Below, one piece after another: positions 1-64,000 of a stretch of 64,000 nt of DNA. The notes below the pieces were generated by a model. That model did no database searches and was not told the origin of the DNA. It saw only the letters and a program-made list of their open reading frames with translations. The stretch's first letter is position 1. Each line of letters begins with the position of its first letter. The DNA comes from Acidobacteriota bacterium (lineage in GTDB: Bacteria; Acidobacteriota; Terriglobia; UBA7540), in the NCBI GenBank assembly GCA_021838785.1, contig JAKCCV010000002.1, forward strand, positions 62,001-126,000, written 5' to 3'. The translations under genes were made by a program, and so were the position numbers.

Positions 1-1404
1 GCCGGATTCCCAGCGTAATAGGTGTCATTGGGAAACACAAGGGGAAGGCCGCTGTCCACCGAGTAAATCCACTGTCCCTGCCATCCGCCGAGGATAGCAT
101 CGATGGGTCCGTGCCAGTTCTTCCCAAACCGCCGGCCGCGTCCCACTGGGATCTGCCAGATTCCGGAGAAGACAAACCGTTGCGGCTGGTCGAGCGGAGA
201 AACGCTCCGCGTGAAATGCGTGTCCTCAGGGTTCAGCAGGATGTCATTCTCCATGAGCTTTGACCAAGTGTAGTCGGCCAGCAGCGAGAGGCCGCGGCTG
301 AAGCGTTTCCTCACCGTCAGTTCCAAAGCATCATAGTCGCTGGTCCCATCGAAGCGGAACGAATTGATGCCGGTGTACTGTGGGTAAGGAAGCAGAAGTT
401 GTCGGAGGGTGGTGTCGGAGCCGTTCAGACTCGACCCCGGCGCCAAATTATGGAAGGGATTGGGTTCGGTCGTTGAAAGGTCGTTAATCACGGTGTTGTT
501 GCGGGTTGGCTGAGTGGAGAGGTACTGTAATGGCAGAGCGTCCAGATTCGACGTCGCAGCCAGCAAGTCATAGCCGTGATTCCCCACATAAGCCGCGTCA
601 ACCAGCAAGTTCCCGCCGAACTGGTGCTGAACATCCAACTGCCACTCCTGCGTCATGCCGTTCTGCTGGTTCACAGGATAGTAAGTGACACTCTCTCCGA
701 GGGACGTCCTAAGGCCGAGGCTGGAGCCCGAGGGGGCGACAATGCCGGACGGAAACGGATTGGCAAGGTTGCCCACAAACGTGAGACCGTTGTTGTTGCT
801 CTCGTGCACGTCCGTGTTCTGAGTAAACCCAGGCTCGTTCAGTCCCCAGAAATTATGGGGAACCATGAACATTCCCCAGCCTCCACGAATGACCGTCTTG
901 CTGTTCAACTCATAGGCCACGCCGATGCGCGGCTCGAAGTTGTCGGCGTCGGCGTTGTAAATATTACGATGCTGCGCGCTGGTGAACGTCACCCCGCCAC
1001 GTGCGTCGAAATGACTGCAAGCCGGCGGCTCAATGACCCCTCCCGCCACAAAAGAGTCCGCCTCACAATTGGCCACTGCCTGCGCGGCGATGGGGTTTGT
1101 GTCCGTAAAGTTAAACCCGAGAGTGTTTTGGTTAAAGCGCTCGGTGACAGGGCCTTCGACCTCATACCGTAAGCCCAGGTTGACGGTCAGCTTCGGTTTC
1201 ACCGACCAGTTGTCCTGCACAAAAAAGGCATTGTAACGCAACTGATTGTTAAACGAACCGTTGACGGTCTCTTCCCCGCCCGTCGGCAGGCCAAGGAAAA
1301 GCGCGGCAATGCCCTGTCCGAATTCGGAGCCCGATGTATTGAAAGGCCCATTCGTATAGTTCGTTCCGAATTCGTAGCAGCCCTCGGCGCAACTGAGACT
1401 CGAG
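1..1404 (-). CDS. Oar-like TonB-dependent receptor, C-terminal part in shifted frame (partial)
   Basis: Reading the minus strand from about 1420 down to the window edge gives one uninterrupted frame without a stop. It contains typical barrel segments of Oar-like receptors: FVQDNWSVKPKLTVNLGLRY, a Y-x-P-V-N-Q-Q-N-G-M-T-Q-E-W-Q stretch, VDAAYVGNHGYDLLA, and SRGLSLLADYTWSKLMEND. It is the natural continuation of the 606-residue piece at 1405-3225, but lies one frame away because of an apparent extra base in the C4 run at 1408-1411. It has no start codon or ribosome site of its own, so it would be made only by frameshifting or if the extra base is a sequencing error. The real C-terminus lies beyond position 1. 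It would sit in the outer membrane; the ligand is unknown. Confidence 0.8.
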
Positions 1405-3225
1405 CTACCCCAGCCGATAGACGCGAAAATCGTATCCGAATTGGAGCGTCTGGCGGCCGATGGTCTTCATCAATGTCGGGTCAAAACTGTAAACCGTAGT
1501 GCGCTGGAAGTCGGGCCCCTGGACGTTCGGCATGTCCTCGAGGTTGTCCACCTCGAGGTACGGCAGGAAGTTTCCGCCTTGAAAGAGGCCAATCGCGGAA
1601 GCCGGGAAGCCCAGGCTCTGTGGCGTAATCGTCCCCGCTGTAGGCTCAAAATGAGTCTCAACCCGGGTTGAGAAACCGAGCCGGGCATCGAGGACTGTGG
1701 AGGGCGAGAGCTCATATGTCTGCTCATAGCCTGCTCCGTTAACAGGCCGCGTGAGGCCTTTGGCAGCCGGTAATTGCCCATTCACCACCCCCGCCCACTC
1801 ATCTTCCACCTGCCGCCGCATCTCACGGTACCAATTAAAGGTGATTCTGTCCTTAGTGCTGATCACCTCGTCAACACGGGCCATTTCCAGATTGTAGTGA
1901 TCCGTGGTCGTCTGGGGGCTGTAATAGTTGTTTTCACAAAACTTATTTGCGCACGGTAGATTTTGCTTTGGATATACGTTTAGAAGGTTCTGACCGATCT
2001 GCGAGGCCGCCCTGTCTTCCGCGGTGGGCAGATCTGCCGCGGTGATGATATTGCCAGCGAAGGGCGTCCGCTCGATTAGGCCGTTTGTCGCTACGGCGCT
2101 GTAAGGGTTGTAGATTTTGACCCCAGCCGCCAGAAGGGCAGAAAAGTCCCCTTGGCGCTCCGCGGCCGTCGGCGTGGTGAAAAGCCCGGGGCTTGGGGCC
2201 GACATGCCAAAACCCTGGCCCGCGAAGAAAAAGAAGGTCTTGTTCTTGCCGTTGTAGATTCTCGGGATAACGACGGGCCCGCCGATCGATCCCCCGTAGC
2301 GGTTGTAATGAAGAGGGGCCTTCGCCTGGCCCGAGGCATCCTCAAAAAAATTGTGGGCAAACAGTGCAGTATTTCGGTCAAACTCATAGATGTCGCCGTG
2401 CAGCTTGTCGGTGCCGCCTTTTAAGACCACATTCATCGTTCCGCCCGCCGAGTGGCCATATTCCGCGCTAAACGGGCTTGTCGTGAGTTGAAACTCCTGA
2501 ACGGCGTCTGTGGGAGGGACGAAAGCCGGGAAGTTCCCATTGCTTCCGTTCGTATCTTCCGCCACGTGCTCCATGCCATGCTTTGTGCCATGGATTTGGG
2601 CGGGTTCCACGTTACCGGTTGACACCCCCTCTGGGATGCCGTCTAACGTAAACTGGCTCATGCCGGGTGCTCCGTTGATCCGAATCGAAGATGTCGCATC
2701 CTGGTCAATCAGCCGCTCGAATTGCCGGTCCCCGTAATAGACAACACCGGGGGAGAGCCGGGCAAAGGCGTACGGGTTGCCGTCCGCCTGCGGCAGCGAC
2801 GTGATGCTGCGTTCCGAGATGGTCTGCCCAGAGGTGACGGACGCCGTGTTCAAAAGGGACCCCCGCGAAGAAACTGTCACTGTCTGGTGAACCGCCCCGA
2901 CTTTCAGCGCAAAGTTCAGCTTCAACCGTTCCGCCACGGTGAGCGTGATTCCACGCCGCACCAGCGTCCGGAACCCCTTCGCCTGCACGGTGATTTCATA
3001 GGGGCCTGGATTGAGATAGGGAATAACGTAAAGTCCCGCGCTATTCGTCACCCCTGGCGACTTTGTGTTGGTGCTGGTGTTCGTTACGGTTACCCGCGCG
3101 CCGGGGACAGCTGCCCCCGAAGGGTCAGTCACAGTCCCGGTGACTGTGGCGAGAAATCCCTGTGCGCACAATGTGCCGCTTACCAAGGTCAGTAAAAGAA
3201 CAAGTAAAAACAGCTTCTGCCCCAT
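1405..3225 (-). CDS. Oar-like TonB-dependent receptor, N-terminal part, frameshifted
   Basis: The product as read is 606 residues. A signal peptide (MGQKLFLLVLLLTLVSGTLCAQ) is followed by a carboxypeptidase-regulatory-like domain (about residues 25-105, VTGTVTDPSGAAVPGARVTV), a plug domain (about 115-280, ending near the FSAEYGHSAGGTMNVVLKGG segment) and the first part of the barrel. The start at 3225 is chosen because a strong ribosome site (GGAGGAGG) lies just upstream and the signal peptide begins there; a GTG-type start at 3306 would only add a non-signal extension. The frame ends at a TAG right after GYDFRVYRLG, in the middle of the barrel, while the barrel continues in the next frame toward position 1. 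Removing one C from the run at 1408-1411 restores a single frame. In acidobacteria such proteins are abundant and are thought to import or bind large substrates, but nothing here identifies the ligand. Confidence 0.85.
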   Translation of the reverse strand: MGQKLFLLVLLLTLVSGTLCAQGFLATVTGTVTDPSGAAVPGARVTVTNTSTNTKSPGVTNSAGLYVIPYLNPGPYEITVQAKGFRTLVRRGITLTVAERLKLNFALKVGAVHQTVTVSSRGSLLNTASVTSGQTISERSITSLPQADGNPYAFARLSPGVVYYGDRQFERLIDQDATSSIRINGAPGMSQFTLDGIPEGVSTGNVEPAQIHGTKHGMEHVAEDTNGSNGNFPAFVPPTDAVQEFQLTTSPFSAEYGHSAGGTMNVVLKGGTDKLHGDIYEFDRNTALFAHNFFEDASGQAKAPLHYNRYGGSIGGPVVIPRIYNGKNKTFFFFAGQGFGMSAPSPGLFTTPTAAERQGDFSALLAAGVKIYNPYSAVATNGLIERTPFAGNIITAADLPTAEDRAASQIGQNLLNVYPKQNLPCANKFCENNYYSPQTTTDHYNLEMARVDEVISTKDRITFNWYREMRRQVEDEWAGVVNGQLPAAKGLTRPVNGAGYEQTYELSPSTVLDARLGFSTRVETHFEPTAGTITPQSLGFPASAIGLFQGGNFLPYLEVDNLEDMPNVQGPDFQRTTVYSFDPTLMKTIGRQTLQFGYDFRVYRLG

Positions 3226-3793
3226 CTTTCCTCCTCCATCAAGTCGTTTCGTGGCTGACCCCTCCGGGCCGACCCGCGGGCTTTGCAAGGTTCGGGAACT
3301 CGTCACCCTCCCTTGGCTCGCAGGGCCTACATCCCAGTGTGCATTCTGCAGCGCCGGCCAAAGCCGTTGCTACAACCCTCTGACGCACATCCCGACGCAA
3401 CTTGCGGATTCAGTTCCGCATGTTTAGTGCTGATCCGCGGAGAACGTAGCACGCTAACATTCTCAAGTCAGGTAAACTTTGCAGCGTTTACAGAAAACTT
3501 CTCTCAGAGTGGGCGCAACGGGTATTGAGCCAGCTCCCCCTGCACGCTCAGCGCAAATCTCGGTGTTACTGCGGCACATAGGTCCTGCCCAGAGGGTCGC
3601 TGCTTTAAAAATTAGCTGCCAGCCGCCCAATGCAACATTAAACGTGGGCATTACGATACCCGGAGATCAGCCTATTGCTTTCTGGATTGAATGAAAAGTC
3701 GACATGGAAACTTGCTGACTGTGAAAAAGATTCACTGTAAATTGATTGCTTTACAAACACGATAAGGTGTGTTAGGCTGCTGGCCAGGTAGTC
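3226..3793. other. intergenic region between receptor and LacI-type gene
   Basis: About 570 bases without a convincing gene. It holds the ribosome site of the receptor gene (minus strand), a stretch at about 3505-3545 that on the minus strand resembles the T-arm and acceptor end of a tRNA but does not fold into a full tRNA, a perfect 5-bp inverted repeat GTGAA-5-TTCAC at 3721-3735, and the promoter of the LacI-family gene. The short reading frames here have no recognisable product. Confidence 0.6.
3750..3778 (+). promoter_or_regulatory. predicted promoter of the LacI-family gene
   Basis: TTTACA at 3750-3755 and TAGGCT at 3773-3778 are separated by exactly 17 bases and lie 16 bases ahead of the ATG at 3794. 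An inverted repeat (GTGAA, five bases, TTCAC) at 3721-3735 sits directly upstream of the -35 element and could be an operator, possibly for autoregulation. It is not the classic LacI-family palindrome with a central CG, so this is only a suggestion. Confidence 0.45.
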
Positions 3794-4903
3794 ATGCGTA
3801 AGACCGCGAAACGGCAGAAAATTACTCTAGTCGAAATCGCCAAGCTTGCAGGCGTCAGCGTGGCGACTGCCTCCCGCGTGGCGCGGGGTCAGAGCGGCGT
3901 GCGCCTTGAACTGCGGCAGCGCGTCCTGGATGCTGCTTCCCGGTTGCGTGTGAATCTGGGGGATAGGAATGGTTCGCGGATCGTTGCGTTCTTGCTGTGC
4001 AACCGCGAGGTGTTGCATCCGTTCCACTCGTCGGTTTTGGTCGGCTCAGAGGCCTTTTGCGCGACTCAGGATTACGGTCTGCTCTTCCTTCCCTTGCAAT
4101 ATGCGCCAAGCGCCCCGTGGCGGAGCTTGCATATCCCCGCGATCCTGGGGCGGCGCGACATTATTCGCGGGGTCATTGCCGCGGGCACAACTTCACAGAA
4201 CCTCTTGGACCTTTTGGCTGAGTCCGGCACCCCATTTGTCGTTCTTGGCAACAACTTCATCGGCCCTCCAGCGGAGGGACAATACAATACCGTCTATTTT
4301 GACGATATCGGAGGCGCCCATGAAGCCACCCGCTATTTACAATCCTTGGGTCATCGCGACATTTGGTATGTGGGAAACTATCGCTTGCCATGGTTCGCCC
4401 GACGTGAAAAAGGATATCGCCAAGCCATGACGGAGGCAGGGCTGCCATCCCACGCTCTTGACGTAGATTCCGACGATCCGGAGGACCTGGGCTACGTCGC
4501 CGCGAAGTCAGTGTTGAAAAAGGGAGAATCTGCGTCCGCCTTTCTCGCTGGGGATGACGCTGTGGCTCGTGGTGTGTACAAGGCTCTACAAGAATCTGGG
4601 ATTCGCGTTCACGAGGATGTTAGCGTAGTTGGCTTCAACGATACGCTGGAGGCCAGGGCATTGACGCCTCCTCTCACCACGGTGCGCGTCTTCACGGAGC
4701 TGCTCGGCAGAAAGATGGCGGAACTTCTCGTCAGGCAAATTGTGGAGCCCGCCACATCACCCGAGACCTTAACGATTCCAACGCAACTGGTCAAGCGCGA
4801 ATCCTGCCGGCATTTTACCGCGGCGATGCCGCGCGGCGGCGAGCGCGCTGCCGAAGGGCCTTCTGAGACGGAAAGCTCTCGGGAAGCTGGGGACGATAAC
4901 TAG
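3794..4903 (+). CDS. LacI family transcriptional regulator
   Basis: The protein is 369 residues, slightly longer than usual for the family. An N-terminal helix-turn-helix of the LacI type (about residues 10-55, ITLVEIAKLAGVSVATASRV) is followed by a periplasmic-binding-protein-like sensor domain (about 60-340), with typical family segments such as YNTVYFDDIGGAHEATRYL and DVSVVGFNDTLEARALTPPL. The last 25 residues are a Glu/Arg-rich tail. LacI regulators normally bind a sugar or sugar derivative and release or gain DNA binding. The genes immediately downstream (aldolase-family remnant, SDR) are the obvious candidates for control and suggest a sugar-acid ligand, but the inducer cannot be read from the sequence. 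The gap to the next gene is only 19 bases. Confidence 0.93.
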   Translation: MRKTAKRQKITLVEIAKLAGVSVATASRVARGQSGVRLELRQRVLDAASRLRVNLGDRNGSRIVAFLLCNREVLHPFHSSVLVGSEAFCATQDYGLLFLPLQYAPSAPWRSLHIPAILGRRDIIRGVIAAGTTSQNLLDLLAESGTPFVVLGNNFIGPPAEGQYNTVYFDDIGGAHEATRYLQSLGHRDIWYVGNYRLPWFARREKGYRQAMTEAGLPSHALDVDSDDPEDLGYVAAKSVLKKGESASAFLAGDDAVARGVYKALQESGIRVHEDVSVVGFNDTLEARALTPPLTTVRVFTELLGRKMAELLVRQIVEPATSPETLTIPTQLVKRESCRHFTAAMPRGGERAAEGPSETESSREAGDDN

Positions 4904-4922
4904 GGCCGAGAAAGGAGCAACG

Positions 4923-5634
4923 TTGAAATTAGATCCGCGACAATTTCTGCAACCGATGGAGGCCTCTGCCGCTGCGTTGATGGTGTCCGGAAACGTCTCA
5001 GGATGGAGTTCCCCAACGTCAAAGGCGCGCGCGCAGGCCCGGGGCAGCTCTAAACTCCGACGCCGTTCTGGGGCACTATTCCGAGTTGGCGCGCACGGTG
5101 GACATCGAGATTATCGTTCAGGATTACCCTCCGGCATGTGGGTTTACGATGGAGCCGGCAGCTTTGGCCCGAATCGCGCGGGAGATTCCTTCCGCCCGGA
5201 CGATCAAACTTGAAGATCCTCCTACGCCGCTCAAAACCGCGCAGATCCTCAAGGCTGCCCAAGGGTTGGAGATTCGCATCCTGGCGGGATTGGGTGGCGT
5301 CTATCTTCTTGAAGAGTTGCTCGCCGGCGCTTCCGGCGTCATGACAGGTTTTGCTTATCCGGAAATGCTGGTCGAGGTTGTCCGGCTGTTTTCATCGGGG
5401 GCGACAGACCGCGCGGCCAATACCTTTTATCGCTATGTTCCGCTGATGCGCTTTGAGTTCCAGCAAGGTATCGGCACCGCCTTGCGAAAGGAGATCTTGC
5501 GTCGGCGGGGCGCCCTGGCGGAAGCAACGATACGGGCCCCCGGAGGGGTGCCTGACGCCGCCACCTGTCGCGCCCTCGATATCCTCCTTCAATGGATGCG
5601 GGACGAGCAGGAGGTGAAATGGATCTCGGTCTAG
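4923..5634 (+). pseudogene. dihydrodipicolinate synthase / N-acetylneuraminate lyase family gene, decayed N-terminus
   Basis: A good ribosome site (AAAGGAG) and a TTG at 4923 begin a typical family start (MKLDPRQF), but this frame then reads nonsense. From about 5062, one frame away, the family sequence resumes (GHYSELARTVDIEIIVQDYP) and runs to the stop at 5634. Compared with the usual length of about 300 residues, roughly 80-100 N-terminal residues including the conserved G-T/S-T-G-E loop are missing. The Schiff-base lysine region (ARTIKLEDPPTPLKT) and the preceding catalytic-tyrosine region (VQDYPP) are still present. The resumed frame has no ATG, only a TTG at 5086. Intact relatives cleave or condense 2-keto acids in sugar-acid or amino-sugar catabolism. 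The gene overlaps the SDR start by 16 bases, so the original operon structure is still visible. Confidence 0.75.
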
Positions 5635-6410
5635 ACAACAAAGTCGCTATGATTGCCGGTGCCAGCCGGGGTCTTGGCCTGGCCATTGCGGAGGCGCTGG
5701 TGGGAGAGGGGGCGTGGGTTTCAATCGCTTCACGTCAGGAGAACGCTGTCGCTGAGGCGGCGCGAGGGTTGGGGCAGAAGACTCCCGCCAGGGTCATCGG
5801 CATGACCGCGGATGTGCGGTCGGCCGCGGACATCGAGCATTGGCACCAGAGGACCGTCGAACAGTTCGGCGGTGTAGATCTTCTGGTCACCAACTCCGGT
5901 GGGCCGCCGCCGGGAAGCTTTCAATCTCTTGATGACGCGAGCTGGCAAAAGGCTTTTGAGCTTCTCGTGCTGAGCGCGATTCGCATGGTGAGAACCGTGC
6001 TGCCCTCGATGCGGGCCAGGGGAGGCGGCAGCATCCTCTTGCTGACCTCCTCGGCCGTCAAGGAGCCGATTCCCAATCTGATGCTGTCGAGCGCCTTGAG
6101 AGCCTCTGTGGCGTCCCTGGCCAAAGCGCTGGCGATGGAGTTGGCTTCCGAAGGAATCCGTGTCAACCAGCTTATTCCCGGGCGCATTGCGACCGACCGG
6201 CTTCGCGAACTCGATGAGGTCAAGGCGCGTCGCGCCGGAATCAGTTTGCAGGACCAGATGAAGCGGTCGGCGGAATCCATTCCGCTTCAACGCTACGGGA
6301 CGCCGGAGGAGGTCGGGCGGGCCGCGGCTTTTCTGCTCTCGCCGGCCGCCGGCTACATCACCGGCGCCACGCTTCAGGTGGATGGATGGCTACTCCGCTC
6401 GGTGTTGTAA
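5619..6410 (+). CDS. atypical short-chain dehydrogenase/reductase (SDR)
   Basis: The protein is 263 residues when started at the ATG at 5619, which has an AGGAGG site directly upstream; an ATG at 5592 would only lengthen it into the preceding frame. The Rossmann motif is present (GASRGLGLAIAEAL) and the family core is clear: the NSGG segment, a LLLTSS strand with the catalytic serine, and RVNQLIPGRIATDR. However, where classical SDRs carry Y-x-x-x-K this protein reads S-S-A-L-R, so both the catalytic tyrosine and lysine are replaced. This matches the ketoacyl-reductase-like SDR subgroup described as lacking the standard tetrad. Oxidoreductase activity is therefore uncertain. It is translationally coupled to the decayed aldolase gene and likely belongs to the LacI-controlled unit. 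Confidence 0.88.
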   Translation: MDLGLDNKVAMIAGASRGLGLAIAEALVGEGAWVSIASRQENAVAEAARGLGQKTPARVIGMTADVRSAADIEHWHQRTVEQFGGVDLLVTNSGGPPPGSFQSLDDASWQKAFELLVLSAIRMVRTVLPSMRARGGGSILLLTSSAVKEPIPNLMLSSALRASVASLAKALAMELASEGIRVNQLIPGRIATDRLRELDEVKARRAGISLQDQMKRSAESIPLQRYGTPEEVGRAAAFLLSPAAGYITGATLQVDGWLLRSVL

Positions 6411-6686
6411 CCGGGCGCTTCACATGGGCTTCCGATGGCGAAGGATTTGAACCGAAAGTTCCAGCCGCAGGCGGCGTCGAAATCGAGATGAGGCTCTGGC
6501 GCGGCTGGGAGCAATCGCAAGAGCTACGCATCGGATGTGCTTTCACGATTTCAGCGAATGTGAAAGGCGCTTGAACGCATCCTTGACAAAGACGGTAGCG
6601 AGTGCTTTGATTCAGCTTTTTATTTCACGGGTCGGTGGAACGGGAGTTGCCTGATTCTGGATTAACTCAAAGCTTGGAGGGATTCA

Positions 6687-8339
6687 GTGAAAATCATCAT
6701 CAAGACCATTAAGCAGTGTCCCCGAGGGGATTCTCTTGACGAGAAGGGGCAAGGTGCGTTCCGGCTGAAAATTGTAGGGGTATGGTTATTGATTCTCTTC
6801 ATAGGTCTCGCCGTCCGCGCCAGGGCTGGCAACTGGTTGACTTTTGGCCATGACCCACAACGAACCGGCTGGGCGCGCGGCGAGGACACCTTAAGCGTGA
6901 AAAATGTCAGCCATCTGGAGTTAAAGTGGAAGGTGCAACTCAAAAACCAGCCGTTATCCCTAACCGCATTGACGGCCCCGCTTGTGGCCACCCACGTCAC
7001 GACGCCTCAAGGAGTCAAGACTCTTGTTTATGTGGCGGGTAGCTCCGACCACGTCTTTGCCCTCGACGCCAACACGGGAAAGCTGGTCTGGAGCGTAACC
7101 TTTCATAGTCCCGTCGTGCCGAAGAACCCCGGCATGTGGCTTTGCCCCAATAATCTCAACGCCACGCCAACGATTGACCGGCGGGCAGGGCTAATCTACG
7201 TGCTGGGGGCCGATGGAAGATTGTACGGACTTGGTCTCGGAACGGGACGCATCAAATTTGGCCCCATTCAATTCGTTCCTCCCTATACGAAGGACTGGAG
7301 TTTGAATCTGGTGCATGGAATCATCTACACGTCGGTTTCACAAGACTGCTCCGAAACTCAGTCGGGGATATACGCCATGGACGTGCGCCATCCGATGCGG
7401 CCCGTCATTCGCGATCTTTTGGTGGCTAAGCGGGGCGGCGCCGGCATCTGGGGGCGCGGAGGCGTAACCGCCGGTGAAGGAACACGAATCTACGCCGCGA
7501 CGGGCGACGGCCCCAACGATCCGGCGGTCGGGGAATATGGCAGCAGCGTGATTGCCGTCAAGATACCGAAACTGAAGGTCGTGGACTACTACAGCCCCAA
7601 TGACTATGAGCTTCTCACCCGCTACGACCTCGACGTGGGAGCTTCCAGTCCCGCTTGGTTCGCGCACGGCAAGTATCATTTGCTGGCGGCCGGCGGCAAA
7701 GGCGGAACGCTCTATCTATTGAACGCGGACCGTTTGGGCAGCGGGGACCATCAAACGCCACTCGAGACGCTGCGCCTGGCCAACGACGAGCGCGCTTACG
7801 AAGAGAATGGCATTTGGGGGGGATTCGCAACCTGGCGCGATGCTCAAGGGGAAACTTGGCTCTATGTTCCCGTGTGGGGGCCGATTTCCAAAAACGCTCC
7901 CAAGTTTCCTCTGGCTCACGGCCCGGCGCCCGACGGGTGCCTCATGGCCTTTCGGGTGGGCGCCAACGTTCGCACGCATCGCCCCGAGCTGGTGCCGGCC
8001 TGGGTTTCGCGGGATTTCAATCGGCCAGAGCCGCCCGTGGTAGCAAACGGGGTTGTCTTTGGACTTTCAACCGGCGAGAATCCTCAACAAACCCAAGGCG
8101 CGGCGGTGGTGGCCAAGCCCGGGCACTATGGCAATCGCATCCTGACCAATCAAGAGCGAATGGCCAACACTCGCCATGCGGTTCTCTACGCGCTCGATGC
8201 GCGCACGGGCAAGGTGCTCTATAACAGTGGAGACACGATGACGAGTTGGGTGCATTTCAGCGGTTTGGCGGTGGCGAACGGCCGCGTCTATGCAGTGGAC
8301 CATGATTCGCAGGTCTATTGCTTTGGGCTGAAGAAGTGA
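6687..8339 (+). CDS. PQQ-binding-like beta-propeller repeat protein, exported
   Basis: The protein is 550 residues, starting with GTG at 6687 behind a GGAGGG ribosome site. An N-terminal hydrophobic segment (about residues 30-50) with a likely signal cleavage after ARAG is followed by repeated propeller blades: VYVAGSSDHVFALDANTGKL, LIYVLGADGRLYGLGLGTGR, YHLLAAGGKGGTLYLLNADR, AVLYALDARTGKVLYNSGDT. The opening W-x-x-F-G-H-D-x-Q-R-T-G is typical of PQQ-like and BamB-like propellers in acidobacteria and planctomycetes. A quinoprotein dehydrogenase function cannot be claimed because no clear PQQ or calcium ligands were identified. It probably acts in the periplasm. It lies downstream of the SDR by 276 bases and need not be co-transcribed. 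Confidence 0.88.
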   Translation: MKIIIKTIKQCPRGDSLDEKGQGAFRLKIVGVWLLILFIGLAVRARAGNWLTFGHDPQRTGWARGEDTLSVKNVSHLELKWKVQLKNQPLSLTALTAPLVATHVTTPQGVKTLVYVAGSSDHVFALDANTGKLVWSVTFHSPVVPKNPGMWLCPNNLNATPTIDRRAGLIYVLGADGRLYGLGLGTGRIKFGPIQFVPPYTKDWSLNLVHGIIYTSVSQDCSETQSGIYAMDVRHPMRPVIRDLLVAKRGGAGIWGRGGVTAGEGTRIYAATGDGPNDPAVGEYGSSVIAVKIPKLKVVDYYSPNDYELLTRYDLDVGASSPAWFAHGKYHLLAAGGKGGTLYLLNADRLGSGDHQTPLETLRLANDERAYEENGIWGGFATWRDAQGETWLYVPVWGPISKNAPKFPLAHGPAPDGCLMAFRVGANVRTHRPELVPAWVSRDFNRPEPPVVANGVVFGLSTGENPQQTQGAAVVAKPGHYGNRILTNQERMANTRHAVLYALDARTGKVLYNSGDTMTSWVHFSGLAVANGRVYAVDHDSQVYCFGLKK

Positions 8340-8403
8340 TCCCTACATCGCCCCGAGGGCGGCGCTCAAACTCGCGGTTGAGTCATAGCGACAGGGCCGG
8401 GAT

Positions 8404-9942
8404 TCAGCGGCGCGGCGGCTGCATCCTTTCTCGCTCAAACTCAAACGTATTGGGTTCCTGATACTCGTAAACATCGCCCGTTTCTCGGCGCAACTCCGCC
8501 ACGCGGTCGAGGAGGCGCTGTTTGAGGCCGGCAAACTTCGAGTTGTCGGCCAAGTTGTGAAGTTCGCCGGGGTCGTTCTGGAGGTCGTAAAGCTCGAACT
8601 CCTGCGGCGGCAAAAAGTAATGGATAAGTTTGTACTGTCCCGTGCGGACGCCCCGCTGCGGCTTGACCTCTTCAACACCAGGGTATTCGTAATACTCGTA
8701 GAGCCAATCCTTGGGCCATTCGGAAGGTTCGGCCCCCGTCATAAAAGGAACCAGGCTCCTTCCCTGGAACCAGTCGGGAATTTCCACGTCCGCGAGTTCC
8801 AAAATCGTTGGCGGAATATCGAGGTTCAAGGCCATGGAGGTTGGGGCCAATCCCGCGCGGATCCGGCGAGGATAGCGGATGGCCAGCGGCACGCGGATGG
8901 AAGGCTCGTGCATAAAACGCTTATCATAAAATCGCCACTCGCCCAGGAAAAACCCGTGGTCGGCGCTGATGAAGATCACCGTGTCGTCGAGAATGCCCAT
9001 CTTCTCAAGCGCGGCCATCACTTGCCCCACGTCGTCATCGTTGCTCACCACACCGGCGAAATGATCCTTGACCAGCTCCTCAAGGGAACGCGGGTCGTCA
9101 TTGCCCAGGATGGTGGTTCCGATTTTATTGTTGGCGCGCTGAAAGGCCAGCGGCTTGCCCGGGTAGCCCTTCAAATCATCGTCAAAGGTGATGGGCTTGG
9201 GAATCGGCGCGCCGTTATACAAATCCAAGTACCGGCGTGCCCGGTAAAAGGGCGCATGAGGAGCAACGAACCATAAGAAAAGGCAGAAGGGCTTCTCGTG
9301 TTTTTGATTCAGCCACGCGAGGGCACGGGCCGTCACGATGTCGTCCACGTAGCCGTGGTAGCGGCGAGGCGGCTTGGCTATGCCGCGCTCGCTTTCTGTG
9401 ATGACGGGGTGATAGTAATCCGCGCCGGCCGCTTCAATCCCAAAATAGTAGTCCCAATACCGTTGCGCTTGGTGATTAACATGGATTTTTCCGAAGAAGG
9501 CCACTTCATAACCGGCCTCGCGCAGCAAGTCGGCGATGGTCGGGATATCGTTGGGAATGGTTCGGTTGCGGTTGTCAATGCATCCGGTTTCGTGGCTGTA
9601 GAGGCCGGTCAGGATCGAGGCTCTGGAGGGGAGGCACAGCGCGTTCGTCACGAAGGCGTTGGGGAAGCTGATGCCCTCCTTGACGATGCGATCCATGTGC
9701 GGAGTGGAAATGATCCTGTTTTCCATGGCGCTGAGGCCGCGGCTGTCCCAGTCAGCCATTTTCCACGAACTATATTCATCCGGCCGCACGCCTTCCTGCA
9801 GGAAGAAGACAATGTTCGGTCTTGCAGGATCGGGCTTGGGCGATGCCGTCACCCGCATGGCGTCCGCGCCGAGGGCCATCGAACCCACCGCCCCCGCCCC
9901 GGCTTTCAGAAAGTTGCGGCGAGATGTTCTACCTTGTCCCAT
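8404..9942 (-). CDS. sulfatase (arylsulfatase family), Tat-exported
   Basis: The protein is 512 residues. The N-terminus carries a twin-arginine motif (SRRNFLKAG) followed by a hydrophobic stretch, so export by Tat is likely. The sulfatase signature is C-L-P-S-R-A-S-I-L-T-G with Cys103, the residue converted to formylglycine in this family, and a second metal and active-site region reads VIFISADHGFFLGE. The first metal-binding motif, usually a pair of Asp after the first beta strand, is replaced here (NIVFFLQEGVRPDEYS), which is worth noting. Substrate is probably a sulfated sugar or polysaccharide, but that is inferred from the family. No formylglycine-generating enzyme is seen in the window. 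It follows ribD on the same strand after 123 bases. Confidence 0.93.
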   Translation of the reverse strand: MGQGRTSRRNFLKAGAGAVGSMALGADAMRVTASPKPDPARPNIVFFLQEGVRPDEYSSWKMADWDSRGLSAMENRIISTPHMDRIVKEGISFPNAFVTNALCLPSRASILTGLYSHETGCIDNRNRTIPNDIPTIADLLREAGYEVAFFGKIHVNHQAQRYWDYYFGIEAAGADYYHPVITESERGIAKPPRRYHGYVDDIVTARALAWLNQKHEKPFCLFLWFVAPHAPFYRARRYLDLYNGAPIPKPITFDDDLKGYPGKPLAFQRANNKIGTTILGNDDPRSLEELVKDHFAGVVSNDDDVGQVMAALEKMGILDDTVIFISADHGFFLGEWRFYDKRFMHEPSIRVPLAIRYPRRIRAGLAPTSMALNLDIPPTILELADVEIPDWFQGRSLVPFMTGAEPSEWPKDWLYEYYEYPGVEEVKPQRGVRTGQYKLIHYFLPPQEFELYDLQNDPGELHNLADNSKFAGLKQRLLDRVAELRRETGDVYEYQEPNTFEFERERMQPPRR

Positions 9943-10065
9943 AAGTCGCCCTCTTTGGAAAAGTCAGTGGGCCCGCTTGCCGCCACGACTTGGCCCCGGA
10001 CGCATAAGCCGACAACATCCTGTCAGCAGTCGAACCCCAATTAGAAACGCATCGGTAGCTTGAAG

Positions 10066-11178
10066 TCAATGCTCTCGATCATCAAGAGCCCATCGGCTCG
10101 CATTGCCGCGAAGCACCCAGCCCCGGCCTGCCGGCAATAATTGAACATGCCGCAGCCGAATCGAGGAACGGAGTCGGGCGGCACCGCGCCCGCCGACAGC
10201 GCTCAGGCTTTTGGCTGAACCTAAGATGATGGGAGCCAAAAACCAATAAACGCGATCCACGGCATGGCCGTCAAAAAAACTTCCCATCACGGTGCTGCCC
10301 CCTTCCACCAAAACGCTAATCATCCCCTCGCCCGCCAGCCGCTTGAGCAATGGCCTCAAGGGAATTCTGCGGCCGGAAAATGTCCAAACCTTCACCCCCC
10401 TTTGCTCAAGTTGCCTGATTTTCGTCATGTCGGCATGGGTATTGCACGCAACGATACACTTGCCCGACTTGACCACGCGACTCGCGAGCGGAATGCGCAA
10501 GCGGGAATCCAGGATAACGCGCCACGGATCGGGAAAACGCGCCCCTCGGCATCCCAGATGCGGGTCGTCAGCGAGGACTGTGTTGATTCCCACCAAAACG
10601 GCCTGATGCTGAGCTCGGAGGAGCCGAGCTTGGGCGCGCGCCCGAGCGTCGGTGATCCATTTTGACTGGCCAGTGCGAGTGGCAATCTTGCCATCGAGCG
10701 ACGCGGCGATTTTAGCGGTGACAAACGGGAGCCCGGTGGCTCTGTACTTGAGATAGACCTCGTTCAATGCGCGGGCGCGCTGCTTAGAAAGCCCGGAGTC
10801 AACCGCTACGCCGTGGGCGCGAAGCATCCGCGCCCCGCGGCCGCGAACGAGCGGGTTCGGGTCGCCGAGGGCGTAATGCACTTCTTTGATCCCGGCGCGC
10901 AGAATGGCGTCGGTGCAGGGCGGCGTATGTCCATAATGGCAGCAGGGTTCGAGCGTCACGTAAAGAGCCGCCCCTTGAGCTTTGGCCCCGGCCTTTTTTA
11001 AGGCCATCACTTCCGCGTGATCGGTTCCCGGACCACGATGGTAGCCGCGTCCCACGATATGACCGTTGCTCACCACCACACATCCCACCCAGGGATTGGG
11101 ATAGGGCAAAACCTTCGGCAGCAGCGCCAGGCGCAGCGCCTCATGCATCAACGCCTCGGCTCGAGGGTCATCCGCCAT
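10066..11178 (-). CDS. ribD: bifunctional diaminohydroxyphosphoribosylaminopyrimidine deaminase / 5-amino-6-(5-phosphoribosylamino)uracil reductase
   Basis: The 370-residue protein has an N-terminal CMP/dCMP-deaminase-type domain (about 1-145) with the zinc motifs TDHAEVMAL and LEPCCHYGHTPPC, and a C-terminal reductase domain (about 148-360) beginning PFVTAKIAASLDGKIAT with the ISVLVEGGSTVMGSF segment. It carries out the second and third steps of riboflavin synthesis from the GTP cyclohydrolase II product. It is the last gene of the riboflavin operon, two bases after ribBA, and is presumably controlled by the FMN riboswitch upstream of ribE. Confidence 0.97.
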   Translation of the reverse strand: MADDPRAEALMHEALRLALLPKVLPYPNPWVGCVVVSNGHIVGRGYHRGPGTDHAEVMALKKAGAKAQGAALYVTLEPCCHYGHTPPCTDAILRAGIKEVHYALGDPNPLVRGRGARMLRAHGVAVDSGLSKQRARALNEVYLKYRATGLPFVTAKIAASLDGKIATRTGQSKWITDARARAQARLLRAQHQAVLVGINTVLADDPHLGCRGARFPDPWRVILDSRLRIPLASRVVKSGKCIVACNTHADMTKIRQLEQRGVKVWTFSGRRIPLRPLLKRLAGEGMISVLVEGGSTVMGSFFDGHAVDRVYWFLAPIILGSAKSLSAVGGRGAARLRSSIRLRHVQLLPAGRGWVLRGNASRWALDDREH

Positions 11179-11180
11179 GC

Positions 11181-12395
11181 CTACTGCACCTTGCTGAGCA
11201 AATGCCCCAGCTTGTCTTTTTTGACCTTCAGGTAGGCGCGGTTGTGGTCGTGGGGTGGAATCTCGAGCGGGACCCGCTTGAGAATCCTCAACCCGTAGCG
11301 TTCAATGCCTGAAACCTTGCGGGGATTGTTGGTGAGAAGCAGCATTTTCCGCACTCCCAGGTCAGCCAGGATTTGCGCGCCGACCGAGTAATCTCGCATA
11401 TCGGCGGGAAGACCCAGGTGCTCATTGGCTTGAACGGTATCGAGCCCCTCGTCCTGAAGAGAATAGGCCCGAATCTTGTTGGCCAGGCCAATGCCGCGAC
11501 CCTCTTGACTGAGATACACAATGACGCCTTCGCCCTTCTCTCCGATCTTTCGCATGGCGGTTTCAAGCTGTTCGCGGCAATCGCAGCGAAGTGAGTGGAG
11601 CGTATCGCCGGTCAAGCACTGGGAATGAACCCGCACCAAAACCGGCCGCCCCGGGGACAATTTCCCCATGACCAGGGCCAAGTGCTCCCGATTCTGCGAC
11701 GGACATTCATAGACATGAGCCACAAAGGTTCCGAACTCCGTCGGCAGTTGGGCGCTGGCGACGCGTTCCACCAATTTCTCATGGTAACGACGGTACTCAA
11801 TTAACTCCTCAATGGTGAGGGTTTGCAGGTTGTGCCGCCGCGCCAAGCGCACGATGGTCCGAGCCTGCGCCGGTCCGCCTTCAGCGTCGAGAATTTCGCA
11901 CATGACCCCGACGGGCATCCGTCCGGCCAACCGGGCCAGATCCACCGCAGCCTCGGTGTGGCCGGCTCGGGTCAACACGCCGCCAGCCCGGGCGCGGACC
12001 GGGAATACGTGGCCGGGCCGAATCAGGTCGTAGGGGCGGGTCGAAGCGGCAGCCAGCAGCCGCACGGTGGTGGCTCGGTCGGCCGCTGAGATGCCCGTGG
12101 TCACGCCCCGCCGCGCGTCCACCGACACCGTAAAATCGCAACCAAACGGGGTGGTGTTATCATCCGTTGTCACCATGGGAGCAAGGCCCAATTTTGTCGC
12201 CCGCTCGCGGGTGAGGGCGACGCAAATCAAGCCGCCGCCTTCCTTAATCATAAAATTGATGTCACGCGGCGTGACCGCTTCCGCCGCCATCACCAAGTCG
12301 GCTTCATTCTCCCGTTCCAGACTATCGCGGACAATCACCATGCGGCCTCGGCGAATCTCCCGCAGGGCGCGCTCAATGTTCTCAAACTTGGCCAT
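11181..12395 (-). CDS. ribBA: bifunctional 3,4-dihydroxy-2-butanone 4-phosphate synthase / GTP cyclohydrolase II
   Basis: The 404-residue protein is a fusion. The N-terminal DHBP synthase domain (about 1-205) shows VIVRDSLERENEADLVMAAE, TAISAADRATT-like text and RAGHTEAAVDLARLAG. The C-terminal GTP cyclohydrolase II domain (about 210-395) shows the zinc cysteines in CLTGDTLHSLRCDCREQLE and the YLSQEGRGIGLANKIRAY and LLTNNPRKVSGIERYG motifs. It supplies both precursors that enter the pathway, the C4 phosphate and the pyrimidine. It lies between ribH (3-base gap) and ribD (2-base gap), which strongly suggests translation from one mRNA. Confidence 0.98.
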   Translation of the reverse strand: MAKFENIERALREIRRGRMVIVRDSLERENEADLVMAAEAVTPRDINFMIKEGGGLICVALTRERATKLGLAPMVTTDDNTTPFGCDFTVSVDARRGVTTGISAADRATTVRLLAAASTRPYDLIRPGHVFPVRARAGGVLTRAGHTEAAVDLARLAGRMPVGVMCEILDAEGGPAQARTIVRLARRHNLQTLTIEELIEYRRYHEKLVERVASAQLPTEFGTFVAHVYECPSQNREHLALVMGKLSPGRPVLVRVHSQCLTGDTLHSLRCDCREQLETAMRKIGEKGEGVIVYLSQEGRGIGLANKIRAYSLQDEGLDTVQANEHLGLPADMRDYSVGAQILADLGVRKMLLLTNNPRKVSGIERYGLRILKRVPLEIPPHDHNRAYLKVKKDKLGHLLSKVQ

Positions 12396-12398
12396 AAC

Positions 12399-12902
12399 CT
12401 ACTTTTTCCTCGCGATCTCGCGCATCGTTTGGAGCAATTGCAACGCCGCGTGGGCCGCCTCAATTCCCTTGTTGGATGAATTGTTCGCCGAACGGCGGGC
12501 GGCGTCACGAAGGCGATAAACCGCCAGAACTTCAAAAATAATCGGAATGTCGTTGGCGAGCGAAACCTGCATCACCCCACGCGCGCACTCATTGGCGACC
12601 AGCTCGAAATGGTACGTATCCCCCCGGACGACCACGCCCAAGGCAATCAAGACGCTGTAGTTCTGGGTTGCGGCCAAACGTTGCGCCACGAACGGAATTT
12701 CAAAACATCCGGGGACAACAACCCGATCAATGTTCTGCCGCGGAAGACCTCCTTGAACCAGCGTCTCCACGCATTTTTGCTCCAAGCGCTCGCTCATCTC
12801 GCGGTGAAAGTTTGAGCGAATCACCCCCACGCGAGCAGTTTGCGCCACCTCGCGGCTTAGGCGTAGCGAAGCGGCATCCGTCATGTCGCGACGAGGCTTC
12901 AT
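12399..12902 (-). CDS. ribH: 6,7-dimethyl-8-ribityllumazine synthase
   Basis: The 167-residue protein matches lumazine synthase. It has an early RVGVIRSNFHREMSE strand, VVPGCFEIPFVAQRLA, the catalytic loop LGVVVRGDTYHFELVAN with the conserved histidine, and a C-terminal segment SSNKGIEAAHAALQLL. It condenses the RibA/RibD-derived pyrimidine with dihydroxybutanone phosphate. The start ATG overlaps the ribE stop codon by four bases (ATGA), so the two are translationally coupled. A second ATG at residue 7 is possible but lacks a better ribosome site. Confidence 0.97.
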   Translation of the reverse strand: MKPRRDMTDAASLRLSREVAQTARVGVIRSNFHREMSERLEQKCVETLVQGGLPRQNIDRVVVPGCFEIPFVAQRLAATQNYSVLIALGVVVRGDTYHFELVANECARGVMQVSLANDIPIIFEVLAVYRLRDAARRSANNSSNKGIEAAHAALQLLQTMREIARKK

Positions 12903-13489
12903 CGCTGTTCCTTCACCAACTTTTCGAGATATTTAGCCACGATGTCCGTTTCAATGTTGACGCGGTCGCCAGCCTTCTTGCCTCCCAGCGTCGTGCAGCG
13001 AAGAGTGTACGGGAGCAAAGACGTTGTAAACCGGCCGCGCCCCGCATCGACAACCGTCAAGCTGATGCCATCCACGGCAATGCAACCCTTCGGGACCACG
13101 TAGCGGGCGAAGGGCCGAGGGATGTGGAACTCATAGATCTTGGCGCTGCCGTCCTCTCGAATGCCGATGATCCTCGCCGTCGTGTCCACATGGCCCATGA
13201 CCAAGTGCCCTCCCAAGAGGGTTTGCAACGTGAGGCTGCGCTCAAGATTGACGCCATCGCCCACCTTTCGTTCGCCGAGCGTGGTCTTGCGAAGCGTCTC
13301 CGGCATGTAGGCCACCTGAAACCACGCGCGATTCACGCGCTGCACGGTGGAGCAGACACCATCCACCGACACGCTTTGGCCCGCCTGAAGCCGCCAGCCG
13401 CGCGGACGTGCCACCCGATACCAGCGCTGACCTTCTATATTGCGCACTTGCAAAATCGGGCTAGTAGTTTCAATGAGACCGGTAAACAT
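12899..13489 (-). CDS. ribE: riboflavin synthase, alpha chain
   Basis: The protein is 196 residues with the characteristic start MFTGLIET at 13489; an upstream frame extension to 13552 is not needed. It consists of two lumazine-binding repeats: about residues 1-95 (with GVCSTVQRV and LGGHLVMGHVDTTARI at their junction) and about 96-190 (VVPKGCIAVDGISLTVVDAG). It dismutates two lumazines to riboflavin. As first gene of the operon it lies about 245 bases downstream of the FMN aptamer, leaving room for an expression platform. Confidence 0.97.
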   Translation of the reverse strand: MFTGLIETTSPILQVRNIEGQRWYRVARPRGWRLQAGQSVSVDGVCSTVQRVNRAWFQVAYMPETLRKTTLGERKVGDGVNLERSLTLQTLLGGHLVMGHVDTTARIIGIREDGSAKIYEFHIPRPFARYVVPKGCIAVDGISLTVVDAGRGRFTTSLLPYTLRCTTLGGKKAGDRVNIETDIVAKYLEKLVKEQR

Positions 13490-13671
13490 CGCGGTTTTTG
13501 CCTGTGCTCCGTCCGGCCTTGCAAGAGCCCGGCTTCCATTTGGAGCAACCAATCCTTTGAACAGCGGATTGCCCGCGCGCAGACCTCTATCGCGCTGGTG
13601 CGAGCTCTCCGACTTCCCTTCCCAATTGGACGAAAAGCTATAACTTCAGGGCGGGCGAATTCTTCGGGCTG

Positions 13672-13689
13672 AAAATGGCTGGCGAGCCA
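13672..13689 (-). terminator. possible riboswitch-controlled terminator hairpin
   Basis: On the minus strand TGGCT-CGCC-AGCCA forms a short GC-rich hairpin followed by four T residues, about 45 bases downstream of the FMN aptamer and ahead of ribE. The position fits an expression platform that stops transcription when FMN is bound. The stem is only five to six pairs and the T-run is short, so sequestration of the ribosome site is an alternative mechanism. Confidence 0.35.
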
Positions 13690-13734
13690 CCGACGCTTTC
13701 GGCGGCTTTACCCCCTGACCAGAGTTCAGCCGTG

Positions 13735-13910
13735 ACCTTCTTCCATCCGGACTGTACCGTCGGCTCCAGAATTTCACTGGCTCGTGGGGTTCAAAGGACC
13801 GTCTTGCCGAAAAACGCGATTCGTTCCGGTTCCTTCGCACCCCTCGCGGGCTTTACCGCCGATCGGGAATTGGAAGAGCGCTATCTCTCTTCCTCACCCT
13901 GCCCTGAAGG
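13735..13910 (-). promoter_or_regulatory. FMN riboswitch (RFN element)
   Basis: The minus strand carries the hallmark blocks of the RFN aptamer in the correct order: CTTCAGGGCAGGGTG at the 5' side, AATTCCCGATCGGCGGTAAA, then CCCGCGAG, further AAATTCTGGAGCCGACGGTA, and CAGTCCGGATGGAAGAAGG at the 3' side that closes P1. Between the first two blocks there is a perfect 7-bp hairpin (GGAAGAG/CTCTTCC). The variable arm after CCCGCGAG is long and can form GGGGT/ACCCC and AAGGA/TCCTT pairs. It lies directly upstream of ribE-ribH-ribBA-ribD and should repress the operon when FMN is plentiful. Confidence 0.96.
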
Positions 13911-14118
13911 TCGCTTTTAACTCTTCTCCAGTATAGCGTAGTGCGCTTCGGCCATCAATCAGGGCTCCTCCAATGGCCGCGCGGTTCCGAAATGCCAGGC
14001 AATCATCGAGCGCGAAGACGTTGCCGCTGCGATGCGCCGAGAAATTATAGAAGGTAGCATTGGCTGACCCTCCTTTTCGGCGCCATTTGGCATCTACGTT
14101 ATACTGAAGCATCGGGCG

Positions 14119-15732
14119 ATGAGAGCGCGTTACCTTTTTGTCAGCTGGAATATCGGGCTGCTTGGCTGCGTGTTAGGAGCAGCCACCGTTGCCTTCGGGC
14201 AGCGCCACGCGCCACCCGATCCGGTGGCTCAAGCGGATGTCAAGTTCGCCCAGGTTTATGCGCTCATTCAGGCCCATGCCGCCGAACCGGTTGACCCGAA
14301 CGATTTGATCTTTGACGGCGGTATTCGAGGCATGCTGGCGTCGCTCGACCCGTTTTCCGCCTTCTTTGATCAGCAACAATTCGCGATGTTGCAGCAGCAG
14401 GCGCGGGGCGAGGCGCTCGGATTCGGCTCCATTTTATACGTCACCCCGGGCAAGGTCCTGGTACTCGAAACCGCCCCAGGCTCTCCTTCCTGGCGCGCCG
14501 GATTGGGGCCGGGCGACCGCATTGTGTCGGTTAACGGCCAGCGGCTGGACGTATTGGGCTTTCGCTCTCTGATCCAGTTGCTGCGGCGGGCGCGTTCCCA
14601 TCCAGTGCGCCTGGGCGTGATTCATCCCGGTCATTTTGTCGCTCAGGACATCCAACTTGAACCGGCGGAAGTGGCGTTGCCGACGGTGGATCTCGATTTC
14701 AAATTCCGTCGTCGTGACATTGGCTACATCCACATTTCAGGCTTCGAATCGAAGACGCCCCTGGAGGTTTACAATGCCATCGAGCGGCTGGGGGGAGCGC
14801 AACTCAAAGGACTGCTCCTGGATCTGCGCGACAACCACGGCGGTCTTGTCGAATCTGCGGTCCGCGTCGCCAGCCTGTTTCTGAAACCCGGCGAAGTGGT
14901 TCTGACGATTCGCGGCCGAGCGGTCAAGCCACAAATTGAGCGAACGATTCAGGCTCCGGCGCAATTCACCTTTCCGATGGTCATTCTGGTGAACGGGGGC
15001 ACAGCCAGCGCCGCGGAGGTTCTGACGGCGGCGCTTGAAGAACACGACCGGGCCGTGATTGCCGGCGAGCCGACGTTCGGCAAGGGCCTGGTGCAATCTG
15101 TCTTCCCGCTTTCCGACCATACAGGTTTGGCCCTGGTGACCGCCCAATACTTCACGCCCAGCGGCCGCTCCATCCAACGTCCGTTGCCGGGAACCGCCCT
15201 CGCGGGAGGGAATTTAGACCTCGGCGCGGCTTCAGTCTTCCATACCGACGACGGTCGTCCCCTGCGAGGCGGCGGGGGCATCACGCCGGACGTAGCCATT
15301 CCGGGCGTCGTGCTGGATCCGTGGATGAGCTTTCTGGGGCAAGGCGGATACTTCACCAGCTTCGCTTCGGATTATTTGAGCCTCCATGAACGGATCCCAC
15401 GCTCGTTTGAACCGGATGGTAAGGTGCTGGAGACTTTTCGCCAGTATCTCTACCGGCATAGCGTCCGCGCTCCAGAGCCTTACTGGAGCGCCGACCAGGC
15501 TTGGTTGAAGCTGCGCATTCGCGCTGCGGTCCTCAACCTGGTTTATGGACTTAAGGCCGGCAACGAAGCCGAGATGCGCGGCGACCCGCAAGTCGAAAAG
15601 GCTCTGAATTTGTTCCCGAAGGTCGAGACGATTTTGCGCGGCCCCGCATCCCCGCCGCCCCCGCACAGAATCACTTCTGCTACTCCCGCCTCAGTTCGGA
15701 CTGGGGCGCATTCTACTCGCCGTCATTCCTGA
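14119..15732 (+). CDS. S41 family C-terminal processing peptidase
   Basis: The protein is 537 residues with a hydrophobic N-terminal signal or anchor (about 5-28). A PDZ domain spans about 100-175 (GLGPGDRIVSVNGQRLDVLG) and the S41 tail-specific protease domain about 185-400. The catalytic serine lies in VNGGTASAAEVL (Ser297) and the general-base lysine in GEPTFGKGLVQ (Lys322), both where CtpA-type enzymes carry them. The last 130 residues are not obviously conserved. It probably trims periplasmic or cell-wall proteins. It is transcribed away from the riboflavin operon; a TATACT at about 14101 could be its -10 element, but I see no good -35. It converges on cydB with a 20-base gap. Confidence 0.94.
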   Translation: MRARYLFVSWNIGLLGCVLGAATVAFGQRHAPPDPVAQADVKFAQVYALIQAHAAEPVDPNDLIFDGGIRGMLASLDPFSAFFDQQQFAMLQQQARGEALGFGSILYVTPGKVLVLETAPGSPSWRAGLGPGDRIVSVNGQRLDVLGFRSLIQLLRRARSHPVRLGVIHPGHFVAQDIQLEPAEVALPTVDLDFKFRRRDIGYIHISGFESKTPLEVYNAIERLGGAQLKGLLLDLRDNHGGLVESAVRVASLFLKPGEVVLTIRGRAVKPQIERTIQAPAQFTFPMVILVNGGTASAAEVLTAALEEHDRAVIAGEPTFGKGLVQSVFPLSDHTGLALVTAQYFTPSGRSIQRPLPGTALAGGNLDLGAASVFHTDDGRPLRGGGGITPDVAIPGVVLDPWMSFLGQGGYFTSFASDYLSLHERIPRSFEPDGKVLETFRQYLYRHSVRAPEPYWSADQAWLKLRIRAAVLNLVYGLKAGNEAEMRGDPQVEKALNLFPKVETILRGPASPPPPHRITSATPASVRTGAHSTRRHS

Positions 15733-15752
15733 TCCAACGGACGGTGTTTACC

Positions 15753-16766
15753 TCAATAGCCGTGGCTGCCGAGGCGCACTTTGCCTCTGAAGGCACGATG
15801 GGCATAGGTCGTATAAACCACCACACCGATCATACCCAAGCCATTGGCGATAAAAGCGTCGCGTAGGGCCCGCGGCGAAGAAGCGGCGTTATAGACCGTC
15901 AAGCTCCAGGCGGGATTGAGCGTCGAGGCAAGAAGATTGGGGAAAATTGTTGCTCCTGCCGTCACCAACAGGCAAATAATCACCAGCGTGGACATCCAAA
16001 ATGGGCACCGGTCCGTAGGATCGCGGTGAAAAACCAACGCTCCGACAAAACCTGCCGCGGCCAGCGCCGGAAAAACAAACGCGAGGGGATGGACGAAGAA
16101 ATTGGCGGCGGCGTTCGGCTTGACGTGAAATGTGGCGACGGTAGTCAGCAGCGCCAGCGCGACAGCCGGCCAAAACAACCACAACGACGCCCGGCGGGCG
16201 CGCGCCAGCAGTGCGCCCTCAGATTTCGTGCGAAGATAATTCGCTCCGTGCCAGCCGAGCACCACCAGGCTGAGCAGGCCGGTCAGCAATGAGTAGGGAT
16301 TCAATAGCAGGGCAAAGCTGCCTTGGAAGAATCCATCGGCTTCAATCGGTAATCCCTGGACGACGTTGCCGAGGGCTACTCCCAACAGCAACGCCAGTAA
16401 CAAGCTGCTCACCCCAAAGCCGGCGTCCCAGAGCGCCCGCCACATCGGATGGTCAATTTGGTGGCGGAATTCAATGGAGGCGCCCCGTAAAATTAGCAAC
16501 CAAAGAACCAGCATAAGGGCCAGATAAAAACCGCTGAAGCCGGAGGCGTACACCCGTGGGAACGCCACCACCATCATACCTCCAGCCGCGAGCAGCCAAA
16601 CTTCGTTGCCATTCCACACTGGGCCGATGGCATTCAGGGCCACGCGGCGTTCCTCATTCGATCGAGCGACCCATAAATGAACTGCGCCGACGCCCAAATC
16701 GAAGCCGTCCAGCACGGCATAGACCGTCAGCATGACGGCAAGGGTCCAAAACCAGACGACGTTCAC
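15753..16766 (-). CDS. cydB: cytochrome bd ubiquinol oxidase subunit II
   Basis: The 337-residue protein has eight or nine hydrophobic segments and the subunit II signature: an early GFDLGVGAVHLWVARS, IGPVWNGNEVWLLAAGGMMV, and RGASIEFRHQID. It starts with GTG at 16766 behind a GGAAGG ribosome site. With CydA it forms the quinol oxidase that reduces oxygen with high affinity and without proton pumping. The gene follows cydA after 24 bases on the same strand. No CydX-like small subunit or cydDC assembly transporter was found nearby. Confidence 0.96.
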   Translation of the reverse strand: MNVVWFWTLAVMLTVYAVLDGFDLGVGAVHLWVARSNEERRVALNAIGPVWNGNEVWLLAAGGMMVVAFPRVYASGFSGFYLALMLVLWLLILRGASIEFRHQIDHPMWRALWDAGFGVSSLLLALLLGVALGNVVQGLPIEADGFFQGSFALLLNPYSLLTGLLSLVVLGWHGANYLRTKSEGALLARARRASLWLFWPAVALALLTTVATFHVKPNAAANFFVHPLAFVFPALAAAGFVGALVFHRDPTDRCPFWMSTLVIICLLVTAGATIFPNLLASTLNPAWSLTVYNAASSPRALRDAFIANGLGMIGVVVYTTYAHRAFRGKVRLGSHGY

Positions 16767-16790
16767 GCTTTCAACCTTCCTTTTCCGACA

Positions 16791-18122
16791 TCATGCGGCC
16801 GGAGGGGCTTCTTCCGGCCCTTCGTGGATGACACGTCCCACGAGAAACACAAATAACAAGCTCAACAGGGCGTAAATCCCGCAAAAGCCGATTAAAGTAA
16901 AGACGGCCTCGCCGCCGGCAACGTTGGCGGAGGTTCCTGCCGAGGTCTTAAGCAGGCCGTAAACCAGCCACGGCTGTCGCCCGACTTCGGTCACCATCCA
17001 CCCCGCTTCGTTGGCGATGTAGGGAAATGGAAGCGCGAGCATTAAAGTCCACAAGAACCAGCGAGCCGAATAGAGCCGGCGGCGCCACAACAAAAACAAA
17101 CCCAGCAGCATCTGCGCGATAAAAATCGTTCCCAGGCCCACCATGATGTGGTAGGCGTAATAAGTCAGGTCCACCGGCGGCCAGAGGTCACGCGGGTAGT
17201 CCGTCAGCCCTTTTACCGTCGCGTGAAAATTGCCGTAAGCCAAAAAGCTGAGCGTGTCGGGAACAAAGATTGGATCGAGCAGGCGCGCTCTGGTGGTGTC
17301 CGGCATCCCGATGATGGCCAACGGAGCGCCCTGTTGGGTTTTGAACAGCCCTTCCATCGCCGCCAGCTTGACCGGCTGATACTGCACCACGTCCGCCCCA
17401 TTGAAATCCCCTGTGGGAAACAATTGAGTGAGAGAAAGAATGGTCCCGGCCACGATCGCCATTTTCACGGTCTGACGGCCGAACTCCAGGTGTCGCCCGC
17501 ATAATAAATAAAAAGCGCCTACCGCCCCCATGACGTAAGCCGCTGCCAGCAGGGCGCCGTTGATGGTGTGGGCATACTGCCACCCCGCATAGGGATTGAG
17601 CAGGACGGCCCAAAACGAGACCAAGTGCAACGTGCCATCCGATGCCAGCCGATAACCCACCGGATGCTGCATCCAGGCGTTGACAGCGATGATGAAATAT
17701 CCCGACAACAGCGACCCGACCGCCACGCCCACCCCCGCGAGCCAATGCACGACGCGGGAAACTCTTCCTTCGCCAAAAAGGAACAACCCAAGGAAGCCGG
17801 ATTCCAAGAAGAAAGCGTAAACGCCCTCCATCGGCAAAGTCTGGCCGAAGACACTGCCACCATAGCTCGAGAACCGGCTCCAGTTGGTGCCGAACTCGAA
17901 CTCCAGCGGAATGCCGGTCACCACACCGAGGGCAAAATTGATGGCAAAAATCTTGGCCCAAAATTTGGCTGCGGCGCCGTATCGGCTCTCGCCGGTAACA
18001 AGTTCGAGCGTGGAGAGGAGGGCGATGAAGAACCCCAAACCCATCGTCAGAATGGGAAAGAGGTAATGAAACATGACCGTCAGCGCAAACTGAAGCCGAT
18101 GGGCCATGACAGCCGTGCTCAC
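16791..18122 (-). CDS. cydA: cytochrome bd ubiquinol oxidase subunit I
   Basis: The 443-residue integral membrane protein carries the subunit I features: the first transmembrane helix with the heme-ligand histidines (ALTVMFHYLFPILTMGLGF), GIPLEFEFGTNWSRFSSYGG, GVYAFFLESGFLGLFLFG and the quinol-region segment TEVGRQPWLVYGLLKT. The length corresponds to the short Q-loop type. It starts with GTG at 18122 after a GAGGTGA ribosome site. It is the first gene of a two-gene operon with cydB and supports respiration at low oxygen. The divergent lexA lies about 300 bases upstream. Confidence 0.97.
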   Translation of the reverse strand: MSTAVMAHRLQFALTVMFHYLFPILTMGLGFFIALLSTLELVTGESRYGAAAKFWAKIFAINFALGVVTGIPLEFEFGTNWSRFSSYGGSVFGQTLPMEGVYAFFLESGFLGLFLFGEGRVSRVVHWLAGVGVAVGSLLSGYFIIAVNAWMQHPVGYRLASDGTLHLVSFWAVLLNPYAGWQYAHTINGALLAAAYVMGAVGAFYLLCGRHLEFGRQTVKMAIVAGTILSLTQLFPTGDFNGADVVQYQPVKLAAMEGLFKTQQGAPLAIIGMPDTTRARLLDPIFVPDTLSFLAYGNFHATVKGLTDYPRDLWPPVDLTYYAYHIMVGLGTIFIAQMLLGLFLLWRRRLYSARWFLWTLMLALPFPYIANEAGWMVTEVGRQPWLVYGLLKTSAGTSANVAGGEAVFTLIGFCGIYALLSLLFVFLVGRVIHEGPEEAPPAA

Positions 18123-18343
18123 GTTTCACCTCATTGAAACAGGCTGGCCGTGGCGGTAGGCAACATCCGAACCCGCCTTCCGATGCCGGAACGGTCCCGG
18201 CAGTTCATCGCACATAGAATTAGGTTGATTCACGGCACGGGTGCCGGCAGTGATCAACCGCACATTCTATCACTTTGCCTTGGCTCGACCTGGGAAGTTT
18301 TTGGGACGGAGGGCGGGCCGGCGCCCATCCCTGGAAATTTTGC

Positions 18344-18372
18344 TTGAAATTCGCTTTTCTTTCGCCTAGAAT
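18344..18372 (+). promoter_or_regulatory. predicted lexA promoter
   Basis: TTGAAA at 18344-18349 and TAGAAT at 18367-18372 are separated by exactly 17 bases, close to the sigma-70 consensus, and lie 46 bases ahead of the lexA start. LexA usually represses its own gene, and the spacer region is rich in TTC and TTTC repeats, but I could not identify a clear LexA operator because the acidobacterial site is not known to me. Confidence 0.65.
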
Positions 18373-18418
18373 ACTTTCCGAAAATGGCGCGGGATGAATC
18401 TCGCGCCGGAGGCTCACA

Positions 18419-19126
18419 ATGGCGCTGACACGGCGGCAAAAGCAGGTTCTCGATTATTTGGTCCGATTTATAGACCGCCAGGGGTATTCCCCGAGCTTTG
18501 AAGAGATTGCCGAAGGGCTGGGCCTTTCGTCCGTGGCCACAGTTCACAAACATCTCGATACGTTGGGGCGAAAGGGTTTTATCCGTCGAGGCTATAACCG
18601 AAGCCGATCCGTCGAGGTGGTCGCCTTTCCCGGCTCGGTACCGTTTAGCAAGGTCGCGCTGCGGTCCACCAAGATCCCGAACACGGCCCAAAGGCTCGGT
18701 GCCTCTGCTGGGGACGCCGTAAACTCCGGCGAGCAGGCTGCCACGCGCTTGGAATTCCCTTTGCTCGGTCGTATTGCCGCCGGTTACCCTGTGGAGGCCG
18801 TTTCGACGCCGGAGACATTCTCATTGAGCGATTTCGCCGGCCGCAAGGATGGCATTTTTGTCCTTAAAGTGAAAGGTGATTCCATGGTGGACGATCATAT
18901 CTGCGACGGGGATTATATTTTAGTCGAGGGCGGCTCGACCGCCCAAAACGGCGACATTGTAGTGGCGCTGCTGGGCGGCACCGATGCAACCCTCAAACGC
19001 TTCTTTCATGAGCCCGACGGCCGCATACGCCTGCAACCCGCCAACGCCCAAATGGACCCGGTGATTGTGGATGCCCGCGAAGTCAGAATTCAGGGGCGCG
19101 TCATCGGCGTTTTGCGGAAATACTAA
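18419..19126 (+). CDS. lexA: SOS repressor LexA
   Basis: The protein is 235 residues. The N-terminal winged helix (about 1-68) shows TRRQKQVLDYLVRFIDRQGY and LGLSSVATVHKHLDTL. A roughly 40-residue linker, longer than in E. coli LexA, leads to the S24 autoprotease domain (about 112-235). The self-cleavage site is Ala121-Gly122 (LGRIAAGYPVEA), the nucleophile Ser155 (VKGDSMVDDHI) and the general base Lys193 (DATLKRFF). It represses DNA-damage genes until RecA filaments trigger self-cleavage. A GGAGG site precedes the ATG. The gene is convergent with the following receptor gene, only 7 bases apart. Confidence 0.97.
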   Translation: MALTRRQKQVLDYLVRFIDRQGYSPSFEEIAEGLGLSSVATVHKHLDTLGRKGFIRRGYNRSRSVEVVAFPGSVPFSKVALRSTKIPNTAQRLGASAGDAVNSGEQAATRLEFPLLGRIAAGYPVEAVSTPETFSLSDFAGRKDGIFVLKVKGDSMVDDHICDGDYILVEGGSTAQNGDIVVALLGGTDATLKRFFHEPDGRIRLQPANAQMDPVIVDAREVRIQGRVIGVLRKY

Positions 19127-19133
19127 TCGCGCC

Positions 19134-22100
19134 TCAGAAGGTCACGCGCGCGCCAAACTGCGCGGCAAACGGGATGCCGACGGTGGTGCCAGGCCCAAAG
19201 AAATCTCCCAAAGCGCCGGCCGGCACCAGCAGAGGCTTGAAGTTGGTTACCGGGGCGCTTTCCGTGCAGGCCGCGTTCTCGCATATCGCCGTGACGTTGT
19301 AGAGATTGTTGACGTGTTCCGGCAAGGCGGCTATGTCCGTCACGTAATTGGCGCCCGGATTGTTGCGGTTGAACAGATTAAAGAACTCGATAAAGGGCGA
19401 CACGGCGACCCGTTCGCCGAGCGTAAACGGTCGCGCGACGCGAGCATCCATCTGAATGTATGGCGTGCCGCGAAATTCGTCGAGAGAGGTTTGAACGCCG
19501 TTGACGACGGCGCGGTCGTCCTGCGCGTCGCCGAGACCATTCACGTCCACCGGCGTCGTCAGGGTAAAGGGCCGGGCGGTCTCCGCTTGCCCGAGCCAAG
19601 AGAATTCAAACCCATCCGGCAGATAAAACACTCCCGCCACCACTCCTCGGTCCCGCACATCTTCTCCTGAAGGCCCAAAATCGCCTTTTCCGAAGGCATC
19701 CAAGGGATTGCAAACCCCGTCCACATAATCGAACAACTCACCGAGCACGCAGCCCCACGTCTTGGCACTCGCCAAAGTGTAGTTGGCGATTAGGTCGAGG
19801 CGGCGCGCCAGGTGGCCCTGCAGATGAACCGTCATCGCATCGTAGCGTGAGCGATTATCGGAGCGGAAGACAGCCACGTCGGGCACGTGAGCCTCTTGAA
19901 TCGCCCGATCGCGCGGAAACAACGGGGAAAACAACGTGTAGCCCGCCTCATATTGGTAGCGAGCATAGGAGTGGACGCCTTGCTCATGCGTGTAATTGGC
20001 GCTCACCATCCAGTTGGGATTGAAGGCATGCTCGATGCCCGCCGTGGCATGAAGGGCGTATGGCGTTTCATAGTGAGGATCAATGATGGAGCCAGTGCCT
20101 CCCGATGAGGCGCCCGGCAGGCAGCCCGGCCCGCCGGGGTTGAGACAAACCGGAGACGACGTATTTACCGCCTGAAAAGCCGTCACCCAACCGTTCTGCG
20201 CCAGGTCATTATAAAAGAGGCCAAAACCGGCGCGAATCACGGTCCTTCGCGCGCGGCCCAAGGCATAAACCAGGCCCAAGCGAGGAGCCAAGGCCCCGCG
20301 GTAGTCCCGGGGCGCCGAGTGCGCGAGCGGAATATGGAGGGACTCCAGCGTCCCGAGTGTCGGATTGGCCAATTGCGACCGGCCGGAGGCGATGAACAGC
20401 CCGAACGTCGTGTCGTAACGCGCTCCAAGGTTGAGCGTCATTCGCCGCGTCGCGCGCCAAGTGTCCTCTACATAAAGCCCCAAGCGCTGGACATTTTGTG
20501 AAAAACTTCCGTCCGTCGCCGGCGAGGTCGTGCACGTAGTGCCCGGAGTCACTTGGAAGCCTGGCGTTGTCGCGCAGGTAAGGTCCGCGGAGAACTGTTG
20601 GGGGGCATTCAAGTAGTCGGTAGGATCTAAAGCGAACACCGTCAGCCGCTCCGCCGTCCCGGACAGCGCGCCGCTCAACACCGGCTCGTGGATGAAATCC
20701 ACACCGAAGCGCAGAGCGTGAAGGCCCGTCACGTGGCTCACGTCGTAGCGGAGCTCATACTTCTCCTGATTGCGGAGCACCGGAAACGCCGTAATCGGCG
20801 TGACAAATTGGTTGTCACCAAAAGTCTCAAATCCCGAGGTGGCCAGCGAGGTCGAACTGAAAGGAAACGCCAAGGCAAATCCCAAGTGGGAGTTTCGCCG
20901 TTCGGTAATGTGCAGGTAGCTGGCACCCAAGGTAAGCGAACCGAGCCACGTTGGGCTGAAGACGTTTTCCTGGTTAAAGGCCATGTTCCAGTAACTGGAG
21001 TGGGAGGCGACACCGGTCGAGGGTAAAGTCCCCTGTTGGACGAGGTCGTTGCGGGTGGTGTAATTATCCGCCGAAACCCGCAGGAACCACTGCGCCCCTA
21101 ACGATTCAGAGCCGTCCAACCGCGTTGAGGCCATCACATCGCGGAAAGGTACCGGGACGTTCTGTGGGACCTCAATGGATTTGACGCCCGGAATCAATCC
21201 CTCGGCAGCGAGCGTCCCTAACGCCGAAAACTGTTGGCGCACGGAGGGGCTGTAAGCAATGCTGGCATTTTCCCGCACAGCCTCCAAGGAAGAGAAGAAC
21301 CACAACCGGTTTCGCTTAATCGGCCCGCCGAGCGTCCCAATATAATTTTGTCGGGAAAACGGCTGCTTAGGGTTGGGCGGCGGGTTATCAATCGGGAAGC
21401 GGGCATTTAGCGCCGCCGCCCGCTCGTAGAACGCGGCGTCGCCGTGCCAAGCGTTCGTTCCCCGTTTGGTGGTGATGACCACGGAGCCGCCCGTCGTCCG
21501 GCCCGTGTCCGCCTCTTCTTGTGCCGTGCTGACGGCAAATTCTTGGATGTCGTCCGGGGAAATGTTTTGCAGAAATCCGCCAATGTAATCGTCCGAATTG
21601 TCCACCCCATCCACCGTCAAGGCGTCGTTCAGCCCCGAGCTGCCTCCAAAGGAAACCGCTGTGATGCGCGCCTTGGTGGGATCCGAAGGCTCCACGGGTT
21701 CAGTGCCCGGAACCAAGTAGGCGATGTTGGCAAAACTGCGGAGCGCGAGGGGAATGGTCTTAAGATCAAAACTCGTCACCACGCCCTCGAGCGTGGCGTT
21801 CGACGTGTCAAGTGGTTGCGTGGCGATGGAAGAAGCTTCGCCCCGCACCTGGATTCGTTGATGGGCGCTCGCCGGCTGAAGCCTCACTGTGATGTCGCGC
21901 GTGGAGTTGACGGCCACGCTCACATCCGATTGCGCGGGGGCAAAACCCGGCGCGCTCACGACCACGCGATAAGCACCCGGCTGCAAATAATCGAGCCGAA
22001 ATGCGCCGCGGCCGTTGCTCGTCGCGCTGCGCTCATATCCCGTGGACGACGACCTCACCTCGATTCGCGCCCGTGGAATACGCGCGCCGGTTGCGTCCTC

Positions 22101-22229
22101 GACCGTGCCCGCCAAGTCGCCCTCCGGATTTTGCGCCCGTAACGGACTGGCCAGCCCCCACATCAGCGCCACCAGCAGCGCGGCCAAGCCAATTTGTTTT
22201 CTTCCGAATTGGCCTTCTAAGCTCACCAT
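19134..22229 (-). CDS. Oar-like TonB-dependent receptor with carboxypeptidase-regulatory-like domain
   Basis: The intact protein has 1031 residues. A signal peptide (about 1-32, ending SPLRAQ) precedes a carboxypeptidase-regulatory-like fold (about 36-120, GTVEDATGARIPRARIEV), a plug domain (about 130-260, LNDALTVDGVDNSDDYIGG and TTGGSVVITTKRGTNAWHG) and a long barrel ending in ARVTF, with the aromatic last residue typical of outer-membrane barrels. Family members in acidobacteria and myxobacteria are large outer-membrane proteins whose ligands are mostly unknown. The start at 22229 has only a weak ribosome site; the next codon, GTG, is an alternative. No TonB, ExbB or ExbD genes are near. 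Confidence 0.93.
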   Translation of the reverse strand: MVSLEGQFGRKQIGLAALLVALMWGLASPLRAQNPEGDLAGTVEDATGARIPRARIEVRSSSTGYERSATSNGRGAFRLDYLQPGAYRVVVSAPGFAPAQSDVSVAVNSTRDITVRLQPASAHQRIQVRGEASSIATQPLDTSNATLEGVVTSFDLKTIPLALRSFANIAYLVPGTEPVEPSDPTKARITAVSFGGSSGLNDALTVDGVDNSDDYIGGFLQNISPDDIQEFAVSTAQEEADTGRTTGGSVVITTKRGTNAWHGDAAFYERAAALNARFPIDNPPPNPKQPFSRQNYIGTLGGPIKRNRLWFFSSLEAVRENASIAYSPSVRQQFSALGTLAAEGLIPGVKSIEVPQNVPVPFRDVMASTRLDGSESLGAQWFLRVSADNYTTRNDLVQQGTLPSTGVASHSSYWNMAFNQENVFSPTWLGSLTLGASYLHITERRNSHLGFALAFPFSSTSLATSGFETFGDNQFVTPITAFPVLRNQEKYELRYDVSHVTGLHALRFGVDFIHEPVLSGALSGTAERLTVFALDPTDYLNAPQQFSADLTCATTPGFQVTPGTTCTTSPATDGSFSQNVQRLGLYVEDTWRATRRMTLNLGARYDTTFGLFIASGRSQLANPTLGTLESLHIPLAHSAPRDYRGALAPRLGLVYALGRARRTVIRAGFGLFYNDLAQNGWVTAFQAVNTSSPVCLNPGGPGCLPGASSGGTGSIIDPHYETPYALHATAGIEHAFNPNWMVSANYTHEQGVHSYARYQYEAGYTLFSPLFPRDRAIQEAHVPDVAVFRSDNRSRYDAMTVHLQGHLARRLDLIANYTLASAKTWGCVLGELFDYVDGVCNPLDAFGKGDFGPSGEDVRDRGVVAGVFYLPDGFEFSWLGQAETARPFTLTTPVDVNGLGDAQDDRAVVNGVQTSLDEFRGTPYIQMDARVARPFTLGERVAVSPFIEFFNLFNRNNPGANYVTDIAALPEHVNNLYNVTAICENAACTESAPVTNFKPLLVPAGALGDFFGPGTTVGIPFAAQFGARVTF

Positions 22230-22542
22230 CTACAAATAAGTCACTACCTGTTCCGCCGCCCATCCGGCAGCGCGCCATGCACGTGCCCGGCGACATTGGA
22301 CGGGCACTCTCTCATCCTACCACCCGACGCATCCGGCGAATAGTAGGGTCGTCAGGGTTGGTGGGGTCCGACCATCGTCGTTTCAAAAACGGCCAACCTT
22401 ATTCGAATCGCGTTATATTAGCGAACCGGGTTTTTGCTCCCGGCGGCAAACAGGGTGCTCATCAGTTTTCAAGCAATGTCGCAGGGCGCTTGCGTCGTAA
22501 ACTTTGCATGGGCCTTTGCCCGGAAGGCGAGGTTTTCTCTCT
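22230..22542. other. intergenic region between divergent receptor and hydrolase genes
   Basis: About 310 bases between two divergent genes, so it must hold both promoters. A TATATT at about 22413 on the plus strand looks like a -10 element but no good -35 is found. No RNA gene or small protein is recognised. Confidence 0.4.
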
Positions 22543-24531
22543 ATGGTTCAACGTCGAGGCCGAGGGACTTGGCGATGTCTCGTCCCTGCGTTTCTTCTAG
22601 GCTGCGCGATCTCCTGTGCTCAAAGCACACCGGAGCAGCTCGGTCCGATTTTCAGTCAACGGATCGAAACCCGCGGTGTTGTATCCTATCAGCTTGAAGA
22701 ATACCTGTTAAAGCGCGCGCCACAACTTCCCACGCCCACAACCGCCGAGGCATGGACCTCGCAAGAAAAAACCATCCGTGCCCGCCTTTTGCGGCTGATA
22801 TATCACGGTTGGCCGCGAGCCTGGGTTGATGCACCGCCTCAGTTTCATGAAGTGGGAGTGATTCCTGGAAACGGATACCGCATTGTCAAGTTCCAGTATG
22901 AAATCGTTCCGGGATTTTATTCCACGGCGCTTCTCTACGAGCCGCAAGTGTTGAAGGGAAAGGTTCCGGCGGTTCTCGACGTGATGGGCCACTTTCCGGT
23001 AGGCAAAGCGGAGGAATTCGAGCAAAAGCTCTGCATCAATCAGGCGCTGCGCGGGATGCTCGCGCTGAATCTGGAGTGGCTTGACATGGGCGAGTTGCGG
23101 ACACCCGGCGACAGCCACTGGTACGGCGCGCAGCTCGATTTAGCCGGTGTGAGCGGCGTCGGGCTTTTCTATTTGGCCATGCGAAGAGGGTTGGATTACC
23201 TCTCCGGGAATCCGCACGTGGACCTGCGGCGCATCGGCATGACGGGACTGTCGGGCGGAGGATGGCAGACGATTGTCCTCAGTTCTCTCGACCCACGGGT
23301 GAAGGTGGCGATTCCGGTTGCAGGATACACTTCGCTCATCGGGCGCGTCGAACGGCCACCAGGCGAGCCGGGCGACTACGAGCAGAATGCGCCCGACTTT
23401 CTTGTTGGCCAGGACTACTCTACCCTGACGGCCCTGCTGGCTCCTCGCCCGGCGCTCATTATCACCAACGCCGAAGATGACTGCTGCTTCCGAGGCCCGC
23501 TCGTCAAGCCCGAAATCTACGACCCCATCAAGCGTTTCTATCGGCTTTACGGCAAGGCCTCTTTGTTCCAATTCCACGAAGACACTCAAATCTCCGCCCA
23601 CAACTACGGCGTGGATAACCGGCAACAATCCTACCGCTTCTTCGACAGGAACTTTGGACTTAAGACCCCCAGCCGTGAGATTCCGGTCGGCTCGGACATG
23701 AAAACCTATCGGCAACTTGTGGTTGGCGTGCCCAAGGATAATCTGACGATTTTGGGACTGGCGCGGAAAATGGCTCAGGACATTGAGCGGCCGCCAATTC
23801 CATCCGGCGCCGCCCGTGCGGCTTGGGCCGTAGCCGAGCGCGCCCAGCTTCGCCGAATAGTTCGCTACCATCCTATTTCCGTGTTGCGCCCCTGGCGCGT
23901 GGCGGACACCATGCACAATCAACTCGCGACACTTTCCTACCGCTTCGAAATGAGCAACGGCCTAACCGCAACCGGCATTTGGTTGAAAGCCATGCAAGCT
24001 CCGAGGACCTCGCCGCTGGTTATTGTGTTGGACGATAAGGGCAGGATGGGCGAAACGGCACAAAATTCGGCCCACATTCCCCTCGTCGCTTTCCTAATCG
24101 GGCGAGACGAGCAGGTATTAACCCTTAACCTGCTGTTCACGGGTGACGCCTCTCCGGGCGGGCGCAATGATATTACCAACTTTGCCGAAATGCTCGAGGC
24201 CATCGGCAAGCGTCCCGTCGGCCTTGAAGCCGCGCAGTTGATTGCAGTGGCACGGTGGGGCAAAACACAATGGAACCCTTCCCGCATCAGTGTTCGCGCC
24301 CAGGGGATGCGCAGCCAACTCGTGGCGCTGACGGCGGCCGCGCTTGAACCCACACTCTTCCGCAACGTTGGCATCCGCCAGGGAATTGCCAGCTTGAGCG
24401 ACGTTTACTCAAAGCCGGTAAAATTCGGCGACGCGCCGGAGCTGTTTTGCCTGGATCTGTACAAACGCTTTGATATCCATCGGCTATCCGTTCTGGCCGC
24501 GCCCACCACGGTGGATGATAGGCTTCCGTAA
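22543..24531 (+). CDS. alpha/beta hydrolase, acetyl-xylan-esterase-like, two-part, exported
   Basis: The protein is 662 residues from the ATG at 22543; a TTG at 22504 would add 13 residues. A signal peptide with a possible lipoprotein-like end (FLLGCAISCAQS) is followed by an alpha/beta-hydrolase domain (about 95-385). The nucleophile elbow is MTGLSGGGWQ, an acid residue is likely in ALIITNAEDDCCF and the histidine in DTQISAHNYGVDNR, so the triad appears complete. Residues about 390-660 form a second, weaker alpha/beta-hydrolase-like half without an obvious nucleophile motif. Similar proteins are annotated as acetyl xylan esterases in acidobacteria and planctomycetes. The substrate, probably an acylated sugar polymer, is inferred. 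Confidence 0.82.
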   Translation: MVQRRGRGTWRCLVPAFLLGCAISCAQSTPEQLGPIFSQRIETRGVVSYQLEEYLLKRAPQLPTPTTAEAWTSQEKTIRARLLRLIYHGWPRAWVDAPPQFHEVGVIPGNGYRIVKFQYEIVPGFYSTALLYEPQVLKGKVPAVLDVMGHFPVGKAEEFEQKLCINQALRGMLALNLEWLDMGELRTPGDSHWYGAQLDLAGVSGVGLFYLAMRRGLDYLSGNPHVDLRRIGMTGLSGGGWQTIVLSSLDPRVKVAIPVAGYTSLIGRVERPPGEPGDYEQNAPDFLVGQDYSTLTALLAPRPALIITNAEDDCCFRGPLVKPEIYDPIKRFYRLYGKASLFQFHEDTQISAHNYGVDNRQQSYRFFDRNFGLKTPSREIPVGSDMKTYRQLVVGVPKDNLTILGLARKMAQDIERPPIPSGAARAAWAVAERAQLRRIVRYHPISVLRPWRVADTMHNQLATLSYRFEMSNGLTATGIWLKAMQAPRTSPLVIVLDDKGRMGETAQNSAHIPLVAFLIGRDEQVLTLNLLFTGDASPGGRNDITNFAEMLEAIGKRPVGLEAAQLIAVARWGKTQWNPSRISVRAQGMRSQLVALTAAALEPTLFRNVGIRQGIASLSDVYSKPVKFGDAPELFCLDLYKRFDIHRLSVLAAPTTVDDRLP

Positions 24532-24558
24532 ATCTCATTTGCCGGAAAATGAGGATTT
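24530..24558. terminator. AT-rich inverted repeat, possible bidirectional terminator
   Basis: AAATCTCATTT, a short GCCGGA loop and AAATGAGGATTT form an imperfect hairpin with one bulge immediately after the hydrolase stop codon and ahead of the convergent permease gene. The AT-rich ends would provide U-runs in both directions. The stem is not GC-rich, so termination strength is uncertain. Confidence 0.3.
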
Positions 24559-24725
24559 AGAAGGCCCCGCGCTGCGGCTCTGTGAATGGCTTAAGCCTTG
24601 GATAACGTTACCCATCGGCAACGGACGGAAAGAAGCGACGCGTGAATCGCCGCCTCGTCGTGGGTTCTGCCGACCGAGTGTGCAGGTATGAATAATCCGG
24701 CGAAGCGATCGCGCCAACAGGCCCC

Positions 24726-26732
24726 TCAAGCGGTTGTGAGCACGATTTTGGGATGAGGGACCTTCTCGCCCACCCATTCCCAATACCGAACCAAAATGGT
24801 ATAGACCATCAGGCCGGTTTCCCCCTCGCCCCACAGCAAATAATTCAGGGATTGGGACATGAGGTTGCCTCGGGTCAACTCAAGGAAAATGCACTTGGGG
24901 TCGAGCAATTCGGCTAAGTAGGCGATGGTATTGGCCACGGCCACGGCGCCCCAAACGCTAATAAGATAATTCTCCCCTTCCTTCAAGACCCTGACCCGCA
25001 GAGAAGTCATAAATTCGCTTCGGTTATCTATCAAATTAACGTGGAGAAAAGCCAAGGGGCTTTCGATCTTATGGTTTTGTAGCATCTCCGTAGCCTTCTT
25101 GGCTCTTGTCGCGGGAGTCGAGGAGTGAATGGGAACGAGGTTGACCTTCTTGCCGGCGATTTTGAACCAAAGCTCCTCGGAATCGGAATCCACAAATTCC
25201 ACGTTGCTGACCCGCAGTTCACGGGCGCGTTGATAACGGCTAGTTGCGCCCACAATGAGAATGGTCAGAATAAAGATGGACGAAATAATCACTCCGTCCG
25301 GGCGCTCAAAAATGTTGGCAACCCACATATAGGCGAACACTGCCGTGACGCCCCAGAAATAAGCACTTAAAGGAAGTGCCCAGAGCTCACCGCGCGGGCT
25401 GGCCCGGAATTCTCGCCACAAAACGATGGCGGCTGCGACCGCTGCTGAAAGAATGAGCGCCAACACCCCTGTGGCGAAAGCCGAAGCCTGCGCTTCCACA
25501 CTGGCATGGAAAACCCATGTCACCACTAAATTGATAAAAAGCAGGACAATCACGGTCGGACGGCGATAGGCTACCCACCGCGGCGACATGCCAAAGCGCG
25601 GCAAATAACGCGGAATAAGGCTCACCAAACCGGCCATCGCCGACGCGCCTGCAAACCACAGGATGGCAATGGTGAGAAGGTCGTAAACGGTCCCAAAGAC
25701 GTTTCCAAGAAGTTGGTGCGCCAAGTAGGCCGGAGCGCGGCCGCTCGCCGGCCCGCCGGGCATGTAAGCGCTCTTCGGTATCAGGACTACCGTAACGATG
25801 CTGGAGAGCATCAGGAAGAAACCCATAATCAACGCCGCCGCCAAAAGCAACTTCCAGGTGTCGCGGATGCGGCCCCAAGGAGGACCCTGCTCTTCACCTG
25901 TTGTCTCACCGTCATTATCAATCAAGGGCATGACAGAAACGCCCGTCTCAAATCCGCTCAGCCCCAGCGCCAACTTGGGGAAGACGATTGCAGCGGCCAG
26001 GAAAATGGCCATTGGGCTGCCGTGCGCAGCCAAAGAAAGGCGCCAATGCGACAGGAGAGCGGGATGGCGCATAATTGCCCAGACTCCGTCCAAGAAGACA
26101 ATGAGGCTGGCCGCAAGATAGGGAATGCCCAAGCCGACTGAAACCCAGATAGCTTCCTTAAATCCCATCAAGAACACTCCGGCCAAGAGAGCCAAGAGCA
26201 ACACCGTGATTGTCATTTGGTCGCCGCGGAGATACTGCTTGACGTAGGGATTTTCGATGGCGTGTTTGGCGGCGTCGGCCGAGCAGAGTGTCATGGTGAT
26301 GACAAAATCCGTGGCCGCAAAGCCCAGCAGAATGAGCACGAACACTTTTGACGCCCAGTTGCTGAGCAGGTTCTCCAGAATGGCAATGGACCCTTGACCA
26401 ACATAAGATCGTCTGGCAACCTGCGCATACACCGGCACCGCACCGAGCACAGTGACGGCCACCAGAATGAAGGTGGCAACCGGAGCCAACGCGCCCGCAG
26501 CCACCAGAGCAATCCCGGCCTGAAAGGCCAATGAGGAAAAATAATCCATCCCCGTCAGCCACATGACGGCGTACCAGGGATGCGTCTGCTCGATGGACTC
26601 CCCTTCGTCCAGCCGCCCGCCTGCCGCCGACCAACGTCCAAAGGCGGTTCGTGGCGGTAAGGTTTCACGGGTGGGCAGGCGCCGCAGCCTGCGATGGCGT
26701 TCAGGGCCGGCGGCTGTGGATTTTGTGTCCAT
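24726..26732 (-). CDS. APC superfamily amino-acid-type permease with soluble C-terminal domain
   Basis: The protein is 668 residues from the ATG at 26732. A basic, proline-rich cytoplasmic N-terminus (about 1-50) leads to about 12 membrane segments (about 55-500). The segments MWLTGMDYFSSLAFQAGIAL and LALGLSGFETGVSVMP match the APC superfamily pattern. A soluble C-terminal region of roughly 165 residues follows (about 505-668), containing a predicted alpha/beta core (LWFKIAGKKVNLVPIHSS, SLRVRVLKEGENYLISVWG). The substrate cannot be told from sequence. The cation/proton antiporter gene lies 92 bases upstream on the same strand and may be co-transcribed, which would fit joint ion or pH homeostasis. 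Confidence 0.85.
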   Translation of the reverse strand: MDTKSTAAGPERHRRLRRLPTRETLPPRTAFGRWSAAGGRLDEGESIEQTHPWYAVMWLTGMDYFSSLAFQAGIALVAAGALAPVATFILVAVTVLGAVPVYAQVARRSYVGQGSIAILENLLSNWASKVFVLILLGFAATDFVITMTLCSADAAKHAIENPYVKQYLRGDQMTITVLLLALLAGVFLMGFKEAIWVSVGLGIPYLAASLIVFLDGVWAIMRHPALLSHWRLSLAAHGSPMAIFLAAAIVFPKLALGLSGFETGVSVMPLIDNDGETTGEEQGPPWGRIRDTWKLLLAAALIMGFFLMLSSIVTVVLIPKSAYMPGGPASGRAPAYLAHQLLGNVFGTVYDLLTIAILWFAGASAMAGLVSLIPRYLPRFGMSPRWVAYRRPTVIVLLFINLVVTWVFHASVEAQASAFATGVLALILSAAVAAAIVLWREFRASPRGELWALPLSAYFWGVTAVFAYMWVANIFERPDGVIISSIFILTILIVGATSRYQRARELRVSNVEFVDSDSEELWFKIAGKKVNLVPIHSSTPATRAKKATEMLQNHKIESPLAFLHVNLIDNRSEFMTSLRVRVLKEGENYLISVWGAVAVANTIAYLAELLDPKCIFLELTRGNLMSQSLNYLLWGEGETGLMVYTILVRYWEWVGEKVPHPKIVLTTA

Positions 26733-26824
26733 GTTGGTTCCCTGAAAAAATCGCCCCGGGCAACGTGTCAAGATGCCCAGAAAACCCCTTTCCCCCTGGG
26801 GACGTCCTGAAAGGTGCTCTTAGG

Positions 26825-28087
26825 CTACCCCGAAGAAGAGGTGCTCACTTCGGCGGATTCACCGAAGCCAGCAAAGATTCTTTCGTACAGCCTGCGCAGA
26901 GACGTCTTTTCCAGAAGAAACACCAGAAGCGAGGTAAGGGCGATTCCGAAGATAATCACGGAATACGCGGTGGCTTGCACCAAATGACCGCCGGGCATTT
27001 TCGCCTGGAGAGGCAATGAGGCCAGCACGGCAGCGGCCAACCCGCGCGGCGCCATAATCGCCATCCGCACAGCATCTTGCTTCGGCACCGACTTGTTCAC
27101 TCCAAAGCGCGCCACCGGAATGCGGAACAGGAAAATCAGGGCTGTCATGAGCAGACCAAAGAGGATCCAACCCATGTTGGTCAGTTGAACGGAAACCCCG
27201 ACGTAGATGAAAAAGAAGGTCTTCACCAGAAATACGACCTCTGAAAAAAATGCCCGCTCCATCTTGCTGAGCGAGATGGGCTTGAGAAACGTGAACCGCT
27301 TGAGGAAGGATGTGTCCATGGAAGGGAGATTGCCCAACATCGCGCCAAAGGCGAGCGAGGCAATGGCGCCGCTAAAACCCAAAAACTGGACGATCCCATA
27401 AATGACAAACACGAAAGCGATGGTGGTCATCAAGGAATTCTCGAGGGTCCGTACTCTATTCAACAGGATGGACCACGCGACCGCACCCACCACCCCGAGG
27501 ATGGCCGCGAATAGGAACGCAGCCAACAAATTGCCGAGCACGGGCCCGACGGCCACGTTTCCCGATTGCGCCGCCTGAAGCAAGGCCAACGCAATCACAA
27601 TGGAGAGCACATCACCGATCGCCGATTCGAGAAACAGGATGGTACTGGCCTGCTCTGACATTTCCAGCCTCGAGGCCAGTGGAATCACGACGGTCGGCGA
27701 TGTTCCACCCAGAATCGCCCCGAGCATCAGCGAGGCGGTCACCGTCAGCCGACCCACTCCATGCGCTACGGCGGATACGACCAGCATCGTCACAACGAAG
27801 TTCAGCAAGGCGAGCGAGAACGTGCCCCGCAGCGCCTTTCTGAGAACCTCAAGGCTGAGCCCGATGCCGCTCTCGAAAAGGATTAGAACCAGAGTGACGG
27901 TGGTAAAAACAGGACCCACGGCGCCAAAACTGGACGGCGTTACCAGGTGAAGCACCGGCCCCAAAAGCACACCGATCAGTGTTAGCCAGAGGACATCGGG
28001 GATCCGGGTCCGGCTAAACAATCCGACAAAAAAGTGCGCCAGGAAAATCAGCGCGCCGACAATGCCGATGACGCCCGACACGCTCAT
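26825..28087 (-). CDS. cation/proton antiporter (CPA family)
   Basis: The 420-residue protein has about 12-13 hydrophobic segments. Characteristic pieces of the CPA transport domain are present: LVLILFESGIGLSLEVLRK, GAILGGTSPTVVIPLASRL and TILFLESAIGDVLSIVIALA, where the usual N-D or D-D transport motif appears as G-D. There is no C-terminal TrkA/RCK nucleotide-binding domain. It probably exchanges Na+ or K+ for H+ across the inner membrane. A GGAGGGGAACG site precedes the ATG. It is followed after 92 bases by the APC-type permease. Confidence 0.9.
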   Translation of the reverse strand: MSVSGVIGIVGALIFLAHFFVGLFSRTRIPDVLWLTLIGVLLGPVLHLVTPSSFGAVGPVFTTVTLVLILFESGIGLSLEVLRKALRGTFSLALLNFVVTMLVVSAVAHGVGRLTVTASLMLGAILGGTSPTVVIPLASRLEMSEQASTILFLESAIGDVLSIVIALALLQAAQSGNVAVGPVLGNLLAAFLFAAILGVVGAVAWSILLNRVRTLENSLMTTIAFVFVIYGIVQFLGFSGAIASLAFGAMLGNLPSMDTSFLKRFTFLKPISLSKMERAFFSEVVFLVKTFFFIYVGVSVQLTNMGWILFGLLMTALIFLFRIPVARFGVNKSVPKQDAVRMAIMAPRGLAAAVLASLPLQAKMPGGHLVQATAYSVIIFGIALTSLLVFLLEKTSLRRLYERIFAGFGESAEVSTSSSG

Positions 28088-28355
28088 GGGTCGTTCCCCT
28101 CCTTGATAAGCTTTACCGCCAAGGAATCGGCTTCCTCGGCAGCGAGATTATCCCAAGAAGACTTGCCTTTGACAATCTTCGCTAGCGGGTTCGCTGTCCC
28201 CGGCCGTCTGCTATGCTCCCCACGCTGGACCGAAGCCCGCCAGCAACACTTGTCTTTGCCTCAATCTCGCCAGAACCCAACAACATTTTGGCTTCGATGC
28301 CTTTACACCGGCGGGGCGAGTCTCAGGCACCGAGATGACTCAGGAACCATCCGTT

Positions 28356-29279
28356 TCAAGCCAATTCGGGCCGGGCTTGGCGAGCCATCACAACCCGCGG
28401 AATGCCGGCCAGGTCGGGACGGACTTCCACCTGCGTCCACGATTCGTCTAGAAGCGCCAACACACGCTCGCGCATTTGGTAGCCAATCTCCGCCACCAGC
28501 CAGCCACCCGGCTTGAGCACCTGCCGCGCCTGCGGAAACAGCCGACGATAGACCTCATCGCCCCGCTCAAGCCCGCCCCAGGCCAGCCGCGGCTCAAAGT
28601 CCCGCACTTCACGCTGCACGTGCTCGATTTCATCGCGGCCGACATAAGGTGGATTGGAAATGACAAAGTCGAACGTTCCCGCATAGGTAGGTTGGAGGAA
28701 ATAAGTCAGCAGATCAGTTTCGTGAAATTGAATCCGCCCGGCGAACCCTAGCCGTTCCGCATTCCGCGCCGCGACGCCGAGCGCAGCCGGGGAGATGTCC
28801 GTCGCATGAATCTCCGCCTGGGGAAACTCATGGGCCAGCGCCACGGCAATGCACCCCGAGCCGGTGCCGACGTCCACCATCCGTAACCCACCGCCGCGGG
28901 AAAGACAGCTTTCACCTGCCAAGTCAATGACGGCTTCAATCAAATGCTCCGTTTCGGGGCGAGGAATCAACACGTCGGGCGTCACCTCGAAATCCAATCC
29001 CCAGAATTCCTGGTGGCCGGTAATGTATTGGGTGGGTTTGCCTGTGAGTCGCTCGGCAATGAGGTGAAAATAGCGCTCCGCCTCCGATGAGGTGAGTTTT
29101 TTCTCGCTATGGCTGTAAAGGGTGGTGCGGTCGCATGACAGCACCTGCATAAGCAGCAGTTCGGCGGCGAGGCTGGCCGAAGGCGTTTGGCCGGCGAGAA
29201 GTCGGCGCAAGCCTTCGGCGAGCGTCTCGCGCACAGTCAGTGCTCCCCGGGCCTGCGGCGATTTAACGAAGGAATCCAT
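28356..29279 (-). CDS. prmC: peptide chain release factor N5-glutamine methyltransferase
   Basis: The protein is 307 residues with an N-terminal helical domain (about 1-95) and a Rossmann methyltransferase domain. SAM binding is indicated by VDVGTGSGCIAVALA, and the glutamine-binding NPPY motif appears as FVISNPPYVGRDE. PrmC methylates the Gln of the GGQ motif in RF1 and RF2. It lies 43 bases downstream of prfA, its substrate gene, on the same strand, a very common bacterial pairing. A GTG two codons upstream is an alternative start. Confidence 0.96.
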   Translation of the reverse strand: MDSFVKSPQARGALTVRETLAEGLRRLLAGQTPSASLAAELLLMQVLSCDRTTLYSHSEKKLTSSEAERYFHLIAERLTGKPTQYITGHQEFWGLDFEVTPDVLIPRPETEHLIEAVIDLAGESCLSRGGGLRMVDVGTGSGCIAVALAHEFPQAEIHATDISPAALGVAARNAERLGFAGRIQFHETDLLTYFLQPTYAGTFDFVISNPPYVGRDEIEHVQREVRDFEPRLAWGGLERGDEVYRRLFPQARQVLKPGGWLVAEIGYQMRERVLALLDESWTQVEVRPDLAGIPRVVMARQARPELA

Positions 29280-29322
29280 GGTCACGGCATGCTCGGCTGG
29301 CCGCGTTGGCCGCGCTTTCCGG

Positions 29323-30408
29323 CTATGCGACCACGGCCGCCTGCTTCAAGCGTTCCGCTTGATGATGCGTGATGAGAGCTTCGATGATGTCATCAATCCG
29401 GCCGTCCATCACTCGGTCAAGCTGGTGCAGGCTCAAGCCGATGCGGTGGTCGGTGACACGATTTTGCGGGAAGTTATACGTGCGTATTTTTTCGCTGCGG
29501 TCGCCCGTGCCCACCATGGTCCGCCGCTCCTCAATAATCTGTTTTTGCTGCTCTTGAAGCTTCATTTCATAAAGCCGAGACCGGAGCACCCGCATCGCCT
29601 TGGCGCGATTCTTGATTTGGGACTTTTCGTCCTGGCAGGAAACGACGATCCCGGTCGGCAAGTGCGTGACGCGCACCGCCGAATAGGTGGTGTTCACCGA
29701 TTGTCCGCCGGGCCCGGAAGAGCAAAACGTGTCAATACGAATGTCTTTGGGATCAATCTCCACCTCGACTTCGTCAGCCTCCGGCAACACCGCGACGGTC
29801 ACCGCGGAGGTGTGGATGCGGCCTTGCTGCTCCGTCGCCGGAACCCGTTGCACGCGGTGCACGCCGCTTTCGTATTTCAGCTTGCTATACACTTTGGGAC
29901 CTTCAATCAGGGCGATAACTTCCTTCAGCCCGCCCACACTGGACACTGACGTTGAAAGAACTTCCACGCGCCAACCTTGCGACTCGGCAAAGCGCGTGTA
30001 CATGCGGAAAATTTCCTGTGCAAACAGCGTGGCCTCGTCGCCGCCCGTGCCGGCCCGAATCTCCAGAACGACGTTCTTTTCGTCATTGGGGTCTTTGGGA
30101 AGCATGAGCACCTTCAGCTCATTTTCGATGGCCTCTTGGCGTTTCTCAAGTTCGGCTAGTTCTTCTTGCGCCAAGGCCTTCATCTCGGGATCGGAAGATG
30201 ATTCGCTCAGCAGCGACTTGGCGCTGACAAGGCCCTTCTGGACTTCCTTCCAAGCTCGGAATTTTTCAACAATCAACTCCAGCTCAGCGTGCATTTTCGC
30301 AGTCTTTTGATAATGCGCCGGGTCGCCGAGAACTCTGGGGTTGCTCAGTTTCGCCGTCAACTCGTCGTAGCGTCTTTCAATCTCCTCGAGTTTGCCAATA
30401 AAGTGCAT
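29323..30408 (-). CDS. prfA: peptide chain release factor 1
   Basis: The 361-residue protein starts [17 protein letters not shown] behind a GGAAAGG ribosome site; upstream in-frame codons to 30426 are not needed. It carries the RF1 stop-codon tripeptide PAT ([17 protein letters not shown]) and the catalytic GGQ motif ([21 protein letters not shown] region). It releases polypeptides at UAA and UAG. It is followed by prmC. Confidence 0.98.
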
Positions 30409-30882
30409 CGCGCCTTTCCCCCTCAAGTCCGGCCGTCAGCCGAAAGCCCTCAGAATGAGCCATTGCTGAATTTCATCCCCGTCGAGCCGCTACGATGACG
30501 CCGCCAGATTCCGTCCCAGCTTTCAGAACAATGTCTAAAGGCCACAAGGGTTAGTTGCCACAAGTTCACCCTCGGTTCGCGAAGGCGGAAGCGCCCACGC
30601 TTGAAGTCGTCAGAGGCTTCCACCGCAAGATAAATAGCTCTTGACCTCTCATTGCCAGAATAGCCGTCTGCTTTGGGAGGTGTCAATTGAGCAAGCTGAG
30701 TGGCCAAAAAGCGGATGGTATCTTACGCAGTCTGCCAAAGTTCAACCGCGTAGCCGTACCCCCGTGAAGGCGAGTAGAAGCCGGCAAGGGGCAGCTCCGG
30801 GGCAAGAGCGCAACCACTGAACGCTGCGAGGGGAACTGGCGGCGTCCATCTTCGGTTAGCTATGGTCTGGAGTCATCAAAGC
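30409..30882. other. intergenic region without recognised gene
   Basis: About 470 bases between prfA and the HD-domain gene, all transcribed leftward on both sides. A minus-strand frame of 85 codons at 30450-30707 resembles no family I know and has no good ribosome site. The 30720-30860 part is GC-rich with several short repeats of the GGCAA/GGGGCA type but shows no consensus for RNase P, tmRNA, SRP RNA or group II introns. It should include the prfA promoter. Confidence 0.4.
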
Positions 30883-31455
30883 CTATCGGGAGCCGGTGGA
30901 AGGAGGTTCAAGGCCCAGTTCGGGCGCGATGCCGCGCATGGCTTCGATGCAAAAAGCGATGTGTTCGTCGAGCGGCAGGTTGAGCTCTTCGGCCCCTCGA
31001 ATGATGTCTTCACGGCTCACGGCGCGCGCGAAGGCTTTGTCCTTCATCCGCTTACGGACCGATTTTGCTTCTAGGGTCGCAATCCGATCCGGCCGCACCA
31101 GCGCGCACGCGGTAATGAAGCCGGCCAATTCATCGCAAGCAAACAGAGCTCGGGCCATGAGCGTATCCCGCGGAACGCCCGAGTAGTCGGCATGTCCCAA
31201 AATGGCGCGGCGGATATCTTCCTCCACCCCTTTTCCCTTCAAAATTTCGCTGCCTTGGAGCGGATGGTCGGGCGCGTTAGGATGAATTTCATAATCAAAA
31301 TCGTGCAACAGTCCGACAACCGCCCATCGCTGCTCATCTTCGCCGAATTTGCGCGCGTAAGCTCCCATACACGCTCCAACGGCGAGCATGTGTCGCCTCA
31401 AATTCTCGTTCTGGACGTACTCGCAAACCAATGCCCATGCCGCGTCGCGATCCAT
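30883..31455 (-). CDS. HD domain-containing hydrolase
   Basis: The 190-residue protein has a metal-dependent phosphohydrolase HD fold: H in ENLRRHMLAVG, the HD pair in VVGLLHDFDYEIHPN, further histidines in DHPLQG and ILGHADYSGV, and D in FACDELAGF. Such small stand-alone HD proteins are often annotated as HDIG-type hydrolases acting on nucleotides, but the substrate is unknown. A GGGAAGG site precedes the ATG at 31455. It is divergent from the dehydrogenase gene at 31730. Confidence 0.9.
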   Translation of the reverse strand: MDRDAAWALVCEYVQNENLRRHMLAVGACMGAYARKFGEDEQRWAVVGLLHDFDYEIHPNAPDHPLQGSEILKGKGVEEDIRRAILGHADYSGVPRDTLMARALFACDELAGFITACALVRPDRIATLEAKSVRKRMKDKAFARAVSREDIIRGAEELNLPLDEHIAFCIEAMRGIAPELGLEPPSTGSR

Positions 31456-31729
31456 CGCTGCCTTCCCTCAAAAAGCCTACGCCGGCATTATACGATAACC
31501 TGTGTTGGGCAGCTTAACGCCCTCGCCGCAAAGATTCCCACAGTCTCACTTTGGACTGATACAATCGCTGCCGGGAAAATTGCCGGCACCGCTGTCTGTT
31601 CCGCCCCGGCACAGCCGGAGCGCTGAACACGCGATCCTCCAGTGGCGCACGGCTTTCCGCAAAGATTGTTGCCCGCCGTTGAGCTTCGGCGGCGATTCAC
31701 AAGCGGCGGTCGAACGAAAGGTGCAACGG

Positions 31730-32755
31730 ATGAGAGCACTGGTTAAGGCGAAGCGAGAACCCGGTTTATGGCTCCAAGAAGTTGAAGAACCGGTCATTGG
31801 CATCAACGATGTCCTGATCCGTGTTGAGCGAACCGGCATTTGCGGCACCGATGTCCACATTTACGACTGGAACGAGTGGGCGCAAAGCACGATTCCTGTT
31901 CCCCTGGTGATTGGGCACGAATTTGTGGGAGAAATTGTGAGAGTCGGCTCGAACGTCAACGACTTTCATCCAGGTGACCTGGTGAGTGGCGAAGGGCACG
32001 TTGTTTGCGGGCGCTGCCGCAACTGCCTCGCCGGCCGACGACATCTTTGCGCTCATAGCCAAGGCGTGGGAGTGAACCGCCCCGGGGCCTTTGCCGAGTA
32101 TATTGCCCTGCCGATGAGCAATATCTGGCGGCATGCGCCGTCCGCGGACCACGACGTAGCCGCCATCTTTGATCCTTTTGGCAACGCCGTCCACACGGCG
32201 TTGTCCTTCCCCGTGCTGGGCGAGGACGTTCTCATCACCGGCGCGGGCCCGATCGGCCTGATGGCGTCGGCGGTGGTTCGCCATGCGGGAGCGCGCTTTG
32301 TGGTCATCACCGACCTCAATCGTTATCGCCTTGCCTTGGCGGAAAAGATCGGAGTTGCGCGGGCCTTCGATCCTCGCACGATTAGCCTAGGCCAGGTGCA
32401 AAAAGAATTGGGCATGGCGGAGGGTTTTGACGTCGGCCTGGAAATGTCCGGCAGCGCTGAAGCTTTTCGCGAAATGCTGACCAACATGAGCCACGGAGCC
32501 AAAATCGCCATGCTCGGTATCCCCGATCGGGAGATTGCCATTGACTGGCGCACGGTTATCTTCAACATGCTGACCATCAAAGGCATTTACGGCCGCGAAA
32601 TGTATGAGACTTGGTACAAAATGACCGTTATGCTTCAATCCGGCCTCGACATTCGACCCGTCATTACCCACCGATTCCATTACTCGGAATATCCAAAGGG
32701 CTTTGAGGTCATGCGAAGCGGTCAGTGCGGGAAGGTCATTCTCGAATGGCGCTAG
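31730..32755 (+). CDS. tdh: zinc-dependent L-threonine 3-dehydrogenase-like alcohol dehydrogenase
   Basis: The protein is 341 residues from the ATG at 31730, which has an AAAGGTG site; a long upstream extension to 31502 lacks homology. Catalytic zinc ligands lie in [14 protein letters not shown] (Cys) and [10 protein letters not shown] (His, Glu). Four cysteines of the structural zinc lobe are in [19 protein letters not shown]. The nucleotide fold shows [20 protein letters not shown]. Similarity to threonine 3-dehydrogenase is close, including [14 protein letters not shown] and the [15 protein letters not shown] region. The usual partner gene kbl (2-amino-3-ketobutyrate ligase) is absent here, so a sugar-alcohol substrate remains possible. 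Confidence 0.88.
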
Positions 32756-32913
32756 CAGCCTTTTCGACGATGGCTTTTCCGAAGCAAAGGATCTCTGACC
32801 CGCCGGCAGGTGGGTGCCTCCTATCTGGCTTCGATTAAAGTGACTGACTGAGACAAGAACCACCGTTCATCGAGTGGCGTGCGGCGGAACTCCGGGAGTG
32901 TTGAGACGCGGAG

Positions 32914-33747
32914 TCATGTGGGAAGATGGTAAAACTGTTGAGCGTTTTGAAACCACACCCCGGCCTGCTCGTCGCTCGAGAGCCTTTGCGTGTAATTTTT
33001 GGCTATCTCAACTACCTCCGAGTAGCTTGCCGCTAAAGTGCAGACAGGCCAATCAGACCCCATCATGATTCGACTGGTGCCGAAGGCATTGAACACCGTG
33101 TCGAGGTAAGGTTCAAAATCGGAGGGACGCCAATGGGCCCAATCGGCCTCGGTCACCATGCCGGAGACCTTGCACCAAACGTTGGGCGAGGCGGCCAAGT
33201 TTTTCAGACCTGAGAGCCACGGCTCCAGACGATGCTCCCCAATAGGCGGCTTGGCGATGTGGTCGAGCACAAACGGCTGATAGGGAAATTCCTCCACCAG
33301 CCTTTTGGCGATTGGCAAATGGCGCGGAAACAGCAGCAAGTCGTAAGTTAAGCCATAGGATTGAAGCAAACCAATGCCGCGGCGAAAATCCGGGCGCATC
33401 ATAAACTGGTCGTCCGGCTCGTCGTGGACGATATGACGGACGCCACGAAACTTGGGATGGCGGACCAGCGTCTCAAGCTGCGCCTCCACGCCCGGATCGC
33501 ACAAATCCACCCAACCCACGACGCCGCGAATAAAGGGAAAGTGGTCGGCCAACTCGAGCAGCCATCGGCTTTCTTCCAAGGTTTGTCGCGCCTGAATCGC
33601 CACCGTCCCGTCAATGCCTTCGCGAGCCAGCAGCGGCTCGAGGTCCGGCGGCAGAAAATTACGTTGCAAAGCCTCCATGTGCGGCGCAATCCAAGGGTAT
33701 TGCTGCGGCGAGTACATCCAGAAGTGCTGGTGCGTGTCTATTTTCAT
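32914..33747 (-). CDS. amidohydrolase family protein, fuconolactonase-like
   Basis: The protein is 277 residues from the ATG at 33747 and starts with the metal motif MKIDTHQHFW. The pattern through the chain is that of L-fuconolactonase/aldonolactonase-type amidohydrolases (PF04909): IDGTVAIQARQTLEESRWLLEL, GVVGWVDLCDPGVE, FVLDHIAKPPIGEH, KVSGMVTEADWAHW and IMMGSDWPVCTLAASY with the conserved active-site Asp. Family members open sugar lactones formed by sugar dehydrogenases. It converges on the dehydrogenase gene at 31730-32755, so the two are not an operon, but a shared sugar pathway is possible. Confidence 0.87.
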   Translation of the reverse strand: MKIDTHQHFWMYSPQQYPWIAPHMEALQRNFLPPDLEPLLAREGIDGTVAIQARQTLEESRWLLELADHFPFIRGVVGWVDLCDPGVEAQLETLVRHPKFRGVRHIVHDEPDDQFMMRPDFRRGIGLLQSYGLTYDLLLFPRHLPIAKRLVEEFPYQPFVLDHIAKPPIGEHRLEPWLSGLKNLAASPNVWCKVSGMVTEADWAHWRPSDFEPYLDTVFNAFGTSRIMMGSDWPVCTLAASYSEVVEIAKNYTQRLSSDEQAGVWFQNAQQFYHLPT

Positions 33748-34119
33748 GGACGCGCTCCGAAGATAGAAGCCAGATGGACGGTGAGCCCTCCGTGACGGCC
33801 CGGCTTTCGCCCTCCACCTTCCCACAAACCCCGCTGATCCGCAAGCCTCGCCTTCCAGCAGCGCACCGCTCCTGAAAGCGTGATACCGAAACGGTTGTCA
33901 GGAAGACCGAGGATAGCCGTAATATATCGCGTTGCGATTGACTCCAGCGAGGCGGCCTTCCGGTTGGTCATCATTCGGCTGGTCGCCCCCCCCCAGGTCC
34001 ATGCGACAAATCCTCCAAGATTGGCCGCTGCAGCGAAGGCCCTGGCTTGTGGCAGCCGAGTCGGAAATCGCTTCCGTGCCGTTACCGGCTTACGCTATGC
34101 TTTGAGTTTGGCGCAACCG
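33748..34119. other. intergenic region between divergent amidohydrolase and Nudix genes
   Basis: About 370 bases. It includes a run of nine C at 33986-33994 and a TATGCT at about 34096 that could be the -10 element for the Nudix gene. Reading frames on both strands here show no family resemblance. Confidence 0.4.
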
Positions 34120-34551
34120 ATGGGAAGTCGAAGATCCGTTTTAGCCGAAGCCACGGAAAAGCCGATCCAGGTCGCCGCAGCGATTCTGGAGCGCCAGAGA
34201 CGCATTTTGATTTGCCAGCGGCACCACTCCGATGCTTACGGCTTGCAGTGGGAATTTCCGGGAGGCAAGGTGCGCGAGGGCGAAACGCATAAAGCCGCGC
34301 TGGCGCGGGAGCTGCAGGAGGAACTCGGCATTCGCGCCGAAGTCGGCGAAGAACTCTACAGATTGCAACATCGCTATCCGGATCGCTACGTGGAGGTGGT
34401 GTTTTTTCATGTGCCGAGGTTTCAGGGCCGCATAACGAACCGCGTCTTTGAGGACGTTCAATGGACGGACCGAAAGACTCTTTCCGCTTACCATTTTCTC
34501 GAGGCCGATCGGGAGCTCATTTTGCGGATTGAAGCTGGAGAAATCCTATGA
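34120..34551 (+). CDS. Nudix hydrolase, MutT / 8-oxo-dGTP diphosphatase type
   Basis: The protein is 143 residues from the ATG at 34120. The Nudix box is complete (GGKVREGETHKAALARELQEEL, read over the G5ExxxxxxxREUxEExGU pattern). The preceding segment QVAAAILERQRRILICQRH and the WEFPGGK entry are typical of MutT, which removes oxidised guanine nucleotides. A frame extension upstream to 33880 has no homology. The stop codon overlaps the start of the following WD40 gene (ATGA), so the two are translationally coupled. Confidence 0.9.
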   Translation: MGSRRSVLAEATEKPIQVAAAILERQRRILICQRHHSDAYGLQWEFPGGKVREGETHKAALARELQEELGIRAEVGEELYRLQHRYPDRYVEVVFFHVPRFQGRITNRVFEDVQWTDRKTLSAYHFLEADRELILRIEAGEIL

Positions 34552-35645
34552 AGGGGGCGTCGAAAACTTGGGGCGCGCGCAGCGCAGCGGCCCTGTGGGT
34601 AGCGGCGCTTGCGATGGTCATGAGGGCGGGGGCAGCGCAGGCGGGCACGGCAGCCCTCGAAGCAAGCACCTACGTCTGGACCAGCGTCGGCAACGTCGAA
34701 GGCCACTTGGCGCGCGATTCATCTCCCGCCGGCGCGTTTTCCCCCGACTCGAAAACGCTGGCCGTCGTTTCCCGGCGGGAAGAACAGAAAATTGTGCTCT
34801 TCAATCTCGTGAACGACAAGATCGCGCGGGTGCTGCATCCCAGGATTCCCGGCTTGTCCGATCTGGATATCTATTCGGCCAATTTCATAGGTCCGACGCG
34901 GCTTTTCTTGATGGCGCGCGGCACGATGGCGGCCAAGAAACGCGCGCAAGGCACAACGCCTCTGCTCGGCTTTGAGTGGAATACCGACACCGATTCGCTC
35001 GCCGGCAAAGTGGATTCGATTGGAGCAAATGGCTTCCGTTCAATTCACTATTTTCCGCAAATCGGGTTTGTCGGCATGTACAAGGATAGCGCGTTCGACT
35101 TGTGGGATCCCGCGAACGGGCGGGCGCTGGTGGCTAAAGTCCCGGATTTAACCGAGCGGCCTCGTGTTTACGCCTTTTCGCCCGATGGCCACTGGCTGAT
35201 TCTGGCCCAAATCGCCGATGACGCGAGTCCCGACCCAGTGGTGGTTCAGCTTAAAACGGGACAGTTTGTGAACTCCCTGCGCGGCCATCGCGGCGCGGTC
35301 ATGAGCGTCGAGTTTTCACGCGATAGCACCAAAGTCGTGACGGCTTGCCAAGACGGCAAAGTTCGCATCTGGTCGGTGCCCACATGGAAGCGCACGCAAA
35401 CCCTGAGTGGCCATCAGGGAACGGTCCATTGGGCCGAATTCTCGATGAACGGTCAGTGGGTGGCCTCGGCAGGCGAGGATAAGACGGTGCGCGTGTGGTC
35501 TGCGACAAGCGGCCGCCTGCTTCAAACCCTTTCCGAAAGCACTCATCCCGTGCTCACCGTCGCCTTTTCGCCGGACTCGCGTTATCTGGTAGCCAGCAGC
35601 CGCGATGCCGTCCTCATTTGGAAGCGCATGCGGCTTGACCCCTAA
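34548..35645 (+). CDS. WD40 repeat protein, exported
   Basis: The protein is 365 residues with a signal peptide (about 1-32, AMVMRAGAAQAG). The C-terminal half has at least three clear WD40 repeats: LRGHRGAVMSVEFSRDSTKV ending in VRIWS, LSGHQGTVHWAEFSMNGQWV ending in VRVWS, and HPVLTVAFSPDSRYLVA ending in VLIWK. The N-terminal half has weaker repeats (GAFSPDSKTLAVVSR). This predicts a beta propeller acting as a binding platform outside the cytoplasm. The partner is unknown. It begins a tightly packed plus-strand run that continues to cinA. Confidence 0.88.
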   Translation: MKGASKTWGARSAAALWVAALAMVMRAGAAQAGTAALEASTYVWTSVGNVEGHLARDSSPAGAFSPDSKTLAVVSRREEQKIVLFNLVNDKIARVLHPRIPGLSDLDIYSANFIGPTRLFLMARGTMAAKKRAQGTTPLLGFEWNTDTDSLAGKVDSIGANGFRSIHYFPQIGFVGMYKDSAFDLWDPANGRALVAKVPDLTERPRVYAFSPDGHWLILAQIADDASPDPVVVQLKTGQFVNSLRGHRGAVMSVEFSRDSTKVVTACQDGKVRIWSVPTWKRTQTLSGHQGTVHWAEFSMNGQWVASAGEDKTVRVWSATSGRLLQTLSESTHPVLTVAFSPDSRYLVASSRDAVLIWKRMRLDP

Positions 35646-35744
35646 AATGATGTTGAATCTCAATGCCCGTGGGGGCCGGCGAGCGGCGTCGGAGAACGAA
35701 TATGCTAAAATTTGAAAGCGTGGGATTGGACGCACCGAGCGGCT

Positions 35745-37181
35745 ATGGCAAAAGTGGGAATGGTCAGCCTGGGATGCCCGAAGAACCTTGTGGATAGCGA
35801 GGTGATGCTGGGCTTGCTGGCGGAGCGCGGCCACGAACTGACCTCTCGAGCCGAAGACGCGGATATTCTCATCGTCAACACGTGCAGCTTCATCGAACCT
35901 GCCAAGCGCGAATCCATTGATGCCATTTTGGAGATGGCGAAGCACAAAACGTCGGGGCGGGCCAAACGGCTGATTGTGGCGGGTTGTTTGGTCGAGCGCT
36001 ATCGCCAAGAGATTCTCGAGCAAATTCCCGAAGTGGATTTCGTTATTGGGACCAATGAGCTAGAGCGTGTCGTGGAAGCTTGCGCGCCCGGTCTCTCTGG
36101 CCGGGAGGCCAAGGGGGCGAGCGCGCCCTATCTTTACCATGAATTCACGCCCCGCGCCCTCTCGACACCGCGCTTTGCCGCCTACATCAAAATCGCCGAG
36201 GGATGCGACCATCCTTGCTCGTTTTGCGTGATTCCTCAAATGCGGGGCCATTTCCGCTCGCGCCGGTTTGAGAGCGTGGTGAAGGAAGCCGAGCATCTGG
36301 TCCGGCGGGGGGCGCGCGAGATAACGTTGGTCGGTCAGGACACGACCAGTTATGGGCAGGATTTAGGGCTTCATGACGGCCTGCCCTTGCTGTTGCGTGA
36401 ACTCGCCAAAATCCCGGAACTCGTTTGGTTGCGATTTCTCTATTGCTACCCAAATCGCCTCACGCCGGCATTGATTGAAGCGGTGGCGGAAACGCCCAGG
36501 GTGGCGAAATATTTCGATATTCCGCTGCAGCACGCGAGCGGTCCGATCTTGAAAGCCATGCGGCGCGGCTCGAACGGCGCGCAATTCCTCAGGATGCTGG
36601 GCTGCATTCGCGCGGCCATTCCCGACGCCACCCTGCGCACCTCGATGATTGTGGGCTTTCCGGGAGAGACAGATGACGACTTTCGGGCGCTCATGGACTT
36701 TGTTGAAGCTGCGGAGTTTGACCATTTGGGCGTTTTCCTCTACTCCAACGAAGAGACCTGCGCCAGCCACGAGTTTCGCTGTCAGGTCGAAACCCGCGTG
36801 GCCCGGCGACGGCAACGGGAGCTCATGGCGTTGCAACGCAAAATCTCGCGGCGAAAGCTGAGCGAGAAAGTCGGGAAGGTGTTGCCCCTTCTTGTCGAAG
36901 GCCGATCGCAACAGACAGAACTGCTTTTTGAGGGCCGGCTGGAATCGCAGGCTCCGGGCATTGATGGTCAGGTCTATATCAACGAGGTGCGGGGCGAGGA
37001 GCCCCTGCCGGGCGAGTTTCGGTGGGTCACCATCACGCAAGCCGGCGATTATGACCTTGTCGCCCGGCTGGAGGCGGAATGTTTCGGCGAAGCACGGATT
37101 CCGGCCTCTTCGAACTGCCATCAGCTCGTCCAAATCCAGGGTTCAGCGGCCAAGCAGGATGATGCGGTGCCCTATCTGTAA
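35745..37181 (+). CDS. rimO: ribosomal protein S12 methylthiotransferase
   Basis: The protein is 478 residues from the ATG at 35745. The N-terminal UPF0004 domain has three cluster cysteines (VSLGCPKNLVDSE, VNTCSFIEPAKR, VAGCLVERY). The radical SAM domain carries C-x3-C-x2-C in EGCDHPCSFCVIPQMRG, and a TRAM domain lies near 390-455 (LPLLVEGRSQQTELLFEGRL). RimO methylthiolates the aspartate of ribosomal protein S12. A C-terminal tail of about 30 residues extends beyond the TRAM domain, and its coding sequence overlaps yacG. Confidence 0.96.
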   Translation: MAKVGMVSLGCPKNLVDSEVMLGLLAERGHELTSRAEDADILIVNTCSFIEPAKRESIDAILEMAKHKTSGRAKRLIVAGCLVERYRQEILEQIPEVDFVIGTNELERVVEACAPGLSGREAKGASAPYLYHEFTPRALSTPRFAAYIKIAEGCDHPCSFCVIPQMRGHFRSRRFESVVKEAEHLVRRGAREITLVGQDTTSYGQDLGLHDGLPLLLRELAKIPELVWLRFLYCYPNRLTPALIEAVAETPRVAKYFDIPLQHASGPILKAMRRGSNGAQFLRMLGCIRAAIPDATLRTSMIVGFPGETDDDFRALMDFVEAAEFDHLGVFLYSNEETCASHEFRCQVETRVARRRQRELMALQRKISRRKLSEKVGKVLPLLVEGRSQQTELLFEGRLESQAPGIDGQVYINEVRGEEPLPGEFRWVTITQAGDYDLVARLEAECFGEARIPASSNCHQLVQIQGSAAKQDDAVPYL

Positions 37182-37353
37182 AAGCGAAACCGTGTATGCA
37201 GGCAATCCCTTTCGGCCCTTCTGCAGTGAGCGTTGTAAACTGATTGATCTGGATAATTGGCTGGAGGGCCGCTACCGAGTCCCGGGAATTCACGATGCCC
37301 CGAGGGACACCGAAGAGCATCAGGACGAAGGCTCTAACGAGCGCACTGCCTAA
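37159..37353 (+). CDS. yacG: DNA gyrase inhibitor YacG, zinc-binding
   Basis: This 64-residue protein is easily missed because it overlaps both neighbours. It begins MMRCPICKSETVYAGNP, and the four zinc ligands are the C-x2-C pair in CPIC and the C-x3-C pair in RPFCSERCKLIDLDNWL. The YacG signature CKLIDLxxWL is intact, followed by an acidic tail. In E. coli YacG binds gyrase and inhibits it. The start is either 37159 or 37162. It overlaps the rimO end by 23 bases and the pgpA start by 59 bases. Confidence 0.92.
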   Translation: MMRCPICKSETVYAGNPFRPFCSERCKLIDLDNWLEGRYRVPGIHDAPRDTEEHQDEGSNERTA

Positions 37354-37828
37354 AAAGCGTCGCCCCTTCGGGGTTGGGGTAGCCACCCTGGGACCTGTAG
37401 GGGATTTGCCATGGGCGCCAGGGACAGCCGGTTCCGCGTTGGGCGTTCTCTGGGTGGCCCTCCTCGGTAGGATGCCCCTGGCGACTCCCTGGCGTACCAC
37501 CTTGCTTTGCCTGACGGCGGGCATTCTTTTCGCGCTTGGGGTTCGGTTCGCCGGGGCTGCCGAGCAGTTTTTTCAGATGCGCGATCCGGGCAGCGTGGTG
37601 GTGGATGAGTTCGTCGGCCAGTTAATCCCCTTTGTTGCTGACCCGACCGGATCATGGAAGCTGCTTTTGTTGGGCTTTGTGGCCTTCCGATGTTTTGACA
37701 TCCTCAAACCGTTTCCGGCAGGGCGAGCGGAACGGCTTCCGGGAGGATGGGGTATTATGGTGGATGATGTTGTTGCCGGGCTTTACGCTTTGGCCGTATT
37801 GCTCGCGGTGCAAGTTCTTGGACGATGA
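37295..37828 (+). CDS. pgpA: phosphatidylglycerophosphatase A
   Basis: The protein is 177 residues with three to four hydrophobic helices. The PgpA entry motif VGDLPWAPGTAGSALGVLW, the metal-binding DPGSVVVDEFVGQLIPF segment, and RCFDILKPFPAGRAERLPGGWGIMVDDVVAG are well conserved. It dephosphorylates phosphatidylglycerophosphate in the inner membrane. The start at 37295 lies inside yacG; the first 25 residues are basic and not conserved, so a later start is possible. The last codons overlap the next gene (ATGA). Confidence 0.94.
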   Translation: MPRGTPKSIRTKALTSALPKKRRPFGVGVATLGPVGDLPWAPGTAGSALGVLWVALLGRMPLATPWRTTLLCLTAGILFALGVRFAGAAEQFFQMRDPGSVVVDEFVGQLIPFVADPTGSWKLLLLGFVAFRCFDILKPFPAGRAERLPGGWGIMVDDVVAGLYALAVLLAVQVLGR

Positions 37829-38904
37829 ATCTATGGAAAAAACCCGACCGGCGTGTGTCCGCCATGGAAAAAAAGACTAGGCCATCAACCTCGCCGGAAG
37901 TTCTGAAGGTGGCGCCCGCGGCGGCGCTGCCTGGCGCAGAAGTTGCGGTGTGGGGCAAAGGATTCACGCAAAACGGCGGCAGCCGCCCGACGGTCCGTTT
38001 CGGCGAGCAGACGGCCAGCCTGCTGCTCAGTTCGGCGACGCGATTAATCGTGCGAATCCCCGAAGGAGCCGAGAGCGGACACCTCATCGTGGACGCCGGC
38101 GGCGGCGCCGTGAGCAATCCCGTCCAAGTGACGCTGGCAAGGAAACTCACTGAAAACCTTCACCCCGTCGCCAACCCGGCGATAGATGCAGCCGGCAATA
38201 TTTTTTCAACCTTCAGCGGCAGCCGAGGACAGAAGGTCCCCGTGTCCATTTACAAAATCGGCCGCGACGGCGCCGCACGCCCCTTCGTCAGCGACCTGCT
38301 GAACGCCACGGGGCTGGCCTTCGACCGCTCCGGCATGTTGTACGTGTCAAGCCGGGCGGAGGGAAACATCTACCAAATCACGCCCGATGGCCATCGCTCG
38401 ATTTACGCGGGCGGCATGGGCATCGCCACGGGCATTGCTTTTGACGCTTATGAAAATCTCTATGTAGGCGACCGCACCGGAACCATCTTTCGGATCAACC
38501 GTGACCGACAAATTTTTGTTTTCGCCACGCTGGAGCCGAGCATCGCCGCCTACCATCTGGCGTTTGGGCCGGAGGGGTATCTCTATGTCACCGGGCCCAC
38601 AACCTCCAGCTACGATCAGGTTTATCGCATTTCGCCGAAGGGTGAGGTGTCTCCGTTTTACCGTGGCCTGGGGCGACCTCAAGGGCTGGCTTTTGACGTG
38701 GAAGGAAACCTTTACGTCACGGCCTCTCTCTCTGGCCGTCAAGGGATTGTCCGCATCACGCTGCGAAGCCAAGCCGAGTTGTTTGTTGCCGGTTACAATC
38801 TGGTCGGGCTAGCCTTTACCCGACAGCGATCCATGATTATCGCGACCCACAACTCCTTACTGGAGCTCTTTGCCAGCATCGAAGGTCGGTCTTTGCTGAC
38901 GTAG
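37825..38904 (+). CDS. IPT/TIG and NHL-type beta-propeller protein
   Basis: The protein is 359 residues with no clear signal peptide. An N-terminal IPT/TIG-like Ig fold (about 22-105) includes VAPAAALPGAEVAVWGKGF and VRFGEQTASLLLSSATRLIV. It is followed by a propeller of NHL/SMP-30-like repeats (about 120-345): ATGLAFDRSGMLYVSSRAEG, ATGIAFDAYENLYVGDRTGT, PQGLAFDVEGNLYVTASLSG. The role is unknown. Its start overlaps the pgpA stop codon, so it belongs to the same transcript as the lipid and translation genes upstream. Confidence 0.85.
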   Translation: MNLWKKPDRRVSAMEKKTRPSTSPEVLKVAPAAALPGAEVAVWGKGFTQNGGSRPTVRFGEQTASLLLSSATRLIVRIPEGAESGHLIVDAGGGAVSNPVQVTLARKLTENLHPVANPAIDAAGNIFSTFSGSRGQKVPVSIYKIGRDGAARPFVSDLLNATGLAFDRSGMLYVSSRAEGNIYQITPDGHRSIYAGGMGIATGIAFDAYENLYVGDRTGTIFRINRDRQIFVFATLEPSIAAYHLAFGPEGYLYVTGPTTSSYDQVYRISPKGEVSPFYRGLGRPQGLAFDVEGNLYVTASLSGRQGIVRITLRSQAELFVAGYNLVGLAFTRQRSMIIATHNSLLELFASIEGRSLLT

Positions 38905-38930
38905 CATGCCGCCGTCAGCGAAGGTTCGCC

Positions 38931-40187
38931 GTGCTCTCTATGGACGCCGAAATCATTGCGGTAGGCAGCGAACTCCTCACTCCTTTCCATCAAGACACGA
39001 ATTCCCTCTATCTCACCGACAAACTCAATGAATTAGGCATCGAAGTGCGTTTTAAGACGATCGTCGGCGACGACCGTGTGCGGCTCGCGGCGGTTTTGCG
39101 GCAGGCGCTGGACCGATCGCAACTGGTGATTCTAACCGGCGGCTTGGGTCCCACGGAGGACGATGTGACCCGCGCGGCGGTGGCCGAGGCGCTAGACCTT
39201 CCTCTGGTCGAGGTGCCGGAGATTCGGCAACGCATCCAAGCCCGCTTTGCCAGCTTGGGCAGGCCCATGTCGGAAAACAACGCACGGCAAGCCTTCGTCC
39301 CGCAAGGAGCCGAATGGTTGGAAAACCGCAACGGCACAGCTCCCGGCATCTGGCTTGAACGCGACCATACCCTTCTCATCCTTCTGCCTGGCCCGCCGCG
39401 AGAACTCCTGCCGATGTTCGAATCGCAATGTCTGCCTCGCCTTGAACAACGCTCCAGCGGCGAGCGTATCCGAACGCGAGTCCTCAAGGTGGCCGGCCTT
39501 CCAGAGTCTGAAGTGGATCGCCGCCTGGCTCCCATCTACACGAAATACCAAAACCCCACAACCACCATTTTGGCCACGGCCGGAGGTATCGAGGTGCATT
39601 TTCGGGCCCGGGCCAAAACGGCCGAAGAGGCTGAAGCCTTGGCCGATATGTTGGCTGACCAAGCGGAGACTGAGCTTGGTGAGCATGTCTTTTCGACGCA
39701 CGGAGAAACACTGGAGGAAGTGGTCGGCATGTACCTCGTCATGAAGCAGAAAACGCTCGCCACCGCCGAGAGCTGCACGGGAGGCCTGCTCAGCGAACGG
39801 CTGACGCGCGTTCCGGGAAGTTCGAACTTCTATCTTGGCGGCGTCGTCTGCTATACGAACGAGCTCAAAACCCGCCTGGTCGGGGTCCCGACGGCCATGC
39901 TTGAGGCGCATGGGGCCGCCTCAAAACCTGTCGCGCAAGCCCTTGCCGAAGGCATTCGTCGTCGTGTCGGAGCCTCGCTCGGCGTGGGCATTACGGGTAT
40001 CGCCGGACCAAGCGGCGGCAGCGAGAAAAAACCCGTCGGCTTGGTTTTTATCGCTCTCGCCGATGAGCGTGGCACCGAAATCCGAGAATTTCATTTCCCT
40101 GGCGACCGTCAACGTATTCGCTGGTTGGCTTCGCAGTCTGCACTCGAAATGTTGCGTCGAAGAGCGCGCGGCGGGCCTCGGCGCTGA
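38931..40187 (+). CDS. cinA: competence/damage-inducible protein A (CinA), nicotinamide-nucleotide amidase type
   Basis: The protein is 418 residues, full length for CinA. The N-terminal molybdopterin-binding-like domain (about 1-175) shows AEIIAVGSELLTPFHQDTN, LGGLGPTEDDVTR-like text (LTGGLGPTEDDVTRAAVAE) and LLILLPGPPRELLPMF. The C-terminal amidase domain (about 260-415) shows the catalytic ATAESCTGGLLSERLTRVPG and GITGIAGPSGGSEKKPVG. It is expected to hydrolyse NMN or ADP-ribose in pyridine-nucleotide recycling. GTG at 38931 is preferred because GAAGG lies six bases upstream; ATG at 38940 is an alternative. Confidence 0.95.
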   Translation: MLSMDAEIIAVGSELLTPFHQDTNSLYLTDKLNELGIEVRFKTIVGDDRVRLAAVLRQALDRSQLVILTGGLGPTEDDVTRAAVAEALDLPLVEVPEIRQRIQARFASLGRPMSENNARQAFVPQGAEWLENRNGTAPGIWLERDHTLLILLPGPPRELLPMFESQCLPRLEQRSSGERIRTRVLKVAGLPESEVDRRLAPIYTKYQNPTTTILATAGGIEVHFRARAKTAEEAEALADMLADQAETELGEHVFSTHGETLEEVVGMYLVMKQKTLATAESCTGGLLSERLTRVPGSSNFYLGGVVCYTNELKTRLVGVPTAMLEAHGAASKPVAQALAEGIRRRVGASLGVGITGIAGPSGGSEKKPVGLVFIALADERGTEIREFHFPGDRQRIRWLASQSALEMLRRRARGGPRR

Positions 40188-40461
40188 AGCCAACGAAATT
40201 TTCCGACCGCTTCGCCACGCGCGTTCCAATGCGCTACATCAACAAATATCTCCTTCGCCCTGCGATCGCAGACGGACCTTGACGACCCTCCCACCTCGCG
40301 TCAAGACTATAGCCCGCCTCGATTCCAAGATCGGCACCGAAGGAAGACAAGCGCGGCTCGTGGGAATGTGGCGTAAAATAGACCGATCCGCCGCGCGGCT
40401 CGGGAGGGCTTGAGCATGTCTTCGCATCGGCGAGCGATTCTGCGACGGGAGGCCTATCTCG

Positions 40462-41730
40462 ATGAACGGACAACCCACCAAGCAGCGAAAACAGCGGCGT
40501 CCCTCGGAGGGTGCTTGGTTGAGGGTCTGTCTGTCACTTTTCTCGCTGATTTTCCTTGCGCCAACTCCCGCCATATCCGCCAACGCCCGCCAAAATCTTT
40601 CGGAGCTTTTTCGGACTTACGGGGTTAAGCAAGGCATCATTAAACCTCCCAAGGGACTGCTGCGCTATCCTTACCTGGTTCCGAGCGGCCCGTATTACCA
40701 ACTGTTCGATTGGGACACGTATTTCATGGGCGTGGCCTTAAGCTACGACGGCGTCGGCAAGCCGCTGGCGGATTCGGTGAAGGATTTTCTAAGCTTTGTG
40801 GACCAAAACGCGGATGCGCGCGGTTACGTTCCCCGCGAGATTGCGCCAGATGGTTTGTGGGCACTGCCGGAGATGTGCAAGCCGTTTCTGGCGCAGGCGG
40901 CTTACCGTGCATCACTCACAATGGGCAGCGCCGAGTGGTTGCAGCCCTGGTACGACAAACTGGCAGACACGCTCGCCTTCTGGGAAAACACGCGACGCGC
41001 GCTGGACGGATTTTTCCTCTGGTTCAACGGTGTCGAAAGCGGCGTGGACAATAACCCCGCCGTCAGCAACCACCCGGCCGAAGTGACCGAGGGCGTGGAC
41101 CTTCAGTGCTACCTCTATCGGGAATATCTCGCGATGGCGTTGCTCGGCAAGAAGCTTGGGCATCGGCAGGCCTCCGCCCGCTATGCTCACCGGGCGGAGG
41201 CCCTACGGCAAAAAATCCGCGATCAGATGTGGTCCAAGACAGAGGGCATGTTCTTGAACATAGATTCGCGGACCGGCAAGTTTATCCGCATCAAGACCTG
41301 GACGGACCTGGTGCCCTTGTGGGCGGGCGTCGCGACGCCCGCGCAGGCTCACCGAATAATTGAAGAGCACGTCCTCAACCGGCAGGAATTTTGGGCAAAA
41401 TACGGCATCCGCACACTGGCCGCTGATGAGCCACTCTACGACCCCCACCATGGCTATTGGCGCGGACCCGTGTGGGTGATTTCCAACTACCTGATCATGC
41501 ACGGACTGATGAATTACGGCTACCCTCACCAAGCCCAGGAATTGGCCCGAAGAACCCAAGAGCTCCTGGCGCGGGACCTGCGCCAATCCGGCGGAATGAA
41601 CGAATGCTACAATCCCGACGACGGCTCGCCGGTCGGGGCTGGCCACTTTGTAAGCTGGGACCTTCTCGGCGAGCACATGCTCAAGGAGGCCGACGAGAAT
41701 CTCGACCCCACAGCACTTAAGCCATTCTAG
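40462..41730 (+). CDS. trehalase / MGH1-like glycoside hydrolase, exported
   Basis: The protein is 422 residues with a signal peptide (about 20-40, LSLFSLIFLAPTPAISA). It has the (alpha/alpha)6 fold pattern of the GH37/GH63-like clan: YYQLFDWDTYFMGVALSYDG, FNGVESGVDNNPAVSNHPAE with the probable catalytic acid Asp, YDPHHGYWRGPVWVISNYL and NECYNPDDGSPVGAGHFVSWD with a probable catalytic base Glu. Relatives hydrolyse trehalose, mannosylglycerate or glucosylglycerate. The exact substrate is not clear. The signal peptide suggests scavenging outside the cytoplasm rather than turnover of an internal solute. A GGAGG site precedes the ATG. Confidence 0.88.
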   Translation: MNGQPTKQRKQRRPSEGAWLRVCLSLFSLIFLAPTPAISANARQNLSELFRTYGVKQGIIKPPKGLLRYPYLVPSGPYYQLFDWDTYFMGVALSYDGVGKPLADSVKDFLSFVDQNADARGYVPREIAPDGLWALPEMCKPFLAQAAYRASLTMGSAEWLQPWYDKLADTLAFWENTRRALDGFFLWFNGVESGVDNNPAVSNHPAEVTEGVDLQCYLYREYLAMALLGKKLGHRQASARYAHRAEALRQKIRDQMWSKTEGMFLNIDSRTGKFIRIKTWTDLVPLWAGVATPAQAHRIIEEHVLNRQEFWAKYGIRTLAADEPLYDPHHGYWRGPVWVISNYLIMHGLMNYGYPHQAQELARRTQELLARDLRQSGGMNECYNPDDGSPVGAGHFVSWDLLGEHMLKEADENLDPTALKPF

Positions 41731-41749
41731 AAAATATGGGCGAGTGAAG

Positions 41750-41767
41750 GCCCGCGCCATGGCGGGC
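41750..41767 (+). terminator. GC-rich hairpin downstream of the glycosidase gene
   Basis: GCCCGC, a six-base loop and GCGGGC form a strong 6-bp stem 20 bases after the stop codon. There is no T-run, so intrinsic termination is doubtful and it may just stabilise the 3' end. Confidence 0.3.
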
Positions 41768-41961
41768 GCAACGGCGGACCGTAAACCCGACCCCAACCCC
41801 AGCGTCCTATCCCCTGCCCCTCCACGGGACGAGCGGCACGGTTGGTAAGGGGCGCATCGCCTGCCGCAACGTTCGTGAAGAAGTGCTCCCCATTGTTTGG
41901 ACAGAAAATCAGGCTTCTTAAGGTGGATCGCTGCCTGAATAGATTTGTAAGTTTATTGAGC

Positions 41962-42037
41962 TGGTGGACCTGGAGGGATTCGAACCCTCGACCTCATGAC
42001 TGCCAGTCATGCGCGCTCCCAACTGCGCCACAGGCCC
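41962..42037 (-). tRNA. tRNA-Ala (anticodon GGC)
   Basis: The minus strand folds into a complete 76-nt tRNA with encoded CCA. The acceptor GGGCCTG pairs with CAGGTCC and contains the G3-U70 wobble that identifies alanine tRNA. The D arm is GCGCAGTTGGGAGCGC, the anticodon stem-loop is CATGA-CTGGCAG-TCATG with anticodon GGC, and the T arm is GAGGG-TTCGAAT-CCCTC. The plus-strand reading of this locus gives the well-known spurious peptide RDSNPRPHDCQSCALPTAPQ. A weak CAGGC/GCCTG stem at 41910-41937 followed by ATTTTCT on the minus strand may be the terminator. Confidence 0.99.
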
Positions 42038-42063
42038 TTGAAGCGACACAGAGCAATGATCTC

Positions 42064-42092
42064 TTTTTAGCACGGGGATAGTTGGGTGTCAA
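42064..42092 (-). promoter_or_regulatory. promoter of tRNA-Ala
   Basis: On the minus strand a perfect TTGACA (42087-42092) and TAAAAA (42064-42069) are separated by 17 bases. The -10 element ends 26 bases before the mature 5' end of the tRNA, which fits a stand-alone tRNA transcript with a short leader. Confidence 0.75.
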
Positions 42093-42128
42093 TGAAAGTC
42101 GCTTCGAGAGCGTTAGTGCTGCGGCTGG

Positions 42129-42827
42129 TTAACTGGGCGAACGGAGGGTCTCGCAGACGACGTATCGTCGTCCGACGGCAAAGAGAAAATCCCACAGGCG
42201 GTCGAGAACCGCACCGGCCGAGGCGAAGACATCGGAGACGGTGGTTGGGTCAATCCATCTGGCGAGCAATTGGCGTTCGATGCGGGAATGTTCCCGGTCG
42301 GCTTCGATGTGTACCTCGAAGTACTCAACCGCCTGGGGGCTGGTCAATCCGTAAAACCGGCGTAATCCGTCCAGCTTGGCCTCCGCGATCTTTGGGATCT
42401 GGCTTTCATAAGCGTAGAGGGCGGCTAGGCCCGCTGCGACGCTTTCCTCGCGGCAAATAGACCGGAACGTGCCGACAAGCTGCCGGGTTTCTGGCCATGG
42501 TTGGGCGCTGGCCATCTCTTCCCGTGTTACGCCGAGCGCCTCGGCGAACTGAAGCCACAGCTCAGGATGGTTCGGGTGGCCGGCTTCTTCGTCGGTCAAG
42601 TTGGAAAGAATGTGACGCCGGGTCGTGGGGTCCTCCGTGTGGGAGTGGAGAGCAGAGAGATACATCGGGAAGGCCGCCACGTGATGGTAATATTGCCGAG
42701 CATAGTCCACCAGCGCGAGTCCCGGCAACCTGCCGGCCGTCCATGCCCGATAAAAGGGATGAAGGAGTAGATGGTTCTTCGCAATCTGCGAGTCCAAGCA
42801 CGCCAAGGTTTCCGCTGCCATTTCCAT
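42129..42827 (-). CDS. CADD-family di-iron protein, likely self-sacrificing p-aminobenzoate synthase
   Basis: The protein is 232 residues from the ATG at 42827, which follows GGAGG with seven-base spacing; Chlamydia CADD is nearly the same length. The fold is the all-helical TenA/PqqC-like haem-oxygenase-like type. The six iron ligands known for Chlamydia CADD align one position earlier: Glu80 and His87 (NLTDEEAGHPNHPELW), Glu141 (YAYESQIP), His173, Asp177 and His180 (EVHIEADREHS). The residues reported there as the sacrificed Tyr27, and Tyr141 and Lys152, correspond to Tyr26, Tyr140 and Lys151 here. In chlamydiae this protein makes p-aminobenzoate from its own tyrosine side chain for folate synthesis. 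A rhodanese and a chorismate-using TrpE-type gene lie upstream on the same strand. Confidence 0.9.
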   Translation of the reverse strand: MEMAAETLACLDSQIAKNHLLLHPFYRAWTAGRLPGLALVDYARQYYHHVAAFPMYLSALHSHTEDPTTRRHILSNLTDEEAGHPNHPELWLQFAEALGVTREEMASAQPWPETRQLVGTFRSICREESVAAGLAALYAYESQIPKIAEAKLDGLRRFYGLTSPQAVEYFEVHIEADREHSRIERQLLARWIDPTTVSDVFASAGAVLDRLWDFLFAVGRRYVVCETLRSPS

Positions 42828-42944
42828 AGTTCCGCCTCCGATGCAGAATTCGCTTTCCTCCTTCGCTATTGAAGCCGCAGCGCCCACCGACGCTCCAGCT
42901 ACACAGGTTGCCTTTCCAGCCGGACGGTCTGGTGATTCGCGGCA

Positions 42945-43808
42945 TCAGGCCTGTGCACCGGCCGCTTCACCCTTCTCGATCGGGGCGTCCACCAGGTTGC
43001 CCCACTCCGTCCAGCTTCCGTCGTAGTTGCGAACTTTTTCAAACCCGAGCAGGTATTTGAGAACAAACCACGTGTGCGAACTGCGCTCGCCGATGCGGCA
43101 GTATGCAACGGTCTCCTTGTCGGGCTTGACACCCTGGGCGGTGTAAAGCTGAACCAATTCGTCGTATGATTTGAAGGTACCGTCTTCGTTAACGGCCTTG
43201 GACCAGGGAATGTTGCGGGCCGTAGGAATATGCCCGCCGCGCTGGGCCGTTTCCGTCATGCCAGCGGGAGCAATCACCTTGCCGGTAAATTCATCCGGAG
43301 ACCGCACGTCCACCAAGTGCGCACTTTTTTGGTCCATGATTTTGAAGACCTGTTCTCGACGGGCGCGAATGCTTTCGTCGGGCGGGGAAGCTTTATACTG
43401 GGTGCGTGGGACTTTGGGAAACTCTGTGGTGAAAGGCCGGCCTTCGAGCTCCCATTTTTTCCGTCCACCGTTCATCAACCGCGCGTCGCGGTGGCCGTAA
43501 TACTTGCATTGCCACAAAGCGTAGGCGGCAAACCAATTATTGTTGTCCCCGTAAAGCACGATGGTGGTGTCCGGGGCGATGCCCGACTGACTGCACAGCT
43601 CCTCGAACTGACGTTGGCCCAGTAAATCACGCCGCACGTTGTCCTGAAGCTGAGAAGTCCAATTCCAACCCACGGCGTTTTTGATGTGCCCTTTCTCATA
43701 GGCGCTGGTATCCACGTCCACTTCCACCAGGCGCACCTTCGGGTCGTCCACATGCTGCGCCACCCAATCGGTGGTGACTAAAACTTCGGGATGTTTGTAT
43801 TCACTCAT
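42945..43808 (-). CDS. two-domain thiosulfate/3-mercaptopyruvate sulfurtransferase (rhodanese)
   Basis: The 287-residue protein has two rhodanese domains. The first (about 8-125) has no catalytic cysteine. The second (about 150-275) carries the active-site loop CRIGERSS, with VDVRSPDEFTGKV and RGGHIPTARNIPWSKAVNE preceding it. The C-R-I-G-E-R loop is the form seen in actinobacterial and other CysA2/SseA-like thiosulfate sulfurtransferases. It transfers sulfane sulfur from thiosulfate to cyanide or a thiol acceptor. AAGGAGGAG precedes the ATG. It lies 117 bases upstream of the CADD gene on the same strand. Confidence 0.94.
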   Translation of the reverse strand: MSEYKHPEVLVTTDWVAQHVDDPKVRLVEVDVDTSAYEKGHIKNAVGWNWTSQLQDNVRRDLLGQRQFEELCSQSGIAPDTTIVLYGDNNNWFAAYALWQCKYYGHRDARLMNGGRKKWELEGRPFTTEFPKVPRTQYKASPPDESIRARREQVFKIMDQKSAHLVDVRSPDEFTGKVIAPAGMTETAQRGGHIPTARNIPWSKAVNEDGTFKSYDELVQLYTAQGVKPDKETVAYCRIGERSSHTWFVLKYLLGFEKVRNYDGSWTEWGNLVDAPIEKGEAAGAQA

Positions 43809-44001
43809 TGGAATCTCCTCCTTGTTGAAAAGCCTTATGAAAGTTTACGGAAATTGAATCGAGGTATGAGGGATCGTTAGCGGCAACAACAGCCGAGGCT
43901 GATTCGGCCGGAAGTCATTAGCCGTGAATGAAGGTTCATTCGGCCTCGCATCATCGTTATGATACCACCCTCGCTCGCGGGTCTGCAACCGTTTCTTCAG
44001 C

Positions 44002-45522
44002 TTATGAGTTTTCGAGACCTTTCTCCGCCATTTCAAAGGCTTTCAGCATAGCCTTGGCTTTATTCATAGATTCCTCGCGCTCGCGGGCCGGGATGGAGTC
44101 GGCAACGATACCGGCGCCGGCTTGCAAATAGGCTCGACCCTCTTTGATCAACGCCGTTCGGATAGCAATGCAGGAATTGAGGTTGCCGGAGAAATCTGCG
44201 TAAAGGACGGAACCGCCATAAACGCCGCGGCGAGTGGGCTCGAGTTCGTCAATAATCTCCATGGCGCGAACCTTGGGCGCACCCGTCAACGTGCCTGCCG
44301 GAAAGCACGCCGCGAGCGCGGCATAGCTGTCCGCGTCCAAACGCAGTCGGCCACGAAGGGCCGAAACCAAGTGCATCACGTGCGAGTAACGCTCAACGAA
44401 CATCAGCCGTTCCGGGGCTACCGTTGAAAACTCGCACACACGGCCGATATCGTTCCGCCCAAGATCCACCAGCATGATGTGCTCAGCGCGCTCTTTTTCA
44501 TCGGCAAGCAATTCCTGTTCGAACTGGTGATCGGCTTCGGGCGTTGGCCCGCGCGGGCGAGTCCCGGCGATGGGCCGATACTCGACCTCGCGCCCGCTTA
44601 CTTTCACCAGCATCTCCGGCGAGGAACCGAGCACCGTGAAATCACCCAGACGGAGAAAATACATGTAGGGAGACGGATTGACTACGCGCAGAGCGCGATA
44701 AATCTCGAAAGCAGGAACACGCACCGGAACCGTCAGCCGCAGCGACAGCACCACCTGAAAAACATCCCCGGCGCGAATATATTCTTTGCCCTTTTCCACC
44801 ATGGACTCAAAGGCGCCTGGCTTCATGTTGGCTTGGATGCGCAAAGGCGCGCGGGGCCGGGGAAGGCGCGGCAGGCGCATGGGCCGGGCCAGACGACGTT
44901 CCAGCCTGTCAAGCTCTTCCACCGCGTGCTCGTATTTGGCGCGCAGGCTGCCCGGTCCTTCCTCGGGGAGCACATTGACCACCAGAAACATTTGACGCTG
45001 CGCGTGATCGAAGGCCACGAGGTTCAGAAAGTACATGAAAACCGCATCTGGGATTTCGACGTCCGGCTCAACGCGAGGCGGCAAATTTTCCAACTGGCGG
45101 ACCACATCGTAGGCGAGATAGCCGACGGCTCCAGCGGTAAAAGGGGGCAGCCCGGGAACCATCACCGAGCGATAAGGGGCGCTCTGCGCGCGCAGAAACT
45201 CGAAGATGTTGCCGCTATGTTCCTCGCGCTGCCGCCCCCGCTCGAGCACCATCGAGCGACCGCTGCAGCGAACCACCTGGAACGGGTCAGTTCCAAAAAA
45301 AGTGTAGCGGCCCACTCGCTCGCCGCCTTCGACGCTCTCCAAAAGAAAGCTATAATCTCGCGCGAAGCCTTGGCGCTTGGGATCGCCTTGCGGCACCAAC
45401 CTGAGAAACGCGGACACTGGGCTCAGTAAATCGGCCACGATGGTGCGATAGACGGGAACGACCGTGCCCAGCCCGGCGAGCCGCTTAAATTCCGTAAAGG
45501 TTGGCCGAACTCTGGATTCCAT
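44002..45522 (-). CDS. trpE: anthranilate synthase component I (TrpE; PabB-type not excluded)
   Basis: The protein is 506 residues from the ATG at 45522 (a TTG two codons earlier is possible). The N-terminal domain carries the tryptophan-binding LLES element (FLLESVEGGERVGRYTFFG). The chorismate-binding domain shows YRPIAGTRPRG, LLADEKERAEHIMLVDLGRN and FPAGTLTGAPKVRAMEIIDEL, with the conserved catalytic Glu and Lys region. It aminates chorismate to anthranilate with a glutaminase partner. No trpG/pabA or other trp genes are nearby, so TrpE versus PabB cannot be settled from context, although the LLES motif favours TrpE. It is 193 bases upstream of the rhodanese gene. Confidence 0.87.
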   Translation of the reverse strand: MESRVRPTFTEFKRLAGLGTVVPVYRTIVADLLSPVSAFLRLVPQGDPKRQGFARDYSFLLESVEGGERVGRYTFFGTDPFQVVRCSGRSMVLERGRQREEHSGNIFEFLRAQSAPYRSVMVPGLPPFTAGAVGYLAYDVVRQLENLPPRVEPDVEIPDAVFMYFLNLVAFDHAQRQMFLVVNVLPEEGPGSLRAKYEHAVEELDRLERRLARPMRLPRLPRPRAPLRIQANMKPGAFESMVEKGKEYIRAGDVFQVVLSLRLTVPVRVPAFEIYRALRVVNPSPYMYFLRLGDFTVLGSSPEMLVKVSGREVEYRPIAGTRPRGPTPEADHQFEQELLADEKERAEHIMLVDLGRNDIGRVCEFSTVAPERLMFVERYSHVMHLVSALRGRLRLDADSYAALAACFPAGTLTGAPKVRAMEIIDELEPTRRGVYGGSVLYADFSGNLNSCIAIRTALIKEGRAYLQAGAGIVADSIPAREREESMNKAKAMLKAFEMAEKGLENS

Positions 45523-45841
45523 CTTCAATGAATTTCCGCGTTAACACTCGTTGATACTCTTGCGCTCAATTGTCCTGCGATGGGCTCTTTCCAAGTGGCA
45601 AACCACTCCCCTGAATTCCAAAGACACCTGCCCCAAAGACAACATATCACACGATTGCCGTATTTCAATGTTGCAGAACCGGCAGGCGTAAATAGGCAGC
45701 GTCTTAGGTCGTCGGCTCGGCAGTTCTTGGGGCGAATTTTCCCACGCTTGACGGTTCTTCGCTCCGCCGCCGATAATGGGGTCTGCCTTGCCCAGCGCAC
45801 AACCTCCCGCGCTGGCTTGAACGCACGAAGGGAGCTTCTCC
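45523..45841. other. intergenic region between divergent trpE and aldehyde dehydrogenase genes
   Basis: About 320 bases holding the promoters of two divergent genes. I found no attenuator-like leader with tandem Trp codons, no T-box and no RNA gene. A minus-strand frame of 100 codons here (45541-45843) has no family resemblance. Confidence 0.4.
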
Positions 45842-47299
45842 ATGTCTCAGATCTTCCGAAACTACATCGGCGGGGAGTGGGCGGAGAGTTCATCGCGGAA
45901 AACCTTCCCGAACATTAACCCGGCCAACACCGATGAAGTGATTGGCCTTTTTCAGGATTCCGATCGAGTTGACGTCGAGGCCGCCTGCGCCGCCGCGACT
46001 CAAGCCTGGGAAAGCTGGGCGGCCCTGCCGGCGCCCCGTCGAGGCGAATATCTCTTCAAGGCCGCAGAAATTCTCGAAAGCCGGCTTGCTCAGCTTGCGG
46101 CGGACATGACCCGCGAAGAGGGTAAGACGCTGCCGGAATCCCAAGGCGAGGTGAAGCGCACCATCAACATCTTCCGCTATTTTGCAGGCGAAGGGGCGCG
46201 CCAATTTAGCTATCATATTCCCTCCGAGCGCGAGCAGGTGTTCTGTTACACGCTCCGCAAGCCGCTGGGCGTCGTGGGTTTGATCACCCCGTGGAATTTT
46301 CCAAGTGCCATTCCTGCCTGGAAAATGGCGCCGGCGCTTGTGGCGGGAAACACGGTCGTCATCAAGCCGGCGTCACTCGCACCGCTTTCCGGTTACCGCT
46401 TGGTGGAAGCGCTCCATGAAGCGCGACTGCCAGCCGGCGTGGTTAATTTCGTGACCGGTTCGGGAGCACGAGCCGGCAATGCACTCATTGAGTGCGCCGG
46501 TCTATCTGCCGTCTCGTTTACCGGCTCGTGCGAGGTGGGCAACGCCCTCTACCAAAAGCTTGCCGCCCGGAAACTTCGCGTTCAGCTTGAAATGGGCGGC
46601 AAAAATCCGACGATCGTCCTGAAAGATGCCGACCTGGACTACGCGACGGATATTCTGGTCAATGGCGCATTTTTTTCTACCGGCCAAAAATGCACCGCGT
46701 GCAGCCGGGCCATTATCGAGGAAGGCATTTATGAGCCCCTGGTTCGAAAACTGGTGGCAAAAACCAACCAGCTTAAGATTGGCAACGGCCTTGAGGCGGG
46801 TGTTCAAATGGGTCCGGCGGTGGACGCAAGGCAGCTTGAAACCGATCTGAAATACATTGAAATTGCCCGGCAAGAAGGCGCGCGACTGCTGTGCGGCGGC
46901 CAGCGGCTGACCGGCAGCACATTCGACCGAGGCTATTTCATTGAGCCAACCATCTTTGATGCGGTCACGCCGGAGATGCGCATTGCCCAAGAAGAAGTTT
47001 TTGGGCCCGTCCTGGCGTTAATGAAGGCCAAGAATTTCGAGGATGCCATGCGCTTAGCCAACTCGGTCAAATTCGGGCTTTCGGCCTCCATCGTCTCGCG
47101 CGACTTGACCCGCGTGCATCAATTTATCAACCGCATTGAAGCGGGTTTAATTACGGTCAATCTGCCAACCGCCGGCGTTGAGTATCAGTTACCCTTCGGA
47201 GGAACGAAAGAATCGAGTTTCGGGATGCGCGAGCAGGGGCCGCACGCGCTCGATTTCTACACGGAAACCCGCACTGTGTACCTTAAGTACACACAGTAG
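45842..47299 (+). CDS. NAD(P)-dependent aldehyde dehydrogenase, 2,5-dioxovalerate (alpha-ketoglutaric semialdehyde) dehydrogenase-like
   Basis: The 485-residue protein is a full aldehyde dehydrogenase. Asn152 lies in [19 protein letters not shown], Lys175 in [14 protein letters not shown], the general base Glu250 in [14 protein letters not shown] and the nucleophile Cys284 in [13 protein letters not shown]. The sequence is most like the group that oxidises alpha-ketoglutaric semialdehyde in pentose, uronate or glucarate breakdown, but the substrate is an inference. A GAAGGGAG ribosome site precedes the ATG. The next gene follows after 26 bases and is likely co-transcribed. Confidence 0.9.
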
Positions 47300-47325
47300 A
47301 TGGACAGCGATCCAAGGAGTGAACC

Positions 47326-48255
47326 ATGAGAAAGACGCAGCAATTTCTCCGGCAATTGGAATTGTCATGCGAAGATAACCACGCGCTGGAGCCTTCTAAG
47401 AAGCGATTCCCGGACGGGGGGCAGTTCCGCATTGAAATTCCGAGCGTCGAAGGGCCGCGCATCTTCCGCGAAGTTCTGGCCACGGCCAAGGAGTTGAAGG
47501 TTCCCATCCATCGCGTCAGTCAAGGCAGTGGCGTGATGCTGCTGATGCGGGACGAAATCAAGGAGATGGCGCGGATTGGCCGCGAGGAGCGGATTGAAGT
47601 GTGCCTTTTTGTCGGGCCGCGCGCCACGTTTGAGACGGGAGCGCAAACAGCTTCGAGCGCCGGTAAGGTCATCGGCCTGCAGCATCGCGGCGCAGACCAG
47701 CTCGTGTACGCGATCGAAGACGTCCGCCGCGCCTGCGACCTGGGCATTCGCAGCATCCTGCCCGCTGACCTCGGCCTGATCTGGGTGCTCAACGAGATGA
47801 AGAAACGGGGTGAATTGCCCAAGAACCTGGTCATCAAAAGCTCGGTGACGCTGCCTGCCGCCAACCCGGCCACGGCCCGCCTATTCCAAAACCTGGGCGT
47901 TTCAACGCTGAATATGCCGACGGATCTCGCCCCCGCCCAAATCGGCGCGATTCGTCAATCGGTCGAGATTCCTCTGGATATGTATATCGAGGTGCCCGAC
48001 AATTTCGGCGGCTTCGTGCGCTATTACGAAATGCCGCAAATCATCCGCGTCGGCTCGCCGATGTACTTCAAGTTTGGTTTGCGCAATGCCCCGGATATTT
48101 ATCCCTCTGGGTTGCACCTGGAGGATCTCGCCGCCAAAATGGGGCGTGAGCGCGTGCGTCGTGCACGTATTGCCCTTGACTTGCTCAAACAATACGCACC
48201 GGAAGCCAAGATGTCCCCGCTCGGGTCCAAAGACCTCGGCATCCCTCAGCCGTAA
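47326..48255 (+). CDS. U32-peptidase-like protein of unknown function
   Basis: The protein is 309 residues without signal peptide or membrane segments. It resembles proteins annotated as U32-family peptidases: RIEIPSVEGPRIFREVLATA, HRVSQGSGVMLLMRDEIKEM, EVCLFVGPRATFETGAQTAS and LPAANPATARLFQNLGVSTLN suggest a TIM-barrel. No U32 catalytic signature with cysteines is visible, so peptidase activity is not supported. Its close linkage to the semialdehyde dehydrogenase (26 bases) suggests a role in the same catabolic step. It has a GGAGTGA ribosome site. Confidence 0.7.
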   Translation: MRKTQQFLRQLELSCEDNHALEPSKKRFPDGGQFRIEIPSVEGPRIFREVLATAKELKVPIHRVSQGSGVMLLMRDEIKEMARIGREERIEVCLFVGPRATFETGAQTASSAGKVIGLQHRGADQLVYAIEDVRRACDLGIRSILPADLGLIWVLNEMKKRGELPKNLVIKSSVTLPAANPATARLFQNLGVSTLNMPTDLAPAQIGAIRQSVEIPLDMYIEVPDNFGGFVRYYEMPQIIRVGSPMYFKFGLRNAPDIYPSGLHLEDLAAKMGRERVRRARIALDLLKQYAPEAKMSPLGSKDLGIPQP

Positions 48256-48390
48256 GGCCGCGACCGCGCATTTCTCGTGTGGAGGCATCGCTGGCAGGCC
48301 TGCGGCTTCAAAAATCACGACGGTTTCAGGCTACTCCAAAGACGAAGCCGAGTTGCTTTTGCGCCGAACCGTGATCCCCGCTGAGCGCCC

Positions 48391-49674
48391 TCAGGGATTC
48401 ACAGGCGTCAGAGTTACGTCGTCAATCCAGACTCTTCCGGCAATCTTGTTGTCGAGTTTCTGACTCGGCAGGCGAGCCACGCCGACCGCCACCAAGTCCG
48501 TTTTGGGTCCCGTTCGGAAATTGAGCGAGACCGGTATCCAGCCGCCACTCGTTCCAGTGAGGCTGGGCGAGAACTTGTCAAGCAATTGCGGATTGTAAAA
48601 GTCATGCACTTCCATCCGCGGGCCACTATCTGTGGTGATGTGGTCGGTCTTAAGGAATGCTTCCAAGTGGTAGGCGTGATTAGGAGAGAGAAGCACAAAT
48701 TGGTAAAACTGGTGGTAATCGAGGTTCCGATTTCCTGAAAACTGAATCAACACTGAGTGGCTGGGAGAATGGAACTGAGAAGTGTCTCTTCCCACGTAAA
48801 CTCCCGGCACGTTGTCCACTCGCCAGCCAAACCCCATGCGAAGAAGGGGCCGCTCGAAGCGGCTGTCGGTGATCAGGTTCCCCTTCGGCTGCGGCGACGG
48901 TCCGTTGACCCATCCACGGTTCACCAAATCGGTCCACACCATAAAAGCTTGATGGGGGTGGTGCGCGAAGAGCAGGGAATCCATGTAAGGCGCGGCTGCG
49001 CCGGGAGCGAAACTCGCTCGGCTGCTGAGGATTCTGGTCCACACTGTCTGAGCATCCGTGAAGTGCTTTTGACCGGCAAGAAAGTCCAGATAGCGGAATT
49101 CCGGCCCCACCGCCCTGGGGATCAATTCGTTGAGGATTTGTTCAGGATTATTGGAGGCTTTCCAGGCCATGCTGAAAATGATGCCATCGTAAGCCGTTGT
49201 CCCTTTCAAGACGGTTCGAAAATGGCGAAAAGCCTCCGCCGTGTTTCCTTGAAGCAGGTAGAAGTTGCCAATCGGCCATTGGTAGGTGGGAATGTGTGGC
49301 GCCAAGTAGTCGGCACGCTGCACCGCCTTGGTCGCATCCGCCATATCGCCTTGAAGTTGCAGAGCGGCCGACAAATCGAGCCAAGCTTGAGGACTCCAAG
49401 GGTCCAGCCGCACGGCCTCCTCGAACTGCTTGATGGCCTGATGAGGGTGGGCATTGGCGACCGTATATTCGTAAAGCCGACCCAACTGCCCGTGATATTT
49501 TCCGTTTCCAGGATCCAGCCGGGCGGCAATCGCCAGACTGCTGGCCGTCGGAGTGAGGGAGGCTCGATACGCTAAATAGGCGCGGGCAATCCAGAGCAGC
49601 GCCAGGACGAGCACGACAGCCCCCGGTACCAAAACCAGACAGACAACCGCGAGTCTGCGTTTATTTTCGGTCAT
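48391..49674 (-). CDS. TPR protein with C-terminal carbohydrate-binding-like domain, membrane anchored
   Basis: The protein is 427 residues from the ATG at 49674 (GGAGGGGC site). A single transmembrane helix near the start (about 8-32, VVCLVLVPGAVVLVLALLWI) anchors it. TPR-like repeats occupy about 45-240 (HQAIKQFEEAVRLDPWSPQAW, ADATKAVQRADYLAPHIP). The C-terminal part (about 265-425) is a beta-rich galactose-binding-like domain (NLITDSRFERPLLRMGFGW at the start, GRVWIDDVTLTPVN at the end). Such proteins often accompany exopolysaccharide assembly genes, but none are adjacent. It converges on the U32-like gene. Confidence 0.78.
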   Translation of the reverse strand: MTENKRRLAVVCLVLVPGAVVLVLALLWIARAYLAYRASLTPTASSLAIAARLDPGNGKYHGQLGRLYEYTVANAHPHQAIKQFEEAVRLDPWSPQAWLDLSAALQLQGDMADATKAVQRADYLAPHIPTYQWPIGNFYLLQGNTAEAFRHFRTVLKGTTAYDGIIFSMAWKASNNPEQILNELIPRAVGPEFRYLDFLAGQKHFTDAQTVWTRILSSRASFAPGAAAPYMDSLLFAHHPHQAFMVWTDLVNRGWVNGPSPQPKGNLITDSRFERPLLRMGFGWRVDNVPGVYVGRDTSQFHSPSHSVLIQFSGNRNLDYHQFYQFVLLSPNHAYHLEAFLKTDHITTDSGPRMEVHDFYNPQLLDKFSPSLTGTSGGWIPVSLNFRTGPKTDLVAVGVARLPSQKLDNKIAGRVWIDDVTLTPVNP

Positions 49675-50022
49675 GCCCCTCCACCTTTTGCCCAAAGCAC
49701 AGAGTTAATCTCCCTTCCCGCTCTCGATGCTTCCCTTGAAGCTCTCGACGGTCAACTCGTGTAAAGATACCTCGGCGGCAGGGGTTTTGGCAATGCAGGC
49801 CGAGCGCCGAGCCGCGACGCCATTGGGTTGTCTGCGCAGAAGGCTTCATGCCCAGCACCCAGGAACATTCCGTTCCGGGCGGGAGGGAGCAAATAATCGT
49901 CGCCTCTGGTTCAGTTCAGCCGCACCCGCAACGGGCGCCTTCAAAGAGGTATCATAAGCTTCTAGCCTTCTCGCGCGAGGCGTGGCGGCCTCAGCCGAGA
50001 TGAGCACCGAGGAGAATTGAAG
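49675..50022. other. intergenic region between divergent TPR and methyltransferase genes
   Basis: About 350 bases with no recognisable gene. A GAGGAGAA ribosome site for the methyltransferase lies at its right end. I see no clear promoter or RNA. Confidence 0.4.
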
Positions 50023-50634
50023 ATGGCTTTCCCTTCCCCACAGCACGGTGATCACCGAAAGGGAGCTCGCCAGCCGGAGCGTTTTAATCCCGAGCGCGCC
50101 TCCCAATTGGACGATCCGTCTCGGTTTGAGTACCTGGCGCCTTCGGCGGTGGCCAATCTTCTTGACGTTCCTATTGGTGGCGACTTGGCGGATTTTGGGA
50201 CTGGGACGGGAACCTATGCCCTGGAATTAGCGCAACTCCGGCCCGATGTGACGGTCTATGCTCTGGACGAACTTCCGGAAATGCTCGAGCGCTTGCGGTC
50301 CAAACCCTCAGCGGCAGCCTTGTCAAACCTGAAGCCGATGCTGGGTCCGGAGGCCGCCGAGCTGACCGGCCGTATGGACCGCGTGCTCGCTCTCAACGTT
50401 CTCCACGAACTCGGCGACAAAGCCCTGCAACAGCTCGCCGGGCTGCTCAAGCCCGACTCGTTCGCCCTCTTTATAGATTGGAACGCGGCGGTGGAACGTC
50501 CGGTAGGTCCGCCCACCGACCACGTTTATACGCCTTCTGAAGCCAAGTCGCGGCTCCAAGGGTTGGGCTGGAAAATCCTGCTCGAACGCACATTCCCCTA
50601 CCACTATGCTTTTCGGGCCCGCCCCGTGAAGTGA
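50023..50634 (+). CDS. class I SAM-dependent methyltransferase
   Basis: The protein is 203 residues. It begins with a basic, Pro-rich segment (about 1-25), then a Rossmann methyltransferase core: ADFGTGTGTYALELAQ as SAM motif I, VYALDELPEMLERL as motif II and RVLALNVLHELGDKALQQLA as the post-motif region. It resembles the Methyltransf_11/25 group. The acceptor substrate is unknown. The start at 50023 follows GAGGAGAA; a TTG two codons earlier is possible. It converges on the ABC permease gene. Confidence 0.85.
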   Translation: MAFPSPQHGDHRKGARQPERFNPERASQLDDPSRFEYLAPSAVANLLDVPIGGDLADFGTGTGTYALELAQLRPDVTVYALDELPEMLERLRSKPSAAALSNLKPMLGPEAAELTGRMDRVLALNVLHELGDKALQQLAGLLKPDSFALFIDWNAAVERPVGPPTDHVYTPSEAKSRLQGLGWKILLERTFPYHYAFRARPVK

Positions 50635-50636
50635 CC

Positions 50637-50656
50637 GGAATCGAGGGTACGATTCC
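50637..50656. terminator. hairpin between convergent genes
   Basis: A perfect 7-bp inverted repeat GGAATCG / CGATTCC with a 6-base loop begins right after the methyltransferase stop codon and lies before the convergent ABC permease stop. It could end transcription from both sides, but neither side has a good T-run. Confidence 0.45.
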
Positions 50657-50671
50657 GTTCATCCTACGCGT

Positions 50672-51943
50672 TCACGTGTAACGAAGCCATCGCCAGATTT
50701 CAACCAGCGATGGCCGCTTGCCTTGCATTAAAACTCCAACCCGGTAGATTCGCGCGGAAATCTGCACCACGCCGACCGTTGCCACGAGCGACAATCCGAG
50801 CGATAGAGCAATCTGCCAAAAGGGCGGCGTCTCGACGGCGATTCTCAGCACCATGAGAATCGGCGATAAAAAAGGAATTACCGAAAGCGTCACGGCAACC
50901 GGGGAGTTGGGATTGCGGAGGATGAAATCAAACAGCAAAAAACTCACTACAATGAGCAAAGTCACAGGAAGCTGAATCTGCTGGGCGTCCTGCTCGGAAG
51001 AAACCATAGCCCCAATGGCGGCATAGAGCGATGCATAGAGCAGATAGCCCGCCAAAAAAAAGACCACGGAGTAAATCCCCAACGCCAGCGAGATGTGAAA
51101 AGTCGGCGGCGACACTCCGGGCCGCGCCAGCGTCGCGAGCGCCCGGCCGTAGGTTCCTAACAGCACCGCCACACCCGCCCAGATGAGATATTGCGTCAGG
51201 GCCGCACCCGCCACCCCCAGAATTTTCCCCGCCAGCAGATAGAATGGCCGGACCGAGGCAATCAAAATCTCGATGATTCGCGTGGACTTCTCTTCGACGA
51301 CGGCGCGCATGGTCGTCATGCCGTAAGCAATCAGCGTCACATAAAGGAGCATTCCAACGACCATGGCCGTCACGAACGTCCGACCGTGCTCCACGACCTG
51401 GCCGGCCCGGGTGACCTTGATCATCTTCAAGCCCACGCCCCGAATCACTTGCTGGACATTGCCGACCTTCAGCCCTCGCTGACGCAGCCTTTGCGCAATC
51501 ACGGCGTCACCGACGGCGCGCTGAAGCGGTCCTACCACCGTAAGAAACTCGGGATTGCGAGTGTGGAACTCGGCGGCCTGCCGACCATCGAGCAACGCAC
51601 GGGGCAAGACGAGGTATCCGCTCAGGCGGCCACGCGCCACCTCTCGGAGAAGTCGTTGCTCGGCGGCCGGGGTTGGCGATTCAAGCGTCGCCACCACGTC
51701 AAACATCGGCCGGCCGTCGGGGAGCTTGGCATCCAGGTTGTGAAGCACGTCCCGCCCCAGGTTGCCCGTCCGATCTACGATGGCAATCTGCAACGGATGA
51801 CGGACTCGCAGCGTCGCCGTGAAAACCACCAACGCCAATAAGCCCAACGACACCACCGGAAGGCCCAGCGTGGTCCACAAAAACATCTTGGAGCGAACCC
51901 GTGTCAGGTATTCCCGCTTAATGATGATCCACAGCTTGGGCAT
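50672..51943 (-). CDS. ABC-2 type transporter permease (NatB-like)
   Basis: The protein is 423 residues from the ATG at 51943. It has the NatB-like ABC-2 layout: one N-terminal transmembrane helix (LWTTLGLPVVSLGLLALVVF), a large extracytoplasmic domain (about 55-190), then five to six helices including FVTAMVVGMLLYVTLIAYGM and the EEKSTRIIEILIASVRPFYL motif typical of these exporters. It overlaps the ATPase gene by 26 bases, so the two clearly form one exporter. In NatAB the substrate is sodium; here it is unknown. Confidence 0.92.
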   Translation of the reverse strand: MPKLWIIIKREYLTRVRSKMFLWTTLGLPVVSLGLLALVVFTATLRVRHPLQIAIVDRTGNLGRDVLHNLDAKLPDGRPMFDVVATLESPTPAAEQRLLREVARGRLSGYLVLPRALLDGRQAAEFHTRNPEFLTVVGPLQRAVGDAVIAQRLRQRGLKVGNVQQVIRGVGLKMIKVTRAGQVVEHGRTFVTAMVVGMLLYVTLIAYGMTTMRAVVEEKSTRIIEILIASVRPFYLLAGKILGVAGAALTQYLIWAGVAVLLGTYGRALATLARPGVSPPTFHISLALGIYSVVFFLAGYLLYASLYAAIGAMVSSEQDAQQIQLPVTLLIVVSFLLFDFILRNPNSPVAVTLSVIPFLSPILMVLRIAVETPPFWQIALSLGLSLVATVGVVQISARIYRVGVLMQGKRPSLVEIWRWLRYT

Positions 51944-52844
51944 CGCTTGCCGACACCTTTTCGATAAAAATCTCATTGAGCGGAGGCTCCATCAGCTCAA
52001 ACCGGGTAATCCGCACACCCCGCGCCACCGCCGCGCGCAGGATTTCCTGCGGGTCGGCCTGCGGGCACAATTTGATCTCTGCCACACCGCCGTAATGGTT
52101 CACCTTTTCAATGAGCGCGGGAAGATGCAGAAAGCCATCCTCGCCTTCATACTCGATCCGGAGAACATTCTTACCGTAAGCTCGCTTAATGGCCCGCAAC
52201 TCGCCGCTCAGCACGTTGCGACCTTGGTGGATGAGGCAGATGGAGTCGCACATCATCTCCACCTGCTCCATGCGGTGCGTCGAAAGAATCAGCGTGACGC
52301 CGTGGGAACGCAACTCCAGCATAATATCTTTCAGAAGTGTGGCATTGACCGGGTCCAGGCCCGTGAAGGGTTCGTCGAGAATCATCAGCGACGGCTGGTG
52401 CAAAGCCGCGGCAATAAACTGCGCCTTCTGCTGCATGCCTTTGGAAAGGTCGTTCACCTTCCGCCGGGCCCATTCGCTCAGCCCCAGGCGTTCCAGCCAC
52501 TGTCGGGCTCGCCGCTCCGCCTCGGCTTCGGGCAGCCCCTTGAGCGCCCCCAGAAAAACGAGCACCTGGAGAACCTCCATGCGCGGATAAAGGCCGCGCT
52601 CTTCAGGAAGATACCCGATGAGATCTTGGGAGCGATCGCTCAGGGGCTGGCCCAGAATTTCAATGCGCCCTTCGTCCGGGATCAGGATGCGCATCATCAT
52701 GCGCAGTGTCGTCGTCTTGCCCGCCCCGTTGGGTCCCAGCAGACCAAACAGCGCGCCTTGACGAATGGTGAGCGAAAGGTCCTTCACGACCTCCCGCATG
52801 TCAAAACGCTTGGTCACGTGCTCGAGTACCACAGCATCTGACAT
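51918..52844 (-). CDS. ABC transporter ATP-binding protein (NatA-like)
   Basis: The protein is 308 residues from the ATG at 52844 with a GGGGAG site. Walker A is LLGPNGAGKTTTLR, the signature is NDLSKGMQQK, Walker B is LMILDEPFTGLD and the switch histidine lies in LILSTHRMEQVE. The C-terminal 80 residues form the extra domain of NatA/DrrA-like ATPases (domain with EPPLNEIFIEKVS). It powers the adjacent ABC-2 permease. Confidence 0.95.
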   Translation of the reverse strand: MSDAVVLEHVTKRFDMREVVKDLSLTIRQGALFGLLGPNGAGKTTTLRMMMRILIPDEGRIEILGQPLSDRSQDLIGYLPEERGLYPRMEVLQVLVFLGALKGLPEAEAERRARQWLERLGLSEWARRKVNDLSKGMQQKAQFIAAALHQPSLMILDEPFTGLDPVNATLLKDIMLELRSHGVTLILSTHRMEQVEMMCDSICLIHQGRNVLSGELRAIKRAYGKNVLRIEYEGEDGFLHLPALIEKVNHYGGVAEIKLCPQADPQEILRAAVARGVRITRFELMEPPLNEIFIEKVSASDAQAVDHH

Positions 52845-53136
52845 AAGCTCCCCGTCGGCGCCGCCCAAAACGGCGAAACCAACTTTCACCGTGAGCATCT
52901 AAGAGGTTTCGCGCGCCAGGTTACATGCTCCAAGATAACATGGCGACTAGACCCGCTCCAATGTATCCTGGGGGCCCAAGGAGCACTCCCGGCGCGCAAG
53001 ATTGGCTTCCAATCCGTCGTCTTCAAACACCTGCGCTTTTTGGCGGCGAGTTTGTCGCGCCCGCTGTACGCCGGGGCGACGGTCAGGTAAGATAGGACGT
53101 TATTTGCGGGCTCTCGTGGAAAAAGGAGGAAGTGGA

Positions 53137-54057
53137 ATGCGCGATATCGTCATTATCGGTTCAGGATGCGCTGGTCTCACGGCGGCGATTTACGCGGCTC
53201 GCGCCAACTTGAAACCCCTCGTGATTCGGGGACACGAACCGGGAGGGCAACTTACCCTCACAACCTTGGTCGAAAATTTCCCCGGATTTCCCGAGGGCGT
53301 TCAGGGGCCGGAACTCATCGAGTTGATGAAGAAGCAAGCAGAGAACTTTGGAGCAGAATTCATCGAGGGCGATGTGACTTCGGTTGACCTCTCGCACCGC
53401 CCGTTCACGCTGCGCTTGGGAGAGACGATTATCGAAACGCGGAGCCTCATCGTAGCTTCGGGAGCCTCCGCCAAACTGTTGGGATTGGAATCGGAACGCA
53501 AGCTGTTGGGACACGGTGTTTCGACCTGCGCTACCTGCGACGGCTATTTCTTCCGCGGCAAAGAAGTGGCCGTGGTTGGCGGCGGCGATACCGCCGCGGA
53601 GGACGCCCTGTTCCTGACCCGCTATGCGACGGCGGTCAACCTGGTCCATCGGCGAAACCAATTGCGAGCGTCGAAAATCATGCAGGATCGCCTGCGACGC
53701 AATGAAAAGATCAAATTTATTTGGAATAGCGTGGTTCTGGATATCCTGGATCCGGCGCAGGGTGCCGTCACAGGAATCAAGTTACAAAATGCGAAAACCG
53801 GCGAGGAGACCTTTAAGCCCTGTGACGGCGTCTTTATTGGGATCGGTCATTCTCCCAACACCTCGCTATTTCGCGGCCAACTGGAAATGGACGAACAAGG
53901 CTACCTCATTACGCGGAACGGAAGCCGGACGAATGTTCCCGGTGTGTTCGCTGCCGGTGACGTTCAAGACCACATTTACCGTCAGGCCATCACCGCAGCC
54001 GGGTCGGGATGCATGGCGGCCATGGATGCAGAGCGATTCCTGGAAGCCGAACACTAA
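53137..54057 (+). CDS. trxB: thioredoxin reductase
   Basis: The protein is 306 residues from the ATG at 53137, which follows AAAGGAGG. The FAD motif is IIGSGCAGLTAAIYAARAN, the redox-active dithiol is C-A-T-C (GVSTCATCDGYFFRGKEVAV), the NADPH motif is VVGGGDTAAEDALFL and the second FAD site is GVFAAGDVQDHIYRQAITAA. It reduces thioredoxin with NADPH. The upstream 290 bases contain no other gene. It is unlinked to trxA. Confidence 0.96.
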   Translation: MRDIVIIGSGCAGLTAAIYAARANLKPLVIRGHEPGGQLTLTTLVENFPGFPEGVQGPELIELMKKQAENFGAEFIEGDVTSVDLSHRPFTLRLGETIIETRSLIVASGASAKLLGLESERKLLGHGVSTCATCDGYFFRGKEVAVVGGGDTAAEDALFLTRYATAVNLVHRRNQLRASKIMQDRLRRNEKIKFIWNSVVLDILDPAQGAVTGIKLQNAKTGEETFKPCDGVFIGIGHSPNTSLFRGQLEMDEQGYLITRNGSRTNVPGVFAAGDVQDHIYRQAITAAGSGCMAAMDAERFLEAEH

Positions 54058-54236
54058 CGGCCCGCCACCACTTTTTTGTTGTTCGAGGCCATGACTCCCT
54101 GAATGAAAGATGGAACGGGCGATGGATGGCAAAAGCTGTACAAGGCCGACTCGGGCGGAAAACACGGCAAAGCCTCATCGTCACGCGACCTGAAGCTTGA
54201 ACCTCGATAGCGATTGCGGTTTTCCCATCCTTTCCG

Positions 54237-55148
54237 ATGCTTCGAAGCCTGCTGTTGTACCTTTCCGAACGCGAGGCACCCCGGCGACTCCTCAGTTCCA
54301 CCGAGCTTGGTCAGCGTCTCGCCCTGCGCTTTATCGCCGGAGAAAAGCTTCAGGATGCCCTCCGCGTCGTGCGCCGATTGAATACCGAAGGCTTCGTCGT
54401 CACGCTGGACTATCTGGGCGAAAGCGTTCGCGAACCTAACCAGGCCCAGGAGGCCGCCGGCGTTTATCTCCGGCTGCTGGACCATCTGGCGGCGGAGAAG
54501 CTCCGCTCGCATCTCTCGGTGAAGTTAACTCAACTCGGGTTGGCCATCCATGAAGACCTTGCCCAAACGCACCTGGCCAACATCGTCCAGCGCGCCGCCG
54601 GATACAACATCTTTGTTCGATTTGATATGGAGAACTCCGCTTACACGGAATCCACGCTCCGCATTCTGCGGACGCTGAATGCTCCGCGCGATGCGCTGGG
54701 AGCTGTCATCCAAGCGTGCCTATACCGAAGCGAAACGGACATTGACCATCTGATTGCCCAAGGCATCAGGGTACGGCTGGTCAAGGGCGCCTACAAAGAA
54801 CCGCCTGAGATTGCCTACCCGCGCAAAGCGGATGTGGACGCGAATTATCTCCGTTTGATGAAGAAGTTGCTGGCCAGCGGCGGTTACCACGCGATAGCCA
54901 CCCACGATACCCGCATCATCCACGCAACGCAGAGCTACGCGCGCGAGATTGGGCTTCCACCGAGCGCCTTCGAATTCCAGATGCTTTATGGCATTCGGCG
55001 CCAATATCAAAAAGAGCTGCTGCAACAGGGTTATACGGTTCGCATCTACGTTCCATTCGGCCAACAGTGGTACAGCTATCTCATGCGCCGGCTTGCCGAG
55101 CGGCCGGCCAATCTGCTGTTTTTGTTGCGCAATCTTTTCCGAGGCTGA
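54237..55148 (+). CDS. proline dehydrogenase (monofunctional)
   Basis: The 303-residue protein matches the (beta/alpha)8 FAD-dependent proline dehydrogenase fold. The family motifs appear in order: VKLTQLGLAIHEDLA, FVRFDMENSAYTESTL, VRLVKGAYKEPPEIAYP, ATHDTRIIHATQSYA, EFQMLYGIRRQYQ and VRIYVPFGQQWYSYLMRRLAERP with the substrate-binding Arg pair. It oxidises proline to pyrroline-5-carboxylate. No delta-1-pyrroline-5-carboxylate dehydrogenase is fused or adjacent; the aldehyde dehydrogenase at 45842 is too far to link. It lies 179 bases after trxB. Confidence 0.94.
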   Translation: MLRSLLLYLSEREAPRRLLSSTELGQRLALRFIAGEKLQDALRVVRRLNTEGFVVTLDYLGESVREPNQAQEAAGVYLRLLDHLAAEKLRSHLSVKLTQLGLAIHEDLAQTHLANIVQRAAGYNIFVRFDMENSAYTESTLRILRTLNAPRDALGAVIQACLYRSETDIDHLIAQGIRVRLVKGAYKEPPEIAYPRKADVDANYLRLMKKLLASGGYHAIATHDTRIIHATQSYAREIGLPPSAFEFQMLYGIRRQYQKELLQQGYTVRIYVPFGQQWYSYLMRRLAERPANLLFLLRNLFRG

Positions 55149-55249
55149 GGAGAGGAGCAGGCTCGATGCGAGCATCCCTTGACGGGGTTGCCGGTGATGG
55201 CGGAGTCTGCACCGTCGCGCAAAGCCCGGTGACATCCCAGCGCGGCCGC

Positions 55250-55885
55250 TCACAGTTTCAGGCAGATAGCCATCCCATCGCGGAGAGGCACAATAGTCGT
55301 CACCAGCTTTGTGGACCGGTAAATCAGCTCATTGAATTTTTGAAGGGCGCGGGTGTCAACATCATCGGGCGCGGGTTTTTGGGCCACTCGCCCTGACCAC
55401 AAAACATTGTCGGCAATGAACAGGCCACCGCTCTTTAAGCGAGGCAACGACAAGCGAAAAACGGCCGGATATTGCGATTTTGAAACGTCGTTGAAGATGA
55501 GATCGAACTGCCCCGGTGTCTCACGGAAACGCGCTAGCGCTTCCCCCACTAAAATACGAACCCGGCCGAGGACCTTCGCCTGCCGAAAATACGCCTCCGC
55601 CCGCCGGGCGTTGGAGGGGTCGGAATCAGTGTAGTAAACCACTCCCTTGGAACCCACGGCACGCGCCAGCCACAGGGTGGAGTAACCAATCGCCGAGCCC
55701 AACTCGAAGACGCGGCGCGCCCGGACCAGCCGTGCCATCTGATAGAGCAATCTTCCACAGCTTGGTCCAATAATCGGAATCTTGTGCTGGCTGGCATATT
55801 GTTCCATAGACCTCAAAACGGCATCGCGTTCCGGAAGAAGCTTGGAAAGATAGGCTTCGATCTCGGCTTGAAGAATGGCGCCCAT
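55250..55885 (-). CDS. O-methyltransferase (class I, caffeoyl-CoA-type)
   Basis: The 211-residue protein is a cation-dependent O-methyltransferase of the Methyltransf_3 type: VFELGSAIGYSTLWLARAVG as SAM site, YYTDSDPSNARRAEAYF, and FDLIFNDVSKSQYPAVF followed by GGLFIADNVLWSGRV with the metal-binding residues. The substrate is unknown; bacterial members often act on catechol-like small molecules. A GAGGTGATGG site precedes the ATG. It is convergent with the proline dehydrogenase and divergent from the ketosynthase operon. Confidence 0.88.
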   Translation of the reverse strand: MGAILQAEIEAYLSKLLPERDAVLRSMEQYASQHKIPIIGPSCGRLLYQMARLVRARRVFELGSAIGYSTLWLARAVGSKGVVYYTDSDPSNARRAEAYFRQAKVLGRVRILVGEALARFRETPGQFDLIFNDVSKSQYPAVFRLSLPRLKSGGLFIADNVLWSGRVAQKPAPDDVDTRALQKFNELIYRSTKLVTTIVPLRDGMAICLKL

Positions 55886-56082
55886 TCCATCACCTCAAAG
55901 TTTTGGTTCTCAAAGCGGCTGCTATTGTAACTCCGCGTTTTTGCGACCGCAGCCAAAAACGGCGCAATCAGCGGAAGATGGGACCGGCGCGCCTGCCCGC
56001 GGGCGCCGGGTCATAGGGCGAGTAACGATTAGGGGCGCTCGAAGGGGCTGGTTGGAGTTAAGATGGAAGAAGGGGGCAGGGA

Positions 56083-57351
56083 TTGTCCGGGAACACGGGA
56101 TTACGTCGGGCGGTCATTACGGGAATCGGAGCCGTCAGCCCGAACGGCATCGGCCGCGAGGCTTTTTGGTCCGCAACGTGGCGGGGCCAGAGCGGCGTTC
56201 GGCGAATTCAGAGATTTGATCCAAGCCCTTTCCCCGTCCAGATCGCGGGAGAGATTGTCGGCTTTAATCCCGCCGATTACATCAGCCCGAAGGATGCGGC
56301 CAATGTCAGCCTGGTAGTGCCGCTCGCGGTGGCGGCGGCGCGAGAGGCGATAGAAGACGCGGGGCTCGATCCCCACCGCATGACGCTTGAAGATCGAAGG
56401 AAAATCGCCGTCCTCATCGGTTCGGGGGGTGGCGGGCAAGAGTTTGTAGAACGGCAATACGCTCTTTATTATTCCGGCCATTTGCGCCAATGCAGTGTCT
56501 ATACCGTTCCTTCCGCAACCATCGGCACCCTGGCCAGCGAAATCTCGATGCACTTTGGGTTTCGTGGTTTCAGCCATTTAATTTCGACTGGATGTACTTC
56601 TTCCACCGACGCCTTAGGCTACGCAGCCCAAAACATTCGCTGTGGGATGGCAGAAGTCGTGGTGGCGGGCGGATCGGATGCGCCCCTGGCTCCGCTCATC
56701 CTCAAAGGATTCACCCTGATGCGGATTATGACAACATCGTGGAACCACGCGCCGGAGCGCGGGTCGCGTCCCTTCTCCGCCGATCGGGACGGATTCGTGT
56801 TGGGCGAAGGAGCCTGGATGTTCGTGGTAGAGGAATATGAGCGAGCGCGGGCGCGTGGGGCTCATATTTACGGGGAAATTACCGGCTACGGTTCTACCTG
56901 CGAAGCCTTCCATCGGGTGCGCCTGGAGGAGAATGGAGAAGAACCGGCACGGGCCATGAAACTTGCCTTGGACCAGGCTCGGCTGGGGCCGGCTCAGGTG
57001 GACTACGTCAACCTCCACGGCACTTCGACGGTGCTCAATGACCGCATCGAAACAAGAGCCCTCAAACTCGTGCTGGGCCGCCGGGCTTACCAGGTCCCCT
57101 GCTCCGCGCTCAAATCCATCATTGGCCATCCGCAGGGAGCCTGCGGCGCGGCTGGGGTGGCCGCCACGTTGCTCGCCATGCGCGATCGGCGACTGCCTCC
57201 GACGCTGAACCTTGACGTTCCGGACCCGGATTGCGACCTCGATTACATTCCGCACCGCGCGCGCGAGACCGAAATCGAACACGCCATATGTAATTGCATA
57301 GCCTTCGGCTCTAAAAATTCCGCCCTGATCCTTTCGCGCCTGGAGAACTGA
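56083..57351 (+). CDS. beta-ketoacyl-ACP synthase (FabF-type ketosynthase)
   Basis: The protein is 422 residues with a TTG start at 56083 behind a GGGGGCAGG site. It has the complete Cys-His-His set: Cys171 in LISTGCTSSTDALGYA, His312 in VNLHGTSTVLNDRIE and His349 in KSIIGHPQGACGA. The family entry VITGIGAVSPNGIG is intact. It condenses acyl-ACP with malonyl-ACP. The active-site context STGCTSS differs from the TACSS of housekeeping FabF, and no ACP, acyltransferase or fab genes are adjacent. It heads an operon with a methyltransferase (8-base gap) and an overlapping flavoprotein, which points to a specialised acyl or polyketide product rather than bulk fatty acids. Confidence 0.9.
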   Translation: MSGNTGLRRAVITGIGAVSPNGIGREAFWSATWRGQSGVRRIQRFDPSPFPVQIAGEIVGFNPADYISPKDAANVSLVVPLAVAAAREAIEDAGLDPHRMTLEDRRKIAVLIGSGGGGQEFVERQYALYYSGHLRQCSVYTVPSATIGTLASEISMHFGFRGFSHLISTGCTSSTDALGYAAQNIRCGMAEVVVAGGSDAPLAPLILKGFTLMRIMTTSWNHAPERGSRPFSADRDGFVLGEGAWMFVVEEYERARARGAHIYGEITGYGSTCEAFHRVRLEENGEEPARAMKLALDQARLGPAQVDYVNLHGTSTVLNDRIETRALKLVLGRRAYQVPCSALKSIIGHPQGACGAAGVAATLLAMRDRRLPPTLNLDVPDPDCDLDYIPHRARETEIEHAICNCIAFGSKNSALILSRLEN

Positions 57352-57358
57352 CGCCCGA

Positions 57359-58036
57359 ATGCAACGAGAAACGTCCACAGAGTGGCTGGACGCCGGCCGC
57401 GGCACTCCCCGGGAAGTGGCTACCAGTTTGGACGATCTGTGGCGGATTAACCGATGGCTGGGCGGCGTGTCCGGCAGTTTATTGCTGCTGGAACGGTTCG
57501 TCACCGTCACCGGGCAGAGAACGCTTCGGGCACTCGACCTCGGCGCAGGCGATGCTCGGCTGGCTGATTGCCTGGCGCGAAAGATGGAAACTCGGAAGAT
57601 CAGCGTCCAATTCACCGTTCTCGACCGCAATCTCACCCACCTCACTTACGCCACCTCTTTAACGCGCCGGCAAGCCGTAGCCGCCGACGTTTTGGCTTTG
57701 CCGTTCCCTCCCCAAAGCTTTGATGTGGTGATGTGCAACCTGTTCTTTCATCACTTCTCCGATGAGCGCGCCGTCCGCGTGTTGACAGCCATGAAGGAAA
57801 CCGCGCGTCGCGCTGTTTTGATTAACGACTTGGAGCGCTCGGCGCTTGCCCATTTCTTTATTCGTTACGCCTGGCCGTTCGCGCGCAGCCCCATCACCAA
57901 GCATGACGGGCCGGCCAGCGTTCGCCAGGCTTATTCCCGCGCCGAACTTGCGGCCTTAGTAGAAAAGGCCGGCCATGCAAACTATGAAATTGTGGCGCTG
58001 TGCCCAAGTCGGTTGGGGGTTATTCTGTGGAAATAA
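57359..58036 (+). CDS. class I SAM-dependent methyltransferase in ketosynthase operon
   Basis: The protein is 225 residues. SAM motif I is ALDLGAGDARLADCLA, followed by FTVLDRNLTHLTYA and FDVVMCNLFFHHFSDERAVR. The overall pattern, with LINDLERSALAHFFIRYAWP near the end, is that of methyltransferases found beside FAD-dependent oxidoreductases in small polyketide clusters. It sits 8 bases after the ketosynthase stop and overlaps the flavoprotein start, so all three are made together. Confidence 0.88.
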   Translation: MQRETSTEWLDAGRGTPREVATSLDDLWRINRWLGGVSGSLLLLERFVTVTGQRTLRALDLGAGDARLADCLARKMETRKISVQFTVLDRNLTHLTYATSLTRRQAVAADVLALPFPPQSFDVVMCNLFFHHFSDERAVRVLTAMKETARRAVLINDLERSALAHFFIRYAWPFARSPITKHDGPASVRQAYSRAELAALVEKAGHANYEIVALCPSRLGVILWK

Positions 58037-59184
58037 CGTTCGATCTCGCCATCATCGGCGGCGGTCCCGCAGGCACGGCGGCAGCGATTGCCGCGCAGTC
58101 CAAAGGGCTGAAGGTCGTCATCTGGGAGCGCCAGCGCTTTCCTCATGACAAGGTCTGCGGCGAGTTTCTTTCCGGGGAATCGCTCTCCTTACTCGAACAG
58201 CTCGCACCGCAAGCCTTGCGGCGCAGTGCGCCCATCGCGCGTTGCGAATTCATCTCTCGGCGAGGCCGGGTGAGCCGCTTCGTTCTTCCGCATCCTGGGC
58301 GCGGATTATCGCGGCGATCCTTGGACCACATCCTCTGGCAGGCAGCCGCCGAGGCCGGCGCCCATGTGCATGAAGCGGTCTTGATTCATCGAGTCGAGCG
58401 AATGCGCCGATCCAGCCCCGCAGACGCAAGGTGGCGCATTGAAGCGCGCGACGGGCAGACAACGCAAGCTCGCCACCTGCTCCTCGCCTGCGGCCGGTGG
58501 TGGTCTCTTGAAGGCATGGCGTCGCCCGGGTCCCAGCGGAAAATTTCCTCACACGCCTGGGTTGGGTTTAAGGCGCATTTTCGAGGTGTCGCACATCGAG
58601 ACGCCGTGGAGATGTACTGCTTTCCAGGGGGGTATTGCGGCGTGGCTCCTATCGAGGATGGACTCTACAACGTCTGCTGCCTGGTCCGCTATGAGCAGTT
58701 CAAATTGGGCCGCGGTCATGCGAGCGCCCACGACCTTGCGGGCTGGTTGCGACGCATCGCCCAGCACCCCGCCCTCGACGCACGGTTACAACCCGCCAGG
58801 CAAGCCGGTCCTATCTTCACAACCGCTCCTATCGTCCCGAGACGCTATCGGGGTGCCCACGCGGGCGCGCTCCTCGCCGGGGACGCGGGAGGATTCATAG
58901 ACCCATTTACAGGTGATGGAATCTCAACGGCATTGCACAGCGGAGCGCTGGCGGCGGAGGTCGTATCGCGCCATCAGCATCACAAGCTTTCTTTCTCGGA
59001 TGACCCGACGCCCGAATACGAGTGGCGACTGCGAAGCGCCACCGCAGCCAGTTACGGCTGGGCACGCTGCCTGCGCGCGTGCCTTGACGGGTCCGAAAGG
59101 CTGCAAGACGCGACGCTCCGCTTGTTGCTTTGGGTGGGGCCAACGCTCGCCCAGAATACGCGCTGGCGAGCCGCGCGAGGGTGA
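58027..59184 (+). CDS. FAD-dependent oxidoreductase, geranylgeranyl-reductase-like
   Basis: The protein is 385 residues from a GTG at 58027 (GGGGG upstream); GTG at 58000 is an alternative. The FAD dinucleotide motif is FDLAIIGGGPAGTAAAIAA, followed by RFPHDKVCGEFLSGESLSLLE and a GDAGGFIDPFTGDGISTAL segment, both hallmarks of the geranylgeranyl-reductase/flavin-halogenase-like monooxygenase family. It probably oxidises or reduces the product of the ketosynthase and methyltransferase encoded just upstream. It overlaps the methyltransferase stop codon. Confidence 0.9.
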   Translation: MEITFDLAIIGGGPAGTAAAIAAQSKGLKVVIWERQRFPHDKVCGEFLSGESLSLLEQLAPQALRRSAPIARCEFISRRGRVSRFVLPHPGRGLSRRSLDHILWQAAAEAGAHVHEAVLIHRVERMRRSSPADARWRIEARDGQTTQARHLLLACGRWWSLEGMASPGSQRKISSHAWVGFKAHFRGVAHRDAVEMYCFPGGYCGVAPIEDGLYNVCCLVRYEQFKLGRGHASAHDLAGWLRRIAQHPALDARLQPARQAGPIFTTAPIVPRRYRGAHAGALLAGDAGGFIDPFTGDGISTALHSGALAAEVVSRHQHHKLSFSDDPTPEYEWRLRSATAASYGWARCLRACLDGSERLQDATLRLLLWVGPTLAQNTRWRAARG

Positions 59185-59237
59185 CGGCTCAGCGCTTCGC
59201 TCGAGTCGGTAGAAAAGCGCGCTGCTCCCTTGGGCGG

Positions 59238-61721
59238 CTAGAAAATTTCAAATTGCTCCTGGTGAATCGTCGGGTCGCTTTTGATGACAACTTCCTTCCG
59301 CATCAGATTCTCAATCTCAGAGATCAACACGCCGTCTCTTGTCTTGAGATATTTGGCGACCTCCGGGTGAACGCGCAAGGTGACTATTTTGCTGTCAATA
59401 TTTCCCGCCATTTTGCGAGCTTCGGAGAGGATTTCGTAGCTCACGGTCATGGGAGACTTCACCCATCCGCCCCCGTTACAGTAGTTGCAAGGCTCGCACA
59501 GCGTGCGCTGAAGCGACTGCTTGACCCTCTTGCGAGTTAGAGCCACCAAACCAAATTCATTAAAAGAGAGCACCTTCGTGGGTGCCCGGTCACTGCGCAA
59601 AGCATCTTCCAACGCCTGAACGACCCGATTTCGGTTGCGCCGTTCGTCCATGTCAATGAAATCCACCACAATGATCCCTCCGAGGTCGCGCAGCCGGATC
59701 TGGCGGACGATTTCCTTCACCGCGTCAATGTTGGTTTTCAAGATGGTATCTTCTAACCGGTTCGTCTTGCCCACATACTTGCCGGTATTAACGTCAATCG
59801 CGACCAGCGCTTCCGTCTGATTGATCACGATGTAACCGCCGGATTTGAGCCAGATCTTGGGTCGCAGCGCCTTTTCGATCTCGGCTGAAATTCCCGCTTC
59901 CTCAAACAGCGGAATTTCCCGTGTGTGCAGCTTCACATTCGGCAACAGGGCCGGCTGCGTCTTGCTCACAAATTCGACAACACGCTCATATTCGGCTTCG
60001 CTGTCCACTCGAATGCACTTAAAATCCGGCGTCAAGACGTCGCGGAGAATACGCTGGACCAGGTCGAGATCGCGGTAGATGAGCGCCGGCGCTTTGGAAC
60101 GCTCCGCCTTAGCCCGCGTCTCATTCCACAAAGCCGTCAAAAACCGGAGATCTGCCTTGATTTCTTCTTCCGAGCGTCCCTCGGCGGCTGTGCGGACGAT
60201 GAAACCTCCGGTGAGCGAACCGCGATGGTCCAAAATGATATTCCGCAATCGCAACCGTTCCTGCTCCGAGGTGATTTTGCGCGATACCCCGATATGCGTG
60301 ATGGTGGGCATATAAACGAGGTAGCGGCCCGGAAGCGCGATGTGCGAGGTGATGCGCGCCCCCTTGGTCCCCAAGGGTTCCTTGGCGATCTGAACCAGGA
60401 TTTCTTGCCCTTCCTTCAGCACCTCGGAAATTTTGACCGGCTGGTTGTTGCCGCTTCGAGGAGCGGATTGACGATTTTCCTGGCGATATCCGCCGCGCAT
60501 GGGCCGCCGCCCGCGACGGCGCGGAGCAAAGTGAGGACGCTGGTGCGGCTCGCGCAGTGTAACCTGCCGCTCTACAGCGGGAGCCGCCTCGGATGGTGCT
60601 TGAGCTTCGCTGGATGCAGCCTCGGGGAGGATGGCCCTTTCTGGGGCATCCGGCTCGGCGGCCTCTGACGCAGGGCCTTCCAGAGCGTCATGTTTGGATT
60701 CCACAGCTTCCGCTTCGCTGGTTACCGGCGGAGAGCCCGCTTCGGTGAATTCAGCGGTTTCATTCGGTAGCGTTTCCGTTTGGAATTCGCTCCTTGGAGC
60801 TTCCGGGGTTTGCGTTGGGAACCCCGAAGCACCGGTCGCAAGCGGTGGTGGCGGCTCGATTGAGGCACGCCGGGGCTCGCCACTATCCCCAGGAGTGCTC
60901 GTCGAGCCGCGCTCAACTTCAGGCTGAGCCGCTTCTCGCGCGGGCTCCGGGTGAAGAGAAACCGAATCGCTCAAGGCAGGAGCTTGAGGTTCGCTCGTAG
61001 CCCCCGTGGTCGGTCGGCTGTATTTGGCCAAGGACTCTCCGGGAAGAATCTCAAACGTAGGTTGCGAGGGAGCCGAAGGAGTTCTTGGCTGCGATTCCTT
61101 CCGTGGTTCAGGCCGCCGAGAGAATCTTGCTTCTCCAAAGCCACGCCGACCGCGCCGCCGGCGTCGGCCGCGATGCTCATTCTGCCTCCGAAATTCCCCG
61201 TGCTCGGGTGCGGTTGGACTGGGTGGTTCCGCCGCTGAAGCTGCGGGCGCTTCGTTTAAGGTTGCGGGCTCGCTCGAAGCTGGTGGCGCAGCCTCCCCTG
61301 ACTCGACCGTAGAGGCGGCTGGCGCCGGGCCAGGCTCGGCCGAAGCAAAAGCTTCCGCGCCGGATGAGCCGGCAGCCCCTGGACTCTCACCCGCCTCCCT
61401 GGAGGGCTGATCCTGCGCTTCCGCCGACGACGCAGGCAAAGTCACCGGACCTTTCCCTTCCATCTCCTCCAAAAGTCCTTCAAACTCCTCACCCTGAAAC
61501 GAAAAATCGGAGACGTAGAGGAAGGCGTCGCGTTCGAGACCAATATCCACAAAGGCCGACTGCATCCCCGGCAGCACCCGATTCACACGGCCTTTGTAAA
61601 TGCCTCCCACCAATCCGACATCGGTGTCACGCTCGATATAAAGCTCGACCAAGAGGTCGTCTTCACACACCGCAACCCTCGTCTCGTGAGGAGACGATGC
61701 AATAAACATCTCTTTAGACAT
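59238..61721 (-). CDS. ribonuclease E/G (Rne/Rng family) with large insertion in S1 domain
   Basis: The 827-residue protein starts behind AAAAAGGAG. The N-terminal S1 strand region is recognisable at about 36-72 (GGIYKGRVNRVLPGMQSAFV, GLERDAFLYVSDF). A low-complexity Ala/Pro/Glu/Ser insertion of about 350 residues (76-428) with two Arg-rich patches follows, then S1 resumes (KISEVLKEGQEILVQIAKEP). The catalytic aspartates lie in EALVAIDVNTGKYVGKTNRL and IIVVDFIDMDERRNR. The zinc-link cysteines are in LCEPCNYCNGGGWVK. There is no long C-terminal degradosome scaffold; the disorder sits inside S1 instead. It processes rRNA and turns over mRNA. Gene order mrdA-rodA-rne/rng is shared with other bacteria. 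Confidence 0.95.
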   Translation of the reverse strand: MSKEMFIASSPHETRVAVCEDDLLVELYIERDTDVGLVGGIYKGRVNRVLPGMQSAFVDIGLERDAFLYVSDFSFQGEEFEGLLEEMEGKGPVTLPASSAEAQDQPSREAGESPGAAGSSGAEAFASAEPGPAPAASTVESGEAAPPASSEPATLNEAPAASAAEPPSPTAPEHGEFRRQNEHRGRRRRRGRRGFGEARFSRRPEPRKESQPRTPSAPSQPTFEILPGESLAKYSRPTTGATSEPQAPALSDSVSLHPEPAREAAQPEVERGSTSTPGDSGEPRRASIEPPPPLATGASGFPTQTPEAPRSEFQTETLPNETAEFTEAGSPPVTSEAEAVESKHDALEGPASEAAEPDAPERAILPEAASSEAQAPSEAAPAVERQVTLREPHQRPHFAPRRRGRRPMRGGYRQENRQSAPRSGNNQPVKISEVLKEGQEILVQIAKEPLGTKGARITSHIALPGRYLVYMPTITHIGVSRKITSEQERLRLRNIILDHRGSLTGGFIVRTAAEGRSEEEIKADLRFLTALWNETRAKAERSKAPALIYRDLDLVQRILRDVLTPDFKCIRVDSEAEYERVVEFVSKTQPALLPNVKLHTREIPLFEEAGISAEIEKALRPKIWLKSGGYIVINQTEALVAIDVNTGKYVGKTNRLEDTILKTNIDAVKEIVRQIRLRDLGGIIVVDFIDMDERRNRNRVVQALEDALRSDRAPTKVLSFNEFGLVALTRKRVKQSLQRTLCEPCNYCNGGGWVKSPMTVSYEILSEARKMAGNIDSKIVTLRVHPEVAKYLKTRDGVLISEIENLMRKEVVIKSDPTIHQEQFEIF

Positions 61722-62000
61722 GGAAACTCCTTTTTCGGGAATCGCCGTGAGGATCTATCCGCGAGCGGAGATCAACTCGTTCGGCAACTCCCCGTCCGGT
61801 GGGATTCCGCCGCCTGGTGACAACCCTAGGCGCAGGATCCGGCGGACGATTCAAATTTGCACTCGGCCAAGGGACGGATACTTGCGTCTTACGTTCTTCG
61901 CCCCAAGGCCCGACTTGCTGGTACCTGGCATCGTATCGGCATCGCTCGGGCGCTTTAAGCGAGCTGCCTGCAGGGAAGGCTACGCGTTCCCCGCGCGCCT

Positions 62001-63089
62001 TCAGTTAACAAACCTCTGCTTTTTAACGCTCATAGCGAGACCCAGCCCCAGAAAGACAGAGAGGACCGCGGAGCCTCCTTGGCTCATCAAGGGCAGTGGA
62101 ATGCCAGTAATTGGAAATAACCCGATCATCATTCCTACATTGACGGCCACTTGAAAAAACAACAGTGCCGACAGACCCACTAACACCAACGCGCCCGCGC
62201 GGTCCGGAGCTTGTTGCGCTGCATCGAGAAGCCGCAAAAGCAGGGCCCCATAGAGCGCCAAGGCTACCAGCGCCCCGACAAAGCCCTCTTCCTCCGCGTA
62301 AGCCGCGAAGATGGCGTCGGCGTGAGAAACGGGAATGAAACCTAGCTGGCTTTGCGTCCCGTTGCCCAACCCTTTTCCCCAAAACCCGCCGGACCCGATC
62401 GCAATTTTCGTCTCGGTCAATTGATAGCTGGCCCCTCGCTGGTTCTGAGCGGGATGGAAAAAGGTTTCCAGCCGCTGCCGCTGGTACGGGCGCAGGAAGC
62501 GCCACGCCACGGGCAAGGCCAGCACGCCCAACAGAATTATCAAACCAACCTGCCGCGCTCGAATTCCGACAAGAAAAACTCCTGCGAAGGCAATCGGCAA
62601 AAGGGTGAGCGCCGTCCCGAGATCGGGCTCCAGAGCAATCAACAGTAGAGGTACGGCGATCAGGGTTCCGAGTTTGGCTAGCTGCCACCATGTCACGCAC
62701 TTCGTCCGCGCATGCGATAATTCCGCTGCAACCAGTATTATTATAACCAACTTGGCAAACTCCGACACCTGCAAAGTGAAGCCCCCTACATGAATCCAAC
62801 GCCTGGCTCCGCCAAACCTTGACCCGGCAATCAGCAGTCCGGCGAGGCCCACAACGGTTAGGCCGTAAAGCCAAGAAATTTGGTCCAAGACCAGGTGATA
62901 ATCAATACAACCCACTAGGATAGCCAGAAAGCAACCCATGACCACCCAGAAAACCTGACGCTCCCAGGTGTGCGTCAGAGGCGTGCGCGCGGTTGTGCTA
63001 TAGATTTCCAAGATCCCAATCAAGGAAATAGCCAGCGAAAGCCCCAAGAGAGGCCAATCCAAATCACTGATGTTAAAAGGCTTGTTCAT
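62001..63089 (-). CDS. rodA: rod shape-determining protein RodA (SEDS glycosyltransferase)
   Basis: The 362-residue membrane protein has about ten hydrophobic segments and the SEDS/FtsW/RodA pattern: RRWIHVGGFTLQVSEFAKLV, LLIALEPDLGTALTLLPIAF, TKIAIGSGGFWGKGLGNGTQ and the GLFPITGIPLPLMSQGGSAVL signature near the end. RodA polymerises peptidoglycan during elongation with PBP2. It lies 15 bases after mrdA on the same strand. About 280 bases separate it from the RNase E/G gene, where that gene may have its own promoter. Confidence 0.97.
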   Translation of the reverse strand: MNKPFNISDLDWPLLGLSLAISLIGILEIYSTTARTPLTHTWERQVFWVVMGCFLAILVGCIDYHLVLDQISWLYGLTVVGLAGLLIAGSRFGGARRWIHVGGFTLQVSEFAKLVIIILVAAELSHARTKCVTWWQLAKLGTLIAVPLLLIALEPDLGTALTLLPIAFAGVFLVGIRARQVGLIILLGVLALPVAWRFLRPYQRQRLETFFHPAQNQRGASYQLTETKIAIGSGGFWGKGLGNGTQSQLGFIPVSHADAIFAAYAEEEGFVGALVALALYGALLLRLLDAAQQAPDRAGALVLVGLSALLFFQVAVNVGMMIGLFPITGIPLPLMSQGGSAVLSVFLGLGLAMSVKKQRFVN

Positions 63090-63104
63090 AAAAACAGCCT
63101 GTCT

Positions 63105-64000
63105 CTACTGAACTTCAGCCTGGCGTTGCAACCGAGGTAACGGCGCCGCTGGGCCTTCTGCCACTTGAGGCGTTGCTGGCGGCTTCGCGTTGATAGCGGT
63201 GCCTGAGCGCTCGGCATAGTATGCCTTGATGATCTGTCCGGCAATTGGCGCGGCAACGCTCGATTCCCCGCCGTGCATGACGAGGACGGAGACAACGATT
63301 TCAGGATCTTTGGCCGGCGAAAAGCCGACAAACCATGCGTTGTCAATAAATCGCCGCTTGTTTTCTTCTTCCCGCAGATTCTCGCTCACTACCTGCGCCG
63401 TGCCAGTCTTGCCGGCAATATCCAAGCCTGGGCATCGAGCTCCAGCGCCGGTTCCCCCCTCGTTGACCACGCCCCACATGCCTCTCCGCAGAGCCTTCAC
63501 GGTTTTTGGCCGCAAAGGAAAATCAGAGGTCACCTCTGGTGGCGGATCAACCCTCAGCGCCTCGAGTTCGTTTCGGAAAACCAAATGGGGACGGGCAAAC
63601 ACCCCCCCCGAAGCGACCCCTCCGACCATATAAGCCAACTGGATCGGCGTGACCTCAATCGCACCCTGGCCGATCGCCACGGACATGGTTTCTCCCGGCC
63701 ACCAAGGATGCTTGAATTCTCTTTCCACCCAGCCGGGAGAGGGGATCAATCCCGGCTCTTCCCCGGGAAGGTCAATCCCCGTGCGGTGGCCGAGACCCAA
63801 GTGGCGCGCGTAGTAATCAATCTTTCTGATTCCTAACATTTTGCCGAGCGTATAGAAGTACACGTCGCATGATTCAACGACAGCCCGATGAAAGTCCACC
63901 CAACCGTGGCTTTCCCAATCGTGAAAGGTATGACCGTAGAAGGTCACGGCGCCGTGGCAGTCCACTCGGAAGTTTGGTTGAATCGTCCGAGTCTCCAGGG
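63105..64000 (-). CDS. mrdA: penicillin-binding protein 2 (MrdA), C-terminal part
   Basis: The frame is open to the window edge; only the last roughly 298 residues are present. It is the transpeptidase domain: VVESCDVYFYTLGKMLGIRK (SxN-type motif in the S-C-D form common in PBP2), LPGEEPGLIPSP, SVAIGQGAIEVTPIQLAYM and the KTGT motif in LDIAGKTGTAQVVSENLRE. The SxxK serine lies beyond the edge. The protein crosslinks peptidoglycan with RodA. A Pro/Ala-rich tail of about 30 residues ends the protein. Confidence 0.96.
   Translation of the reverse strand, partial: LETRTIQPNFRVDCHGAVTFYGHTFHDWESHGWVDFHRAVVESCDVYFYTLGKMLGIRKIDYYARHLGLGHRTGIDLPGEEPGLIPSPGWVEREFKHPWWPGETMSVAIGQGAIEVTPIQLAYMVGGVASGGVFARPHLVFRNELEALRVDPPPEVTSDFPLRPKTVKALRRGMWGVVNEGGTGAGARCPGLDIAGKTGTAQVVSENLREEENKRRFIDNAWFVGFSPAKDPEIVVSVLVMHGGESSVAAPIAGQIIKAYYAERSGTAINAKPPATPQVAEGPAAPLPRLQRQAEVQ

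Follow-up and report, generated by a model that had tools for sequence, protein, structure and literature searches.

A CADD-family protein as the likely source of p-aminobenzoate in an acidobacterium without detectable PabABC

In the acidobacterial genome studied here, that of a soil-type bacterium, a self-sacrificing synthase of the CADD/NePabS family very probably supplies p-aminobenzoate (pABA) to dihydropteroate synthase (DHPS), in place of PabA, PabB and PabC. Established here are the family membership of the protein, its residue set and its fold, a host genome with FolE, FolK and FolP and no detectable PabABC, and the exclusion of CADD with PabB across genomes. The reaction and the roles of the residues are taken from CADD and NePabS (PMC11965152, PMC13108848). 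By analogy with these enzymes, a dimetal site with three histidine and three carboxylate ligands (E80, H87, E141, H173, D177 and H180) would activate O2, and the oxidising equivalent would hop via aromatic residues (candidates Y140/Y169, W91, Y46 and Y42) to Y26. The side chain of Y26 would be cut at the Cα-Cβ bond, leaving glycine, its ring-bearing fragment would be oxidised, with oxygens from O2, to the carboxylate, and K151 would give up its amine and be left as aminoadipate. Because Y26 and K151 would both be consumed, each protein molecule could yield at most one pABA.

The gene lies in the window, the 64,000-nucleotide stretch of DNA that was analysed, and begins with an ATG at position 42827 of the minus strand (Table 1). 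The original prediction placed a 232-residue open reading frame at 42129-42827, which proved exact; it gave no strand, and a plus-strand reading of this interval was ruled out, as it contains stops and no gene.

Table 1. Features of the CADD gene region, in window coordinates
Feature	Position	Strand	Basis
CADD-family self-sacrificing p-aminobenzoate synthase gene (putative), 232 aa	42827..42129	minus	family model, alignment, structure
Shine-Dalgarno region, GGAGG 7 nt before ATG	42834..42844	minus	read from sequence
Rhodanese-like (3-mercaptopyruvate sulfurtransferase-like) gene, directly upstream of CADD gene	42945..43808	minus	profile search
TrpE, sole chorismate-binding enzyme of host genome, PIAGT motif	44002..45528	minus	profile search, motif

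The gene product passed the NCBIfam model of the CADD family, TIGR04305, with 267.4 bits against a cut-off of 200, and the E-value of 8.2e-80 indicates that this match was not due to chance. It remained under the cut-offs of the PqqC model (TIGR02111; 57 bits versus 240) and the BesC model (57.5 bits versus 500). Its top PDB match by phmmer was the pABA synthase of Nitrosomonas europaea (9pj4; E 1.8e-54, 188 bits), followed by CADD of Chlamydia trachomatis (1rcw; E 2.4e-51) and, after a large gap, by BesC (E 1e-15). The AF2 model (pLDDT 96.7) had a seven-helix heme-oxygenase-like fold that was closest to CADD, with a TM score of 0.89 and 1.0 Å against Fe/Mn CADD in Foldseek. Structural alignment (VIA) gave a Z score of 33.5 to CADD 1rcw (rmsd 1.0 Å, model residues 6..220 on chain residues 7..220) versus 26.9 to PqqC. 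Identity to CADD (CT610; PDB 1RCW/8VA9) was 42-43%, at 0.9-1.0 Å over 212-214 residues, whereas PqqC, BesC and other proteins of the heme-oxygenase-like diiron oxidase (HDO)/TenA fold shared the fold, and HDOs also the ligand set, at approximately 16-23% identity. The protein was thus confirmed as a CADD homologue by family scores, by structure and by its position in the CADD clade of the tree described below; family scores and structure set it apart from PqqC, whereas a place firmly among PqqC/TenA proteins would have spoken against the original prediction. NePabS (NE1434; PDB 9PJ4), which complements an E. coli ∆pabABC strain according to the literature, has the same sacrificed tyrosine and lysine as the host protein and differs from it in an extra loop of approximately 10 residues.

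Alignment to 1RCW showed that the numbering of the host protein is that of CADD minus one, with a constant offset through all named residues. All six predicted metal ligands were found at this offset. Likewise, the expected equivalents of CADD Y27, Y141 and K152 were present as Y26, Y140 and K151, and CADD Y43 and Y170 correspond to Y42 and Y169. The sacrificed tyrosine and lysine are Y27 and K152 in CADD and residues 25 and 159 in NePabS, where Y41 is the essential tyrosine (PMC11965152); their counterparts in the host protein are Y26, K151 and Y42. Together with Y42, the aromatic residues of the putative radical path and metal site are Y46, W91, Y140 and Y169. The alignment covered 98 members of the CADD family, drawn from several phyla: Y26, Y42 and all ligands were kept in every one, and K151 in 97, the remaining row being a gap. 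In part of this set the scan pattern forces the Y140/E141 or Y46 region; it leaves Y26, Y42, K151, E80, H87, W91, H173, D177 and H180 unforced. We compared these proteins with nine HDO/TenA-like paralogues, defined as proteins of the same phylum scoring under the CADD-family cut-off. Unlike in the host protein, the sacrificial tyrosine and lysine were absent from all nine, while Y42 was kept in two and the full ligand set in seven.

These comparisons bear on whether the protein could be a heme-oxygenase-like diiron oxidase acting on another substrate, as PqqC-, BesC- or TenA-like proteins do, with pABA imported from the environment. The fold and the ligand set are common to such enzymes, but the scores fall far under the PqqC and BesC cut-offs and over that for CADD, and Y26 and K151, for which no role is known in other HDOs, are conserved across the family and missing from the paralogues. 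We consider this reading very improbable, and the analogy with CADD and NePabS supports assignment of the gene product as a self-sacrificing pABA synthase. HDO paralogues that keep the ligands and lack the sacrificial Tyr/Lys pair were seen in Acidobacteriota as L022, L023, L024 and L025, and some genomes carry two or three.

The host genome is a 38-contig draft of 3.42 Mb with 98.45% completeness, such that 1-2% of it could be missing; judging only from its relatives and the size of the genome, the host appears to be free-living. A family-by-family search of this draft for PabB and PabC found neither. The Chorismate_bind search recovered a single enzyme, TrpE, which passed the trpE_most cut-off (527.6 versus 517.7 bits) and was under the PabB cut-offs. 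The lysine of the PIKGT motif has a role in PabB; the host TrpE has PIAGT, with alanine at this position, and is therefore not a PabB. The single class-IV aminotransferase (Aminotran_4) was IlvE, with 427 bits against a cut-off of 279, and it was under every PabC cut-off. The only PabA-like gene was a lone glutaminase of the TrpG type.

It is conceivable that TrpE and TrpG also form the aminodeoxychorismate synthase, that IlvE takes the part of the lyase, and that the CADD protein serves another purpose. In other bacteria a single glutaminase is known to work in both pathways, TrpE is encoded 1.2 kb upstream of the CADD gene on the same strand, and IlvE is distantly related to PabC (TIGR03461, 87 bits). 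However, the alanine of the PIAGT motif, the passing of the TrpE cut-off and the failing of those for PabB and PabC all argue against it, and those relatives within the class that do have PabB carry it as a distinct enzyme alongside the same kind of TrpE. We regard this arrangement as even less probable than an HDO with imported pABA. If the CADD-family protein is the source of pABA, the original proposal of a chorismate-independent folate route holds in part: PabABC, and with it aminodeoxychorismate, is bypassed. Tyrosine is normally derived from chorismate via prephenate, so that the route would not bypass chorismate itself.

Of the other folate genes, FolE, FolK and FolP were present, with FolP over its cut-off, and FolB, when searched for in the host genome, was not found. 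Three PTPS genes were present. One of them, L227 (C1:20513-20869), lies beside a QueE-like gene and carries CENIHGH, an instance of CExxHGH, the PTPS-I/III hybrid motif, for which a role in the synthesis of queuosine as well as folate is reported (PMC5041015). L227 probably bypasses FolB; together with CADD in a genome without PabABC, this would make two non-canonical folate steps in the host, as it seems from these gene sets. Two further genes of the PTPS-II type (CxxxxxHGH) lie directly upstream of FolE (L228/L229 and L225, C9:296899-298333). In the host FolP (L033) and in the DHPS of G297, the genome of the nearest CADD relative, the DHPS model matched only positions ~2-216 of 258; the C-terminal part of both proteins may hold an insertion.

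To compare genomes, we counted and typed the chorismate-binding enzymes of each, taking the lysine motif to define the PabB type. Among 297 Acidobacteriota genomes, CADD was over the cut-off in 15, and five more had matches of 175-191 bits. Within the host class, PabB-type enzymes were found in 0 of 14 genomes with CADD versus 20 of 23 without it (Fisher, 1.1e-7). They were also absent from the six other Acidobacteriota with CADD and from the 30 CADD-bearing genomes reached via a scan of GTDB genome contigs, which are weaker evidence because their completeness was not stated and eight had no chorismate-binding match at all. Altogether, 0 of 50 CADD-bearing genomes had a PabB-type enzyme. On the TrpE tree of the host class the CADD state changed at least five times; pairs differing in CADD never differed in the same direction in PabB, all of them agreeing with the expectation, and were too few for significance in a sign test. 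Within the class, then, few independent switches underlie the exclusion, though several phyla are represented in the wider set.

DHPS was over the cut-off in every CADD-bearing genome tested for it, which indicates that these organisms need pABA. The exclusion of CADD with PabB is a further argument against an HDO with another substrate. Six Acidobacteriota (G065, G155, G261, G219, G009 and G116) had DHPS but lacked both a PabB-type enzyme and a CADD passing the cut-off; the reason may be a gap in the assembly, uptake of pABA or some further route. Another source of pABA may therefore exist, as the import reading would have it, and absence of PabB is by itself no proof that CADD supplies pABA. 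G117 had neither PabB nor DHPS over the cut-off.

The original prediction described the reaction as known mainly from chlamydiae and Nitrosomonas, which turned out to be too narrow. CADD-type enzymes had already been named in Chloroflexi, Sphingomonas, Wolbachia and Rickettsia (PMC11965152), and our scan of GTDB genomes confirmed at least 544 CADD loci, spread over at least hundreds of species, so that the family must be considered common. The CADD tree comprised 70 rows, with environmental Chlamydiota standing for C. trachomatis; PqqC/TenA proteins were left out, and the distance from them is based on phmmer, the family models and structural alignment rather than on the tree. The host protein grouped with that of an acidobacterial MAG (69% identity; support 100/100) and then with a Terriglobia MAG (96/83), among CADDs of Armatimonadota, Verrucomicrobiota, Chlamydiota and Acidobacteriaceae. 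HDO paralogues fell outside the CADD clade (98/98), and NePabS formed a long branch near the base, the position of which was unsure. Acidobacteriota CADDs occurred in several separate places, which suggests several acquisitions in the phylum. The Acidobacteriaceae-named proteins (L153, L173, L175, L178 and L181) and those of family f2 (L009-L021) formed two well separated branches, suggesting that CADD was acquired more than once within the host class.

NePabS, with phenylalanine at positions 148 and 177, uses an Fe/Fe cofactor; changing both to tyrosine yields Mn/Fe, as in CADD, and the single F177Y substitution is already sufficient (PMC11965152). The host protein has tyrosine at both metal-selectivity positions (Y140 and Y169), matching CADD Y141 and Y170 and not NePabS F148 and F177, and is thus predicted to use Mn/Fe. 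All 20 Acidobacteriota CADDs in a sample drawn by profile had tyrosine at the first position; at the second, 14 had tyrosine and six phenylalanine. For Y140 we quote this sample alone: the 80 scan-derived loci give a biased frequency, since one scan pattern contains that residue. The host enzyme may nonetheless be a pABA synthase that works with Fe/Fe in vivo, a variant that we consider rather unlikely, though much less so than the two readings weighed above. Iron is expected to be less restricted in soil than in a host cell, and CADD variants at the selectivity positions are cambialistic (PMC11965152); against it stand tyrosines at both positions, when F177Y alone made NePabS Mn/Fe. The published explanation that Mn/Fe use reflects host iron restriction (PMC11965152) does not fit the distribution of tyrosines at both positions in most environmental members, provided that the two-residue rule holds beyond two enzymes. 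The tyrosines at the environmental metal sites argue against Mn/Fe use as an adaptation of pathogens only.

What is new here is the wide environmental spread of the family, its exclusion with PabB, and the CADD-like (Mn/Fe-type) tyrosines in most environmental members. On balance, we favor the view that environmental bacteria of several phyla, among them Acidobacteriota, Verrucomicrobiota, Armatimonadota and Zixibacteria, regularly reach folate by self-sacrificial pABA synthesis, that PabB was replaced more than once, and that most CADDs share the CADD-like Tyr/Tyr (Mn/Fe) site, so that Mn/Fe use is no adaptation by which intracellular pathogens cope with scarce iron. It is costly to draw an essential vitamin precursor from what is apparently a single source, a protein that turns over only once; biochemically, this had been described for just two organisms, an ammonia oxidiser and an intracellular pathogen. 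The host without detectable PabABC, and the lack of PabB-type enzymes in 49 other genomes that carry CADD, suggest that this is a general strategy among environmental bacteria. Natural pairs with and without the replacement occur within the genera g4 and g7 and offer openings to ask why cells switch, and the environmental Tyr/Tyr signature makes the host-iron-restriction idea directly testable.

Unlike CADD, the host gene is not clustered with folate genes: none was found near it in the window, where its neighbors are TrpE and the rhodanese-like gene, and FolP and IlvE probes of other CADD loci found no neighboring FolP or IlvE. In one locus of Armatimonadota (L170), TrpE and CADD are likewise close, approximately 2.6 kb apart. 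This linkage is absent in the nearest relative, L123, and was treated as coincidence. The sole promoter-like site on the minus strand of the stretch lies upstream of TrpE; such a consensus match is weak evidence, and it is compatible with a single trpE-rhodanese-CADD transcript. The adjacency of the rhodanese-like and CADD genes is kept in L123 (86% identity).
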